A DNA stretch of 64,000 nt. It comes from Limimaricola variabilis. GTDB lineage: Bacteria > Pseudomonadota > Alphaproteobacteria > Rhodobacterales > Rhodobacteraceae. Position numbers and translations under genes: made by a program. Positions within the stretch are counted from its first letter, which is position 1. The number at the start of each line of letters is the position of its first letter. The stretch covers positions 392,463 to 456,462 of the forward strand of contig NZ_JACIBX010000001.1 in the NCBI RefSeq assembly GCF_014195545.1. Reading direction: 5' to 3'. Shown here piece by piece: positions 1 through 64,000 of the stretch. Below the pieces are notes generated by a model. The model searched no databases. It was given only the letters and a program-made list of their open reading frames with translations, and was not told where the DNA came from.

Positions 1-188
1 ACGGTCCAGGCAGCTTCCCGGTCGCCGAGGCCTATGCAGCCCGTACCCTGTCCCTGCCGATCTATCCCGAGTTGCGGCCCGAAGAGATTGCCCAGGTGAT
101 TTCGGCGGTGAACGGCTTCGTCGATGCGCAGGCCGGCCAGACCGGCCGGTTCGACAGGACCGCCTGCCCCGAGGAGATCGCGATATGA
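1..188 (+). CDS. DegT/DnrJ/EryC1/StrS-family aminotransferase, C-terminal fragment
   Basis: The reading frame is open from base 3 and ends at TGA 186-188; the rest of the gene lies left of the window. The 61 residues seen contain the PVAEAYAARTLSLPIYPEL block followed by an alpha helix, which is the usual C-terminus of PLP-dependent sugar aminotransferases. Its stop overlaps the start of the next gene (ATGA), so the two are translationally coupled. By context it would place an amino group on a keto-sugar nucleotide. The PLP lysine is outside the window, so activity cannot be judged. Confidence 0.75.
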   Translation, partial: GPGSFPVAEAYAARTLSLPIYPELRPEEIAQVISAVNGFVDAQAGQTGRFDRTACPEEIAI

Positions 189-1186
189 CCGGCACCCGCA
201 CTCTCGAAGGCGCGCGCGTTCTCGTCACCGGCGGCAGCGGCTTCATCGGCTCGCATATCACCGACCTGCTGCTCGAAGCGGGCGTGCGGGAGGTGACCGT
301 GATCGACAACATGGTCCGCGGTCGCCCCGAGAACCTCGAAACCGCGATGCGCTCGGGCCGCGTGTCGCTGGTCGTCGGCGACATCCGCGATGCCGGGCTG
401 ATGGATCAGCTGGTGGCGGGACAGGATCTCGTCTTTCATCAGGCGGCGCTGCGCATCACACATTGCGCGGCCGAGCCCGACACCGCGATGTCGGTCATGG
501 TGCAGGCCACCTACGATCTGCTGCGCCGCTGCGTCGAGCATCGCGTCGACCGGGTGGTCATGGCCTCCTCGGCCTCGATCTATGGCCTGGCGCCACATTT
601 CCCGACGCCCGAAAGCGACCCGCCCTATGACAACCGGACGCTCTATGGCGCCGCGAAGAGCTTTGGCGAAGGGCTGCTGCGGTCGTTCCACGACATGTAC
701 GGGCTGGACTATGTCGCACTGCGCTACTTCAACGTCTACGGCCCCCGGATGGACCTGCATGGCAAGTATACCGAGGTCATGGTGCGCTGGATGGAGCGGC
801 TGTCCGAAGGGCTGCCCCCGATCGTGTTCGGCGACGGCGCGCAGACCATGGATCTCGTGCATGTCCGGGACGTGGCCCGTGCCAACATCCTCGCGGCCCG
901 CAGCGACGCGACCGACCGGGTCTACAATATCGGCTCGGGCACGGAGACCTCGCTGCTCGACCTCGCCAGCCTGATCGCGCGCGGCATGGGGCGCGAGGAT
1001 CTCGTCGCCGAGCATGCGGCGGAGCGGGCCGTCAACCCCGTGCCCCGGCGGCTTGCCTGCATACAGGCGGCGGCCCGCGAGATCGGTTTTCGCGCCGAGA
1101 TCGGCCCCGATGCCGGGCTGGTTGACCTGATCTCCTATTGGCGGCGCGAACGTGAGGCGCGGCCCGGTTCGAGTGCGGCCGCATGA
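185..1186 (+). CDS. NAD-dependent epimerase/dehydratase (extended SDR, sugar nucleotide)
   Basis: This is a 333-residue extended short-chain dehydrogenase. The Rossmann signature VTGGSGFIG lies at residues 14-22 and the catalytic YGAAK motif places Tyr154 and Lys158. Family members epimerise or dehydrate UDP- or GDP-sugars with tightly bound NAD in the cytoplasm. The overall pattern is nearer the GalE-like epimerases than the 4,6-dehydratases, but the exact substrate cannot be read from sequence. It sits between two aminotransferase genes with ATGA overlaps on both sides, so it probably supplies the substrate or adjusts the stereochemistry of an amino sugar for the polysaccharide. Confidence 0.85.
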   Translation: MTGTRTLEGARVLVTGGSGFIGSHITDLLLEAGVREVTVIDNMVRGRPENLETAMRSGRVSLVVGDIRDAGLMDQLVAGQDLVFHQAALRITHCAAEPDTAMSVMVQATYDLLRRCVEHRVDRVVMASSASIYGLAPHFPTPESDPPYDNRTLYGAAKSFGEGLLRSFHDMYGLDYVALRYFNVYGPRMDLHGKYTEVMVRWMERLSEGLPPIVFGDGAQTMDLVHVRDVARANILAARSDATDRVYNIGSGTETSLLDLASLIARGMGREDLVAEHAAERAVNPVPRRLACIQAAAREIGFRAEIGPDAGLVDLISYWRREREARPGSSAAA

Positions 1187-2346
1187 TCCCCATCGCCAAG
1201 CCGTTCATCAACCGCTCCGAGGCCGATGCAGCGAGCCGGGCCGTGCTCTCGGGCTGGGTCTCTCAGGGGCCGCAGGTGGCCGCCTTCGAGGCGGAATTCG
1301 CCAATTTCGTCGGAGCGGCGCATGCCTGCGCGGTCTCGAACTGCACCACCGCGCTGCATCTCGCGCTGCTCGGGGTCGGCGTGTCGCCGGGCGACGAGGT
1401 GATCACCGTCAGCCACTCCTTCATCGCCACCGCGAACACGATCCGCCAATGCGGCGCGACGCCTGTCTTCGTCGACATCGAACGGGACGGCTACAACATC
1501 GATCCCGCGGCGATTGCCGCGGCGATGACCCCGGTCACTCGCGCGATCCTCGTGGTGCATCAGATGGGCATGCCCTGCGACATGCCCGCCATCCTCAAGC
1601 TCGCCGGCGCCCATGGCCTGCCGGTGATCGAGGACGCCGCCTGCGCCGCCGGATCCGAGCTGCGGATGCGCAATGCCTGGCTGCGCATCGGGCGTCCCTT
1701 GGGCGACGTGGTCTGTTTCTCCTTCCACCCGCGCAAGGTGATCACCACCGGTGAGGGCGGGATGCTGACCACCAACCGCGTCGAGCTGGACGCCGGGTTC
1801 CGGCTCGCGCGGCAGCACGGGATGTCGGTGTCCGACGCGGTCCGCCACAACAGTCCGCAGGTCGTCATCGAAAGCTATCCCGTCACCGGGTTCAATTACC
1901 GGATGACAGATATCCAGGCCTCGATAGGGCGCGAGCAACTCAAGCGGCTACCGGGCATCGTGTCGCGGCGGCGCACGCTTGCCGAACGCTATTCGACCCG
2001 GCTTGCGCTCCTTCCGGGCGTTTCCGCCCCGGTGGAGCCGCGCTGGGCGCGGTCCAACTGGCAGAGCTACTGCGTCCGCCTGTCCGACGGCATCGATCAG
2101 CTCGACGTGATGCAGGCCATGCTCGACCGTGGGGTCGCGACCCGCCGAGGCATCATGAACGCGCATCAGGAAGCAGCCTATGCCGACATCGTCACGCCAC
2201 CCCTGCCCCGGTCCGAGGCCGCGCGGGATCATTCGATCCTTCTGCCGCTCTACGCCCAGATGACGGATGAGGAGCAGGACAAGGTCCTCTCGGCTCTCGA
2301 GGAGACGCTCGCATTGGTGCGGCGGCGCGGTGCCCAGTCCGCCTGA
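1183..2346 (+). CDS. DegT/DnrJ/EryC1/StrS-family PLP-dependent sugar aminotransferase
   Basis: The 387 residues match the full length of the family. The SFHPRKVITTGEGG motif carries the Schiff-base lysine at residue 185, and an N-terminal GWVSQGPQVAAFE block is typical of the fold. It transfers an amino group, usually from glutamate, to a keto-sugar nucleotide. The start overlaps the epimerase stop (ATGA). With the acetyltransferase encoded convergently just downstream, it suggests an N-acetylated amino sugar of the bacillosamine or QuiNAc type. This is the second aminotransferase of this family in the locus. Confidence 0.88.
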   Translation: MIPIAKPFINRSEADAASRAVLSGWVSQGPQVAAFEAEFANFVGAAHACAVSNCTTALHLALLGVGVSPGDEVITVSHSFIATANTIRQCGATPVFVDIERDGYNIDPAAIAAAMTPVTRAILVVHQMGMPCDMPAILKLAGAHGLPVIEDAACAAGSELRMRNAWLRIGRPLGDVVCFSFHPRKVITTGEGGMLTTNRVELDAGFRLARQHGMSVSDAVRHNSPQVVIESYPVTGFNYRMTDIQASIGREQLKRLPGIVSRRRTLAERYSTRLALLPGVSAPVEPRWARSNWQSYCVRLSDGIDQLDVMQAMLDRGVATRRGIMNAHQEAAYADIVTPPLPRSEAARDHSILLPLYAQMTDEEQDKVLSALEETLALVRRRGAQSA

Positions 2347-2371
2347 CGCCGCCGACCTACTCGGGGGTGGG

Positions 2372-3010
2372 TCATCGGGGGGCCGGTCGCAGGGTCCGCG
2401 CCGGGTTGCCCGCGACCACCTCCCCCGGCGCGACGTCCTTCACCACGACCGAACCCATGCCGATCAGGGCCCCCGCACCGATGGCCACGCCGTTGCGGAT
2501 CGCGCTTCCGCTGCCGACATAGCAGCACTCGCCCAGTTGGGCGCCGCCGGCGATGATCACCCCCGCCCCGATGATCGAGAACGATCCGATCGTGACGTCG
2601 TGATGCACCACCGCGCGCGGCATGATGAGCACGTGCTCGCCGATTTGGCCGTTCGAGGTCACCAGTGCGCCGGAATAGAGAACCGATCCGTGACCGATCA
2701 GGGCCTGGCCCGACACCTCGGCTGCCGGGTGGACGAAGGTCGCGAACCGGTCAGGTTCGAGGCCGGTACGTGCGATGATCTCGGGTCGTGCATGGTAGCT
2801 CTTCTCCGATCCGACGAGGCAGAGGAAGCGGGCATGGGGATGGTCGGCCATCCGCGCCATGGGCAGGATCGGCACGCCGTCGAAGGTCTGGCCCCGGTAT
2901 TTCTCGGCGTCATCCAGAATTACCGGCACGCGAGCATGTCGAATCAAGGCCTCGATGATTTCGAGGCAATTCCCGCTATAGCCGATGGGAATGATGTCGG
3001 ATCTTGCCAT
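2372..3010 (-). CDS. NeuD/PglD-family sugar acetyltransferase
   Basis: The protein has 212 residues from the ATG at 3010. An upstream TTG at 3073 would add 21 residues that look non-coding, so ATG was preferred, although no clear ribosome-binding site is visible. An N-terminal PglD-like nucleotide-sugar domain (DIIPIGYSGNCLEII) is followed by hexapeptide-repeat left-handed beta-helix turns, with VVHHDVTIGS holding the likely catalytic histidine. Family members acetylate the amino group of UDP-4-amino sugars or O-acetylate sialic acids. It converges with the aminotransferase across a 25-base gap, which fits a shared amino-sugar pathway. Confidence 0.82.
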   Translation of the reverse strand: MARSDIIPIGYSGNCLEIIEALIRHARVPVILDDAEKYRGQTFDGVPILPMARMADHPHARFLCLVGSEKSYHARPEIIARTGLEPDRFATFVHPAAEVSGQALIGHGSVLYSGALVTSNGQIGEHVLIMPRAVVHHDVTIGSFSIIGAGVIIAGGAQLGECCYVGSGSAIRNGVAIGAGALIGMGSVVVKDVAPGEVVAGNPARTLRPAPR

Positions 3011-3361
3011 TTCAAACCGCGCCCGATGAAGGTGGAGAGGAGAACCTACAACACGGTGCTCCCGCTCGAACAAGACAATAGACCGAAAGGCGATAAAATT
3101 CGGTGCGTTTCGTAATCCTTACGGTCTATGAAATTTGTTTCAATAGATCGCCTTAGAGGTGTCGCTGGTCAAAATTTGTGCTAACTTACTTCGTGTTGCC
3201 GGGTCGGGCCCGAAAGGGAGACTTCGTTACAAAAAAATCGATCGTCATGACCAACGTGACGACAACACCACCCAGATGCTTGCTTGCATCCAATTCTAAT
3301 TTCGACATCAGGCTGCTTCATTTTCTAGCCCCGTGGGTCCTACAATTGGAGTTTTGTGTTT
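3011..3361. other. AT-rich 351-base intergenic region between divergent acetyltransferase and luxR-type gene
   Basis: No convincing gene was found here. The stretch is much richer in A+T than its surroundings, and a short open frame at 3178-3384 has no recognisable content. It must hold the promoters of both divergent genes. An 8-base perfect inverted repeat (ATAGACCG at 3078-3085 and CGGTCTAT at 3122-3129, 36 bases apart) is the only ordered element seen and could be a regulator site. Confidence 0.5.
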
Positions 3362-4132
3362 ATGGGCCGTTCTTTTTACAATGATGCGTTTCCCACGAAG
3401 AGAGACAATCCCATCAGTCCTGACTTCGCTGGGAATCCGACCCGGATTACCGACGGCCATGTGATTACCCTTATCGGAAAGCATCCCTTCGAACTCGAGG
3501 TTCTGGCCGCGTCCCTGCGGCATGCCTTCCCGCGTGCAGCGATCCACAGCTACGGCTCCGAACTGGAATGGGCCGAAAACCGGGAGCAGGACCGGGAAGA
3601 CGGCATCGTTCTCTACAACATCGGCGACACGCCGTTGTCGAACGAGACGACGCTGCTCGAACTGCGCAGTTTCGTGCAGCATGCCGGCCGGCGGCGTGTG
3701 ATCGTCATTTCGCGCCGCGACGACCTGATGGGGGTCCTCGACGCGATCGATTGCGGCGCGGTGGGGTTCATCCCCTCCAGCGTCGGATTGGACGAGCTCG
3801 TCGAATGCATGCGCAACGCCTCGAGCAAGAGCGTGGTCATCCCACGCTGCAGCGTGCTGGCGCTCCGTGCCGCGGTGGCGCGAAACGGCGAGACCAATTC
3901 GGGGTTGGAGCGCCACTTCACCTCGCGCCAGCTCGCGGTCGCCAAGGCCCTGCGCCATGGTGCCGCGAACAAGACGATCGCCTACGAGCTCGGCCTTTGC
4001 GAAAGCACCGTAAAGGTCCATATCCGCAACATCATGCGCAAGCTGCGCGCGACCAATCGGACCCAGGCCGCGTTTCGCCTCAACGAGCTCGCGAATGGGA
4101 GCACCTCGGTCGACGTCCTGCCGGATGACTGA
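3362..4132 (+). CDS. LuxR-family transcriptional regulator with aspartate-less receiver domain
   Basis: The protein has 256 residues from ATG 3362; GGAG at 3348-3351 sits about ten bases upstream, so this start is preferred over GTG 3356. The C-terminal ~60 residues are a clear LuxR/GerE helix-turn-helix (FTSRQLAVAKAL then STVKVHIRNIMRKL). The N-terminal half aligns with a response-regulator receiver, but the acidic pair is replaced (LIGKHPFE), and the phospho-acceptor position reads LYNIGD with Asn near residue 86. Phosphorylation is therefore unlikely. Lying inside the polysaccharide locus, it probably controls these genes. It converges on the flippase gene with only five bases between stops. 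Confidence 0.85.
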   Translation: MGRSFYNDAFPTKRDNPISPDFAGNPTRITDGHVITLIGKHPFELEVLAASLRHAFPRAAIHSYGSELEWAENREQDREDGIVLYNIGDTPLSNETTLLELRSFVQHAGRRRVIVISRRDDLMGVLDAIDCGAVGFIPSSVGLDELVECMRNASSKSVVIPRCSVLALRAAVARNGETNSGLERHFTSRQLAVAKALRHGAANKTIAYELGLCESTVKVHIRNIMRKLRATNRTQAAFRLNELANGSTSVDVLPDD

Positions 4133-4137
4133 ACCGC

Positions 4138-5601
4138 TCACTGGCGTACCAGCGTGACAAGTTTGCGGACCGGCCCCTTCAAACGACCGGTCCGCAGGCG
4201 GTTCAACCTTGGCGCCAACAGGTTGTCGGTCGCCGAAACCCCAATGAGCCAACCGATCACCGCGCCGAAGACGGCGATGGCGGTCATGCGCGCATCTGGC
4301 GTCGGCCCCCAGGTGATCATCACGGCGGCCGGGATCAGGATCGTTGCGCCGACGATGCCCAGACCGCGCCCGATCACCCAACCGAGCTCTGACCAGCGGA
4401 ACGGAAGATGCCGCCGAACCGCCGCCAGCAGGGCCAAGCCCTGCACGATATTCAAGGGCAACAGGCTCCAAGCCAACGCCATCAGCCCGAACTGCGCCGC
4501 CATTATGATGGTCGCGGCCAGCAGCGGAACGAATATGAGGTTGAGGATCGCAAGGTCGCGGATCGCCTCGACCGCGACCAGGATCGGAAAGGCCAGACTC
4601 GCCGGAAACAGGGCCATCCCCGCAAGCGAGACGACCTGAAGCAAAGGGATCGCCGCGAGCCATTGATCGCCCAGCAGGAGGCGCACCGCCGGATCGGCCA
4701 GGATTCCGAGGCAGGCCAGCGCGGGCCATTGCAGGATCACGACAAGCGACAGGGCCCCGAGATACACCTTGGACAGCTCGGTTTTGGCCCGGCGCAACTC
4801 GGCGAATGCCGGTAGTGCAACCGGCTGGACCGCACTCAGCACCAGGCGGTCGGGCAGCTGGGTGAGCGACACGGCACGCGCGAGCAGGCCAACCGCCGTA
4901 AAGCCCAGGATCCTCCCGATGATCAGCCGAGGCAGGGTTTCCGTGAGCAGTCCGAGGATCGTCACCAGGCAGGACCACGCGCCGAATGGCAGGATCCGCC
5001 GCCAGTGGGCCAGCGTCGGTCGGTAGAGGCCCGGCTCCGGCCGAAACGTCTGCGCCAGTATCGCGGCCGCGCAGGCCGTCGCGACCGACCCCCAGGCAAG
5101 CGACAGCGCCCCCCATCCGGAGATGGCGAGGCCCAGCGCTGTGAGGGTCCCTACGCCATTGGCGCCGAGGCCGATCACGGCGACCCGGCCGAACGCCATC
5201 TCCCGGCGAAGCAGCGCCAGACGGACGCTGCTGATCGGGGCAAACAGGAAGCCCAGCGCCGCCACCTCGAGCAGCGGCGCGAGATCGGCCGCGCCGTAAA
5301 GGGCGGCAATCGCACCGGCGCCTAGGTACAGACCGAGACCGAGGCCGAGGGAGAGCAGCGCCACGATCGTCGAGGCGCTACGCAGGAAATCCGGCGTCAG
5401 GGATGGCTCCTTGATGATGCTGCTGGCGACCCCGAAGTCGCGGAAGGTCTCGATAAGGATGACGGCAGCGCTCGACACCAAGAACAGCCCGATCTCGGCG
5501 GGCGACAGGAGCCGTGAGACCACGACCATCATCCCCACGCTCATCAAGGTGCCGAGCGATTTGTCGACCAGCGAGAGAAGGAGGGACCTGCCTATGGTCA
5601 C
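4138..5601 (-). CDS. Polysaccharide flippase, Wzx/MOP superfamily (inner membrane)
   Basis: A 487-residue multi-spanning membrane protein with about 12-14 hydrophobic segments; residues near the start (SLVDKSLGTLMSVGMMVVVSRLLSPAEIG) are typical of the PST/Wzx group. It should move undecaprenyl-linked repeat units across the inner membrane. The start is GTG at 5601, whose GTGA overlap with the upstream glycosyltransferase stop makes the choice firm; a longer upstream open frame runs through the neighbour and is spurious. It is the last gene of the - strand block, followed directly by the convergent luxR-type gene. Confidence 0.88.
   Translation of the reverse strand: MTIGRSLLLSLVDKSLGTLMSVGMMVVVSRLLSPAEIGLFLVSSAAVILIETFRDFGVASSIIKEPSLTPDFLRSASTIVALLSLGLGLGLYLGAGAIAALYGAADLAPLLEVAALGFLFAPISSVRLALLRREMAFGRVAVIGLGANGVGTLTALGLAISGWGALSLAWGSVATACAAAILAQTFRPEPGLYRPTLAHWRRILPFGAWSCLVTILGLLTETLPRLIIGRILGFTAVGLLARAVSLTQLPDRLVLSAVQPVALPAFAELRRAKTELSKVYLGALSLVVILQWPALACLGILADPAVRLLLGDQWLAAIPLLQVVSLAGMALFPASLAFPILVAVEAIRDLAILNLIFVPLLAATIIMAAQFGLMALAWSLLPLNIVQGLALLAAVRRHLPFRWSELGWVIGRGLGIVGATILIPAAVMITWGPTPDARMTAIAVFGAVIGWLIGVSATDNLLAPRLNRLRTGRLKGPVRKLVTLVRQ
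4164..4196. terminator. Possible terminator hairpin for the luxR-type gene, inside the flippase 3' end
   Basis: TGCGGACCGG (4164-4173) and CCGGTCCGCA (4187-4196) form a perfect 10-base-pair stem with a 13-base loop, about 30 bases past the luxR-type stop. It lies within the coding end of the convergent flippase gene and has no T-tract, so a terminator role is only a guess. Confidence 0.3.
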
Positions 5602-7418
5602 GACCGGCTTCTCCGGATGCGCGGCCCATTCCGCGTGATCTCGGCGGCCTGAGCGGCCAAGGCCCTGAGCCGGCGCCGTACGAGGGGCGGCAGCAGCCAG
5701 CGGCCCACCGCGTCCCGCAGCTCGGCGAGATAGCCAAAACCCGGCGCCGGCGGCACGCGCGGCCGGATCACCCCGCCGGGGAGGCGGCGCAACGCCCGGT
5801 CGAGCGCGGCGAGGCCCTGCCAGCGCAGGTGAAGCCTCGTGCCGCGCCGCCCACCCGATGGCGGCTGCCCGTTCAGGCTCTGGATCGCGACCAGCCAGGC
5901 GCTGTGCATTTCGGGTGTGCGGGCTGGCAACGCGTGTAGGCTCGTGGCCGGTCGGGCCGCGACCGACCACGGCCCGACCGGCCGATCCGCCAGCCGGTCG
6001 AGAGCGGCGCGCATGAGGCGCAATTCCGCATGATCAAGTTCGGGATAGGCCGACCGCAGTCCGATCGCAGCCTCGCGATGCCCGGCGGCCAGAAGCGCCG
6101 CGAGGTAGTAGGCCCACTCCACCGGGTCGGGCCGCGCGGCGCCGTAATCCTTGAGCGTGGTCGCGATCAGGGCGGACAGGCGGGCGAGCGCCGCTGTCAC
6201 CCGGCCCTGCGCGAGGTCGCAGCGCGCAAGGCCGAAGCGCGCCTCGGGCAGATACGCCACGTAGTCGAGCGCCGCCTCGAACGCCGCTCTCGCCTCGTCC
6301 ACGCGGCCGCGCGCGAGACACTGTTCGGCCCGCCGCAGCGCCGCACGGTCGAGGCCGGTCGTCGGCAGCCGCAAGCCCACCATGCCTTCCTCGGCAGTTG
6401 CGACTCGCAGCGGTCCGAAGACGTCTTCCTGCACAATGCGCGCCCCGTCCTTCAGATTGCGGCTGAGGTCGAACCACTGGCGGATCTGCGGCCGGTGCGC
6501 GAGCGTGTGGCGGGCATGAACCAGTGCGTGGCCCGCGGCGATGATCTCGCGCATGCGGTCCGGCTCGGCCAGAAGCGCGTCCACCTTGTCGACCAGTTTA
6601 GGCGGATCGGCGAAGACGCAGTTCACGCCGTCCAGAAACCCGGCCGCCTCGAGGACAGGAATGCGCTCGGTGACCAGCAAGCAGCCCGCGCCCGGGATTT
6701 CCAGATGCTTGCGCACCAGCTCATGGCCCATCGTGCCGCAGCTCGGCGACAGCCAGCTCGCATTGAGGGCGCGGGCATAGGCCCCGCCGGCCAGCATCCG
6801 GCGCGCCGCGGCATCCTCGTAGCGGAAGGGCGGCGTCACGAGGCAGACATAGCGCTCGGTTAGCAGCTCATGCACCGCCTGTCGCCAGGGATAGAGCCCG
6901 TAGACCTGACCGGTCAGGGTCACCGGCACCACCTTCTCGAGCCCGTAATCCCGAAACACCGCAGGGTCGATGAAATTGGGCCAGACGAAGCATCGCCCCG
7001 CGAGCGATGGCGTATAGCCGGGCGTAGCGGTTCCGATGGCAAAGACCGTCTCGATGCCCCAGCCATCCATGTCGGCGAGCAGTCCGGCGCGCCGATCGCA
7101 CCACGGATCGCCATTGTGCAGGGCGATCTTCGGGATGCCGGGATGCGCATCGGTGCCTGTGATACGGGGACGGGTCGAGCCATGCGTGCGGTACCCGGCC
7201 TCGAACAAGGCAAGGTCAGGCTCGAACCGGTCGCAGACCTCCCTGTAGTCGCAGTCCTCGGAGATCACCTCGACCTCGAAATCGTGGGCGAGGCATTTGA
7301 CGTGGAGCCGCGCATGCTGCTCGAGAAAGCCTGAGGCCTTGGCGTTCGGGCAATGATTCCACTGAAAGAACACGAGCCGCGGCTTCTTGCCCCCGGCCGC
7401 CGCTGGACCGGGTGTCAT
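5598..7418 (-). CDS. CgeB-like glycosyltransferase with C-terminal helical-repeat extension
   Basis: The 606 residues fall into two parts. Residues ~12-340 resemble the CgeB/Glyco_trans_1_2 group of GT-B glycosyltransferases: [17 protein letters not shown] at the start, [18 protein letters not shown] at the donor-binding region, and a C-terminal helix ending [13 protein letters not shown]. Residues ~370-490 contain TPR-like helices ([16 protein letters not shown] and similar), followed by a basic tail. It probably adds a sugar to the lipid-linked repeat unit in the cytoplasm. Its ATG overlaps the UDP-xylose synthase stop, and its stop overlaps the flippase start, so the three genes form one operon. 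Donor and acceptor are unknown. Confidence 0.75.
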
Positions 7419-8452
7419 GGATGCAGGGCGTGATGCGGGTCGGCCGCGCCGTTGCTGCGGGATGCGGACCAGCTCGGCGGGACGATCGGTGCGAGACGAT
7501 CGCGGGATTGCGACAACCGGCTTTCGAAATAGGCGATGGTACGTTCCAACCCTGCCCTGAGCTCGGTACGCGGCGTCCAGCCCAGAAGTTCACGCGCGCG
7601 GCTGATGTCGGGCTTGCGCTGGCGGGGATCGTCGCGGGGCAGCGGCTGGAACACCATCTGCGAGCGCGTCCCCGTCAGCTCGATCACCAGTTCGGCAAGC
7701 TCGCGGATGCTGAACTCGCCGGGATTGCCGAGATTGACCGGCAGCGGCAGCCCGTCGGGGGCGTCCATCAAGGCGCGGAACCCGCGGATCAGGTCGTCTA
7801 CATAGCAGAAGGAGCGGGTCTGCGCCCCTTCACCATAGAGCGTTATCGGCTCTCCCTTCAGGGCCTGGACGATGAAGTTCGATACCACCCGTCCGTCGCC
7901 GACGGACATGCGCGGCCCATAAGTGTTGAAGATCCGCGCCACGCGGATGTTGACCCGGCATTCGCGCTGATAGTCGAAGAACAGCGTTTCGGCGCAGCGC
8001 TTACCCTCGTCGTAGCACGAGCGCGGCCCGATCGGGTTCACGTTGCCCCAGTAGGCTTCGGGCTGCGGGTGGATCGACGGATCGCCATAGACCTCGCTGG
8101 TCGAGGCCTGAAAGATCTTGGACTTGGTCCGCTTGGCCAGTCCCAACATGTTGATGGCACCGATGACGCTGGTCTTGACCGTCTGCACGGGGTCGGTCTG
8201 GTAGTGGATCGGCGAGGCCGGGCATGCGAGGTTCCAGATCTCGTCGACCTCGACCCAAAGCGGCACGGTCACGTCATGGCGCAGCACCTCGAAACGAGGG
8301 TGATCCTGCAGGTGCATCACGTTCTCGCGCGAGCCGGTCTGGAAGTTGTCGACGCACAGCACCTCATGGCCGCTTTCGAGCAGGCTCTCGCACAGGAAGG
8401 AGCCGAGGAAACCGGAGCCGCCGGTCACGAGAACGCGTTTGGTTGCGGGCAT
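7415..8452 (-). CDS. UDP-glucuronate decarboxylase (UDP-xylose synthase), SDR family
   Basis: At 345 residues it matches the UXS family closely: [17 protein letters not shown] at the NAD site, [18 protein letters not shown], the catalytic pair Tyr147 and Lys151 in SCYDEGK, and [22 protein letters not shown] converts UDP-glucuronic acid to UDP-xylose with bound NAD. No UDP-glucose dehydrogenase is present in the window, so its substrate must come from elsewhere. Its presence is the best clue that the polymer contains xylose or a derived pentose. It lies 49 bases downstream of the initiating sugar transferase in the same direction. Confidence 0.92.
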
Positions 8453-8501
8453 GGATCAGGTCCTTTTGGGGAATGGGCGAAACGGGTCGGTCATGGCGGG
8501 A

Positions 8502-9974
8502 TCAAAAGGCGCCGCGCCGGCCGATGACGGCGGGCAGCGTGCGCAGCAGGATCGACAGATCGCCCCAGAAGCTGCGGGCCGAAATGTAGTGATCGTCGAG
8601 CGCCTGGGCCGTCGCGAGATCAGCGGAGCCGCGCTCCGAGATCTGCCACAGCCCGGTCAGGCCAGGCACCACCATGGCCCGCCTTGCCCGAAACGCCGGG
8701 GGCATCGCCTCGAGGTGATATTCGGGAAAGGGGCGCGGCCCGACGAGGCTCATCTCCCCGCGCAGCACGTTCCACAGCTGCGGCAATTCATCGATGCTTG
8801 ATGCGCGCAGCAAGTGCCCGATGAAGGGAAGGACGCGCGGATCGCTGCGCAGCTTGAAATGCGCGGCCCATTCGGCGCGGGCCTCGGGATCGCGCTCCAG
8901 CAGATCGGAGAGCATCCGCTCGGAGTCGAGATACATGGTCCGAAGCTTCAGGATGCCGATGCGGCGCCCGCCCTGCCCCTCGCGCGGCTGCACGTAGAAA
9001 GCGGGCCCCGGATCGGCGAGCCGCACCAGCAGCGCGCCGAGAAGGATCACGGGCGCGGCCAGAACCAGCAGAGGCACCACCAGGCACAGATCGGTGAGGC
9101 GCTTGAGCGGGTCGGGAAGGCCGCAGGGCCGTGCCCGCACAAGTCGGAGTCCGAGATCGCCGCCATGCCGGTTCGGCGACACCCCCGAGAGCGGCAGCTT
9201 CGGAAGATCCGAAACCAGGATCACCTCCCGCCCCCCGGCGCTCAGCGCCTCAAGTTGCTGCCGGTCCGGCAGGCCGCTCGCGGCCCAGAGGATGGCATAG
9301 TGCGGCGTGTCCTCCTCGTGAACCGGCACGAAGCCGATACCCGGATAGTCGGTGAGCCTCTTTGCGAGTTGCTCGACCGCGTCGGTCTCTCCGACGACAC
9401 GCACCGGCAGCCCCGGCAGGCCATTGGTCCGCAACAGGCGGCGCACGACCATCGCGGCACTTGCCTGCAGCAGCCCGACCACACCGAGGCAGGCCCAGAG
9501 CAGCGCGATGGCCGCAAGCCCGGCCCCCGCGAGCCCAAGGCCCGCGATTGTCGCGATCATCCCTGCCCCGAGCCAGGCGAGAGCGTTGCGCCGCAGCCGC
9601 GCTTCGGGCAGTGCGCCATATCCCGGGTAGAGCCCGACCGCGACCTTGAGGCCGATCTGCACGATCGCGGCGAAGATCAGCAGGTCCGGCACCAGCGGCC
9701 GGCCCGTCCCGCCCAGCGCGCCGCCGTTTCGGATATGAAACAGCGCCCAAAGCACCGCCACCACCACGAGCCCGTCGGCGAGGAGAAAGGCCGCGCCCGC
9801 CTTCGCCTTCTGCCCGGCCACGCCCCCAAAGGGTGCGCTGCTCAGGGGATCGGGCTGCGTCCAATCCGTTCCCGCGGACGCCGTCGACGTCAACGTTGCG
9901 GTGGCTCCGACCATATGCGGGAGGTCGGGCGGGCTGAGATCCTTGGCGGTGTGCTGGAGAAGTTTCGGGCGCAT
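8502..9974 (-). CDS. Polyprenyl-phosphate sugar phosphotransferase (initiating transferase, WbaP/ExoY type)
   Basis: The 490 residues begin with a hydrophilic N-terminus and several membrane spans (~55-165). A central domain is followed by the C-terminal bacterial sugar transferase domain (~285-490) with KRLTDLCLVVPLLVLAAPVI, the ILKLRTM motif, SSIDELPQLWNVLRGEMSLVGPRP and VPGLTGLWQISERG. Such enzymes attach the first sugar-1-phosphate to undecaprenyl phosphate at the inner membrane, starting repeat-unit assembly. It leads the - strand group with UXS, the glycosyltransferase and the flippase. The 248-base gap upstream of it (9975-10222) probably contains its promoter, though none was clear. 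Confidence 0.9.
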   Translation of the reverse strand: MRPKLLQHTAKDLSPPDLPHMVGATATLTSTASAGTDWTQPDPLSSAPFGGVAGQKAKAGAAFLLADGLVVVAVLWALFHIRNGGALGGTGRPLVPDLLIFAAIVQIGLKVAVGLYPGYGALPEARLRRNALAWLGAGMIATIAGLGLAGAGLAAIALLWACLGVVGLLQASAAMVVRRLLRTNGLPGLPVRVVGETDAVEQLAKRLTDYPGIGFVPVHEEDTPHYAILWAASGLPDRQQLEALSAGGREVILVSDLPKLPLSGVSPNRHGGDLGLRLVRARPCGLPDPLKRLTDLCLVVPLLVLAAPVILLGALLVRLADPGPAFYVQPREGQGGRRIGILKLRTMYLDSERMLSDLLERDPEARAEWAAHFKLRSDPRVLPFIGHLLRASSIDELPQLWNVLRGEMSLVGPRPFPEYHLEAMPPAFRARRAMVVPGLTGLWQISERGSADLATAQALDDHYISARSFWGDLSILLRTLPAVIGRRGAF

Positions 9975-10222
9975 GACAGTTCCCCGGAAAAACCATTACC
10001 TCTTCATGTTTGCACCGAGCCGGGACCCGTCGGTACGTGTCAGATAGGTGGACGGCGGGCTCCGAACGACGCAGCGGGGTCCACCTCCCTGCTCCAAGTG
10101 CCCACTTTTGGTCATGCGGCTGACCCGCAGGTCGAGCCATCGGCATGACACATGCAGCCGTCTTGCACCCGGGGCTGGCTATCGAGCCTGCGCCCTAGGT
10201 GAACCGCTCGCATCGAGGGGGG

Positions 10223-11512
10223 TCAGATCGCCGGGGCCATCCGGCGAAGCGAGGCGGTCGCACCGTATCGGGCCTCTGCATGGGCGCGCGACACCGTCAC
10301 GACCGCGATGGCGAGAAGCAGCCACATGAGGTCGTTCTGCATCAGGAAGGTGCTCTCCGAGAGGTTCAGAACGAGCGACCACCAGATCGCCAGGATGCAC
10401 CACAGCCACCCCTCCTCCGGGGCCGCCAGATAGAGGTCGAAGGCCTGCTTCATGGCTCGCAGGATCATCACGGCGAACAGCCCCGTCCCGACCAGTCCGA
10501 CGCCGAGCATGAGATCGCGATATCCGTTATGCGCATGCGGCGCCTCCCACCCGGCCGCCCCCCAGATGCGCCAGGCAGCGTGGTTGCCCTCCGACCAAAA
10601 GGCGCCGTAGCCATGGCCGAGCATGGGACGCGCGGCGATCTCCGGATCGATGAGCTTCCACAGCGGGATCCGCCCGGTGAGTGTCGCATCCTTGCCCAGC
10701 GCTTCGAGCAGCGGCACCAGCGAGAGCGCCAGCAGCACGAAGAACGCCGCCGCGCCGAGGATCAGGGCGAGCCCCAGGCACAGCCGAGCCAGCCCGTGGC
10801 GACGGGCGATCATCCCCGCCATGTGGGCCATCACGACGGTGAGGCTGGCGGCGAAGAAGCTGGTGACCGAAGCCGACAGCAGCGTGCCCGCCCAGCCGAT
10901 GGCGAGGATGATCCAGCCCGCCCGCCGCCGCGCGGCGGATCGGTCGTGCAGGGCCGCGAGGCCGAGCAGCACGGAAAAGCTCGCCAGCCAGCCGAGCACG
11001 TTTTTATGGACGAAAACGCCACGAAACGCCGGATCGCCGGGCATCCGCCCGAGGGACGGGAGAGCCAACCCGACCAGGAGGCTCGCCAGCGTGCAGCCGC
11101 ACAGCACCCAGGCGAGAAGCCGGATCTGATCGCGCGGGGAAAAGCGGATGGCGATCAGATAGGCCAGCGACACCGACATCATCAGCGCGATCGCCCTGCG
11201 CACCGTGAGGCCGGGGGCGACCGACCACAAGGCGGACAGCAGGGCGAGCAGCAACAGCAACGCCAGCGGCCAGTTGCGGCACACCACGTCGAGCAGCCGG
11301 GCGGGCCAGCGCATCAGCATCAAGATTGTTCCCGCATAGACCGGCATGGACAGCAGCCGCAGCTTCGCGCGGGACGCCTCATCGAGACTGCCGTCGGGCC
11401 CCAGCATGAGCAGCGGGATCACCGCGCCCGACAAGATCACGAGACAGGCCGCGATCCAGAGCCATTCCCAGCGTTGCGGCGCGTCCCGGTGACGTGATCC
11501 CCTGATCGGCAT
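10223..11512 (-). CDS. O-antigen ligase/polymerase family membrane protein (Wzy/WaaL-like)
   Basis: A 429-residue inner-membrane protein with roughly ten to twelve hydrophobic helices and the family hallmark region FRGVFVHKNVLGWLASFSVLLG, followed by a large loop (TGRIPLWKLIDPEIAARPMLGHGYGAFW) and HAHNGYRDLMLGVGLVG. Proteins of this fold either polymerise repeat units (Wzy) or ligate polymer to lipid A core (WaaL). With a flippase and a Wzz-like protein nearby, the Wzy role is favoured. The start ATG at 11512 was chosen because the hydrophobic protein begins soon after it; the much longer open frame upstream is antisense to the exporter gene. Start confidence is moderate. Confidence 0.85.
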   Translation of the reverse strand: MPIRGSRHRDAPQRWEWLWIAACLVILSGAVIPLLMLGPDGSLDEASRAKLRLLSMPVYAGTILMLMRWPARLLDVVCRNWPLALLLLLALLSALWSVAPGLTVRRAIALMMSVSLAYLIAIRFSPRDQIRLLAWVLCGCTLASLLVGLALPSLGRMPGDPAFRGVFVHKNVLGWLASFSVLLGLAALHDRSAARRRAGWIILAIGWAGTLLSASVTSFFAASLTVVMAHMAGMIARRHGLARLCLGLALILGAAAFFVLLALSLVPLLEALGKDATLTGRIPLWKLIDPEIAARPMLGHGYGAFWSEGNHAAWRIWGAAGWEAPHAHNGYRDLMLGVGLVGTGLFAVMILRAMKQAFDLYLAAPEEGWLWCILAIWWSLVLNLSESTFLMQNDLMWLLLAIAVVTVSRAHAEARYGATASLRRMAPAI

Positions 11513-11770
11513 GGCGGCCCCGCTTGTCCTTTCGCTGGCATGGCCGGCAGCAGGACCGGCCTGTGCCTCATTACAGATCGGCCCCTGCGCCATTGGCAGA
11601 GTCTCCGGAGGATGCACCGCTCGTCCTTTCGGACCGGGCAGCGTCCTCTCCTTCGGCAAAAGTGGAACTTTGCGCCCTGCGACACCCGAAGGGCGGCATT
11701 CCCACTCCCGACCATCCGGGTCGATCCTGACCCCGACCCTTCTCCTCGCTCGCATCCCGGGCGGCCCTGC
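11513..11770. promoter_or_regulatory. Divergent promoter region of the two polysaccharide operons
   Basis: These 258 bases separate the - strand polymerase gene from the + strand exporter gene, so both transcripts must start here or close by. No convincing -35/-10 pair or operator was recognised. An in-frame ATG at 11612, directly after GGAGG, was considered as a start for the exporter but has no proper spacing. Confidence 0.4.
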
Positions 11771-13087
11771 ATGGAACATGTCATGCCGAACGGACCGCGA
11801 TATCGACCTCCCTTCACCGCAAGCCTCCGGCAATGCCCGGCTGCGCTCATTCGGGCCGCGTCCCTGGGCGCCTTTCTCGCGGTGGCCACGCTCATCGGCC
11901 CTTCCTCCGCTTGGGCCGGCACGCTTGTCGAGCGCGGCGATGCATTGCGGGTCGAGGTTCTCAACGTGCCCGAGCTGTCGCGGGAGGCGGTCGTCGATGC
12001 CGACGGGGCGATCACGCTGCCTCGGCTTGGATCGATCGCCGTCGCCGGGCAGGACACGAAGGCGATCCAGGAACAGATCGCCGAGGCGCTCGACACGCGC
12101 GGCCTCATCCAGACCCCGGTGGTGATCGTCGAGGTCACGGCCTATCGGCCGGTCTATGTCGGCGGTTCGGTCGGCAAACCGGGTGCGGTAGAATTCGTCC
12201 CCGGCATGACCGCCCGACAGGCGATCATCGCCGCCGGCGGCATCCGCCTCGCCGGCACGACCGACAGCAGCAGCGACAATGCGCTCGCGGCCCTCGCCGA
12301 CCGCCGCGCCGTCGCGCTCGACTTCGCCCAGACGGTGGCGCGCATCGCCCGCATCAAGGCCGAGCTCGCAGGTCAGCCGACGCTCGAAGCCCTGCCGGAA
12401 GAGGCCAATCTGGCCGGAGAGACAGTCGTCGAGGCGATCCTCCACGCCGAAGCCGCCCTCCTCTCCGACCGCCTCGCGCTCCGCGCCGCCAGCCGCAGCC
12501 ACGGCGAAAACATGCAAATCATGGCAGAGAACGAGATCGAAACGCTCGAGCGGAGGGCGGTACTCGAGGTCGAGGAAACCGAAATCCAGAGCGCCGAGGT
12601 GACGCAGGCCCGGGACCTCGTCGGTCGCGGCCTGATGCCCCGGCCGCAGCTTCAGGAACTGCTGCGCGACCAGTCCCGGCTGAACCGCGACCTGCTCGCG
12701 ACGGAGACCGCCAAGGCCCGCGCCCGCCAATCCGCGGCCACGCTGCAATACGAGCTGGCCAACGCTGAAACCCAGCGTCAGGCAGAGCTCCGCACCGATC
12801 TGCAGGCGGCACAGAAAGCCCGGGTGGCGCTGCTGGCCGAACTGGAGAAGATCGACCTGCGCGTGCCGTCGGCAGGCATGGTCCGCTCTGACGGACAGGA
12901 CGAGTTCGTGCCGAGCCTGGTCATCCATCGCCTGACCGGCGGTACGGCACGACAGATTGCGGCCGATCTCGACGAGGCGGTGCATCCCGGCGACGTGCTC
13001 GACCTGTCACTGGTCCCGTCGCAGCGCGCGGCATCGAACGCGGCGGACCGCCCCGCCGAGATCGCCGCGGCGGAGGATCGACCATGA
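11771..13087 (+). CDS. Polysaccharide export protein (Wza/ExoF type, Poly_export and SLBB domains)
   Basis: The protein has 438 residues from ATG 11771 (an ATG at 11783 is equally possible). A basic N-terminus and hydrophobic stretch ending SSAWAG form a signal peptide without a lipobox cysteine, so it is nearer ExoF than lipoprotein Wza. The export domain (TLVERGDALRVEVLNVPELS, ~50-130) precedes an SLBB domain (VYVGGSVGKPGAVEF, ~135-165), a long coiled coil (~210-380) and a short C-terminal repeat (EAVHPGDVLDLSL). It should form the periplasmic/outer-membrane conduit for the polymer. It overlaps the next gene by ATGA. Confidence 0.88.
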   Translation: MEHVMPNGPRYRPPFTASLRQCPAALIRAASLGAFLAVATLIGPSSAWAGTLVERGDALRVEVLNVPELSREAVVDADGAITLPRLGSIAVAGQDTKAIQEQIAEALDTRGLIQTPVVIVEVTAYRPVYVGGSVGKPGAVEFVPGMTARQAIIAAGGIRLAGTTDSSSDNALAALADRRAVALDFAQTVARIARIKAELAGQPTLEALPEEANLAGETVVEAILHAEAALLSDRLALRAASRSHGENMQIMAENEIETLERRAVLEVEETEIQSAEVTQARDLVGRGLMPRPQLQELLRDQSRLNRDLLATETAKARARQSAATLQYELANAETQRQAELRTDLQAAQKARVALLAELEKIDLRVPSAGMVRSDGQDEFVPSLVIHRLTGGTARQIAADLDEAVHPGDVLDLSLVPSQRAASNAADRPAEIAAAEDRP

Positions 13088-14037
13088 CACCCGCGCCGCA
13101 GATCAGCGTCGTCATCAACAATTACAACTATGGCCGCTTTCTCGCGACAGCGATCGACTCGGCCTTGGCCCAGCGCGGCGTACGTGCCGAAATCATCGTC
13201 GTCGATGACGGATCGACCGACCGGTCCGCCGAGGTGATCCGCGGTTATGGCAGTCGCATCACGCCGATCTTCCAGCCCAACATGGGACAGGCGGCGGCGA
13301 TCAATGCCGGTGTCGCGCGATCGCGCGCGCCGCTGATCGCGTTCCTCGACGCCGATGACTGGTGGTCTCCGGACAAGCTTTCCCGCGTCCTCGCAGCGCA
13401 TGCGGCTGCGCCGCGCGCGGGGCTGATCTATCACCGGCTCCAGCCGAGCTTCTCGGACGGCAAGCGTGCCTTTGCACCGATCCCCCGCTCGCTCTGCAGC
13501 GGAGAGATGGCCCGGCGGCTGCTGCGCAGCGGTGGGCTCTGGCCGTTCCCAATGACCTCCTCGCTCACCGTGACCCGCGTGGCCTGGACCATGGCCGGCG
13601 ATATTCCCGACGGCTTCAGGATCTCGGCGGATGCGTGGATCACCGGCATCGTGCCGTTCCTCGGCCCCGTCGTGGCTCTGCCCGACGCGCTTGGCGCCTA
13701 TCGCATCCACGACAACGCCTGGTACCGCGCCCGCGACGACCGGGACATGCTGATGCGTCGCGTCGCGCATTGGCAGGAGACGGTCCGCGTCACCAACCTT
13801 GCGCTCACCGCGCTGCGGCTGCGGGGCCAGGTGCGGCTGCGCGATCACTTCGATCACCAGGTCGCCGTCGCGCGGCTCGGCCATCCGGACGCCCCCGGCC
13901 CGCTGCGGCTGCTCGGGCTCGGCCTGCGCAATCCCGGAGAGCCCAACCTCGCTCGACGTCTGCGCCGGACGCTGCGGGCACTGATCCACCTCCGGCGCGA
14001 CCGCGCCCAGCTGGCGGAGGTCGTCCGTCCATCATGA
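13084..14037 (+). CDS. Family 2 glycosyltransferase
   Basis: The 317-residue protein starts with the GT-A signature ISVVINNYNYGRFLATAI, then EIIVVDDGSTDRS and the metal-binding AFLDADDWW near residue 90. The C-terminal ~100 residues are helical and basic. It is expected to transfer one sugar to the lipid-linked repeat unit at the cytoplasmic face. ATGA overlaps on both ends tie it to the exporter and to the following glycosyltransferase. The sugar specificity cannot be deduced. Confidence 0.9.
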   Translation: MTPAPQISVVINNYNYGRFLATAIDSALAQRGVRAEIIVVDDGSTDRSAEVIRGYGSRITPIFQPNMGQAAAINAGVARSRAPLIAFLDADDWWSPDKLSRVLAAHAAAPRAGLIYHRLQPSFSDGKRAFAPIPRSLCSGEMARRLLRSGGLWPFPMTSSLTVTRVAWTMAGDIPDGFRISADAWITGIVPFLGPVVALPDALGAYRIHDNAWYRARDDRDMLMRRVAHWQETVRVTNLALTALRLRGQVRLRDHFDHQVAVARLGHPDAPGPLRLLGLGLRNPGEPNLARRLRRTLRALIHLRRDRAQLAEVVRPS

Positions 14038-15161
14038 GGATCCTCCTGCTCTGTTCCGAACCGGTCGACTACGTCATCGCCTATGCGAACGGGGTTGCCG
14101 CGCATGCCGAGGTCACCGCGATCCTGCCGCGCGACCGCTATGCCGGTGTGGCCCGCTGGTTCGACCCCCGGGTGACGCTTGTGCTGGTGGATTGGCCGCG
14201 CACCCGCAGCCCGGCCAACATCCCCTTCATCGCCGATCTGGTCCGCCGAATTCGGGCCACGCAGCCCGATCTGCTGCATCTGTTGAGCAACACCACCCTG
14301 TGGCTCAACCTGCTGCCGCCTTTGCTGGACGGGATTCCGGTCGTGACCACCGTGCACGACGTCCAGATCCATCCCGGGGATCGCGACACCGCCCGGCTGC
14401 CGGGATGGGGCGCGCGGCTGATGGCGCGGCAGTCGGACCACCTGATCGTGCATGGCGACAACCTGCGCCGCGCCGCCTGCGACAGCTTCGGCAAACTGCC
14501 GGATCAGGTGCATGTGATCCCGCATCCTGCGATCCGCCGCTATGCCGATCTGGCCGCCGAACTCGGCCTCACCCGTGATCCGCAGGATGACAGGTTCCGG
14601 GTCCTGCTCTTCGGCCGGATCTTCGCCTACAAGGGGCTGGCGACGCTGCTGCGGGCCGAGGCGATGCTGTCGAACAGCCTGCCCACCTTGCAGCTGACAA
14701 TCGCCGGGCGCGGCGATGACCCGATGGACCTCGCCCATCTGATGGGACGCTCGCAGCGCTACGAGATCCGGCGCGGCTTCGTGCCGGACTGCGAGGTGGC
14801 GCAGCTGTTCACCGATGCCGACCTCGTCGTGCTGCCTTACGACGAGGCCTCGCAGAGCGGGGTGCTGCACCTCGCCGCGGCCTTCGGCAAACCGGTGGTC
14901 GTCACCGATGTCGGAGAGCTGGGCGCCACGGTCACGCAGCACCGGATCGGCCGCGTCGTGCCGCCCCGCACCCCGTCCGCATTGGCCCACGCCCTGTGCG
15001 ATCTCGCCCGGGATCATGAGGCACGCGACCAACTCCGCCGCAACGCGCGCGCTTGGTCGGAGGGGCTCAACGCGCCCGCCACGATCGGGCAGACGGCGCT
15101 CCAGCTTTACGACAGCATCGTCGATCGCGCGATGCTCTCTCACGCGGGGGTATACGGATGA
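14034..15161 (+). CDS. Family 4 glycosyltransferase
   Basis: The 375 residues show a GT-B fold: an N-terminal acceptor domain (MRILLLCSEPVDYVIAYANG, VVTTVHDVQIHPGD) and a C-terminal donor domain with VLLFGRIFAYKGLATLLRAE, an RRGFVPDCEVAQLFTDADLVVLPY block and the E-x7-E-like SQSGVLHLAAAFGKPVVVTDVGEL region. It starts at ATG 14034 overlapping the previous stop; the open frame begins further upstream inside the neighbour and is spurious there. It probably adds a sugar to the repeat unit as part of the same operon. Confidence 0.88.
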   Translation: MRILLLCSEPVDYVIAYANGVAAHAEVTAILPRDRYAGVARWFDPRVTLVLVDWPRTRSPANIPFIADLVRRIRATQPDLLHLLSNTTLWLNLLPPLLDGIPVVTTVHDVQIHPGDRDTARLPGWGARLMARQSDHLIVHGDNLRRAACDSFGKLPDQVHVIPHPAIRRYADLAAELGLTRDPQDDRFRVLLFGRIFAYKGLATLLRAEAMLSNSLPTLQLTIAGRGDDPMDLAHLMGRSQRYEIRRGFVPDCEVAQLFTDADLVVLPYDEASQSGVLHLAAAFGKPVVVTDVGELGATVTQHRIGRVVPPRTPSALAHALCDLARDHEARDQLRRNARAWSEGLNAPATIGQTALQLYDSIVDRAMLSHAGVYG

Positions 15162-16348
15162 TGGCCCGCGACGCGCTCCCCTCGACCGCCAGGGGTGCCC
15201 GAAAGGCGCCGGACGACGTCATTCGGACCCGGCCATTCGGCACTGACGGCCCGCCGGTCATCCGTCATTTCGTCGCCGGCGGCACCGAGCATGGCGGCGG
15301 CATCGGCCGACTTGTCGGCTACGTCCTGTCCGATCCGAACACCTCTCTGGAGCACAGCGTGGTCGACACGCGTGGCCCGCGCTGGCGGCCGTTTCCCGCC
15401 GCGCTTCGGCTGTCGATGGCGCTGGCGGGGATGGTGATGGACCGCGTCCGCGCGCGGCCAGTCCTGTGCCACTTCCACATAGCAGGGCGCGGCAGCACCG
15501 CCCGCAAGGCAATCCTCGGTGCATGGGCGCGCTGCCTTGGGCTGCGCTACGTGCTGCACCTGCATGATTACGACTACGAGGCCGACCTGCTGCGCCGCCC
15601 CGCGTGGCAATGCAGGATCATCCGCGACCTGTTCTGCCATGCCGCGCAGGTCATCGTCCTCGGCTACCGGGACGAGACGACGGTTCGAGACAGGCTCGGC
15701 GTCGCACCCGGGCGCATCACCGTTTTGCGCAACTGCGTCCCGGCGCCGATCCCCGCCCCGGTCGGGCGGGATCCCGGCCGGCCCGTCGAGATCCTCTTTC
15801 TCGGCCAGCTCGGCCCCCGCAAGGGTGTGCCAGAACTGATCGCCGCGCTCGCCGATCCGGCGATGCCCCAAGCGGGTTGGCGCGCGATCCTGGCGGGCGA
15901 TGGCCCGACCGACACCTACCGCGCCGAGATCGCGCGTCGCGGCCTGTCCGACCGTGTCAGCCTGAGCGGCTGGGTCGGCGCCGAAGCCGCCGCCGCGCTG
16001 CGCGCCCATGCCGACATTCTCGTCCTTCCCTCGCATGCCGAGGGCTTCGCCATGGCCGTGCTCGAAGGTCTGGCGCAGGGGATCGCGGTCGTCACGACGC
16101 GGGTCGGCGCCCATGACGAGGTGCTCGAAGACGGCAGGACCTGCCTGCTGGTTGCGCCCGGCGACATCACCGGGCTGGCGCATGCGCTGGCCCGGCTCGT
16201 GGCCGATCCGGCGCTGCGGCACGAACTCGGCGCCGAAGGACAGGCGCTCTACCGGTCCCGGTTCCGGATCGAGGAATACGTCCAGGCACTCGAACGGCTG
16301 CATGTCCGGCTCCACCGAACCGCCGCCCTTGCAGAGGATCCCGCATGA
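15158..16348 (+). CDS. Family 4 glycosyltransferase
   Basis: The 396 residues form a second GT-B enzyme. The N-terminal part has HFVAGGTEHGGGIGRLVGYVL and YVLHLHDYDYEADLL; the C-terminal donor domain has EILFLGQLGPRKGVPELIAAL, SLSGWVGAEAAAALRAHADILVLPSHAEGFAMAVLEGLAQGI with the usual E-x7-E motif, and VGAHDEVLEDG. The tandem ATGATG at 15158 overlaps the previous stop, and the first ATG was chosen. It transfers a sugar to the growing lipid-linked unit; the donor is unknown. Confidence 0.9.
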   Translation: MMARDALPSTARGARKAPDDVIRTRPFGTDGPPVIRHFVAGGTEHGGGIGRLVGYVLSDPNTSLEHSVVDTRGPRWRPFPAALRLSMALAGMVMDRVRARPVLCHFHIAGRGSTARKAILGAWARCLGLRYVLHLHDYDYEADLLRRPAWQCRIIRDLFCHAAQVIVLGYRDETTVRDRLGVAPGRITVLRNCVPAPIPAPVGRDPGRPVEILFLGQLGPRKGVPELIAALADPAMPQAGWRAILAGDGPTDTYRAEIARRGLSDRVSLSGWVGAEAAAALRAHADILVLPSHAEGFAMAVLEGLAQGIAVVTTRVGAHDEVLEDGRTCLLVAPGDITGLAHALARLVADPALRHELGAEGQALYRSRFRIEEYVQALERLHVRLHRTAALAEDPA

Positions 16349-18474
16349 ACACTCCGCTGAAAATCGCCGGTTCGCAGTCGATCTCCTACGCGCGCGTCGA
16401 GGAGCCGCAAGACAGCCCGCAGGAAATCGGCTGGCCAGGGATCCTGCTGCTGCTGCGCCGGCAGATCCTGCGCGTGATCGGCGTCGCTGCCCTGGTCTGC
16501 CTGATCGCGCTGCCGGTCATACTTGCCCTGCCCCGGCTCTACTACGCAGAGACCCGAATGCTGCTGCGATCGACCCCGGTGCTCGACCTCGCCGCCGGAA
16601 CGGATGTGCAGTTCGTGCCGGTCAATACCCCGGCCGAGATCGAGCGCATCCTGTCGCATCCGGTGACCGCCGAGGTCGTGCAGCGCTTTGCCCTGTCCGA
16701 GCGGGAGGAGTTCAACATCGCGCTCCGCCCCGAGGGTCTGACAGACTGGCTGCGCGAGATGGTCCACGCCGCGGCCGCGGTCATAGCTGGCCCGGTGGCA
16801 GGCATGCCGGAGGCGCCCCAAGTCGCCGACCGCGTCCATACGACCTTTCGCGAAGCGCTGACCGTGTCTCGCCAGGGCCCCACCGACGTGGTCACCATCG
16901 GCTTCACCTCGCGTGATCCCGACCTTGCGACCGCGCTCCCCGCCGCCCTGGCCGATACCTATCAGCGGCAGAGCCAGGAGACCTGGCGTTCGGATCTGCA
17001 GGCCGGCTCCGCCTGGCTCGACGCACGCATCGATGCCGAGCAGACCCGGCTGGTCGAGAGCCGCGCCGCCCTGAACCGCTCACTGGAAAGCCTCGGCGCC
17101 GCCAGCGGTGAAAGCCCCGACACGATCTCGGCCCAGACGGGGGTGCTGGAGGCGCGGCGAGGCAAGATCGCCGACGACCTCGCCGATCTGCGCTCGATCC
17201 GGCATTCGATCGAAGCCGCCCTCGCCGCGCCGGAACGGCCGGCAATCGACGAGCCCATGCGTCTCCAGGAGCTGCGGCGCGATTTGCGCCAGCAGCGGCG
17301 CGACCTCGATGAACTCGCGACCGTCTATGGCGAAAAGCATCCCGGTCTGACCGTCAACCAGAACCGCATCGCCATGATGGAGACGGATATCCGGCGCGAG
17401 CTCATGGCCTATGACGAAACGCTCGACCTGCGCCGAGAGGGCCTCGAGAACGAGCGCGCCGAACTGGACCGCGAGGCAGCGCGGCTCCGCGGCGAGCTGC
17501 GCGACATGCAGCGCCAGGCGCCCGAGCGCGAAAGGCTGATGGCGGCGCTCCAGGCGCAGGAGCTACGGCTCTCCGAACTGCGTTCGCGCCGCACCGCGCT
17601 GCAGTCGATGATCCCGGTCACGCCGACCCTGCTCGAAGTGCTGGTGCCGCCGGTGCCGCCGATCCACGCGCTCGGACCCAGCCGCCAGCTCTACCTCGCT
17701 GCCGCCGGCATCACCGGCCTGCTCTTGGGGCTGCTCGCGGCCGGTCTCGCCGAGTTGCGCGATCACGGGTTGCGCAGCTTCGCGCAGCTCCCGCATTTGC
17801 CGCGCCTGATCCCCGTGGGTCTCGTCCCGGCGGTCCGGCGGCGGCTGTTCCGCGGCGGCTGGCCCGCACGGCGCGGCGCAGCCGTGGCACCGGCCATCAC
17901 CGCTCTGGAAGACGCGCTCTTTCTGGTCGAATGCGGCTGCAACGGGCGGCTGCCACCGGTCCTCGTGGTGGCAGAAGCACGGCAGGGCGACGCGGTGATC
18001 CCGGTCGCGCGGTGGGTCACGGATATCGTCTCGGCGCGCGGCGTGCCGGTCTGGCTGGTCGAATTCGACGGCACCGGAGCCGGACGGATGCGTGAACCGG
18101 TCAGCAGGAACGTCACTCGCGTCTCATGGCCCGCCACCTGCCTGCGGGGCCACGACGTCGCTGCGCGGCTCGGGGCCCTGGAGGGGCTGGCACGGGACGC
18201 GGGTGGTCTGGTGATCGTCGACGCGCCGCCGCTGCACCTGACGCGGAGCCTCGATCTGGTGCGCATCGCCGGCACGGTCCTCGTGGTGCTGCGCTGGGGC
18301 GCGACCCCGCAGCCACTGGTCGAACTGCTCGCCGGTCTTCTCGACAAGCTGGGCACAGTCCAGGCCTTCGGTTTGATCGTCGACGTCAATCCCGGGCGGC
18401 ACCGGCTTTACGGCTTCAACGACCGGCTCTCCCTCCTGCGAAGGGGGTGGCACGCGAGGCGGCGGACAGCCTGA
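16345..18474 (+). CDS. Wzz/Wzc-like chain-length determinant with degenerate tyrosine-kinase domain
   Basis: The 709 residues begin with a Wzz domain and a membrane span at ~46-66, then a periplasmic coiled coil (~210-425), a proline-rich VPPVPPIHAL stretch and a second span (~448-470). The C-terminal ~190 residues look like a BY-kinase fold: LVIVDAPP near residue 624 for Walker B and VLVVLRWGATPQPLVE with a terminal GRHRLYGFND. At the Walker A position the sequence reads VVAEARQGDAVIPVAR and has no GK[ST], so ATP binding should be lost. It probably sets chain length and couples to the exporter. It overlaps the preceding gene by ATGA. Confidence 0.85.
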   Translation: MNTPLKIAGSQSISYARVEEPQDSPQEIGWPGILLLLRRQILRVIGVAALVCLIALPVILALPRLYYAETRMLLRSTPVLDLAAGTDVQFVPVNTPAEIERILSHPVTAEVVQRFALSEREEFNIALRPEGLTDWLREMVHAAAAVIAGPVAGMPEAPQVADRVHTTFREALTVSRQGPTDVVTIGFTSRDPDLATALPAALADTYQRQSQETWRSDLQAGSAWLDARIDAEQTRLVESRAALNRSLESLGAASGESPDTISAQTGVLEARRGKIADDLADLRSIRHSIEAALAAPERPAIDEPMRLQELRRDLRQQRRDLDELATVYGEKHPGLTVNQNRIAMMETDIRRELMAYDETLDLRREGLENERAELDREAARLRGELRDMQRQAPERERLMAALQAQELRLSELRSRRTALQSMIPVTPTLLEVLVPPVPPIHALGPSRQLYLAAAGITGLLLGLLAAGLAELRDHGLRSFAQLPHLPRLIPVGLVPAVRRRLFRGGWPARRGAAVAPAITALEDALFLVECGCNGRLPPVLVVAEARQGDAVIPVARWVTDIVSARGVPVWLVEFDGTGAGRMREPVSRNVTRVSWPATCLRGHDVAARLGALEGLARDAGGLVIVDAPPLHLTRSLDLVRIAGTVLVVLRWGATPQPLVELLAGLLDKLGTVQAFGLIVDVNPGRHRLYGFNDRLSLLRRGWHARRRTA

Positions 18475-18475
18475 T

Positions 18476-18487
18476 CTCTCGCGAGAG
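18476..18487. promoter_or_regulatory. 12-base perfect palindrome before the large surface protein gene
   Basis: CTCTCGCGAGAG lies in the 60-base gap between the Wzz-like gene and the 1379-residue ORF. It may be an operator or a weak processing hairpin; a T-rich stretch follows around 18510. The gap ends with the ribosome-binding site AGGGGG eight bases before ATG 18535. Confidence 0.25.
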
Positions 18488-18534
18488 CTCGGGTCACGGA
18501 ACGGCAGCTTTTTCTTTGGTCAGGGGGATTTGAC

Positions 18535-21500
18535 ATGGCCAGCAATGCAATCGTCACGGAAAACGCCCGCACCGACGGGCGGATGCCCCAAACCTACTGG
18601 GATGTTCCGCATTCCAGACAGATCGAGGGGTTCACCACCGACATCAGCGTCAACGCCGGATCCGCCGTCGATTTCAAGATCAACGTCAATGGCGGCGCGG
18701 GCAGCGACTACCGAGTCGAGATCTTCCGCCTCGGCTATTATGGCGGCGACGGCGCGCGGATGGTGGCCAGCTGGACCAACACCGAGGCGGTGGTCCAGCC
18801 CGGCGCCACCTTCGATCCGGTGCGCGGCACCGCCGATGCCGGAAACTGGAGCGTGACCGACAGCTGGACCACGCCCGTCGACGCGGTCTCGGGGGTCTAC
18901 CTTGCCCGGCTGCAGCGCCTCGATGCCAACGGCAACCCGATCGCGGGCGCGGTCAACCAGATCCCCTTCATCCTGCGCGAGGACGACCGTCCCGCCGATA
19001 TCGTGCTCCAGACCTCGGACACGACGTGGCAGGCCTATAATGGCTGGATCGGCAACAACGGTCAGGTCGGCGCGAATTTCTACGGCGACTCGAGCGGCAC
19101 GATCAGCCACCCGGACATCGTGGGCGATCGCCAGGGCAACGCCGATCGCGCCTATGCGCTGAGCTACAACAGGCCCTTCGTCACCCGCGGCATCGAAGGG
19201 GTCGCGGGCGGGCCCGCCTCCGGGGCGCAGGACTACCTGTTCGGCGCCGACTACGCCGCGATCTACTGGCTCGAGCGCAACGGCTACGACGTGAGCTACA
19301 TCGCCGGGGTCGACCCTGAACGGCTCGGTGCCGCGCATCTCGGCCAGTTCAAATCCTATCTGTCGGTGGGCCACGACGAATACTGGTCCGGCGGCCAGCG
19401 GGCCAATGTCGAGGCGGCGCGCGACGCCGGCACCCACCTGCTCTTCTGGGGCGGCAACGACGTCTACTGGAAGACCCGCTGGGAACCGAGCGGTGTCGAC
19501 GGCGCGAATTACCGCACGCTGGTCAGCTACAAGGAGACCTGGACCAACACCAACCCTAGCGCCGGTCCGGCCGATTACCTCAACCTCGATCCGACCGATA
19601 TCTGGACCGGCACCTGGCGGGACACGCGCTTCATCGGCAACCCGGCGGCGGGCACCACCACGCCCGAGAACGCCCTGACGGGCCAGCTCTTTCTGGCCGA
19701 CGGGACGGGCCAGTTCGGCGGCGCGCTCGATGTTCCCGCCAGCATGGCGGGGCTGCGCCTTTGGCGTGACACGAGCGTCGCCGCGAATGGCGGCGCGACC
19801 GGGATCTCGCCGGGGCTGATCGGCTATGAATGGAACGTCTCGCCGCAGGACGCCAACCGGCCCGCCGGCCTGATCCACCTGTCGAGCACCGAGCTGGCCT
19901 GGGGCGAGTTCCTCGTCGATCAGGGCAACAGCTCGGCCCCCGGTACCGGGACGCACAACCTCTCGCTCTACCGCGCGGAAAGCGGCGCGCTGGTGTTCGG
20001 CGCCGGCACCGTGTTCTGGACTTGGGCGCTGAGCGACAAGCACGACAGCCAGCCCTACGGCGCCACGATCGCCAGCCCGACGCTGCAACAGTTCACCATC
20101 AACCTGTTCGCCGACATGGGCATACAGCCCGGCGCGGCGGATCCGGTGCTGCTTGCGCAGGGGCTCATCCGCGCCTCCGGCTCCACCGACACCGTGGCCG
20201 GCAGCGCGTTGCTCGACCAGCTGCCCACCTCGCTCCCGGCGTTCCAGCCGGTCACGATCACCGGCCGCGCGACCGATGATGACGGCAATCCGCAGACCCA
20301 GGACGGCCGCATCGCCCTGGTCGAGGTCTCGCTCGACGGCGGCACGACATGGCAGGCGGCCAATGGCACCACGAGTTGGAGCTACAGCTGGCTGCCCACG
20401 GTCGAGGCCACCTACGACATCCGCGTGCGCGCCATCGACGACAGCCTCAACCTGCCCTCGCTCGCCACGCTCGACCGCTGGCTCGTCGAGGTCACCGCCC
20501 CCACGACCCCGGGATCTCTCAACCTGTTCAGCCCGTGGAAGTCCTTTAGCGGCACCCTCTACCAGACCTCCCAGGCGCTGCAGCTCGGCACCCAGTTCTC
20601 GGCGACCTCGGGCGGCCAGATCACCGAGCTGCGCTACTTCCGGGCCGAGGCGGATTCGGGCGACACCGACGTCCGGGCCGGGCGGCTCTGGCGTGCCGAT
20701 GGGACGCTGCTGGGGACGGTGGAGTTCACCTCCACCCCCGGCCAGAGCGGCTGGCAGACCGCCGCCCTGAACGCCCCCGTCCAGGTCTCGGCCGGGGCAA
20801 GCTACATCGTCACCTACGAGACCCTAGATGCCTATGTCTCGTCGCATGGCTTCTTCGACAGCGTCTACCGGGAGCCTTACGGCGTGCTGCAGGCACCGGC
20901 CCAGACCGGCGGCGTCTTCGCGACCGGCGCCGGGGCGATCCTGCCCACCCAGAGCTATCGCAGTTCGAACTACTGGGTCGACGTGACCTTCGCCCCCTCG
21001 ACCTCCGGCAACGCGGCCCCGACCATCACCTCTCCCGCCAACTTCGCGATCAGCGAGAACACGGGGCGCGTGGGCATCATTACCGCACAAGATCCCGACG
21101 CGGACCTGATCGCCTTTGCCATCACCGGGGGCGCCGACGCGGCGCGGTTCAGCATCGACGGCAAGACCGGCGCGCTGAACTTCGTCTGGGCGCCAGATTA
21201 CGAGGCGCCCGGCGACGCTGACCGCAACAACGTCTACGAGCTGAGGGTCAGCGCCAATAACGGCAAGGCCGCCCCGGTGACCAAGGCGCTGACCGTGACG
21301 GTCGGCGACGTCGCGGACGAAACCAGCAAGACGATCTCGACCCTGTTCGGCCCGAGCCACACCCCGGCCCGCATCGTCACCGACGATCCGACCGATTACG
21401 AGCTGGGCACCCGCTTCACCGCGCGCTCCGCGGCCGAGGTCACGAGCCTGCGCTACTGGCGCGGCGCGGCGGATGCCTCGGACACGGATGTCCGCGTGCT

Positions 21501-22674
21501 GAACCTGTGGGACGCGAACGGCAACAAGCTGGCCTCGGCCACGGTGACCTCGGCGCCCGACCAGATCGGCTGGCAGGTCGCCGCGCTGGATACCCCGGTG
21601 CAGATCGCGGCGGGGGCGCGCTTTACCGTCTCCTACGGCACGACCCAGAACTACGCCATGAGCCAGAACTACTTCGCCACGCCCCAGACCGGCCCGGACG
21701 GGCTGATGACCTCCGCGGGCAGCGGCGTCTTCTCGGCCGGTGGCACCGGCGCCTTCCCGACGCAGACCTATTTCAACTCGAACTACTGGGTCGATGCGAG
21801 CCTGCGGGCCACCGGGACCACCAATGCCGCGCCGAGTTTCACCATGCCGGGAACGGCGTTCTCCTCGCCCGAAAACCAGACTCGCGTGACTACCATCACC
21901 GCGCGGGACCCCGACGGCGACAGCTTCATCTTCTCGATCGCGGGCGGCGACGACGCGGCCGCCTTCCGCATCGACCAGGCGAGCGGGGCCCTGTCTTTCC
22001 GAACCGCCCCGGATTACGAGCAGCCGGGCGACGCCAATCGGGACAACGTCTACAATCTCGTGCTCGCCGTCTCCGACGGCATCAACCCCGCGACCCAGAA
22101 GGCGATCACCGTCGCGGTGAGCGACGTGGAACCGGAAACCACGACCACGCAATGGAGCCTCTTCGGCAGCGCCGACCGCCCGGCCTTGATCAAGACGTCC
22201 GATCCCACCGATTACGAGCTGGGCGTGAAGTTCCGGGCCGAGGCCGCGGGCAGCGTCACCGCGCTGCGCTATTGGCGCGGGGCCGAGGACGCGTCCGACA
22301 CCGATATCCGCACGCTCAACCTGTGGAGCGGCGACGGCGTCAAGCTCGCGAGCAAGACGGTGACCTCGGCCCCGGGAGAGGTCGGTTGGCAGGTCGCGGT
22401 ACTCGACGCGGCGATCAACATCGACCCGGCACGGACCTACGTGGCCTCCTATGGTACCACGCAGAACTATGCCTTCAGCAGCGGCTTCTTCGCTTCGGAA
22501 TGGGTGGGACCGGGCGGCCATCTGAGCGCCCCCAGCGGTCCGGCGTCGAACGGCAACGGCGTGTTCTCGGCCGGGTCGACCGGGTTCTTCCCCGAACAGA
22601 CCTACCAATCCTCGAACTACTGGGTCGACGTGATCATGGCGCCGGTCACGACCACCGCCGACGTGTTCGCCTGA
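18535..22674 (+). CDS. Large multidomain protein: dimethylformamidase-like head, Ig-like domain, three DUF4082 and two cadherin-like repeats
   Basis: The 1379 residues divide into an N-terminal region (~1-530) resembling the N,N-dimethylformamidase large-subunit family (VGHDEYWSGGQRANVEAARD, HLLFWGGNDVYWK), an Ig-like domain (~545-655), DUF4082 (~661-822), cadherin-like (~826-930), DUF4082 (~932-1092), cadherin-like (~1097-1202) and DUF4082 (~1203-1372). Each DUF4082 copy shares LRYWRGAxDASDTD-type and SSNYWVDV motifs. No signal peptide and no RTX nonapeptides are visible, so the export route is unclear. It follows the polysaccharide operon and may bind or modify the polymer outside the cell; true amidase activity is unproven. 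Confidence 0.8.
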   Translation: MASNAIVTENARTDGRMPQTYWDVPHSRQIEGFTTDISVNAGSAVDFKINVNGGAGSDYRVEIFRLGYYGGDGARMVASWTNTEAVVQPGATFDPVRGTADAGNWSVTDSWTTPVDAVSGVYLARLQRLDANGNPIAGAVNQIPFILREDDRPADIVLQTSDTTWQAYNGWIGNNGQVGANFYGDSSGTISHPDIVGDRQGNADRAYALSYNRPFVTRGIEGVAGGPASGAQDYLFGADYAAIYWLERNGYDVSYIAGVDPERLGAAHLGQFKSYLSVGHDEYWSGGQRANVEAARDAGTHLLFWGGNDVYWKTRWEPSGVDGANYRTLVSYKETWTNTNPSAGPADYLNLDPTDIWTGTWRDTRFIGNPAAGTTTPENALTGQLFLADGTGQFGGALDVPASMAGLRLWRDTSVAANGGATGISPGLIGYEWNVSPQDANRPAGLIHLSSTELAWGEFLVDQGNSSAPGTGTHNLSLYRAESGALVFGAGTVFWTWALSDKHDSQPYGATIASPTLQQFTINLFADMGIQPGAADPVLLAQGLIRASGSTDTVAGSALLDQLPTSLPAFQPVTITGRATDDDGNPQTQDGRIALVEVSLDGGTTWQAANGTTSWSYSWLPTVEATYDIRVRAIDDSLNLPSLATLDRWLVEVTAPTTPGSLNLFSPWKSFSGTLYQTSQALQLGTQFSATSGGQITELRYFRAEADSGDTDVRAGRLWRADGTLLGTVEFTSTPGQSGWQTAALNAPVQVSAGASYIVTYETLDAYVSSHGFFDSVYREPYGVLQAPAQTGGVFATGAGAILPTQSYRSSNYWVDVTFAPSTSGNAAPTITSPANFAISENTGRVGIITAQDPDADLIAFAITGGADAARFSIDGKTGALNFVWAPDYEAPGDADRNNVYELRVSANNGKAAPVTKALTVTVGDVADETSKTISTLFGPSHTPARIVTDDPTDYELGTRFTARSAAEVTSLRYWRGAADASDTDVRVLNLWDANGNKLASATVTSAPDQIGWQVAALDTPVQIAAGARFTVSYGTTQNYAMSQNYFATPQTGPDGLMTSAGSGVFSAGGTGAFPTQTYFNSNYWVDASLRATGTTNAAPSFTMPGTAFSSPENQTRVTTITARDPDGDSFIFSIAGGDDAAAFRIDQASGALSFRTAPDYEQPGDANRDNVYNLVLAVSDGINPATQKAITVAVSDVEPETTTTQWSLFGSADRPALIKTSDPTDYELGVKFRAEAAGSVTALRYWRGAEDASDTDIRTLNLWSGDGVKLASKTVTSAPGEVGWQVAVLDAAINIDPARTYVASYGTTQNYAFSSGFFASEWVGPGGHLSAPSGPASNGNGVFSAGSTGFFPEQTYQSSNYWVDVIMAPVTTTADVFA

Positions 22675-22749
22675 TCCGGGCGGCATGAAGTTCCGGTGGC
22701 CGGCCCCAAGCTAAGGGGTTCGACCGCCGCAGCCCCTAGGGGGACGGGC

Positions 22750-22775
22750 AAGGGCCGGGCATCTGCCCGGCCCTT
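22750..22775 (+). terminator. Hairpin terminator at the end of the polysaccharide operon
   Basis: AAGGGCCGGGC (22750-22760) and GCCCGGCCCTT (22765-22775) form a perfect 11-base-pair stem with a four-base ATCT loop, 75 bases after the stop. There is no clean T-tract, but stem strength and position fit a terminator. Confidence 0.7.
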
Positions 22776-22898
22776 CGCTATAGGGCATCCACGAATCTCA
22801 AGCGCTCGGTTGAGCGGAGAGCACCAGAAGAAGCTTGGCGAAGGCGTGACGGAGAACTGACGGGCAAATCCGGCCTCGGCCCGTCGATGTGCCGTGCG

Positions 22899-22932
22899 GA
22901 TCGCATCCAACTCCTAGTCATGGGATGCGATC
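22899..22932 (-). terminator. Hairpin directly abutting the tRNA-Leu 3' end
   Basis: GATCGCATCC (22899-22908) and GGATGCGATC (22923-22932) form a perfect 10-base-pair stem with a 14-base loop. On the - strand the stem begins at the first base after the tRNA CCA. It probably ends tRNA transcription or guides 3' processing; no T-tract follows. Confidence 0.5.
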
Positions 22933-23017
22933 TGGTGCCGGTGAAGGGACTCGAACCCTTACGCCTTGTGGGCGGCGGATTTTGAATCCGCTGCGTCTAC
23001 CATTCCGCCACACCGGC
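22933..23017 (-). tRNA. tRNA-Leu (anticodon CAA)
   Basis: Read on the - strand, a 7-base acceptor stem GCCGGTG pairs with CACCGGC, followed by discriminator A and a genomically encoded CCA. The anticodon stem GCGGA/TCCGC encloses the loop TTCAAAA, giving anticodon CAA, which reads UUG leucine codons. The T arm contains GGTTCGAGTCC. The extra arm is long, as expected for leucine tRNAs. It marks the boundary between the polysaccharide locus and conserved chromosome. Confidence 0.95.
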
Positions 23018-23062
23018 ACGCCCGACCCGCATAGACCGGCCCCGCGATCCCGTCAACGCGGC

Positions 23063-23926
23063 TCAGAGCCGGTCGGTGGCGAAGGTGTCGCAGGCGGCCA
23101 CGCTGCCACGTTCATAGCCTGTGGCGAACCAGCGCTGACGCTGTTCGGACGAGCCATGGGTGAAGCTGTCGGGGCGCACGGTGCGGCTGGCCTCGCGCTG
23201 CAGCGTGTCGTCACCGATCCGCGCGGCGGCGTTCATCGCCTCCTCGATGTCGCCGGGTTCGAGCGAGCCGAACATCGCCTCGGCGCGGCGCGCCCAGATG
23301 CCGGAGAAGCAGTCGGCCTGAAGCTCGATCCGGACCGACAGCGCGTTGGACGTCGCCTCGTCGCTGCGCTGGCGCACCGCGTTGACCTCGTCCAGCACGC
23401 CCAGTTCGTTCTGCACGTGATGCGCGACCTCATGCGCCACGACATAGGCGGCGGCGAAGTCGCCGCGCGCGCCGAGCTGACGCTCGAGCGTGGTGAAGAA
23501 GCCGGTATCGAGGAAGATGCGCTCCTCGGGCGGGCAATAGAACGGGCCCGTCGCCGCCGAGGCGCCGCCGCAGGCCGATTGCGTCGCGCCCTTGAACAGC
23601 ACCAGCTCGGCGGGGTCGTAGGTGGCGTCGAGCTCGCTTTGGAAGATGTCGGCCCAGATCTCCTCGGTGTCGGCGAGGGTGACCGAGACGAACTGCGCCG
23701 CCTCGTCGTCTGCGGCGGTGATCTCTCCGCCGCCGCCGGTCTGCATCTGCCCCTCGTCGAGCAGGGGCGTCAGATCGACGCCGAGGAAGTAGCCGACCAC
23801 GACGATCGCCAGCAGGCCGAAGCCGCCGGCGCCGCCCACTGCCACGCCGCGTCGGCCCGAGACGCGCCCACCCATGCGGCGTCTGTCGATGATGTTGCCG
23901 CTTCCACGGCGTCCGCGCCATTTCAC
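23063..23926 (-). CDS. Neutral zinc metallopeptidase (YpfJ family)
   Basis: The protein has 287 residues from GTG 23926, chosen because GGGAG lies about nine bases upstream and MKWRGRRGSGNIIDRRR is the usual start of this family. One membrane span follows at ~35-52 (GFGLLAIVVVGYFLGV). The zinc site is HEVAH at residues 165-169 inside VVAHEVAHHVQNELG, with a downstream ELQADCFSGIWA helix supplying a further ligand. It is probably an inner-membrane-anchored periplasmic protease of unknown substrate. The gene stands alone, divergent from the yqaA-like gene. Confidence 0.9.
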   Translation of the reverse strand: MKWRGRRGSGNIIDRRRMGGRVSGRRGVAVGGAGGFGLLAIVVVGYFLGVDLTPLLDEGQMQTGGGGEITAADDEAAQFVSVTLADTEEIWADIFQSELDATYDPAELVLFKGATQSACGGASAATGPFYCPPEERIFLDTGFFTTLERQLGARGDFAAAYVVAHEVAHHVQNELGVLDEVNAVRQRSDEATSNALSVRIELQADCFSGIWARRAEAMFGSLEPGDIEEAMNAAARIGDDTLQREASRTVRPDSFTHGSSEQRQRWFATGYERGSVAACDTFATDRL

Positions 23927-24019
23927 GAGACCGTTCTCCCTTGAGACCCTGTGCGAGGTTGACCCCGGCGCGGGGCCGTGGTCCTGACAGGGTGACGTTT
24001 CACGAGCGATCCGGGTTCC

Positions 24020-24598
24020 ATGCTGCGCCGCATCTATGACAAGACGATCTCGCTGGCGGCCCACCGCCATGCGCTTCCCGCGCTGGGCGCGGTGAGCTTT
24101 GCCGAATCCTCGGTCTTTCCAATCCCGCCAGACGCGCTGATGATCCCGATGATTGTCGCCCGACCTCGCCGGGCCTGGATCATCGCGCTGGTCTGCACGC
24201 TGGCTTCGGTGGCGGGCGCGCTTCTGGGCTACTGGATCGGTGCGGCTCTGTTCGACAGCCTCGGGCAATGGGTGCTCGATCTCTACGGCAAGGCCGAGAA
24301 GTTCGACGAGTTTCGGGTGCGCTACAACGACTGGGGCGCCTGGGCGGTGCTGATCGCAGGCGTCACGCCCTTTCCCTTCAAGGTGATCACCATCGCCTCG
24401 GGCGTCACCGGCCTGTCGCTGCCGGTGTTCATCCTCTCCTCGATCATCGCCCGCGCCGCGCGCTTCTTCCTCGTCGCGGCGATCCTGCGGGTGTTCGGCG
24501 ACGTGGCGCGCGACTTCATCGAGCGGCGGCTGGGGCTGGTCTTCACCGTCTTCTGCGCCATGCTCTTCGCCGGTTTCTACGCGACGAGGTATCTGTGA
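24020..24598 (+). CDS. YqaA-family membrane protein (DedA/SNARE-associated superfamily)
   Basis: The 192-residue protein has several membrane spans and the family motifs FAESSVFPIPPDALMIPM and AGVTPFPFKVITIASGV, which mark the re-entrant regions of DedA-like proteins. The wider superfamily includes lipid scramblases or flippases and proteins needed for envelope homeostasis, but the role of YqaA is not settled. Its stop overlaps the dsbB start as GTGA, so the two genes are translationally coupled. Confidence 0.88.
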   Translation: MLRRIYDKTISLAAHRHALPALGAVSFAESSVFPIPPDALMIPMIVARPRRAWIIALVCTLASVAGALLGYWIGAALFDSLGQWVLDLYGKAEKFDEFRVRYNDWGAWAVLIAGVTPFPFKVITIASGVTGLSLPVFILSSIIARAARFFLVAAILRVFGDVARDFIERRLGLVFTVFCAMLFAGFYATRYL

Positions 24599-25053
24599 GC
24601 CGCCAACTGACCATCCTGCTCGCCACGCTCGGCTCCGCCGCGCTTCTGGGCGGGGCCTTCATCTTCCAGGCGCTGGGCTACCCCCCCTGCGCGATGTGCA
24701 TCTGGCAGCGCTGGCCGCACGGCATCGCCATCGCGATCGGCATCATCGCCATGATGCTGCCCGGGCGCGTACTGCCGCTGCTGGGCGCGCTGGCCGCCAC
24801 CACCACCGCCGCGATCGGGGTCTTTCACACCGGCGTCGAGCGCGACTGGTGGGAGGGTCCGTCGAGCTGCACCGGCAGCGGCCCCTCGCTGGGCTCGCTC
24901 TCGGGCGGCGACCTGCTGGCCACCGACGGGCCGCGACTGGTGATGTGCGACGTGGTGAGCTGGGAGATGCTGGGCCTGTCGATGGCGAGCTGGAACGCGC
25001 TGTTCTCGCTGGTCCTAGTGGCGCTCTGGGTCTCGGCGCTGCGGCGCAGCTGA
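24595..25053 (+). CDS. dsbB: Disulfide bond formation protein B (DsbB)
   Basis: The 152-residue protein starts with GTG overlapping the preceding stop. It has four membrane spans and the first redox pair in PPCAMCIWQRWPH (Cys32, Cys35); periplasmic Cys92 and Cys118 (SSCTG and RLVMCDVVSW) supply the second pair. DsbB reoxidises DsbA using quinone in the inner membrane. No dsbA is next to it. Coupling to the yqaA-like gene suggests a shared envelope role. Confidence 0.92.
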   Translation: MSRQLTILLATLGSAALLGGAFIFQALGYPPCAMCIWQRWPHGIAIAIGIIAMMLPGRVLPLLGALAATTTAAIGVFHTGVERDWWEGPSSCTGSGPSLGSLSGGDLLATDGPRLVMCDVVSWEMLGLSMASWNALFSLVLVALWVSALRRS

Positions 25054-25110
25054 CGGTTCCCCCGAGGACACCCCTTGTCCGGGCGCGCAAGCCCGCGCAT
25101 GATCCGCGCC

Positions 25111-26034
25111 ATGACTGATTGCATCCTGATCGGCGCCCCGGTGGATTGCGGCAAGCGCCGCCGCGGCTGTCTCATGGGCCCCGATGCCTATCGCACCGCC
25201 GGGCTGGCCGAAACGCTGGCGGCACTGGGCCATGGCGTCACCGACATCGGCAACGTCGCCCCCGACCAAGTCGAGGTGGCGCCGCCGCGCAACGGCGCGG
25301 TGCACGAACTGGCGCTCAATGTCGGCTGGACCGCGGCGCTGATGCGCGCCGCGCGCGAGCAGGCGCCCAACGGCTTTCCGATCTTCATGGGCGGCGACCA
25401 TGCTCTGTCGCTCGGCTCGGTGGCGGGCATGGCCGCACATGCCGAGACCGTCGGCCGCCCGCTCTTTGTGCTGTGGCTCGACGCGCATAGCGACTTCCAC
25501 ACCCCCGACACCACCACCACCGGCAACCTGCACGGCACGCCGCTGGGCTATGTCACCGGGCGCGAGGGCTTCGACGCCTTCCCCGCCCTGCCCGCCACCG
25601 TTCCCGTCAGCCAGGTCGGCATGATCGGCCTGCGCAGCGTCGACCCCGAGGAGCGCGCCGCGCTCGAGGATGGCGACGCCACGCTGGTGGACATGCGGAT
25701 GATCGACGAGGTCGGCATCGCCCGCCCCCTGTCTGAGTTCCTCGAGCGGGTCGAGGCCGCGAACGGCATTCTGCATGTCTCGCTCGACGTCGATTTCCTC
25801 GACCCGATGGTGGCCCCGGCTGTCGGCACCACCGTGCCGGGCGGCGCCACCGTGCGTGAGGCCCACCTGGCGATGGAAATGCTGTCGGATTCGGGCCTCG
25901 TCGCTTCGCTCGACCTGGTCGAACTCAACCCCTCGCTCGACGAGCGCGGCCGCACTGCGGCGCTGATGGTGGAACTCACCGCCTCTCTGATGGGCCGGCG
26001 CGTGTTCGACCGCCCCACTCCGCGCGGCGTCTGA
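25111..26034 (+). CDS. rocF: Arginase (agmatinase/arginase family)
   Basis: The protein has 307 residues from ATG 25111, which gives the usual start MTDCILIGAPVDCGKRRRG. ATG 25099, or TTG 25075 preceded by GAGG, are alternatives. Binuclear manganese motifs are present: GGDHAL (Asp96, His97), LDAHSDFHTP and SLDVDFLDP, with VELNPSLDERG near the end. It hydrolyses arginine to ornithine and urea. The length and the GPDAYR start region favour arginase over agmatinase. It is preceded by dsbB with a 57-base gap and followed by the convergent usg-family gene. Confidence 0.9.
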   Translation: MTDCILIGAPVDCGKRRRGCLMGPDAYRTAGLAETLAALGHGVTDIGNVAPDQVEVAPPRNGAVHELALNVGWTAALMRAAREQAPNGFPIFMGGDHALSLGSVAGMAAHAETVGRPLFVLWLDAHSDFHTPDTTTTGNLHGTPLGYVTGREGFDAFPALPATVPVSQVGMIGLRSVDPEERAALEDGDATLVDMRMIDEVGIARPLSEFLERVEAANGILHVSLDVDFLDPMVAPAVGTTVPGGATVREAHLAMEMLSDSGLVASLDLVELNPSLDERGRTAALMVELTASLMGRRVFDRPTPRGV

Positions 26035-26056
26035 GACCAAGGCGGGTTCCGCGCCC

Positions 26057-26332
26057 TCAGTGGTAGTGGAACTCGCCGGTCACGTTGCGCCATTCGCCCG
26101 GCGCGATCAGCTTGCGATGGGTGAAGCGCACCGAGTGCAGCGGTCCCTCGATCTCGTCCTGCCAGAACTCGATGAACCCGAACAACTTGGGGTGGTCCGG
26201 CGCGAGGTCGTATTCCTGCCAGACGAAGCTGTTGAGCACGTGCCGGTAGTCCGGCATGCGGTAGAACAACTCGGCTGTGGTCAGGCCATATCCCTTCAGC
26301 ATCAGCTCGGTTTCGGTGGCGTTTCGCGACAT
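26057..26332 (-). CDS. usg: Usg family protein
   Basis: The 91-residue protein matches the alphaproteobacterial Usg family throughout, with LMLKGYGLTTAELFYRMPDY near the start, SFVWQEYDLAPDHPKL in the middle and a C-terminal GEFHYH. The family is named for genes found upstream of trpF-like loci or phaC in some species; its molecular role is unknown. It is divergent from gyrA and convergent with arginase. Confidence 0.88.
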   Translation of the reverse strand: MSRNATETELMLKGYGLTTAELFYRMPDYRHVLNSFVWQEYDLAPDHPKLFGFIEFWQDEIEGPLHSVRFTHRKLIAPGEWRNVTGEFHYH

Positions 26333-26462
26333 TCAGGCCTCCTTGCGTGACCCGCGGGCTTGACCCCGCCCCACGATTCCAGCATGAAGCCCCAAAAAGT
26401 CAATTATCCCAAATTGTTAGCCACTTGCCTTGCTGGCTGCCAAAGGACCGGCCCATCCTCTG

Positions 26463-26492
26463 TTGCGCCCCATATGGCGCGGGTGCTATAGC
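26463..26492 (+). promoter_or_regulatory. Candidate housekeeping promoter of gyrA
   Basis: TTGCGC (26463-26468) and TATAGC (26487-26492) are separated by 18 bases, about 50 bases upstream of the gyrA start. The spacer includes an imperfect palindrome around CCATATGG. The match is visual only. Confidence 0.35.
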
Positions 26493-26538
26493 TTCGGCTC
26501 ACAAGATATAGCAGTCACAAGACAGCAGGCCTCCCCCC

Positions 26539-29277
<2,739 letters not shown>

Positions 29278-29283
29278 CAGATC

Positions 29284-29317
29284 GCCCCGTCCGGTCCGCT
29301 GGACGGGGCTTTTCTTT
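29284..29317 (+). terminator. Intrinsic terminator of gyrA
   Basis: GCCCCGTCC (29284-29292) and GGACGGGGC (29301-29309) pair perfectly around an 8-base loop and are followed by TTTTCTTT. It lies seven bases after the gyrA stop. Confidence 0.92.
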
Positions 29318-29344
29318 GCCCGCGCGCCCGCCTATCTGGGCGCC

Positions 29345-30700
29345 ATGACAGAACCCCTTCATATCGTCGGCGGCGGCATGGCCGGCTCCGAAGCCGCCTG
29401 GCAGGCCGCGAATGCCGGCATCCCCGTCATCCTGCACGAGATGCGCCCCAAGGTGGCCACCTTCGCGCACCGCACCGGCGACCTCGCCGAGATGGTCTGC
29501 TCCAACTCGTTCCGTTCGGATGACGACGAGCAGAACGCGGTGGGCCTGCTCCATTGGGAGATGCGGGCCGCGAACGGCCTGATCATGCAGACCGCCGACC
29601 GTCACCGCCTGCCCGCCGGCGGCGCGCTGGCAGTCGACCGGGACCCCTTCGCCGCCGATGTGACGGCGCAGCTCAAGGCGCATCCGAACGTCTCCGTCAG
29701 CTACGAGGAAGTGACCGAGCTGCCCGAGACGGGGAACTGGATCTTCGCCACCGGCCCGCTGACCTCTCCGGCGTTGGCCGAGGCGATTTCCGCGGTCACC
29801 GGCACCGGCGCGCTGGCCTTCTTCGACGCGATCGCGCCGATCGTCTATGCCGACAGCATCGACATGTCGAAGGCGTGGCTTCAGTCGCGCTACGACAAGG
29901 GCGAGACCGAAGAAGAGCGGACCGCCTACATCAACTGCCCGATGACCAAGGACCAGCACGAGGCCTTCATCGACGCGCTGCTCGCCGCCGACAAGGCCGA
30001 GTTCCACGAGGGTGAGACGGCGGGCTATTTCGACGGCTGCCTGCCGATCGAGGTGATGGCCGAGCGCGGGCGCGAGACGCTGCGCCACGGGCCGATGAAA
30101 CCGGTCGGCCTGACCAACCCGCACGACCCCCAGACCAAGCCCTACGCCGTGGTGCAGCTGCGCCGCGACAACAAGCTCGGCACGCTCTACAACATCGTCG
30201 GCTTCCAGACGAAGATGAAGTATGGCGCGCAAACCGATGTTTTCAGAATGATTCCCGGCCTTGAGAATGCACGTTTCGCTCGGCTTGGCGGGATTCACCG
30301 CAACACCTTCCTCAACAGCCCTACGCTGCTCGACGAGCAGATGCGGCTGAAGGCACGGCCCAACATCAGGTTCGCGGGCCAAGTCACCGGCGTCGAAGGC
30401 TATGTCGAAAGCGCGGCCATGGGTCTGTTGGCGGGCCGTCTCGCCGCCGCGGAGATCCTCGGGGACTCGGTGCCTGCCGTGCCACAGACCACAGCGATGG
30501 GCGCGCTCGTCACCCACATCACCGGTGGCGCCGAGGCCAAGACCTTCCAGCCGATGAACGTCAATTTCGGTCTGTTCCCGCCGCTCGACGGCGTGCGCGG
30601 CGGGCGGCGCGGCCGCAAGGATCGCTACAAGGGCTATACCGACCGCGCCAAGGAGGATTGGCAGGCCTGGCTCGACGGGCAGAAGACGGCCACCGCCTGA
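29345..30700 (+). CDS. trmFO: Methylenetetrahydrofolate-tRNA-(uracil-5-)-methyltransferase TrmFO
   Basis: The 451 residues are full length for TrmFO. The FAD-binding motif [15 protein letters not shown] is at the N-terminus, followed by ILHEMRP and a [12 protein letters not shown] block; the C-terminal region has [11 protein letters not shown] and [11 protein letters not shown]. It makes ribothymidine at position 54 of tRNAs, using methylenetetrahydrofolate and FADH2, in the cytoplasm. It stands after the gyrA terminator and before a small membrane-protein gene. Confidence 0.95.
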
Positions 30701-30759
30701 GCCCTTGCCGCGCGGCCCCGGGGACCACATCTCGGGGGCAGACAACGAATGGACGACCG

Positions 30760-30945
30760 ATGCTCTATATTCTCGCGCTGCTGCTGCCGCCCGTCGCCAT
30801 CATGCTCACCGGCCGGGTTATCCTCGGCATGGTGGTGCTGGTGATCTGGTTCCCCGCCATCCTGATCTCGGGCGGTCTCGGCCATCCGATCTTCATCCTG
30901 CTGGCCTGGCTGATCATTCATCAGAGCGCGGTCAAGCGCGGCTGA
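30760..30945 (+). CDS. Small two-span membrane protein, 61 residues
   Basis: The protein is almost entirely hydrophobic, with spans at ~3-33 and ~38-55 (MLYILALLLPPVAIMLTGR, then IFILLAWLIIHQSAVKRG). It vaguely recalls the YqaE/Pmp3 small membrane proteins through the LLLPPVAI segment, but the match is loose. It starts at ATG 30760 with a weak ribosome-binding site and its TGA is followed immediately by the gluQ ATG, so co-translation is likely. Function unknown. Confidence 0.65.
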   Translation: MLYILALLLPPVAIMLTGRVILGMVVLVIWFPAILISGGLGHPIFILLAWLIIHQSAVKRG

Positions 30946-31788
30946 ATGCGCGTCACCCGTTTCGCGCCGTCGCCCACCGGGCCACTGCATCTGGGCCACG
31001 CCTTCTCGGCGCTGACCGCCCAGGCGCGGGCCGATGGGGGCAGGTTCCTGCTGCGGATCGAGGATATCGACCGCCAGCGGTCCAAGCCGGAATGGGAACG
31101 GCGCATCTATGACGACCTGCGCTGGCTCGGCCTCGACTGGCCCGAGCCGGTGATGCGTCAATCCGAGAGACTGCCGGCCTACCGCGCGGCGCTCGACCGG
31201 CTCTGGGCCGCCGGATTGCTCTATCCCTGCCACTGCAACCGTCGCGACATCCTTGAGGCTGCGAATTCGCCGCAGGAAGGCGGGCCCCGTTTCGGCCCCG
31301 ATGGCATGATCTACCCGGGGACCTGCCGGGGCCGCGCGCGCGGCGGTCCCCTGCCTGCCGACCTGCCGCTACGGCTCGACCTTGCCAAGGCGATCGAGCA
31401 GATCGACGGACCACTGAGATGGAATGAGACCGGCGAAGCACCGGGTCCGCGCGAAATCGCGCCCGAGACGCTGATCGACAGCGTCGGCGACCCGGTGCTG
31501 GCCCGGCGCGAGATGGGCACCTCCTACCACCTCGCCGTGGTGATCGACGACGCGGCGCAGGGCGTCACCGAAGCGGTGCGCGGTCGCGACCTGCAGGAGG
31601 CAACGCCGCTGCACGTTCTGCTGCAACGGCTGCTCGGCCTGCCAGTGCCGGACTACCATCATCACCGGCTGATCCGTGACGAAACGGGGCGCCGCCTCGC
31701 CAAGCGCGACGATGCGCGCGCCATCGGCCTCTACCGGGCCGACGGCGCGACGCCCGCCGATATTCGCCGGATGGTCGGCCTCACATAG
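30946..31788 (+). CDS. gluQ: Glutamyl-Q tRNA(Asp) synthetase GluQRS
   Basis: The 280-residue protein looks like the catalytic half of GluRS without its anticodon-binding domain. The HIGH-like motif is HLGH (residues 15-18), the KMSKS counterpart is RRLAKRDDA, and cysteines in [10 protein letters not shown] with a later GTCRG fit the GluQRS zinc site. It attaches glutamate to queuosine at the wobble position of tRNA-Asp. ATG follows the stop of the small membrane-protein gene directly. Its 3' end overlaps the convergent hisI by eight bases. Confidence 0.93.
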
Positions 31789-32134
31789 GGCTGGCGATCT
31801 CGACCTCGTCGCCGTTCTGGACGGCGGAATAGAAGCAGTTGCGCCGCCCGGTGTGGCAGGCCGGACCGGATTGCTCGACCTGCAGGAGCAGGCAATCGCG
31901 GTCGCAATCGACGCGCATCTCGACCAATTTCTGCTGATTGCCCGAGGTCGCGCCCTTCTCCCAGAACTCCTGACGCGAGCGCGACCAGTAGGTCACCTTG
32001 CCGCTGGCGAGCGTCTTTTCGATCGAGGCCGCGTTCATCCAGGCCATCATCAGCACTTCGCCGGTTGCGGCCTCCTGCGCGATGGCGGGGATCAACCCGT
32101 TGGCGTCGTAGCGGAGCGTCTTGGGGTCGAACAT
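31781..32134 (-). CDS. hisI: Phosphoribosyl-AMP cyclohydrolase
   Basis: The 117-residue protein matches stand-alone His[41 protein letters not shown], and the metal-binding cysteines of [10 protein letters not shown] and [12 protein letters not shown]. It opens the purine ring of phosphoribosyl-AMP, the third step of histidine synthesis. There is no HisE domain. The start ATG 32134 was chosen by family alignment; a longer open frame upstream is antisense to the next gene. No other his genes are in the window. Confidence 0.93.
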
Positions 32135-32200
32135 CGGCACAAACCTTTTGCATCCCGGGGCGTCGTGCCTATCTAGAGGGACGATGGAAGAGAGGCAAAC

Positions 32201-32671
32201 ATGACCGAGCGCGCCAGCGGCGAGACCGACCTGATCAAGCTCTATTCGCAGCGTATCTTGGCGCTCACCACCGAGATGCCGCTGACCGAACGGCTGGCCG
32301 CGCCCGACGCCACGGTGCGCCGTCGCGCGCCGCTCTGCGGCTCGACGGTTACGGTGGACGTGACGGTCGATGACGGCCGGGTGACCGGCTATGGGCAGGA
32401 CGTGAAGGCCTGCGTGCTGGGTCAAGCGGCGGCTTCGATCGTCGGCGGCGCGGTGATCGGCCGCGACCATGCCGAGCTGAGCCGGGCCCGCGACCAGCTG
32501 CGCGCCATGCTGACCGAGGACGGGCCAGTGCCGGACGCGCCCTTCGAGGAGTTCGAGGTGCTTCAGGCCGCTCGGGAATACCGCAACCGCCATGCCTCGA
32601 TCCTTCTCGCTATCGAGGCCGCCACCCAAGCACTCGAAGAGGCACGAGCGCGACAGAGCGCGAGCGCCTGA
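32201..32671 (+). CDS. Iron-sulfur cluster assembly scaffold protein (IscU/NifU-N like)
   Basis: The 156 residues contain the IscU-like core: [16 protein letters not shown] with the first cysteine, a conserved acidic/glycine turn, and [12 protein letters not shown] with the second. A third cysteine of the classical IscU set is not evident near the end. The family holds nascent Fe-S clusters or acts in related sulfur chemistry. It is divergent from hisI and its end faces the SOS-controlled small ORF. Confidence 0.8.
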
Positions 32672-32675
32672 TCAG

Positions 32676-32710
32676 AAAAAACCGCCGCGCATCCCGGGGG
32701 ATGGCGGCGG
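32676..32710 (-). terminator. Intrinsic terminator of the small SOS-linked transcription unit
   Basis: On the - strand a 12-base-pair GC-rich stem (32699-32710 with 32682-32694, one bulged base) closed by a four-base loop is followed by six T residues (32681-32676). This reads as an intrinsic terminator for transcripts coming from the 32836-32958 ORF. It also lies just past the stop of the + strand Fe-S scaffold gene, but without T-tract in that direction. Confidence 0.8.
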
Positions 32711-32835
32711 CGCAGGCGGGATCCTTCAGGCTCCGGTGTCGCGTCGGAGCGAGGCTCCGAGTGGCGGACGGGCGATCCGCCAATGACGCCTTGCGGGACC
32801 GGGGCGCGTGACGACCGGGAATGGATCCGGGCAGA

Positions 32836-32958
32836 TCAGATCAGGCCGGGCAGCCACAATCCGACGAACAACAGGATCATGAGAGAGGCTGCGCCCAGCG
32901 CGTCGGCCACGAGCGTGTCGCGGGAACGATCCACGACCAGTTTGATTTCGCGTGCCAT
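32836..32958 (-). CDS. Small single-span membrane protein, 40 residues, under an SOS box
   Basis: The ORF encodes a basic/amphipathic N-terminus (MAREIKLVVDRSRDTLVADA) and one hydrophobic span at ~21-39 (ASLMILLFVGLWLPGLI). AGGAGACGAGG just upstream of the ATG at 32958 is a good ribosome-binding site. A consensus LexA box lies 62 bases before the start and a hairpin with T6 ends the unit. The layout recalls SidA, the 29-residue SOS-induced inner-membrane division inhibitor of Caulobacter, but no sequence relation can be claimed. A protein of this length could arise by chance; the combined signals argue that it is real. Confidence 0.75.
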   Translation of the reverse strand: MAREIKLVVDRSRDTLVADALGAASLMILLFVGLWLPGLI

Positions 32959-33019
32959 AACCTCGTCTCCTCTCTGCTCCTGTTGCCACTTTGTTCTCAT
33001 CGGGGCGGCGTTCTGTAAA

Positions 33020-33034
33020 GAACTTTATGAGAAC
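33020..33034 (-). promoter_or_regulatory. LexA (SOS) box, GTTC-N7-GTTC
   Basis: On the - strand the bases read GTTC-TCATAAA-GTTC, an exact match to the LexA operator consensus of alphaproteobacteria. It lies between the end of recG and the 40-residue ORF, both on the - strand, so it can only serve that ORF. Two further GTTC half-sites on + (32993-32996 and 33010-33013) make 9-base and 5-base inverted repeats with it. Confidence 0.85.
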
Positions 33035-33080
33035 ACTTTGCGCGATTTTATATAAGATACTGAAATTAAATAGAACTTTT

Positions 33081-38160
<5,080 letters not shown>

Positions 38161-38214
38161 TCCATCCCCTCCATGTGCCGGGTCCGCTATCGAGGCGAGT
38201 AAGCCAGCGGACGG

Positions 38215-38229
38215 TTAATTCACCGTTAC
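38215..38229. promoter_or_regulatory. Near-consensus CtrA binding site, TTAA-N7-TTAC
   Basis: The motif is one base off the TTAA-N7-TTAA consensus and lies 55 bases upstream of the ctrA start, between sciP and ctrA. It suggests autoregulation of ctrA. No GANTC methylation site was seen here. Confidence 0.55.
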
Positions 38230-38254
38230 CGTTCACCCAGCATGGCATTACACG

Positions 38255-38533
38255 TTATGGTTGTCTATACTTCTGGATAGAGATCGCCCGCAGCCCCTTG
38301 CAGCCGTGCCGCGCGGCCAGCCGCTCCCAACTCGCGAGCTCTTCCTCCGACAGCCCGTAATCCGCGATCGCACGCTCGCGCGAGATCAGCCCCGAAGCAA
38401 TTCCCAACAGAAGCCGCGCCTTGCGCGACGCGACCCAGCGCCCGGTGTCCCGCGCCGGCAGGTCGGCGCGCGTCAACATGCGGCCATCGGGCAGCGTCAC
38501 CGCCCGTGGCCCGTCGATCTTGCGAAGATACAT
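38255..38533 (-). CDS. sciP: CtrA inhibitor SciP (DUF1153)
   Basis: The 92-residue protein matches DUF1153: MYLRKIDGPRAVTLPDGR, DLPARDTGRWVASRKARLLL, and a helix-turn-helix region ending WERLAARHGCKGLRAISIQKYR. In Caulobacter, SciP binds CtrA and DNA and blocks transcription of CtrA-activated promoters. The start at ATG 38533 has AGGAGAG upstream; the longer open frame that continues is antisense to mnmA. Its position directly before ctrA supports the assignment. Confidence 0.93.
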   Translation of the reverse strand: MYLRKIDGPRAVTLPDGRMLTRADLPARDTGRWVASRKARLLLGIASGLISRERAIADYGLSEEELASWERLAARHGCKGLRAISIQKYRQP

Positions 38534-38681
38534 TCCCACTCTCCTTTCACCCCGGGACAGAGCCTGACCGGTACGCGCTAAGGAGCGGTGAAGCGGGGGG
38601 TTGAGAATGGGGGCCATTTTCATATATTGCGGCCCGATCGACGCGCCCCCGTGCCTCTTCCCCCGCGCCAAGGATCGCCCC

Positions 38682-39821
38682 ATGCCGCTCGACGCTCCGC
38701 TCAATTCGCTCGGCTTCACCAAGCCCGTCTCCGAGACCCGCGTGGTCGTCGCCATGTCGGGCGGCGTCGACAGCTCGGTGGTGGCCGCGCAGCTCAAGGA
38801 AGAGGGCTACGACGTCGTCGGCGTCACCCTGCAGCTCTACGACCACGGCGCGGCGCTGGCCAAGAAGGGCGCCTGCTGCGCCGGACGCGACATCCACGAC
38901 GCGCGCCGCGTGGCCGAAGCGATGGGCTTTCCGCATTACGTGCTCGACTACGAGAACACCTTCCGCGAGGCGGTGATCGACGAGTTCGCCGACAGCTACC
39001 TCGCCGGAGCGACGCCGGTCCCCTGCATCCGCTGCAACGAGCGGGTGAAGTTCAAGGACCTCCTGGCCACGGCCAAGGATCTCGACGCCGACTGCATGGC
39101 CACCGGCCACTACATTCGCCGCGAAATGGGGGCCGAGGGGGCGGAACTGCACTCGGCCGCCGACGCCAACCGCGACCAGAGCTATTTCCTGTTCTCGACC
39201 ACGCAGGAACAGCTCGACTATCTGCGCTTTCCGCTGGGCGGGCTGGCCTCCAAGGCCGAGACGCGGGCGCTGGCCGCACGCTACGGGCTGTCGGTCGCCG
39301 ACAAGCCCGACAGCCAGGACATCTGCTTCGTGCCCAACGGCAACTACGCCGCGGTGATCGAGAAGCTGCGCCCCGGCGCGGCCGAGCCGGGCGAGATCGT
39401 CCATGCCGACGGCCGGGTGCTCGGCGAGCATCGGGGCCTGATCCACTACACGGTGGGCCAGCGCCGCGGCCTCGGCATCGGCGGTCTCGACGAGCCGCTC
39501 TACGTGGTGAAGCTCGACGTCGACAACCGCCGCGTCGTGGTCGGCCCCAAGGAGATGCTGGCCACCCGCCGGGTGCCGATCCGCGAGGTCAACTGGATCG
39601 GTGGCGGCGGCTTTGCCGACCTGGCTGAGCGCGAGGTGCTGGTGCGCGTCCGCTCCACCCGGCCGCCCGCCCCCGCGGTGATCCGCCCGATCAACGCGAC
39701 CGAGGCCGAGGTCGAGCTGCTGTCGCCCGAGCAGGGCGTCTCGCCGGGGCAGGCCTGCGTGTTCTACGCCACCGAAGGCAGCCGTGTGCTGGGCGGCGGC
39801 TGGATCTGGAAGGGCCGCTGA
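38682..39821 (+). CDS. mnmA: tRNA 2-thiouridylase MnmA
   Basis: The protein has 379 residues from ATG 38682 (AAGGA upstream). The PP-loop SGGVDSSV is at ~26-33, the catalytic cysteines appear in [11 protein letters not shown] and SQDICFVP, and [14 protein letters not shown] follows. MnmA makes 2-thiouridine at the wobble base of Lys, Glu and Gln tRNAs, using sulfur from a relay. It is divergent from sciP and convergent with lpxB. Confidence 0.95.
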
Positions 39822-39835
39822 GGGCGCATCACTTC

Positions 39836-39856
39836 GAAGAGTTGCGCCAACTTCTC
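39836..39856. terminator. Weak hairpin between convergent mnmA and lpxB
   Basis: GAAGAGTTG (39836-39844) and CAACTTCTC (39848-39856) pair imperfectly (one mismatch and one G-T) around a three-base loop. It is the only structure in the 48-base gap and may end transcription from either side. Confidence 0.25.
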
Positions 39857-39869
39857 GGGAAATCGTTCC

Positions 39870-41018
39870 TCAGCCCGCCCGAGCCAGGATCGCGCGTGCC
39901 GCCCGAAGCCCGGGCGGCTCCCCGCCAGCGCCGAGCCGCAGCATCGTCTCGCGCAGCGCCGCGCGCTGGGCTTCGGGGCGCTCCAGCACCCGCAGCAGCG
40001 CCCGACCGATCGGCTCGGGCTGGCAGTTCTTGCCGAGGAACTCCGGCACGCTGCGGGTCTCGCTCACCAGATTCACCAGCGTTACCGTGTCGGTGAGCAG
40101 CATCCGCCCGATGATCTGCCGAGAGATCCAGCCCATGTCGTAGGCCACCACCATCGGCGTGTCGGCGGCGGCCAGTTCCAGCGAGACGGTGCCCGACGCG
40201 GCGAGCGCCACGTCGGCGGCGCGGAAGGCTGCGCGCTTATCGGACCCATCGACGTCCCGCGCGGGATCGATCAGCAGCGGCGCGACCGACCAATGGCGGG
40301 TTTCGGCATGTACCAGGTCGACCACCGGTGCCGCGCAGGGCAGCACCACGCGTGCCTCCGGCAGCGCCGCCTGCACCCGGGCAAGCGCCGCGCCGAAGGT
40401 CTCTGACAGGCGCTGCACCTCGCCCCGCCGCGATCCGGGAAGCGCAAGGACCAGCGGCGCGTCACCGATCCCGTGGTGGTCGCGAAAGGCCCGCGCCTCC
40501 GCCTCGGTGGCCTGCGGTTCGGCGACGACCGGGTGGCCGACGAAGTCGCACTCCATCCCCGCCGCTTCCATGTAGGGCGGCTCGAAGGGCAGCAGCGCCA
40601 GCACCTGATCGATGCTGCGCGCCATCTTGGCCGCACGCCCCGGTCGCCACGCCCAGACGCTCGGCGCAACGTAGTGCACGCAGCGCACCGGCGCACCGGC
40701 GGCCTTCACGCGCCGCGCCACGCGCAGGCCGAAATCCGGGCTGTCGATGGTCAATAGGATGTCGGGGGCGGTCTCGATCACCGCGCGCGCGGTTTCGTCG
40801 AGGCGGCGCATGAGCTGCCGATAGCGGGGCAGCACCTCGGCGATGCCCATCACCGACAGCTCCTCCATCGGGAACCTGCTCGACAGCCCTTCGGCAGTCA
40901 TTCCGGGCCCGCCGACGCCCTCGAAGCTCACGCTTGGCGCAAGCGCCTTCAGCCCGGCCATGACCGCCTGCCCCAGCCGGTCTCCCGAGGGCTCGCCCGC
41001 GACCACGAAAACCCGCAT
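39870..41018 (-). CDS. lpxB: Lipid-A-disaccharide synthase
   Basis: The 382 residues match GT19 LpxB: VVAGEPSGDRLGQAV at the start, FEGVGGPGM, YVAPSVWAWRPGRAAKM, the LALLPFEPPYM block, and ASGTVSLELAAADTPMVVAYDM near the C-terminus. It joins UDP-2,3-diacylglucosamine and lipid X into the disaccharide of lipid A on the inner membrane. Its start overlaps the lpxI stop. It is the last gene of the envelope operon. Confidence 0.95.
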   Translation of the reverse strand: MRVFVVAGEPSGDRLGQAVMAGLKALAPSVSFEGVGGPGMTAEGLSSRFPMEELSVMGIAEVLPRYRQLMRRLDETARAVIETAPDILLTIDSPDFGLRVARRVKAAGAPVRCVHYVAPSVWAWRPGRAAKMARSIDQVLALLPFEPPYMEAAGMECDFVGHPVVAEPQATEAEARAFRDHHGIGDAPLVLALPGSRRGEVQRLSETFGAALARVQAALPEARVVLPCAAPVVDLVHAETRHWSVAPLLIDPARDVDGSDKRAAFRAADVALAASGTVSLELAAADTPMVVAYDMGWISRQIIGRMLLTDTVTLVNLVSETRSVPEFLGKNCQPEPIGRALLRVLERPEAQRAALRETMLRLGAGGEPPGLRAARAILARAG

Positions 41019-41800
41019 CAGCGTGCCACCAGCGCGATGCCGTGACGGTCGGCCAGCGCGATCGTCTCCGCGCGCTCCAGCAACAAGACCCCGCCCGCCT
41101 CGATCACGATGGCCGCCAGCCCTGCCCGGGCCGCGCCCGCGACCGTGGCCGGGCCGATCACCGGCAGGTCGGCACGCCGGTCCTGACCGGGCTTGGGCGC
41201 CTTGAAGAGCAGCCCGCCACGCGCCTCGCCGCCCGACAGGCTCGCCAGCATCCAGTCGGTGCCGGGCAGCGCCTCGACCGCGAGGCAGAGCCCGCTGCGC
41301 ACCACGCAGGCCTGGCCCACATCGGCTTCGGCCATGGCGCGATGCACCACCTCGGCGCGGCCTGCATCGGCATCGAGGGCATCCGTGAAGGGCACCGCAC
41401 CGAGCGTGCCGGGTCCGGGCAGCAATTCGGGCGCGATCTCATGGGCGGCGCGCAGGGCGAAGCCCTGCTCCTCGAGCAGCGCCATCACCGCCCGCAAGGT
41501 CGCGTCGTCGCCCTGCCCCATCGCGCCCATCAGTCGCGGCACGAGCGGCGCGGTGGCCGCGTCGATGGCAGCGGGATCGATCGCGGGGCGGCTCATCGCC
41601 CCGGCAAGGCAGATCTCGGTAACGCCGCGCGCCCGGAGCTCGGCCAGCAGCGTGCCCAGCGTCTCGATCCGGTAGCCGATCCGCGTGGCGCCCTCGGGGG
41701 CGCTCACCGGAACGCCCGCCATCTCGCAAACCAGCGCCTCGGGCCGCTGCGCGAGGATCGCGGCGGGCAAGGCGCCGGTCCCGGCCAAGAGCGCCAGCAC
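41018..41800 (-). CDS. lpxI: UDP-2,3-diacylglucosamine diphosphatase LpxI
   Basis: The 260-residue protein belongs to the LpxI (DUF1009) family: LLAGTGALPAAIL at the start, ITEICLAGAMSRP-like block, GQGDDATLRAVMALLEEQGF and a C-terminal VIGPATVAGAARAGLAAIVIEAGGVLLLE. Alphaproteobacteria use LpxI instead of LpxH to cleave UDP-diacylglucosamine and give lipid X. It lies four bases after lpxA and overlaps lpxB. Confidence 0.93.
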   Translation of the reverse strand: MLALLAGTGALPAAILAQRPEALVCEMAGVPVSAPEGATRIGYRIETLGTLLAELRARGVTEICLAGAMSRPAIDPAAIDAATAPLVPRLMGAMGQGDDATLRAVMALLEEQGFALRAAHEIAPELLPGPGTLGAVPFTDALDADAGRAEVVHRAMAEADVGQACVVRSGLCLAVEALPGTDWMLASLSGGEARGGLLFKAPKPGQDRRADLPVIGPATVAGAARAGLAAIVIEAGGVLLLERAETIALADRHGIALVAR

Positions 41801-41804
41801 CGTC

Positions 41805-42587
41805 TCAGCCCTGCGGGGTCAGGAACTGCCGGTCGCTCGCGGCCGAGACGAAGTCCGACAATTCGCGCACCAGTTCACTCTCGACGCCGCCGAGCCCGGC
41901 GGCGCGTTCGTGGAAGGTGCCCTCGCCCTCCTTGAGCGCGCGGAAGGCCGCGCGCAGCGCGCCGATCTCCTCGCGCGAGGTGCCGCGCCGCTTGAGCCCG
42001 ACGAGGTTGAGCCCGTCGAGCCGACCACGCGGCCCCTGCACGAGACCGAAGGGAATGACGTCGTTGGTCACCATCGTCACCGCGCCGATGATCGCGCCGC
42101 GGCCGATCCGGACCCATTGATGGATGCCGCAGAGCCCGCCGACGATCACGTCGTCGCCGATCACGCAATGCCCGGCAACGGCGGCGTGATTGACGAGGAT
42201 CACCCGGTCGCCGACCATGACGTCATGCGCCACGTGGCAGCCGGCCATCAGCAGGCAGTCGTCGCCCACCCGCGTCTCGCCGCCACCGCCCGCCGTGCCG
42301 GTGTTGATCGTCACGTGTTCGCGGATCCGGTTGCGCGCGCCGATCCGGAGGCGGGTATGTTCGCCCCCGAACTTGAGATCCTGCGGGATCTCTCCGATCA
42401 CCGCGAAGGGAAAGACCAGCGTGTCGGCGCCGATCACCGTGTCGCCGGTGACGACGACATGGGATTTCAGCTCGACCCCGGACTCCAGCACCACCTGCGG
42501 CCCGATGTGGCAGAACGGGCCGATCCGGCAGTCATCACCGATCCGCGCGCCGTCCTCGATCACCGCCGATGGGTGGATCGTGGTCAT
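41805..42587 (-). CDS. lpxA: UDP-N-acetylglucosamine acyltransferase
   Basis: The 260-residue protein contains hexapeptide repeats of a left-handed beta-helix from the start ([17 protein letters not shown]), the LpxA signature [18 protein letters not shown], the catalytic His in [11 protein letters not shown] and [15 protein letters not shown] near the C-terminal helices. It adds the first acyl chain to UDP-GlcNAc. The ATG overlaps the fabZ stop (ATGA). A long open frame upstream of this start runs through fabZ and is spurious. Confidence 0.95.
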
Positions 42588-43060
42588 TTGCCCTGCAGGT
42601 CCATCATCGCGGTGAACTCGGCCTCGGCGGCCATCTCGCCCTCGACCGTGGCCACGCCCTTGAAGCGCCAGACCTTGCCGCCCGGCTTGCCGCGCGTGGT
42701 CTCGACCCGCATCTCGAGCCGGTCGCCCGGCACCACCTTGCGGCGGAACTTGCAGTTGTCGATGCCCATGAAGTAGATCAGCATGTTGCCGTCGACGAGC
42801 CCCATCGAGGCGCCGACCATCACCCCGGCGGTCTGCGCCATCGCCTCGACGATGGTGACGCCCGGCATGATCGGCGTGCCCGGGAAATGCCCCTGGAAAT
42901 GCGGCTCGTTCATCGTGACGTTCTTGAGCCCCGTGGCGCTCTTGGTGCCGTCGATGTCGATCACGCGGTCCACCAGCAGGAACGGGTAGCGATGCGGCAG
43001 GATGCGCTGGATCAGCTGGATGTCGGCGGTGGTCGGGCCCGTCTCGGGGGTTTCGGTCAT
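42584..43060 (-). CDS. fabZ: 3-hydroxyacyl-ACP dehydratase FabZ
   Basis: The 158-residue hot-dog fold protein has [18 protein letters not shown], the catalytic His in [15 protein letters not shown] and Glu in [10 protein letters not shown]. It dehydrates 3-hydroxyacyl-ACP in fatty acid elongation and balances supply with lipid A synthesis. The start at ATG 43060 has AAGGA upstream. It lies between the ompH-like gene and lpxA; lpxD is not present here. Confidence 0.95.
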
Positions 43061-43138
43061 GTCGGTCTCGTCCTTCCCTCGGGGGCCATTTCGGCCCCTG
43101 AGTAGCAAGCCGCCCCCGGCGCGGCAAGCCGGGCTGGC

Positions 43139-43732
43139 CTAGCGCGGCGCCGTCTCGCCCGCGCTCTCGGGTGCCGTGTCGGGCTCCGTCGCCGCGCTGC
43201 CGTCACCGATTGCCTCGTCGACGGCGGCGATGGCTGCGTCGGTGATGTCGACCGCCCCGGTGGAGAGGAAGACGGTGCGCCGGTCGAGGATCACCGCCGC
43301 GCCGCGCGACAGCATGAGCTGTCCCAGCGCCTGGCCCGAGGCCGCGAGGAAGGTTTCGCGCCCGGTTGCCGCCTCCTGCTGCAGCGCCCGCTCCTTGGCG
43401 TCGCGCTCGCGGCGGATCTCCTGAACCCGGGCGTCGAAGGCGTCGGCCTCGGCGCGGAAGTCCGCCGGAGCCATCGATGGGCGGCGCCGGGTCAGGTCCT
43501 GCTCCTCGGCGGTCAGCTCCGCCTCGATCCGGCGGTTTTCCTCGATGAGCGCCTCGGTCTTGGCCTGCAGATCATCCGCGAGCCTGCGCCCGAACAGGCT
43601 CTCGGTGAAGAGCCGCTCGGTATCGAGCACCAGCACCTGCGCCACCGTCGGCTGCACCTGCGCCCGGAGCGGGCTAGGCGCGAGCTGCGACAGCGCCAGG
43701 ACGACGCCGAGAACCGCCGCCGCGCGTCGCAT
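43139..43732 (-). CDS. OmpH/Skp-family periplasmic chaperone
   Basis: The 197 residues start with a signal peptide (MRRAAAVLGVVLALSQLAPSPLRAQ) and continue with VLVLDTERLFTESLFGRRL and a long charged coiled coil (~60-120), as in OmpH/Skp. Such proteins hold unfolded outer-membrane proteins in the periplasm and deliver them to BamA. The C-terminal ~25 residues are acidic and Ala/Ser-rich. It overlaps the bamA stop by one base. Confidence 0.85.
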   Translation of the reverse strand: MRRAAAVLGVVLALSQLAPSPLRAQVQPTVAQVLVLDTERLFTESLFGRRLADDLQAKTEALIEENRRIEAELTAEEQDLTRRRPSMAPADFRAEADAFDARVQEIRRERDAKERALQQEAATGRETFLAASGQALGQLMLSRGAAVILDRRTVFLSTGAVDITDAAIAAVDEAIGDGSAATEPDTAPESAGETAPR

Positions 43733-46050
43733 CAGAAGCGCGAGGAGATGGTCAAGTCGAAGTTGCGGGTCTCGTCGAACTCCTCGGCCTGCAGCGCTTC
43801 GGTGAAGTTGAAGCGCAGCGGTCCGAGCGGCGTGTCCCAGAAGATCGAGGCACCGACCACCGCGCGCGGCGTGTAGTCGTCATAGAGAACCGTGGCATCG
43901 GTTCCGCGGGTCGAGCCGACCTCCCAGACCGAGCCGTAATCGACGAAGGCACCGCCGGTGATCCCGTAATCCTCGGGCAGACCGAGCGGGAATTCCGCCT
44001 CGAGCCGGGTGACGGCGTACTTGTTGCCCCCCAGAGCGTCTTCGCTGTCCTCGTCCCGGGGCCCGATGCCGCCGGGCTCGAAGCCGCGCATGATCCGGCT
44101 ACCCATGAAGAAGCGGTCGGTGACGCGGGTGGTGCCGTCGGCGTGGTTGAGCATGCCGCCCTCGACCGTGGCGCGCAGCAGCACGTCCTCGCCCAGCACC
44201 CGGGTTTCGGCCGAAGCCAGCGCAGTGGTCTTGACGAAGGCCTCGTCGCCGATCCCGAACTCTTGGCCGAAGCGCAGCAGCACGCCCGTGTCCGGATCGA
44301 GGCCGGAACGGCGGGTGTCGTAGCTGTAGGAATAGCCGACCGAGTTGGTCCAGACGCCGGCCTCCTCGCGCTCTTCCAGAATAATCTTGCTCGCCGAGCT
44401 GTCGACATCGGTGATGTCGGTGTATTCGGCGGCGTAGAAGGTCTGCAGCCGGCCATTCTCGCTCACCGGGAAGGTGAAGGAGGGCGAAATCCGGAAGGTA
44501 TCGGTGTCGTAGAGCGCCGCGTCGTTGTCGGTGGAGCGGTAATCGACGCCGAAGCCGAAGCGCAGATCACGGCCCAGGAAGGCGGGCTCGGCGAAGTCGA
44601 AGGCCAGCCGACGGTCGTTCTGGCTGGTCGACAGATCGAGGCTGAAAAGCTGGCCGCGGCCGAGGAAGTTACGCTCCTTGAAGCCCGCGACAAGGCCGAA
44701 GCCGTTATCGGTCGAGTAGTTGGCGCCGAAGGAGAGCGAGCCGGTCGGCTGCTCTTCGACATCAACGTCGATCACGACCGAGCCGGGCTCGGTGCCCGGG
44801 CGGGCATTGACCTGCGCGTCGGAGAAGTAGCCCAGCGCACGGATCCGCTCGGCGCTCTCGCGAATGGCGCGCGGGTTGAACGGGTCACCCTCGACGGTGC
44901 GGAACTGCTGTCGGACCACCCGGTCGAGCGTGGTGGAGTTGCCCTCGATGTCGATCCGCTCGACGAAGATCCGCTCACCGCGGGTCAGCACGTAGGTCAC
45001 CTCGAGCGACAGGTCGCGCGGGTTGCGGGTGATGCGCGGCTCGATCCGCAGGAAGTCGATGCCGTCGCGGATCGCGATCCGCTCCATGCGGGCGATGTCG
45101 TCCTCGACCGCGGTCGGCGAATAATAGTCGCCCCGGTCGAGGCGGATCGCCTCGTCGAAGCGCGCGGTGGACAGGCCCTGGATCTCGCTGGCGATGCCGA
45201 TCTTGCTGACCTGGTAGCGCTGCCCCTCGCGGACGTTGAAGGTCAACAGGTAGGCATCGCGTGCGCGGGTCAGCTCGGCATCGACGTCGAGCACCTCGAA
45301 ATCGATGTAGCCGCGCGAACGGTAGAAATCGGTGAGCATCTGCCGGTCGAAGGCGATGCGGTCGGCGACGAAGGTGTCGCTCTTGATCAGCTGACGCAGC
45401 GGGCCCGCCTGACGGGTGGCCAGCACGCCGCGCAGGCGGCGGTCGGAAAAGGCGCGGTTGCCGGTGAAGGAGATCCGCTCGATCTCGGTCACGTTGCCCT
45501 CAGTGATCTGATAGACCAGATCGACCCGGTTGTCGGAGCGCTCGATCAGCGCCGGGCGCACCACGGCGTTGATCCGGCCACGCTCGGCATAGGCGGCGGC
45601 GATCGCATCGGCGTCGGCCTGCGCCTGTACCGGGTTGTAGACCCGGCGCTCGGTCGCGGAGATCAGCCCGGCCAGATCCTCGTCGCTGACCTTCGCGTTG
45701 CCCTCGAAGCTGATGCGGTTGATCGTCGGGAACTCGGTCACCGCGATCACCAGCCGACCGCCTTCGGGACGGATCTCGACATTCTGGAACAGCCCGCTTT
45801 CGCGGATCCGCTGGCCCGCGTCGTTGAGCGCCGCGGCGCTCACCGTCTCGCCCCGGGCGATGCCGGCATAGGTCAGGATGGTGCCGGTTTCGATCCGGCG
45901 GTTGCCCTCGACCGAGACCTGGTCAAATCGGAAATCCTGCGCGAGGGCCGGAGCCACCGCGCTGATCGCCGCGATCAGGGCAGCCATGCTCGCGGCACCC
46001 GTCATTTTGCGCGCCAAGGCGCCTCTGCTGCGAGCCGTCATCGTCACCAT
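43732..46050 (-). CDS. bamA: Outer membrane protein assembly factor BamA
   Basis: The protein has 772 residues from ATG 46050; TTG 46077 or ATG 46041 are also possible. The signal peptide ends PALAQ. Five POTRA domains (~25-410) begin with FRFDQVSVEGNRRIETGTIL, and the omp85 barrel follows with LSFGANYSTDNGFGL and FRGFEPGG-like GSRIMRGFEPGGIGPRD. The C-terminal residue is Phe (LTISSRF), as needed for barrel insertion. BamA folds beta-barrel proteins into the outer membrane. It is co-transcribed with the chaperone and lipid A genes. Confidence 0.95.
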   Translation of the reverse strand: MVTMTARSRGALARKMTGAASMAALIAAISAVAPALAQDFRFDQVSVEGNRRIETGTILTYAGIARGETVSAAALNDAGQRIRESGLFQNVEIRPEGGRLVIAVTEFPTINRISFEGNAKVSDEDLAGLISATERRVYNPVQAQADADAIAAAYAERGRINAVVRPALIERSDNRVDLVYQITEGNVTEIERISFTGNRAFSDRRLRGVLATRQAGPLRQLIKSDTFVADRIAFDRQMLTDFYRSRGYIDFEVLDVDAELTRARDAYLLTFNVREGQRYQVSKIGIASEIQGLSTARFDEAIRLDRGDYYSPTAVEDDIARMERIAIRDGIDFLRIEPRITRNPRDLSLEVTYVLTRGERIFVERIDIEGNSTTLDRVVRQQFRTVEGDPFNPRAIRESAERIRALGYFSDAQVNARPGTEPGSVVIDVDVEEQPTGSLSFGANYSTDNGFGLVAGFKERNFLGRGQLFSLDLSTSQNDRRLAFDFAEPAFLGRDLRFGFGVDYRSTDNDAALYDTDTFRISPSFTFPVSENGRLQTFYAAEYTDITDVDSSASKIILEEREEAGVWTNSVGYSYSYDTRRSGLDPDTGVLLRFGQEFGIGDEAFVKTTALASAETRVLGEDVLLRATVEGGMLNHADGTTRVTDRFFMGSRIMRGFEPGGIGPRDEDSEDALGGNKYAVTRLEAEFPLGLPEDYGITGGAFVDYGSVWEVGSTRGTDATVLYDDYTPRAVVGASIFWDTPLGPLRFNFTEALQAEEFDETRNFDLTISSRF

Positions 46051-46132
46051 CCCTGCCACGCGTCGTTTCTTGGTCAAGGGAAGTATCGGCCAATCGGGGC
46101 GTTGTCAAAACTTCCCGGACCCGAAAGGACGA

Positions 46133-46252
46133 TCAGGGTGCGGTCAGTTGCAAGGCCGCGCCAAGCGCCAGCACGATGGCCACCGGAAACAGCAGCCTGT
46201 CGAGATGCATGGCGATCAGCAGGCCCAGCCCGGCCTCGTTTCTCGTGGTCAT
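46133..46252 (-). CDS. Possible small membrane peptide, 39 residues
   Basis: The ORF MTTRNEAGLGLLIAMHLDRL continues with a hydrophobic span (LFPVAIVLALGAALQL). It fills part of the 289-base gap between rseP and bamA and is co-directional with both. The only ribosome-binding-like bases (CAGG) touch the ATG directly, which is poor spacing. It may be a chance frame. Confidence 0.3.
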   Translation of the reverse strand: MTTRNEAGLGLLIAMHLDRLLFPVAIVLALGAALQLTAP

Positions 46253-46339
46253 CCTGACACCGTCGATTGGTTGAAGACGACCCGATCATACCCGGGGAAT
46301 CGGGCGGCAATCAGGCCGCGCCGTGGCCCCGACGCGACC

Positions 46340-47674
46340 TCAGGGGCACAGGAACAGGTCGTTGAGCACCGCAAAGACCGTCATCGTCAGGATCAGCGAC
46401 AGGCCGAGCGCCATCAGCAGCCGGAGCGCCCGGTCGCCTGGCTGGCGGCCGGTGATCGCCTCGTAGCCGAAGAACACCAGGTGGCCGCCGTCGAGCACCG
46501 GGATCGGAAAGAGATTCAAGAGCCCCACCGCCGTCGACAGCACCGCGACGAACCAGATGAAGCTGGTGGCGCCCTGCTCGGCCATCGCGCCCGAAGTCTG
46601 GGCGATGCCCACCGGGCCCGACAGATTGCACGAAGAGATCGCGCCGGTGATCATGTGCCCCAGCCCCGACAGCGACGAGGTGATGATCCGCCAGACCTGC
46701 GCCGACGCGTCGACGAGCGCGGTGCCCAGCCCCGGCGTCTCGGTCGCGGCCTCGAAGAACAGGCCCGAGGAAATCCCCAGCAGCCAGCGGGTCTCGAAGC
46801 CCCCCTCCTCGCGCGGCAGGTCGACCCGGCGCGGGGTCAGGGTGAGATCGCGGGTCGCGCCGTCGCGCCAGATCGTCATCTCGAGCGGGCGGCCATCCGA
46901 GGCGGTCACCGTCTCGATCAGCTGCGCGAAGGCGAAGACCTCGCTCCCATCGAGGGACAGGATCAGGTCGCCGGCGCGCAGGCCGGCGGCATCGGCGGCC
47001 GAGCGCGGCGAGACACCACCCACCAGCGGCGGCTGCGGGTAGGGGCCGCGCACCAGCATCTCGCGGCCGTCCCGGCGCACCCGGTAGTCGAGCACCGGCT
47101 CGGCCGGGTAGCCTTCGGCCAGACGCGCCACCCCGCCCTCGGAGGGCAGCTCCGCGCCGCCGATGGCGAGGATCTCGTCGCCCGCGCGCAGCTCGTTCAC
47201 ATAGGCGTCGGGCAGCGGAAGCATCCGCGCGATGGTCAGCGGATCGGCCGGGCGGCCCTGCACCAGCATCACGCCGGCGAAGATCGCGATCGACAGGATG
47301 AAATTGAACACCGGTCCTGCCGCAACCGTGGCCGCACGCGCCCAGAGCGGCGCGCCGAGCATGGTATGGCGCAGCCGGGCGGGATCGGTACCCGCCGCCT
47401 GCCCCACCGAGGCGGCATTGGCGTCGCCCAGGAACTTGACGTAGCCGCCGAAAGGCAGCGCCGCGATCTGCCAGACGGTGCCATGCCGATCCCGACGGGA
47501 TACCAGCACCGGACCAAAGCCGAGGCTGAACACCTCCGCATGGATGCCCGACCAGCGCCCGACGATGTAATGGCCGTATTCGTGGATCGCCACGATCACC
47601 GAAAGCGCCACCACGAAGGCGCCGAGCGTGAAGGCGGCGTTTCCGAATTGCGGCAGGATCTGGGTCGGGTCCAA
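46340..47674 (-). CDS. rseP: Intramembrane site-2 zinc protease RseP
   Basis: The 444-residue membrane protein has the active site HEYGH near residue 31 in VAIHEYGHYIVGRWSGI and the third ligand motif NLFPIPVLDGGH near the C-terminus. Two PDZ domains lie between (~130-290), with LRAGDEILAIGG and LRAGDLILSLDG. It cleaves anti-sigma factors and leftover signal peptides in the inner membrane. It lies nine bases after dxr in the envelope operon. Confidence 0.95.
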   Translation of the reverse strand: MDPTQILPQFGNAAFTLGAFVVALSVIVAIHEYGHYIVGRWSGIHAEVFSLGFGPVLVSRRDRHGTVWQIAALPFGGYVKFLGDANAASVGQAAGTDPARLRHTMLGAPLWARAATVAAGPVFNFILSIAIFAGVMLVQGRPADPLTIARMLPLPDAYVNELRAGDEILAIGGAELPSEGGVARLAEGYPAEPVLDYRVRRDGREMLVRGPYPQPPLVGGVSPRSAADAAGLRAGDLILSLDGSEVFAFAQLIETVTASDGRPLEMTIWRDGATRDLTLTPRRVDLPREEGGFETRWLLGISSGLFFEAATETPGLGTALVDASAQVWRIITSSLSGLGHMITGAISSCNLSGPVGIAQTSGAMAEQGATSFIWFVAVLSTAVGLLNLFPIPVLDGGHLVFFGYEAITGRQPGDRALRLLMALGLSLILTMTVFAVLNDLFLCP

Positions 47675-47683
47675 GGCGGCGTC

Positions 47684-48853
47684 CTATGCGGTCAGAAAAT
47701 CGGTCCGAGCCGCGCGCGCGCGCGCCTCCGCGTCGGCCCCAAGGACCGCGTCGAGGCCGGGGCTGTCAACCCGAAGCGCGCCATCGCGCGACATCGTGTC
47801 CAGCACCCGCTCCACGACCTGCGCCATCTGCATGAAGCCGATGCGGCGGTCGATGAAGGCGTCGAGCGCGGCTTCCTTGGCGGCGTTGAAGGCGGCCCCG
47901 GCGAGGCCGCCCTCCTCCATCACCCGCCGCGCCAGACGCAGCGCCGGGTAACGGGCGTCCTCGGGCGCGCGGAAGCTCATGGAGCCCACCGCGGCGAGGT
48001 CGAGCCGCGCCACCGGCAGGTCGCGCCGCTCGGGCCAGTTGAGCGCGTAGCCGATGGCATGGCGCATGTCGGGTGCGCCCATATGCGCCATCAGCGCGCC
48101 GTCGCTGAATCCGACGAGGGCGTGGATCAGGCTCTCGGGATGGATCACCACTTCGACCTGCGCAGGCGCGAGGCCGAACAGCTCCTTCGCCTCGATGACC
48201 TCGAGCGCCTTGTTGAACATCGACGCGCTGTCGATGGTGATGCGCTGCCCCATCGCCCAGTTGGGATGGGTCGCAGCCTGCTCCGGCGTGGCTTGGGCGA
48301 GCTGCTCCAGCGGCCAGTCGCGGAAGGCGCCGCCCGAGGCGGTGAGGATCACCCGCTCCACCGCGCCGCGATCCTCGCCCGCAAGCGCCTGGAACACGGC
48401 CGAATGCTCGCTGTCCACCGGCAGGAGCGTCGCGCCGTGGCGGGCCGCTTCGGCCAGCACCAGCGGCCCGGCCGCGACCATCGTCTCCTTGTTGGCGAGG
48501 GCGAGCGTCGCGCCCTGCCCAATCGCCGCGAGGCCCGGCACCAGACCCGCCGCGCCGACGATGGCCGACATCACCCAGTCGGCGGGCATCGCCGCAGCTT
48601 CAGCGATCGCGGCGTCGCCCGAGGCCACGGCGATGCCGCTGCCCGCCAGCCGCTCGGTCAGCTCGGCGCGGCAGTCGTCATGGCAGGTGACGGCGATCTT
48701 CGCCTTCAGCCGCCGGGCCTGATCGGCCAGGAGCGCCACGTTGCGCCCGCCGGTCAGCGCCACAGTCTCGAACCGGTCGGGCGCCGCCTCGATCAGCTCC
48801 ACGGTCTGGCAGCCGATCGAACCGGTGGCGCCCAGAATGCTGACGCGTCTCAA
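47684..48853 (-). CDS. dxr: 1-deoxy-D-xylulose 5-phosphate reductoisomerase
   Basis: The 389-residue protein starts with TTG 48853, overlapping the cdsA stop as TTGA; the NADPH site VSILGATGSIG comes immediately after, so the start is firm. Further motifs are LANKETMVAAG, LPVDSEHSAVFQAL, SGGAFRDWPLEQL and the HPNWAMGQRITIDSASM substrate region. It makes 2-C-methylerythritol 4-phosphate, committing to isoprenoid synthesis. Neighbouring uppS uses the products. Confidence 0.96.
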   Translation of the reverse strand: MRRVSILGATGSIGCQTVELIEAAPDRFETVALTGGRNVALLADQARRLKAKIAVTCHDDCRAELTERLAGSGIAVASGDAAIAEAAAMPADWVMSAIVGAAGLVPGLAAIGQGATLALANKETMVAAGPLVLAEAARHGATLLPVDSEHSAVFQALAGEDRGAVERVILTASGGAFRDWPLEQLAQATPEQAATHPNWAMGQRITIDSASMFNKALEVIEAKELFGLAPAQVEVVIHPESLIHALVGFSDGALMAHMGAPDMRHAIGYALNWPERRDLPVARLDLAAVGSMSFRAPEDARYPALRLARRVMEEGGLAGAAFNAAKEAALDAFIDRRIGFMQMAQVVERVLDTMSRDGALRVDSPGLDAVLGADAEARARAARTDFLTA

Positions 48854-49695
48854 AAATGCACCCCGGGGATGAAGCCCAGCACGGAGGCCAGCAGCATGAA
48901 GAGCGAGGCGCCGAGCATCGCGTCGAACCGGTCGAAAAGCCCGCCATGGCCGGGGATCAGCGCCGAGCTGTCCTTGACCTTCATGCGCCGCTTGAGCGCG
49001 CTCTCGGCGATGTCGCCCATCTGGCTGGCAAAGCTCAGCAGCATCGAGATCCAGACCAGATGCCATGGACTGTGGGTGAGCGCCGAGAAGGCCAGACCGA
49101 CCACGCCGGCCGAGATCCACCCTGCCGAGGTGCCCGACCATGTCTTCTTGGGACTGACCTTGGGCCAGAACTTCGGACCGCCCAGCGCGCGCCCGGCGAC
49201 ATAGCCGAAGACGTCGGTGCAGATCACGACGAGGATCAGCCACAGCAGCCAGGTGAAGCCGTATTCGGCACGGAAGGTCACGAGGCCCCAGCCTGCCACC
49301 TCGATGCCCAGCGCGAAGGCCAGGAAGGTGAGCCGCTCGCGGCGCAGCATCGCGGCGCCCGCCAGCGGCGCGATCAGGAACAGCCACAACACCCAAGTGT
49401 CGCCGTTCGACAGCTGCCCCGACAGGACGCTCGCGCAGAGCGCGGCCAGCAGCATGCCAGGCGTCGGCTTGCCCGGCTCGATCATCATCCACAGCTCCCA
49501 GACCATGACGGCGGTGACGAACACCGTCAGCATCTGGAACCACAGTCCGCCCATCATCACCGCAAGCGCGCCCAGCACGGCCATCGCCGCGCCGGAGGCC
49601 ATGCGTACGCCCAGATCGCTCCAGCGGCCGGGATCGGCCAGCGCCGCCGCTACCCCCGGCGCCGTGTCGCTGCTGCTATCCTCCCGCTGCGCCAT
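48850..49695 (-). CDS. cdsA: Phosphatidate cytidylyltransferase
   Basis: The 281-residue protein has several membrane spans and the family signature SQMGDIAESALKRRMKVKDSS followed by IPGHGGLFDRFDAM. It makes CDP-diacylglycerol, the precursor of phospholipids, in the inner membrane. The start at ATG 49695 lies one base past the uppS stop. Its stop overlaps the dxr start. Confidence 0.95.
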   Translation of the reverse strand: MAQREDSSSDTAPGVAAALADPGRWSDLGVRMASGAAMAVLGALAVMMGGLWFQMLTVFVTAVMVWELWMMIEPGKPTPGMLLAALCASVLSGQLSNGDTWVLWLFLIAPLAGAAMLRRERLTFLAFALGIEVAGWGLVTFRAEYGFTWLLWLILVVICTDVFGYVAGRALGGPKFWPKVSPKKTWSGTSAGWISAGVVGLAFSALTHSPWHLVWISMLLSFASQMGDIAESALKRRMKVKDSSALIPGHGGLFDRFDAMLGASLFMLLASVLGFIPGVHF

Positions 49696-49696
49696 C

Positions 49697-50431
49697 TCAG
49701 GCCTTGACGGCGCCGAAGCGGCGGTCGCGCCGGGCGTAACCGTCGCAGACCCGCGCGAATTCCTCGGGCGTGAAATCGGGCCAGAGCGTATCGACGAACT
49801 CGTACTCGGCATAGGCCGACTGCCACAGCAGGAAGTTCGAGATCCGCGCCTCGCCGCTGGTGCGGATCACCAGATCGGGATCCGGCAGCACATGGGTGTC
49901 GAGGAAGCGCGACAGCGTCTCGGCATCCACGTCCTTATGGGTCAGCCGACCCTGCTCGATCTCGTAGGCGAGCCGCTTGGCCGCGCGGGTGACCTCGTCG
50001 CGGCCGCCGTAATTGAGCGCGATGGTCAGGTGCACGCGGTCGTTGCCCGAGGTGAGAAGCTCGAGCTCGTCCATCATCGCGACCAGCTTCTCGTCGAGCC
50101 GGATCCGGTCGCCGATGAAGCGCACCCGCACGCCCTCGTCATGCAGCGCCCGCGCCTCGCGCACGATGTAGCGCCGGAACAGCGCCATCAGCCCGGAGAC
50201 CTCGGCCTGTGTCCGCTTCCAGTTCTCGGTCGAGAAGGCGAAGATCGTCAGGTATTTGACGCCCAGATCCGGGCAGGCATTGACGATGTCGCGAACCCGC
50301 CGGGCCCCGGCATGGTGCCCGAACAGCCGCGGCCGGCCGCGGCTCTGCGCCCAGCGACCGTTGCCGTCCATGATGATCGCGACATGCTCGGGGCCGCCCC
50401 CGAATGTCGTGTCTTGCGCGTCGGCAGCCAT
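49697..50431 (-). CDS. uppS: Isoprenyl transferase (undecaprenyl diphosphate synthase)
   Basis: The 244 residues match cis-prenyltransferases: HVAIIMDGNGRWAQSRGRPR with the catalytic Asp, GARRVRDIVNACPDLGV, LTIFAFSTENWKR, and RTSGEARISNFLLWQSAYAEYEF. It builds the C55 carrier lipid used for peptidoglycan and for the polysaccharide system at the left of this window. It follows frr by 33 bases. Confidence 0.96.
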   Translation of the reverse strand: MAADAQDTTFGGGPEHVAIIMDGNGRWAQSRGRPRLFGHHAGARRVRDIVNACPDLGVKYLTIFAFSTENWKRTQAEVSGLMALFRRYIVREARALHDEGVRVRFIGDRIRLDEKLVAMMDELELLTSGNDRVHLTIALNYGGRDEVTRAAKRLAYEIEQGRLTHKDVDAETLSRFLDTHVLPDPDLVIRTSGEARISNFLLWQSAYAEYEFVDTLWPDFTPEEFARVCDGYARRDRRFGAVKA

Positions 50432-50464
50432 GACGGCCTCCCTGCAATTGGCGAGGCGTCGGCC

Positions 50465-51028
50465 TCAGACCTGCATGATCTCGGCCTGCTTCGTCTCGAG
50501 CTGCTGGTCGATCAGCTTGATGTAGCGGTCGGTCAGCTCCTGGACTTCCTGCTCCCAGAACTTCTGGTCGTCCTCGGAGAGGCCGTCATTCTTGGCCTTC
50601 TTGATCTGGTCCATGCCGTCGCGGCGCAGGTTGCGGATCGCGACGCGGGCGTGCTCGGCATATTGCCCGGCCACCTTGGTCAGCTGAGTCCGGCGCTCCT
50701 CGTTCAGCTCTGGGATCGGCAGCATGATGATCGTGCCGTTGAGCTGCGGGTTGATGCCCAGACCGCTTTCGCGGATCGCCTTCTCGACCTTGCCCACCAG
50801 CGCCTTGTCCCAGACGTTGACCGTCACCATCCGCGGCTCGGGCACGTTGACGGTGCCGACCTGGTTGATCGGGGTCGGGCTGCCATAGGCGTCGACCATC
50901 ACCGGCTCGAGCATCGAGGCCGAGGCCCGCCCGGTTCGGAGCGACGCGAATTCGGTGCGCAGGGAAGCGATGGCGCCGTCCATGCGGCGCTGGAGGTCGT
51001 CGGTGTCGAGTTCGAAGTCGTCTGCCAT
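50465..51028 (-). CDS. frr: Ribosome-recycling factor
   Basis: The 187-residue protein is full length, with [23 protein letters not shown], the [24 protein letters not shown] block and [20 protein letters not shown] with EF-G splits the ribosome after termination. The start at ATG 51028 was chosen by family alignment, with AAGAAGAGACC upstream as a weak ribosome-binding site. It follows pyrH after 134 bases. Confidence 0.96.
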
Positions 51029-51162
51029 CGGTCTCTTCTTGTCATTGAGGCGGGCTGTTGGCGCCGGTGATAGCGTCAACGGCTCCCGCGTTCCAGAACA
51101 CTTTGCCTCGCCCCCGGGCGCCGTCGCATCACAACCACGCGGCGCGGGGCGCAAAGGTTTCG

Positions 51163-51888
51163 TCAGCCATGCACCCGGGTATAGGTGCCCTCGCCCGCGA
51201 GGATGCCGCGGAACCCGCCCGGCTCGTCGAGCGAAAACACGATGATCGGCAGGCTGTTATCCCGCGCCAGCGCGATCGCCGAGGCATCCATCACGCCCAG
51301 ATGCTTCTGCAGCACCTCGTCATAGGTCACGTTCTCGTAGCGCTTGGCGTCGTCGAACTTCTTCGGGTCCTTGTCGTAGACTCCGTCGACCTTGGTGCCC
51401 TTGAAGATCGCCTCGCAGCTCATCTCGTTGGCGCGCAGCGTCGCGGCCGTGTCGGTGGTGAAATATGGGTTGCCGGTGCCGGCGGCAAAGATGCAGACGC
51501 GCTTCTTCTCGAGATGGCGCACCGCGCGGCGGCGGATATAGGGCTCGCAGACCTGGTCCATCGGGATGGCCGAGATGACGCGGGTGAAGACGCCCAGCGT
51601 CTCCAGCGCCGACTGCATCGCCAGCGCGTTCATCACCGTGGCCAGCATGCCCATGTAGTCGGCGGTGGTCCGCTCCATGCCCTGGGCCGAGCCGGACAGG
51701 CCGCGGAAGATGTTGCCGCCGCCGATCACCATGCAGATCTCGACGCCGAGATCGTGCACCGACTTGACCTCGCGGGCGATGCGTTCGACGGTCGGCGGAT
51801 GCAGACCGAACGCCGTGTTCCCCATCAGCGCCTCGCCGGAGATCTTCAGCATCACCCTGCGGAAGGCAGGCTTATGGGTGTCGGTCAT
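51163..51888 (-). CDS. pyrH: UMP kinase
   Basis: The 241 residues show the amino-acid-kinase fold: [47 protein letters not shown] and [17 protein letters not shown], plus [13 protein letters not shown]. It phosphorylates UMP to UDP. It is the first gene of the - strand envelope series, divergent from miaA across 107 bases. The start ATG 51888 gives [12 protein letters not shown]. Confidence 0.96.
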
Positions 51889-51995
51889 GGGCGCTCCGTA
51901 CATGGCTCGGGGGAAATCGGGTCGCGGCGCAAGATGGACGAAAGCAGGCCCATGTTCAATGCCACGCGGGCGGCTTCGGCGGCGGCCGGCCGTCG

Positions 51996-52883
51996 ATGAG
52001 CTCGCTTTTCGAGATCGCGCGCGGGCTCGATCCCGCGCGCCCGGTGCTGATCGCCGGGCCGACCGCCTCGGGCAAGTCGGCGCTGGCGCTCGCCATCGCC
52101 GAAACCGGCGGCGGCGTGGTGGTGAATGCCGATGCGCTGCAGGTCTATGCCGACTGGCGGGTGCTGTCGGCGCGGCCCTCGGCCGAGGAAGAGGCGCGCG
52201 CGCCGCACGCGCTCTACGGCCATGTCGGGCGAGAGACGACCTATTCGGTGGGCCACTGGCTGCGCGAGGTGGCACCTCTTCTGGACGGCCCCCGGCCGAT
52301 CGTGGTCGGCGGCACCGGTCTCTACTTCTCGGCCCTGACCGAGGGGCTGGCCGAGATCCCGGCAACGCCGCCGGGGATTCGCGCACAGGCCGATGCGATC
52401 GCCCTGCCCGATCTGGTCGCCGGCCTCGATGCCGAGACCCGCGGGCGCATCGACCTCGCCAACCGCGCCCGGGTGCAGCGCGCCTGGGAGGTGTTGCGCG
52501 CCACCGGGCGCGGCATCGCCGCTTGGCAGGCGGACACGCCGCCGCCCCTGCTGCCGCTGTCCCGCGCCCAGCCGATCGTGCTGCGCCCCGACCCGGCCTG
52601 GCTCAACGCGCGCATCGCGCGGCGCTTCGACGCGATGCTGCAGGAGGGCGCGCTCGACGAGGCCCGCGCGGCCCTGCCGCATTGGCAGCCCGCCGCCCCC
52701 TGGGCCCGGGCGATCGGCGCTCCCGAGCTGGTCGCGCATTTGCGGGGCGAAACCGACCTCGCCACTGCCCGAGAGGCCGCGATCATCGCCTCGCGGCAAT
52801 ACGCCAAGCGCCAACGCAGCTGGTTTCGCAGCCGGATGGGCGAGTGGCGCGGGCTCGACCCGGCGGAGATCACGGCAGGCTGA
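51996..52883 (+). CDS. miaA: tRNA dimethylallyltransferase
   Basis: The 295-residue protein has the P-loop [12 protein letters not shown] (Lys27), the catalytic [19 protein letters not shown] region and [12 protein letters not shown]. It adds a dimethylallyl group to A37 of tRNAs reading UNN codons, the first step to ms2i6A. The gene stands alone after the divergent pyrH. Confidence 0.95.
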
Positions 52884-53058
52884 ACGGGCCCTGCGCTTCC
52901 CGGCGCGCAAGTTGACAGGCAGCCGGCTTTTCGACACGACCTGTCGCGAACGCGCCAGACCGGGCCCTGCCCCGGGGCGGCGCGCGCGGAGGACACCGAA
53001 TCGCGACCCCTGCCGGGCGTCGATGCGGGCCGGCGCCGGAAGAAGGACGGACATCATC

Positions 53059-54693
53059 ATGCGATCCAAGTTTCATCCCGCCGCGCAGATGTATGCCGCC
53101 GAGCATCGCGCCGGGCGCCTGTCGCGACGCGAGTTCCTCACCCGCGCCACCGCGCTCGGCATCGCCGCGCCGGCCGCCTTCGGGCTGATCGGCCTGCCCG
53201 TCCCGGCCCGGGCGCAAGCCGCACCACGACAGGGCGGCACGCTGCGCATGGAGATGGAGACCCGCGAGATCACCGATCCGCGCCGCGCCGATTGGAGCCA
53301 GATCGCAAATTTCTACCGCGGCTGGCTCGACTATCTCGTGCAATACGAAGCCGACGGCACGATCACCCCGATGCTGCTCGAAAGCTGGGAGGCCAATGAC
53401 GACGCCACGCAGTTCACGCTGCGGGTTCGTCCGGGCGTGACTTGGAACAATGGCGATCCGTTCACCGCCGACGACGTGGTGCGCAACATCACCCGCTGGT
53501 GCGACGCCACCGTGCCGGGCAATTCCATGGCCGGCCGCATGGCCCAGCTGGTCGACCCGGCGACACGGCAGGCCCGCGACGGGGCCATCACCCGGATCGA
53601 CGACCTGACCGTGCAGCTCGAACTGGCCGCGCCGGACATCTCGCTGGTCGTCTCGATGACCGACTACCCGGCCGCCCTCACCCATGCGAGCTTCGACGGC
53701 GGTGACCCGTCGCTGAACCCCATCGGCACCGGCCCCTACCTTCCCGAAGCCAACGAGGTCGGGCTGCGACAGGTGCTGGTGCGCAATCCGGATCACGTCT
53801 GGTGGGGCAGCGACGTGTTCGGCGGCCCCTATCTCGACCGGATCGAATACCTCGATTACGGCACCGACCCCGCCGCCAAGCTGGCCGCCGCCGAGGCCGG
53901 CGAGATCGACGCCACCTACCAGACCACCGGCGATTTCGTCGACCTGTTCGACAGCATCGGCTGGAGCCGGTCCGAGGTGATGACCGCCGCGACGCTGACG
54001 GTGCGCTTCAACCAGGACAGCCCGCCCTTCGGCCATCGCGACGTCCGTCGCGCGATGCAGATGGCGGTCGACAATGCCATCGTGCTGGAGCTCGGCTATG
54101 ACGGCCACGGGCTGGTGGCCGAGAACCACCATGTCTGCCCGATCCACCCCGAATACGCGCCCGTCGGGCCGCCGGCCCACGACCCGGCCCGCGCCCGCGA
54201 GCTGCTTGCCGAGACCGGCTTCGGCGCGCAGGTCTTCGAGCTGATCTCGCTCGACGACGCCTGGCAGGCGGCGAGCTGCGACGCGGTGGCGGCGCAGCTG
54301 CGCGACGCCGGCATCAAGATCGAGCGGCGGGTTCTGCCGGGTGGCGAGTTCTGGAAGGACTGGCTGAGCTACCCCTTCTCGGCGACCGAGTGGAACATGC
54401 GCCCGCTCGGCGTGCAGATCCTCGCGCTGGCCTACAAGTCGGGCGAGCCCTGGAACGAGACCGGCTACACCAACCCCGAATTCGACGCGGCCTTGGCCGA
54501 GGCCATGTCGCTTGCCGATGTCGAGGCGCGGCGCGCGGTGATGGCGCGGCTCGAACGGATGCTGCAGGAGGACGGGGTGGTCATCCAGCCCTTCTGGCGC
54601 ACGCTCTATCGCCACGCCGCCGACCATGTGAGCGGGATCGAGATGCACCCGACCTTCGAGCACCATCACTACCGCTGGTCGCTCGCCGGCTGA
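53059..54693 (+). CDS. ABC transporter substrate-binding protein, family 5, twin-arginine type signal
   Basis: The 544-residue protein starts [20 protein letters not shown] and continues [20 protein letters not shown], a likely twin-arginine signal, ending near ARAQA. The mature part is a family 5 (peptide/nickel/opine type) periplasmic binding protein: [42 protein letters not shown] and [23 protein letters not shown]. No permease or ATPase gene is adjacent, so it is an orphan binding protein. A 175-base upstream gap may hold a promoter. The ligand is unknown. Confidence 0.88.
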
Positions 54694-54767
54694 GGCCCTT
54701 GCGTCATGCGCGTCGAATCCCTGCCCCGGTGATGGAACAAGCCCGCCACTCGCCAGCTTGAGCGGGC

Positions 54768-55601
54768 ATGACACAGCAGGATCTTCAGTGGGCAGTGCCC
54801 GTCATGCGTCTCGGCTATGCCGGTCGTGGTCTCATCTATCTCGTCGTGGCGATCCTGTCGCTCGCGGCGATCTGGCGCGGCTCGACGCCGGGCGGCACCG
54901 GCGAGGCGATGGCCTCGCTCGAACGCGCCTGGTGGGGCATCGCGCTGCTGGCGCTGATCGCGCTGGGCCTCGCGGCCTATGGCGTCTGGCGGCTGGTCGC
55001 GGCCGGCTGGGATCTCGAGGCGCATGGCAGTGGCGCCAAGGGCGTGGTGGCGCGGATCGGCCAGGTCGTGACCGGCCTGATCCATCTCGGTCTGGCCTTC
55101 ACGGCGGTGGCAATCCTGATGCCCTCCTCCTCCGGCTCGGGCAGCGGATCGAGCCTCGACAAATGGACCGGCAAGGTGATGCAGATGCCGTTCGGCCAAT
55201 GGCTCGTCGGCCTCGCCGGCGCGATCGGGCTGGGCGCGGGCCTTTACTACATCTGGAAGGGCTGGTCCCACAAATACATGGAGAACCTGCGCGCCAAGCC
55301 CCTGACGCTGAAGCTGCAGCCGGCCCTGACCGCGGGCCTCGCCGCCAATGGCGCGGTGATCGCCATCGTCGGCTTCCTGCTGGTCTACGCGGCCTGGACC
55401 CTCGACCCGAGCGAGGCCGGCGGCCTAGCCGAGGCTTTCGACTGGCTGCGTGAAAAGCCCTATGGCACCGTGCTCGTCACCGCGCTGGCGGTGGGCCTGC
55501 TCGGCTTCTCGCTGTTCTGCTTCGTCAACGCTGCCTACCGGATCGTGCCGAAGCTCAGGACCGACGACATGGAGACGCTGGCGCGCAAGCTGGCCGCCTA
55601 A
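54768..55601 (+). CDS. DUF1206 family membrane protein
   Basis: The 277 residues contain three similar pairs of membrane spans, the arrangement of DUF1206; repeated elements are [38 protein letters not shown] and [20 protein letters not shown], each with a downstream basic loop. The function is unknown. Its TAA overlaps the convergent transglycosylase stop by four bases. Confidence 0.85.
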
Positions 55602-56197
55602 CGTCCGAGGATCGCCTTCACGTAGTGCCGGGTCTCGGCGTAAGGCGGGATGCCACCGTATTTCTGCACCGCGCCCGGCCCGGCATTGTAGGCCGCCAGA
55701 GCAAGCTGCCAGTCGCCGAAGGTGTCGTGCTGCATCCGCAGGTAACGCGCGCCGCCCTCGAGGTTCTGGCGCGGGTCCATCGGATCGACCCGCAGCAGCC
55801 GCGCCGTGTCGGGCATCAGCTGCGCGAGACCCAGCGCCCCGACCCGGCTGACCGCGCGGGCGTTCCAGCCGCTCTCCTGCTGCACCAGCCGCAGGAACAG
55901 GTCTTCGGGAATGCGATGCTTGCGCGCCGCCTCCCGGGCCAGCGTCAGATAGGGGCCGGAATAGCGCCCGGTGAAGCTCGGAGCGACGGCGACCTGCAAC
56001 TCCTGCGGCACCTCGGCCCGAGGTGGCTGCAGCCGCGAGGAGCTCGCATATTGCGATGCCGCGCGCCCGTCCAGCACGCTCAGCTGCGAAGCGTACAGCC
56101 CCGGCCCCGAACTCGTGGAAACCCTGTCGGCCGAAGCCTGCGTCGCGCAGAGAAGTGCCAAGGCCGCGGCGGCGGCCCCCCGTGATCGAATATTCAT
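55598..56197 (-). CDS. Lytic transglycosylase (SLT/GH23 family)
   Basis: The 199-residue protein has a signal peptide ([23 protein letters not shown]) and a C-terminal SLT domain (~85-199) with the catalytic Glu in [31 protein letters not shown] and [19 protein letters not shown]. It cleaves peptidoglycan to 1,6-anhydro-muramic acid products in the periplasm. The nearby anmK would recycle such products. The start is ATG 56197. Confidence 0.9.
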
Positions 56198-56380
56198 CGC
56201 GTCCCTCCGTTCCGCCGGTCGATGCCGGCGCAGGCCATTCGCTGGTCCGTTCGATGTCGCGAGGCTAACCGCGTTCGTGGCGGAAAGGGAAGATGAAACC
56301 GGCGTTTGTGCTGTCATCCCGCGCTCGCGCGGCATAGTCTCGGCGCGACGAAAGACGAGATTCTAAGGCAGGAGGCGATA

Positions 56381-56890
56381 ATGGCCGGTTCCGTCAACAA
56401 GGTGATAATCATCGGAAATCTGGGCCGTGACCCGGAGGTCCGGACCTTCCAGAACGGCGGCAAGGTGGTGAACCTGCGCGTCGCCACCTCCGAGACCTGG
56501 AAGGACCGCAACACCGGCGAACGTCGCGAGCGTACCGAGTGGCATTCGGTCGCGATCTTCAACGAGCCGCTGGGCCGGATCGCCGAGCAATATCTCAAGA
56601 AGGGCTCGACCGTCTATCTCGAGGGCCAGCTTGAAACCCGCAAATGGCAGGACCAGCAAGGCAACGACCGCTACTCCACCGAGGTGGTGCTGCGGCCCTA
56701 TACCGGCAACCTGACGCTGCTGGGCGGTCGCGGCGACGGCGGCTCTGGCGGCGGCTTCGGCGGCGATGACCGGGGCGGCTATGGCGGCGGGTCGGGCGGC
56801 TATGACGACCGCGGCGGCTACGACGATCGCGGCGGCCAGGGCGGCGGTGGCGGCGGCAGCCGCGACATCGACGACGAGATCCCGTTCTAA
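56381..56890 (+). CDS. ssb: Single-stranded DNA-binding protein
   Basis: The 169-residue protein has the OB fold ([21 protein letters not shown] to ~115), a glycine/aspartate-rich linker with repeated GGYDDRGG units, and the C-terminal DDEIPF tail that binds partner proteins. GGAGG lies seven bases before ATG 56381. No SOS box was found upstream, unlike in some relatives. Confidence 0.97.
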
Positions 56891-56896
56891 TCGGAA

Positions 56897-56922
56897 CGGC
56901 CGGGGGGCCGCTCCCCCGGCCG
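56897..56922. terminator. Hairpin after ssb
   Basis: CGGCCGGGGG (56897-56906) and CCCCCGGCCG (56913-56922) form a perfect 10-base-pair stem with a six-base loop, just seven bases after the ssb stop. No T-tract follows; read-through into the next gene is possible. Confidence 0.6.
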
Positions 56923-56936
56923 ACCGGAGCCCCAGA

Positions 56937-57797
56937 ATGCGCCACATTACCGCTGGACGAGTAACCTTTGCCCACAAGGCCGACGCGGAGCCGCCGAACA
57001 TCGGCGATATCCTGTGTTCGCCGCGGCATTACTTCGATTTCTCCTTCGAAGGACCGGGACGGGTATTGGTGGTCGGCGGCGGTGCGATACCCGATCCGCT
57101 GGCTGCTGATGGCGGCAACGAGTTCGCACATCGCTTGGTTTGGGCAACCGGCGCATCGCGCCCGTTCTACCCGCGCCCCAAGGATCGTATCAGGGCGATC
57201 CAGCATCGCTTGCGTGAGGGTGCGTCGCAGCGGCGATGGCCGGATGCCCTGGTCGGAAGCCGCGATCCAGATGCGGCAGGGGCGGATGCGCTGCCCTGCC
57301 CCAGTTGCTTTCATGAGGTTTGCGACACGCCGCGAGGCGCCGGCATTGGCGTCATTCTCAACGCCAATCCCCGCGTCAGCGGCGGCGGTCTGCCTGACTG
57401 GCTAGGGCAGGAGCACCCCGGCCTCTTGCTTGGAAGCAACGCCATCTCGGAGGCCGATCTGCTCGCCTTCTTCGGCGCCACGCGCCGGATTGTCACCAAT
57501 TCCTACCACATGGCCTACTGGTCGCTCTTGAGTGGTGGCGAGGTAGCCATACTGGGCCATTCCAGCAAACTCGCGAGCCTGCTGACCCTGTTCGGCCTCG
57601 ATCCGCAGCAAATCCACCGCTACCCGCAGGCCGACTACCGTCGGATGGAGGCCGCGTTACGCGATGCGCTAGACCGCGGTCCCTGGCTGTCGCTCAAGGT
57701 TCCGGCCGCCACACGCGAGGACTTCCGCGCCCGAAACATGGATTTTGCGGCGCGCGCGACACGGACCGTACCCGGACTGCGGATAACCCGTCGTTAA
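56937..57797 (+). CDS. Polysaccharide pyruvyl transferase-like protein
   Basis: The 286 residues resemble polysaccharide pyruvyl transferases: [18 protein letters not shown], the [12 protein letters not shown] block, and [23 protein letters not shown] with HSSKLASLL in the C-terminal half. The family transfers pyruvate from PEP to sugars or, in related groups, acts as glycosyltransferases. It starts at ATG 56937, with CGGAGC nine bases upstream, just after the ssb hairpin, away from the polysaccharide locus. Its role and acceptor are unknown. It converges on anmK with a four-base overlap. Confidence 0.7.
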
Positions 57798-58933
57798 CTG
57801 CCGGCCAGAGCCGCTCCTAGGCCGAGCTCCCCGGGTCGGCTGATCGTGCCGCCGCCCACGGCGGCGCGTACCCCGGTGGTCGAAGGGGCCGAGGTCGGCA
57901 GGCCGCGCGCCACCCGCGCGGCGAGAAAGGCGAAGGCCTGCGCCTCGAGCATGTCGCCGTCGAGACCGACATCCTCGACCGGCCCGACCGGGCAGTCGCA
58001 GCCCGCCGCGATCATCGCCATCATCACCGGGTTGTGCCGCCCGCCCCCGGTGACGAGCAGTCGCTCGGGCGAACTCGGGCAATGCTCCATGCCGCGCATC
58101 ACCGCCGCCGCGGCACAGGCGGTCAGCGTCGCCGCCGCATCGGCATCCGAAAGCGCCTCGACCTCTTGCGACAGAACGGCGAAGGCATCGCGGTCGAGCG
58201 ATTTCGGCGCCATGCGGTAGAAATGCGGGTGCTCCAGGAACCGGGCTACCACCGCGTCGTCCACCTCGCCCGCGGCGGCGAGCGCGCCGTCATCGTCGCG
58301 CGTCCGGCCCAGCCGCCCCTGCACCAGATCGTCGATCGGCGCGTTGGCCGGGCCGGTGTCGAACGCCAGCAGCGCACCCTCTGCCTCGGGACGAGCGAAG
58401 CCCGGATCAACGAAGGTCAGGTTGCCGACGCCGCCGAGATTGAGGAAGGCCAGCGGCGCTGCTGCGCCCACGAACTTCGCCAGCGCGAAATGATAGAACG
58501 GCGCGAGCGGCGCCCCCTCGCCGCCGAAGCGGACATCCGAGCTGCGGAAGTCCCAGACCACGGGGACGCCCAGCGCCTCGGCCAGAATCGCGCCCGAGCC
58601 GGCCTGATGGGTGCCGCGCCCCCTTGGGTCATGCGCGAAGGTCTGGCCGTGAAATCCGATCAGCGCGACATTCTCGAAGCGCGACAGGATCTCGGCATGG
58701 GCGGTCTCGACGATCTCCGCCGCGGCCTCCACCTCCGGCCCTTCCCAGCGGCCCAGCGCCGCGCGCAGCACCGCGCGCTCGGCCTCGGAATAGGGCCGGT
58801 AGGCGCTTTCGCCGAAGCCGAAGACGCTTTCGCCATCCGTTTCGATCACCGCCGCATCGACGCCGTCGAGCGAGGTGCCCGACATCGCGCCCAAGCACCT
58901 GATCCTGTCGCCCGTGCCGAACCGCCGCATCAC
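57794..58933 (-). CDS. anmK: Anhydro-N-acetylmuramic acid kinase
   Basis: The 379-residue protein begins with the ATP-binding [20 protein letters not shown], followed by [27 protein letters not shown] and [12 protein letters not shown]. It opens and phosphorylates 1,6-anhydro-MurNAc released from peptidoglycan turnover, giving MurNAc-6-phosphate. It is divergent from tyrS. Confidence 0.94.
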
Positions 58934-58993
58934 GCTTTCCCTCGCCCCAGCTGATGCCTATAGAGTGGCGCGACCAAGAGAGGGGCACAAGAC

Positions 58994-60244
58994 ATGACCT
59001 ACCACCCCAAGAGCGACTTCATGTCCGTGATGATCGAGCGCGGCTATCTCGCCGACTGCACCGATTACCAGGGCCTGGACGAGGCGCTGTCGAAGGGGGT
59101 CGTGCCCGCCTATATCGGCTATGACGCCACCGCGGCGTCGCTGCATGTCGGCCACCTGCTCAACGTGATGATGCTGCGCTGGCTGCAGAAGACCGGCCAC
59201 AAGCCGATCACGCTGATGGGCGGCGGCACCACCAAGGTGGGCGATCCGAGCTTCCGCTCGGACGAACGCCCGCTGCTGGGCCCCGACCAGATCGCCGCGA
59301 ACATCGCGGGCATGAAGCAGGTCTTCGCGCGCTACCTGTCCTACGGTGACGCGCCCACCGACGCGCTGATGCTCGACAACGCCGAGTGGCTCGACAACCT
59401 CAACTACCTCGAGTTCCTGCGCGACATCGGGCGGCATTTCTCGGTCAACCGGATGCTGTCCTTCGAGAGCGTGAAGTCGAGGATCGACCGCGAGCAGTCG
59501 CTGTCCTTCCTCGAGTTCAACTACATGATCCTGCAGGCTTACGACTTCCTCGAGCTGAACCGCCGCTATGGCTGCGTGCTGCAGATGGGCGGCTCCGACC
59601 AGTGGGGCAACATCGTCAACGGCATCGACCTGACGCGCCGGGTGCTCGACCACGAGATCTACGGCCTGACCTCGCCGCTGCTGACCACCTCGGACGGCCG
59701 CAAGATGGGCAAGAGCCAGGGCGGCGCGGTCTGGCTCAACGAGGACATGCTGAGCCCGTACGAGTTCTGGCAGTTCTGGCGCAACACGACCGACGCCGAT
59801 GTCGGCCGTTTCCTCAAGCTCTACACCGAGCTGCCGGTGGATGAGTGCGAGCGCCTCGGCGCGCTGTCGGGCTCGGAGATCAACGAGGGCAAGATCGTGC
59901 TCGCCGACGAGGTCACCGCGCTGCTGCATGGCCGCGAGGCTGCCGAGACCGCCAAGGCCACGGCACGCGAGGTGTTCGAGAAGGGCGGCGTGGGCGACGA
60001 CCTGCCCACCCTCACCCTCACCGAGGAAGAGGTCGGCGGCGGCATCTCTGTGGTGCAGCTGCTGGTCCGCTCGGGCCTTGCCGGGTCGGGCAAGGAGGCC
60101 AAGCGCCTGATCGCCGACAACGGCGCGCGCCTCGACGACGCGCCGCTCACCGATGCGGGGCTGGTGATCGACCGCGCGGCGCTGACCGCGCCGATCAAGC
60201 TCTCGGCCGGCAAGAAGCGCCACGCGCTGGTGCGGCTGGGCTGA
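58994..60244 (+). CDS. tyrS: Tyrosyl-tRNA synthetase
   Basis: The 416 residues have the HIGH-type motif HVGHLLN (His51-His54), [18 protein letters not shown], the KMSKS-type KMGKS starting at Lys237 and a C-terminal S4 RNA-binding domain ([18 protein letters not shown]). It charges tRNA-Tyr. It has no T-box upstream and is followed by a strong terminator. Confidence 0.96.
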
Positions 60245-60252
60245 GACGACAG

Positions 60253-60276
60253 GGGGCGGCGCGAGCCGCCCCTTTT
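60253..60276 (+). terminator. Intrinsic terminator of tyrS
   Basis: GGGGCGGC (60253-60260) and GCCGCCCC (60265-60272) pair perfectly around GCGA and are followed by TTTT, eight bases after the tyrS stop. Confidence 0.92.
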
Positions 60277-60352
60277 GCCTTGTGGCGCCCGACCGGCGGC
60301 GGAACCGTCATCGTCCCCCGCGGTTGGCCTCCTGTCCACCAGGAGAGCCGAG

Positions 60353-60994
60353 ATGAAAGATGCCACCGGACAACCGGTCGACGCGGAACGCCCCTACCTG
60401 TTGCTGCTGCTGGCCGGAATCGGCTTTTTCGGCTGCCTGTCGATGATCGGCGGCACCATCGCCGCGCAGATCGTCGTGCCGGGCCATGACTGGATCGCCG
60501 ACACGATCAGTGATCTCGGCGCCGGCGAGTGGGAAATCATCATGGACGTCGCGCTCTACGGCTTCGCCGCGGGGCTGTTCGCCACCGCGCTCGCGGCGGC
60601 GCATGCGCATCTGGGCGGGATCGGCTGGTCGGCGGGGGTCGTCTCGCTCGCCATTCTCGCGGCGCTGGTCGTCATGGTCGGCGCACGCAACGAATATGGC
60701 GATGCCGACAGCGACGGCGTCGTCATCCACATCTACCTCGTCTACGGCCTCGGCGCGCTGTTCCTCGCCGCGCCGCTGAGCATGGCATCGGGCTTCGGGC
60801 GCCACCATCCCGGGGCGCGTCGCGCCCTGATCGGTCTGGCCATCGCATGGGTCGTCATGGCGCCCCTGTTCCTCATGGCCCCCACCTCGATCGACGGGCT
60901 GGCCGAGCGGGTGCTCGGCCTGATCGCCTGCGGCATGATCGCGGTGATGGCCTGGGTGTTCTGGCAGCGCGGCCGCGACGCGCATCGCGGCTAG
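60353..60994 (+). CDS. DUF998 domain membrane protein
   Basis: The 213-residue protein has six predicted membrane spans and the DUF998 pattern FGCLSMIGGTIAAQIVVPGHDWIADTISDLGAGE near the first span. The function is unknown. ATG 60353 has AGGAGAG nine bases upstream. Its TAG overlaps the convergent DUF3179 stop (CTAG). Confidence 0.8.
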   Translation: MKDATGQPVDAERPYLLLLLAGIGFFGCLSMIGGTIAAQIVVPGHDWIADTISDLGAGEWEIIMDVALYGFAAGLFATALAAAHAHLGGIGWSAGVVSLAILAALVVMVGARNEYGDADSDGVVIHIYLVYGLGALFLAAPLSMASGFGRHHPGARRALIGLAIAWVVMAPLFLMAPTSIDGLAERVLGLIACGMIAVMAWVFWQRGRDAHRG

Positions 60995-61953
60995 CCGCCG
61001 AGCATCCATTCCCCCTGCGGCCAGAAGGCGTGGAAGGCGAATGCGAAGAGCACGTCATGTGGCACGTCGCGGCCCTGCGCGTCGCGCACCCGGACATTGC
61101 CCACGTCGCGCCCCTGCCCCACGCGCCCGGCGTCGAGGGCGCTGGCCTGACCCGCCTCCCAGCTGATCGTCACGCCGGCCTCCGTGACCTGCCCCGCCTC
61201 GCGCAGCCGCGAGAACGGCCAGGCCCGGTCGCCGACCCGTACCACGCGCATCAGCGCCGGCACGCCATGCGGCGGCATCTCGCCCGAATAGAGGAAGGGC
61301 CGGCGCGAGCTGTCATAGCTCACATAGGGGTTGCGACCGTAATCCCGGCTCCAGTCCGGCTCGTCCATCACCACACCGTCGGGATGGGCGGCGCGGAACC
61401 GCTCCCAGCTGTCCATCCAGGCGGGCAGCAATTCCAGCTCCGCCCCGGTCATCTCGCCGACGATGGCGGTGCCGATGGCCTGCTGCCACCAGCTCTCGGT
61501 CTGGCGGTCATACATCACCATGTCCGAGGCGCGCAGCATCCCCGACACCCCAAAGGACAACTCGCGCCCTTCGATCCGCCGGTCGAAGATCATGCCGGAA
61601 TTGCACAGCGGGCAGTAGGTGACGGCGACCGGCACGCCGCCGGCCGCGTCGTTGACGATCTCGTGCCACAGCAGGTAGCGGATCGGATAGGCCCGGGCCG
61701 GGCCCTCCGGCGCCGGCCAGACCATCACCGGCTCCGTCGCATCGAGCCGGGTCTCGGCGGCGGCCGGGATCATGCGCGGCGCGTCGATCGCCGGGATGCC
61801 ATCCTTGGGCGGCCCGCCCGACATGATCTCGGACCAGTCGCTGATGCTGGTGTTCGAGAAATCCGTATCGGGCCAGGCCCGTTGCCAACGGCCCGGCTCG
61901 GCCATGGCCGCGCCCGAAATCGCCATGGCGGCCAGTATCCCAAGAATGCGCAT
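60991..61953 (-). CDS. DUF3179 domain-containing exported protein
   Basis: The 320 residues start with a signal peptide (MRILGILAAMAISGAAMA) and continue with the DUF3179 core: RYLLWHEIVND, VTYCPLCNSGMIFDRRIEGR, FGVSGMLRASDMVMYDRQTESWWQQ and PHDVLFAFAFHAFWP. The paired cysteines and the aromatic motif are conserved but the role is unknown. GGAGGA lies upstream of ATG 61953. Confidence 0.85.
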   Translation of the reverse strand: MRILGILAAMAISGAAMAEPGRWQRAWPDTDFSNTSISDWSEIMSGGPPKDGIPAIDAPRMIPAAAETRLDATEPVMVWPAPEGPARAYPIRYLLWHEIVNDAAGGVPVAVTYCPLCNSGMIFDRRIEGRELSFGVSGMLRASDMVMYDRQTESWWQQAIGTAIVGEMTGAELELLPAWMDSWERFRAAHPDGVVMDEPDWSRDYGRNPYVSYDSSRRPFLYSGEMPPHGVPALMRVVRVGDRAWPFSRLREAGQVTEAGVTISWEAGQASALDAGRVGQGRDVGNVRVRDAQGRDVPHDVLFAFAFHAFWPQGEWMLGG

Positions 61954-62108
61954 GATCGTGTCCTCCCTCCTCAGGAGCCTGCCGGGCGGCGCGGCGCGCG
62001 TCACCCCGCCTCACCCCAAGGTGACCCGATGCGAGCGGGCGTGTCCGAGGGTGGCGCCGCTGGGCCGAACCGGCTAGACCGGCGGCAAAAGACGTCACGG
62101 ATCCCGCC

Positions 62109-62525
62109 ATGCCCAAGACAATCCTGTTGCGCTGCGAGCAGAACGGCCTGCGCCTCACCGAACAGCGCCGGGTGATCGCGCGGGTACTGGAGGCGGCCGA
62201 CGACCATCCTGATGTCGAGGAACTGCACGCCCGCGCCGCGGCCGAGGATGCACGGATCTCGCTGGCCACGGTCTATCGCACCGTGAAGCTCTTCGAAGAG
62301 GCGGGCATCCTCGAGAAGCACGAATTCGGCGACGGGCGCGCGCGCTACGAGACCACCGACCGCGAGCATCACGACCACCTGATCGACATGCATTCGGGAG
62401 AGGTGATCGAGTTCGTCGACGACGAGATCGAGCGCCTGCAGGAGCGCATCGCCGAGCGGCTGGGCTACCGGCTGATCGGTCACCGGCTAGAGCTTTACGG
62501 CGTGCCGGTCAGAAAGGACGGATGA
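62109..62525 (+). CDS. fur: Fur/Mur-family metal-responsive repressor
   Basis: The 138-residue protein has the winged helix with SLATVYRTVKLFEEAGIL, and the metal site HHDHLIDMHSGEVIEFVDDEI. The C-terminal CxxC zinc motifs of E. coli Fur are absent, as in the alphaproteobacterial Fur/Mur group, where it controls manganese or iron uptake. It overlaps the next transporter gene by ATGA, so the two are probably co-transcribed. Confidence 0.88.
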   Translation: MPKTILLRCEQNGLRLTEQRRVIARVLEAADDHPDVEELHARAAAEDARISLATVYRTVKLFEEAGILEKHEFGDGRARYETTDREHHDHLIDMHSGEVIEFVDDEIERLQERIAERLGYRLIGHRLELYGVPVRKDG

Positions 62526-63415
62526 TGGAAAACCTGCGCGGCAGCCTGCTGATGGTCGCGGCAATGCTGGGCTTCGCGCTCGAGGACATGTTCATCAAGC
62601 TTCTGGCCGGGGCGCTGCCGGTCGGACAGATCCTGATGCTGCTGGGGCTGGGCGGCGGCGTGGCCTTCGCGCTGATGGCGATGTCGCGCGGCGACCGGCT
62701 CTGGTCGCCCGACTTCCACCACCCCGCCGTGATCGCCCGCAATCTGGGCGAGGTGATCGGCACCGGGGGCTTCATCACCGCCGTGGCGCTGTCGCCGCTG
62801 GCCACCGCCACCGCCATCGCGCAATCGATCCCGCTCCTGGTGACGCTGGGCGCGGCGCTGTTCTTCGCCGAACCGGTGGGCTGGCGCCGCTGGAGCGCGA
62901 TCTGCGTCGGTCTCCTTGGCGTGCTGATCGTGATCCGGCCCGGTGCCGACGGCTTCACCCCCATGTCGCTCTTCGCCCTGATCGGCGCGATCGGGCTCGC
63001 CGGGCGCGACCTCGCCTCGCGCCGCGTGCCGCGCGCCATCTCTTCGACCAAGCTGTCGGTCTATGCCTTCCTGATCCTCGTCCCGGTGGGCTACGCCATG
63101 GTGCTGGTGGCCGACCAGAGCCTGGTCCGGCCCGATGCGACGCAGGCCGCGATGCTGGGTTTCGCGATCGTCATCGGCATCGCCGCCTATTACATGCTCA
63201 CCGCCGCGACCCGCATGGGCGAGGTCTCGGTGATCGCGCCCTACCGCTACACCCGGCTGATCTTCGCCCTGGTGATCGCCGTCTCGGTCTTCGGCGAACG
63301 GCCCGATGGCCTCACCTATCTGGGCGCGGCGATCATCGTCGGCTCGGGCATCTACACGCTTCTTCGCGAGGCGCGTGTCAGGCGTGCTTCACGCCGGGTC
63401 ACGCCCGCGTTATAG
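62522..63415 (+). CDS. EamA-family (DMT superfamily) transporter
   Basis: The 297-residue protein has ten predicted membrane spans in two EamA repeats, with GLGGGVAFALMAMSRGDRLW in the first half and TAATRMGEVSVIAPYRYTRLIFALVIAV in the second. Members export amino acids or other metabolites. It is coupled to the Fur-family gene; a tandem ATGATG start leaves a one-codon choice. The substrate is unknown. Confidence 0.88.
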   Translation: MMENLRGSLLMVAAMLGFALEDMFIKLLAGALPVGQILMLLGLGGGVAFALMAMSRGDRLWSPDFHHPAVIARNLGEVIGTGGFITAVALSPLATATAIAQSIPLLVTLGAALFFAEPVGWRRWSAICVGLLGVLIVIRPGADGFTPMSLFALIGAIGLAGRDLASRRVPRAISSTKLSVYAFLILVPVGYAMVLVADQSLVRPDATQAAMLGFAIVIGIAAYYMLTAATRMGEVSVIAPYRYTRLIFALVIAVSVFGERPDGLTYLGAAIIVGSGIYTLLREARVRRASRRVTPAL

Positions 63416-63436
63416 AGCGCACGAACCTTCCCATAG

Positions 63437-64000
<564 letters not shown>

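What the first reader, a model, noticed from the sequence alone, without database searches (positions are those of the whole stretch)
32676..33034. SOS-controlled 40-residue membrane protein, a possible SidA-like checkpoint gene
A consensus alphaproteobacterial LexA box (GTTC-N7-GTTC on the - strand, 33020-33034), a 40-residue ORF with one membrane span and a good ribosome-binding site, and a hairpin with T6 at 32676-32710 form a complete self-contained unit of about 330 bases. No DNA repair gene is positioned to use the box. Caulobacter SidA, a 29-residue SOS-induced inner-membrane division inhibitor, is the known parallel in layout; sequence relatedness is not claimed. Tiny genes of this kind are usually missed by annotation.
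Basis: partly seen in the sequence, partly recalled or inferred. Interest (0 to 1): 0.78.

Follow-up and report, generated by a model that had tools for sequence, protein, structure and literature searches.

The report
SOS-switched micropeptide with structured RNA tail
Next to a DNA-repair gene, most members of one bacterial family carry a tiny gene that looks switched on by DNA damage; it encodes a roughly 40-residue membrane peptide followed by a conserved folded RNA, and together they may hold back cell division until the damage is repaired.

Summary
The LexA box, 40-residue membrane ORF and terminator are real and conserved. Of 58 homologous loci, 56 keep GTTC-N7-GTTC upstream, overlapping a -35-like element. 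A peptide profile matches 279 of 295 family genomes at E<=1, 255 of them below 1e-3 (my count), and nothing convincing elsewhere in the class. recG lies upstream in 83 of 86 loci.

New: the stretch between stop codon and terminator is a covarying multi-hairpin RNA with repeated, mostly unpaired CUGYC motifs. A blind genome search gave 96 hits; 94 lie directly behind the peptide ORF. No curated family searched covers either part.

Proposed function: a LexA-repressed division checkpoint with two outputs, a SidA-like peptide and a DinR-like 3' RNA. In many genera the ftsZ leader is complementary to the RNA motifs beyond shuffles and other leaders. That pairing is at chance in the window's own genus, and own-versus-cross pairing shows no co-evolution, so the ftsZ step is a hypothesis. 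SidA membership is not shown. No expression data were available.

The parts
33020..33034 (-). LexA box GTTC-N7-GTTC (GTTCTCATAAAGTTC)
   Evidence: kept in 56 of 58 homologous loci; same box type before lexA and recA of this genome
33014..33019 (-). -35-like hexamer TTTACA directly behind the box
   Evidence: a -35-like sequence (liberal pattern, set after seeing the alignment) follows the box in 56 of 56 loci with a box; promoter use is inferred
32982..32996 (-). second, degenerate LexA-like site GAAC-N7-CAAC (possible second operator or -10 region)
   Evidence: GAAC-N7-NAAC in 55 of 56 loci with a box, exact GAAC-N7-GAAC in 2; function inferred
32967..32972 (-). Shine-Dalgarno GAGGAG
   Evidence: sequence; SD-like in 55 of 58 loci
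32836..32958 (-). ORF of 40 codons plus stop: single-span membrane peptide MAREIKLVVDRSRDTLVADALGAASLMILLFVGLWLPGLI, predicted N-in/C-out
   Evidence: M1, D19, G22 and L34 invariant and L36, P37 nearly so in the 49 aligned; some more distant members lose G22
32713..32835 (-). structured 3' RNA: long closing stem, hairpins, CUGYC-like motifs mostly unpaired in the family
   Evidence: fold z = -3.0; models R1 and R2; covariation
32675..32712 (-). intrinsic terminator (GCCGCCGCCATCCC/GGGATGcGCGGCGG, T6)
   Evidence: terminator-ended 3' region in 62 of 68 loci

Best explanation
A LexA-repressed DNA-damage checkpoint transcript with two products. LexA sits on a box that overlaps the -35 element; RecA-triggered LexA cleavage releases it. 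The roughly 0.3-kb transcript is translated into a 40-residue, N-in/C-out, single-span membrane peptide with an invariant Asp at the membrane entry and a conserved L-x-L-P at the periplasmic end, which most likely docks on a late divisome protein and blocks constriction. The 3' part, a multi-hairpin RNA ending in the terminator, displays repeated CUGYC motifs in unpaired stretches and most likely base-pairs with the ftsZ leader and ribosome-binding site to lower FtsZ synthesis. Shown: sequence conservation, box, coding selection, RNA structure, linkage, family-level complementarity. Inferred: LexA binding, induction, topology, divisome target, ftsZ repression. My own odds: LexA-controlled unit 0.93; functional structured RNA 0.95; division arrest as the role 0.45; ftsZ as the RNA's target 0.3.
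For: Box in 56 of 58 homologous loci and a -35-like element behind it in 56 of 56. lexA and recA carry the same box type. Of 13 family genomes without a detected lexA, 5 lack the peptide, against 15 of 282 with lexA (p = 0.0008). pN/pS 0.27. RNA: covariation score 0.231 against 0.126 in shuffles (0 of 500 reach it) on a MAFFT alignment of ten; 262 doubly changed cells against 74 and 234 against 70 on model-fitted alignments. RNA directly behind a peptide ORF in 94 of 96 blind hits. CUGYC unpaired probability 0.67 against 0.43 over the whole RNA, higher in 51 of 55. ftsZ leader: CAGGCRG at the ribosome-binding site in 30 of 33 family genomes (one with a doubtful start) and 0 of 16 outside; 38 of 39 genomes with the locus against 3 of 15 without (exclusions in Tried and rejected). 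Longest RNA-ftsZ complement (-75 to +3) 9.05 against 7.79 in shuffles (p = 0.0014, 19 genomes) and 7.61 for 25 recA/lexA leaders (p = 0.0005). Precedents: SidA (PMC4211646, passages) and DinR, an SOS 3'-UTR sRNA that represses ftsZ (PMC10907235, abstract and one section).
Against: No expression, binding or phenotype data. In the window's own genus RNA-ftsZ complementarity is at chance: 6 nt in the -28 to +3 window in 8 of 8 genomes, and 8-9 nt over -75 to +3 in the five genomes tested, reached by 28-65% of shuffles. In the -28 to +3 window the 26-genome test is not significant (p = 0.098), nor is the comparison with each genome's own hisI (17 genomes, p = 0.21). Own RNA pairs no better with own than with other genomes' ftsZ (9.05 against 8.75, p = 0.59), so no pairwise co-evolution is seen. 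The ftsZ motif contains the ribosome-binding site and could be a family trait unrelated to the RNA; the presence/absence tests are not corrected for phylogeny or genome completeness. Three genomes with the peptide but no recognisable RNA keep the ftsZ motif (G138, G330, G335); one such genome lacks it (G011). The window's own RNA was missed by the blind search and scored only E 0.13 with the model not trained on its genus. Helical periodicity of peptide conservation is not significant.
Confidence: 0.42

Rival explanations
1. The peptide alone is the effector, a SidA/YneA-type divisome inhibitor; the 3' RNA only sets mRNA stability or timing.
For: LexA box, single span, invariant residues that suggest a protein partner.
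Against: The RNA is conserved through compensatory changes with repeated unpaired motifs, more than a stabiliser or terminator needs.
Confidence: 0.25
2. An SOS-induced membrane-active peptide of the TisB/DinQ kind that depolarises or slows the cell, with the structured 3' part controlling its translation or decay.
For: Tiny hydrophobic SOS peptide with a structured mRNA, as in type I toxin loci (recalled; PMC3567139 and PMC8309996 seen as search listings).
Against: No sign of 5'-3' pairing in the mRNA: own -36.8 against cross -37.7 kcal/mol, 56 loci. Fixed D, G, L and LP positions point to a specific partner. No antisense RNA was looked for.
Confidence: 0.15
3. The RNA is the main product and acts as a multi-site regulator or protein sponge (repeated motif in loops, as in CsrB-type RNAs; recalled), with targets other than ftsZ.
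For: Several near-identical CUGYC motifs in many of the RNAs, mostly unpaired; no pairwise co-evolution with ftsZ.
Against: ftsZ leaders exceed recA, lexA and hisI leaders in complementarity. The peptide is under coding selection.
Confidence: 0.13
4. Chance box and ORF, or only the tail of the recG transcript.
For: A GTTC-N7-GTTC is expected about once per window.
Against: The conservation results.
Confidence: 0.01

Closest known systems
SidA of Caulobacter crescentus (29-residue SOS-induced inner-membrane division inhibitor acting on FtsW; PMC4211646, passages read)
   Same: LexA-controlled (here predicted from sequence); one membrane span; very short
   Different: the profile found no convincing relative outside the window's family; 40 residues; sits behind recG; carries a conserved structured 3' RNA
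DinR of Klebsiella pneumoniae (sRNA processed from the 3' end of LexA-controlled dinI; represses ftsZ; PMC10907235, abstract and section 12 read)
   Same: RNA at the 3' end of an SOS-type mRNA; complementarity to the ftsZ ribosome-binding region in many genera
   Different: no claim of homology; host ORF is a membrane peptide, not DinI; structure conserved across a family, whereas the paper calls the pairing stretch of DinR specific to Klebsiella; ftsZ repression not shown here
TisB and DinQ (SOS-induced toxic single-span peptides of E. coli; search listings only, rest recalled)
   Same: LexA-controlled, tiny, hydrophobic
   Different: no antisense RNA gene shown or sought; no sign of 5'-3' mRNA pairing
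YneA, SosA, DivS (SOS-induced division inhibitors of other bacteria; SosA from the PMC6851548 listing, YneA and DivS named in PMC4211646 passages)
   Same: division inhibitors in SOS regulons; small membrane proteins (partly recalled)
   Different: no relatedness tested or claimed; different lineages

Membership tests
LexA (SOS) regulon of the window's family | GTTC-N7-GTTC operator at the promoter | tested here: met
   56 of 58 homologous loci; same type before lexA (21 of 21) and recA (15 of 16 family genomes); consensus GTTCN7GTTC for Caulobacter in PMC12700426 (passages)
LexA (SOS) regulon of the window's family | LexA- and RecA-dependent induction by DNA damage | not testable with these tools
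   no transcriptome in reach
SidA | sequence relatedness to SidA | not tested
   SidA was not fetched; indirect: best match outside the family among 385 class genomes is E 0.007, within a 246-residue frame
SidA | very short single-span membrane protein behind a LexA box | tested here: met
   40 aa, one hydrophobic span (KD19 2.24), box
SidA | inhibits division through FtsW | not testable with these tools
   needs experiment
DinR-type SOS 3'-UTR sRNA | structured RNA region at the 3' end of a mRNA with a LexA box, ending in an intrinsic terminator | tested here: met
   (sequence level; no RNA was measured)
DinR-type SOS 3'-UTR sRNA | base-pairs with the ftsZ ribosome-binding site | tested here: inconclusive
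   family signal; at chance in the window's genus; no own-versus-cross difference
DinR-type SOS 3'-UTR sRNA | Hfq dependence and processing from the mRNA | not testable with these tools
   needs RNA-seq or pull-down
Type I toxin-antitoxin (TisB, DinQ) | antisense RNA antitoxin | not tested
   only a simple promoter scan of 32000-34000 was run (none found on either strand)
Any Pfam, NCBIfam, PHROG or Rfam family | match to the curated model | tested here: not met
   peptide: (only isolated weak hits, best E 0.041); RNA: no hit; 13 loci; hits far below the gathering score and outside the RNA

The most novel reading that the evidence does not exclude
This family (Rhodobacteraceae by inference) uses a single LexA-controlled transcript as a two-pronged division checkpoint: a membrane micropeptide that blocks the divisome and a conserved multi-loop 3' RNA that shuts off ftsZ translation, a convergent merger of SidA-like and DinR-like strategies, ancestral to most of the family and absent from the annotation libraries searched.
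Probability: 0.22. Interest if true: 0.88.

Novelty: new variant of a known kind. Interest (0 to 1): 0.76.

Why it matters
[quoted passage not shown] This locus is a strong candidate for such a checkpoint, found in most genomes of the family examined and only about 330 bp long, so it can be deleted, expressed or fused to a reporter at once. It also adds a micropeptide family and a structured RNA family that the libraries searched do not hold, and it would be an independent case of an SOS 3' RNA beside Klebsiella DinR.

Tried and rejected
Chance box: rejected by conservation. Rfam for the 3' region: no family (weak Ysr141 hits and one snoRNA hit lie elsewhere in the loci, below the gathering score). 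Phage or plasmid origin: no phage match, two poor plasmid matches at E 9. Helical-face conservation of the span: not significant. Hok-like 5'-3' pairing in the mRNA: not supported, own pairs not better than cross pairs. Genome-specific co-evolution of RNA and ftsZ: not supported. Pairing in the -28 to +3 window against shuffles: p = 0.098. RNAalifold on the first MAFFT alignment recovered little beyond the terminator, apparently because hairpins were misaligned; helices were then taken from majority single-sequence folds. A rough fixed-offset test of the closing stem in 25 sequences gave 116 of 175 positions paired against 97.6 in shuffles, maximum 115 of 2000 (the offset was the best of four). 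Annotating the 53 genome boxes from sequence alone was inconclusive; only lexA and recA were identified, by family search. CAGGCRG is common in the window (47 sites, 38.6 expected), so the motif alone is not specific to ftsZ. Structure prediction was not run.

Rows dropped: L057 (no homologue) from the promoter tallies; five second fetches of the same loci. From the ftsZ presence/absence count of 38 of 39 against 3 of 15 (numbers entered by hand): G011, G138, G330, G335 (peptide but no canonical RNA), G024 (ftsZ start doubtful), G150 (no start found); G015, G249 and G327 gave no ftsZ match. The 38 include G008, G022 and G030, where the peptide is present but the RNA model did not match at E<=0.01.

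Full report
WHAT IS THERE. On the - strand, between recG (stop at 33081) and a convergent NifU/SufE-like gene (32201-32671, + strand; name recalled), lie a LexA box (33020-33034), a -35-like TTTACA right behind it, a degenerate second site GAAC-N7-CAAC (32982-32996), a Shine-Dalgarno sequence, a 40-codon ORF (32836-32958), a 123-nt stretch, and a strong terminator. The box alone proves nothing: about one GTTC-N7-GTTC is expected per window, and the genome holds 53 against 36 for the reversed control.

WHOSE GENOME. That the family (f1 in the tool) is Rhodobacteraceae is my inference: a Ruegeria and a Sulfitobacter carry the same promoter, peptide and RNA, and recalled gene order fits.

CONSERVATION OF PEPTIDE AND BOX. 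tblastn found the peptide in 8 of 8 genomes of the genus and in 68 of 121 relatives at E<=10, weak ones included. Of 59 loci read, 58 are homologous; 56 of these keep the exact box, 56 of 56 have a -35-like sequence behind it (a liberal pattern set after seeing the alignment), 55 of 56 have GAAC-N7-NAAC further down, and 55 of 58 a Shine-Dalgarno-like sequence. A profile of 49 peptides matched 279 of 295 family genomes at E<=1; by my count of that table 255 are below 1e-3. Of the other 40 genomes, 30 gave a recG tail. Behind it 18 have a box-like site (N6-N8 spacing, either orientation) and a small membrane ORF, one (G335) the ORF without an exact box, one (G274) a box with no ORF recovered, eight neither, and in two the recG end was not located. 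Outside the family the best match in the class search was E 0.007, inside a 246-residue frame (385 genomes). The two named hosts came from a mistyped scan and both have a 6-base box spacer.

The peptide is under coding selection (pooled pN/pS 0.27 in the genus). In the 49-row alignment M1, D19, G22 and L34 are invariant and L36 and P37 nearly so; some more distant members lose G22. One span, positive N-terminus: N-in/C-out is inferred. Position: recG found in 83 of 86 loci, the NifU-like gene in 64 and hisI in 58 of these ~3-kb stretches (five of the 86 are second fetches of the same locus and one, L057, is no homologue).

IS IT THE LexA BOX? In this genome lexA and recA carry the same box type, 21 of 21 genomes with a lexA match have it before lexA, and 15 of 16 family genomes before recA. 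PMC12700426 (passages) gives GTTCN7GTTC as the Caulobacter consensus. Among 295 family genomes, 13 had no lexA match at E<=1e-15; 5 of these 13 lack the peptide against 15 of 282 with lexA (Fisher p = 0.0008; 5 against 35 before the recG check, p = 0.02). Incomplete genomes and shared ancestry can inflate this.

THE STRUCTURED 3' RNA. In 62 of 68 loci where the ORF was re-found by pattern, the region behind it ends in a terminator-like sequence, usually 130-215 nt past the stop; CTGTCC occurs in 43 of 62 (4.3 expected from shuffles) and CTGCCT in 48 (6.2 expected). The window's own region folds at -78.8 kcal/mol against -66.7 +/- 4.0 for shuffles, z -3.0, 2 of 200 shuffles as good. In 56 sequences folded singly, most show by eye a long closing stem with two to four hairpins, and CUGYC is unpaired with mean probability 0.67 against 0.43 overall, higher in 51 of 55. 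On a MAFFT alignment of ten sequences with helices from majority folds of the same sequences, 86.9% of cells pair (79.6% shuffled, 33-42% when slid), covariation 0.231 against 0.126, 0 of 500 shuffles. On model-fitted alignments: 262 doubly changed cells against 74 (51 distinct rows) and 234 against 70 (39 rows); these lean towards the structure by construction.

Model R1 gave 52 matches at E<=1 over 84 held sources, ten of whose loci trained it and two of which (window, L001) are one locus; the window's match is 32713-32835 (-) at 16.6 bits, E 0.13. R2, whose training set includes the window, scores it 48.6 bits; congeners not in the training set (L002, L004, L005, L006, L008) score 24.5-39.9 bits. 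A blind search of 295 family genomes with R1 gave 96 hits in 95 genomes at E<=0.01: 75 of the 76 hits with listed peptide coordinates lie 4-72 nt behind the peptide, and 19 of the remaining 20 have such an ORF in front when read, 18 of them with an exact box. In 190 class genomes the only two matches are in the family. Under these strict filters the model misses 200 of 295 family genomes, the window's among them, so how widely the RNA reaches beyond the 95 rests on the locus-level searches. In 30 recG loci chosen for a weak or absent peptide it gave no significant match (best E 0.2), although some of these show CTGYC clusters behind the ORF, such as G008, and others, such as G138 and G330, do not. 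No Rfam family covers the RNA.

WHAT COULD THE RNA DO? Klebsiella DinR, from the 3' end of LexA-controlled dinI, represses ftsZ (PMC10907235; abstract and section 12 read), so I looked at ftsZ. In most genomes of this family the ftsZ ribosome-binding site reads ACAGGC[GA]G, complementary to CUGCCUGU. CAGGCRG is present in 30 of 33 family genomes (one, G024, with a doubtful start) and 0 of 16 others; in a second set, in 9 of 10 genomes chosen for an RNA hit and 6 of 16 chosen for lacking it. Combined, with the exclusions named in Tried and rejected: 38 of 39 with the locus, 3 of 15 without (p = 1.6e-8; not corrected for phylogeny). Longest RNA-leader complement (at most one G-U): -28 to +3, 7.42 against 6.84 for shuffles (26 genomes, p = 0.098); 7.72 against 6.71 for sampled hisI leaders (36 genomes, p = 0.0003), but against each genome's own hisI 7.47 against 6.71 (17 genomes, p = 0.21); -75 to +3, 9.05 against 7.79 for shuffles (19 genomes, p = 0.0014) and 7.61 for 25 recA/lexA leaders (p = 0.0005), with matches of 11-13 nt in G012, G013 and G025. 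Against: the window's genus is at chance, and own pairing does not exceed cross pairing (9.05 against 8.75, p = 0.59). These counts ignore RNA accessibility and were chosen after the motif was seen at ftsZ. Pairing between the 5' and 3' ends of the same mRNA is not supported.

READING. The unit, its LexA control by sequence, the peptide gene and the RNA structure are well supported. That it restrains division is the best guess from two precedents with the same inputs (SidA for the peptide, PMC4211646 passages; DinR for the RNA) plus the ftsZ signal. It should be called SidA-like in layout, not a SidA.

NOVELTY. Searches for a prior description (open-licence PMC papers only) showed none in the listings seen. 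In PMC6473078 (12 of 28 matching passages seen), the predicted LexA targets of Dinoroseobacter shibae that I saw do not name such a gene. PMC9438474, PMC5089854 and PMC4809877 were searched by term only; supplements were not read. Subscription papers were out of reach.

Noticed in passing
L274, ftsZ leader of the window's genome, about -75 to +3 of ftsZ; also other loci of L263-L291: The family's ftsZ leader carries a GACGGG stretch near -40 in several genera, a GGCAGAAA-like stretch near -50 in a few, and ACAGGC[GA]G at the ribosome-binding site; its conservation deserves study even apart from the RNA.
   Followed up: partly
L112 7414-7466, L113 4182-4234: A Ruegeria and a Sulfitobacter carry the same promoter with a 6-base instead of 7-base box spacer; LexA may tolerate this or the control may differ there.
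   Followed up: no
window 32982-32996 and the same place in 55 of 56 relatives with a box: A second LexA-like site with a systematic departure (usually GAAC-N7-CAAC) is about as conserved as the main box; it may be a weak second operator or part of the -10 region.
   Followed up: partly
39 of 56 loci with a box, just upstream of it: A third GTTC half-site stands 5-7 bases upstream of the box in many relatives (tttGTTCacaaatGTTC...), suggesting cooperative LexA binding; the window lacks one at that spacing.
   Followed up: no
G161:C1:426094-426225: The only blind RNA-model hit known to lie away from the peptide (27.5 bits); either chance or a free-standing copy.
   Followed up: no
L259 (G211:C118:7504-8645): An RNA-model hit for which my filter found no peptide ORF in front, although the profile matched a peptide elsewhere in that genome's search row; not resolved.
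   Followed up: no
G015, G036, G040, G221, G249: Family genomes in which neither lexA nor the peptide was found; possible SOS-free lineages or incomplete assemblies.
   Followed up: partly
window 35174-38160: NAD-dependent DNA ligase and a CtrA-like response regulator (names recalled from the sequences) lie just beyond recG, so cell-cycle and repair genes cluster around this unit.
   Followed up: no
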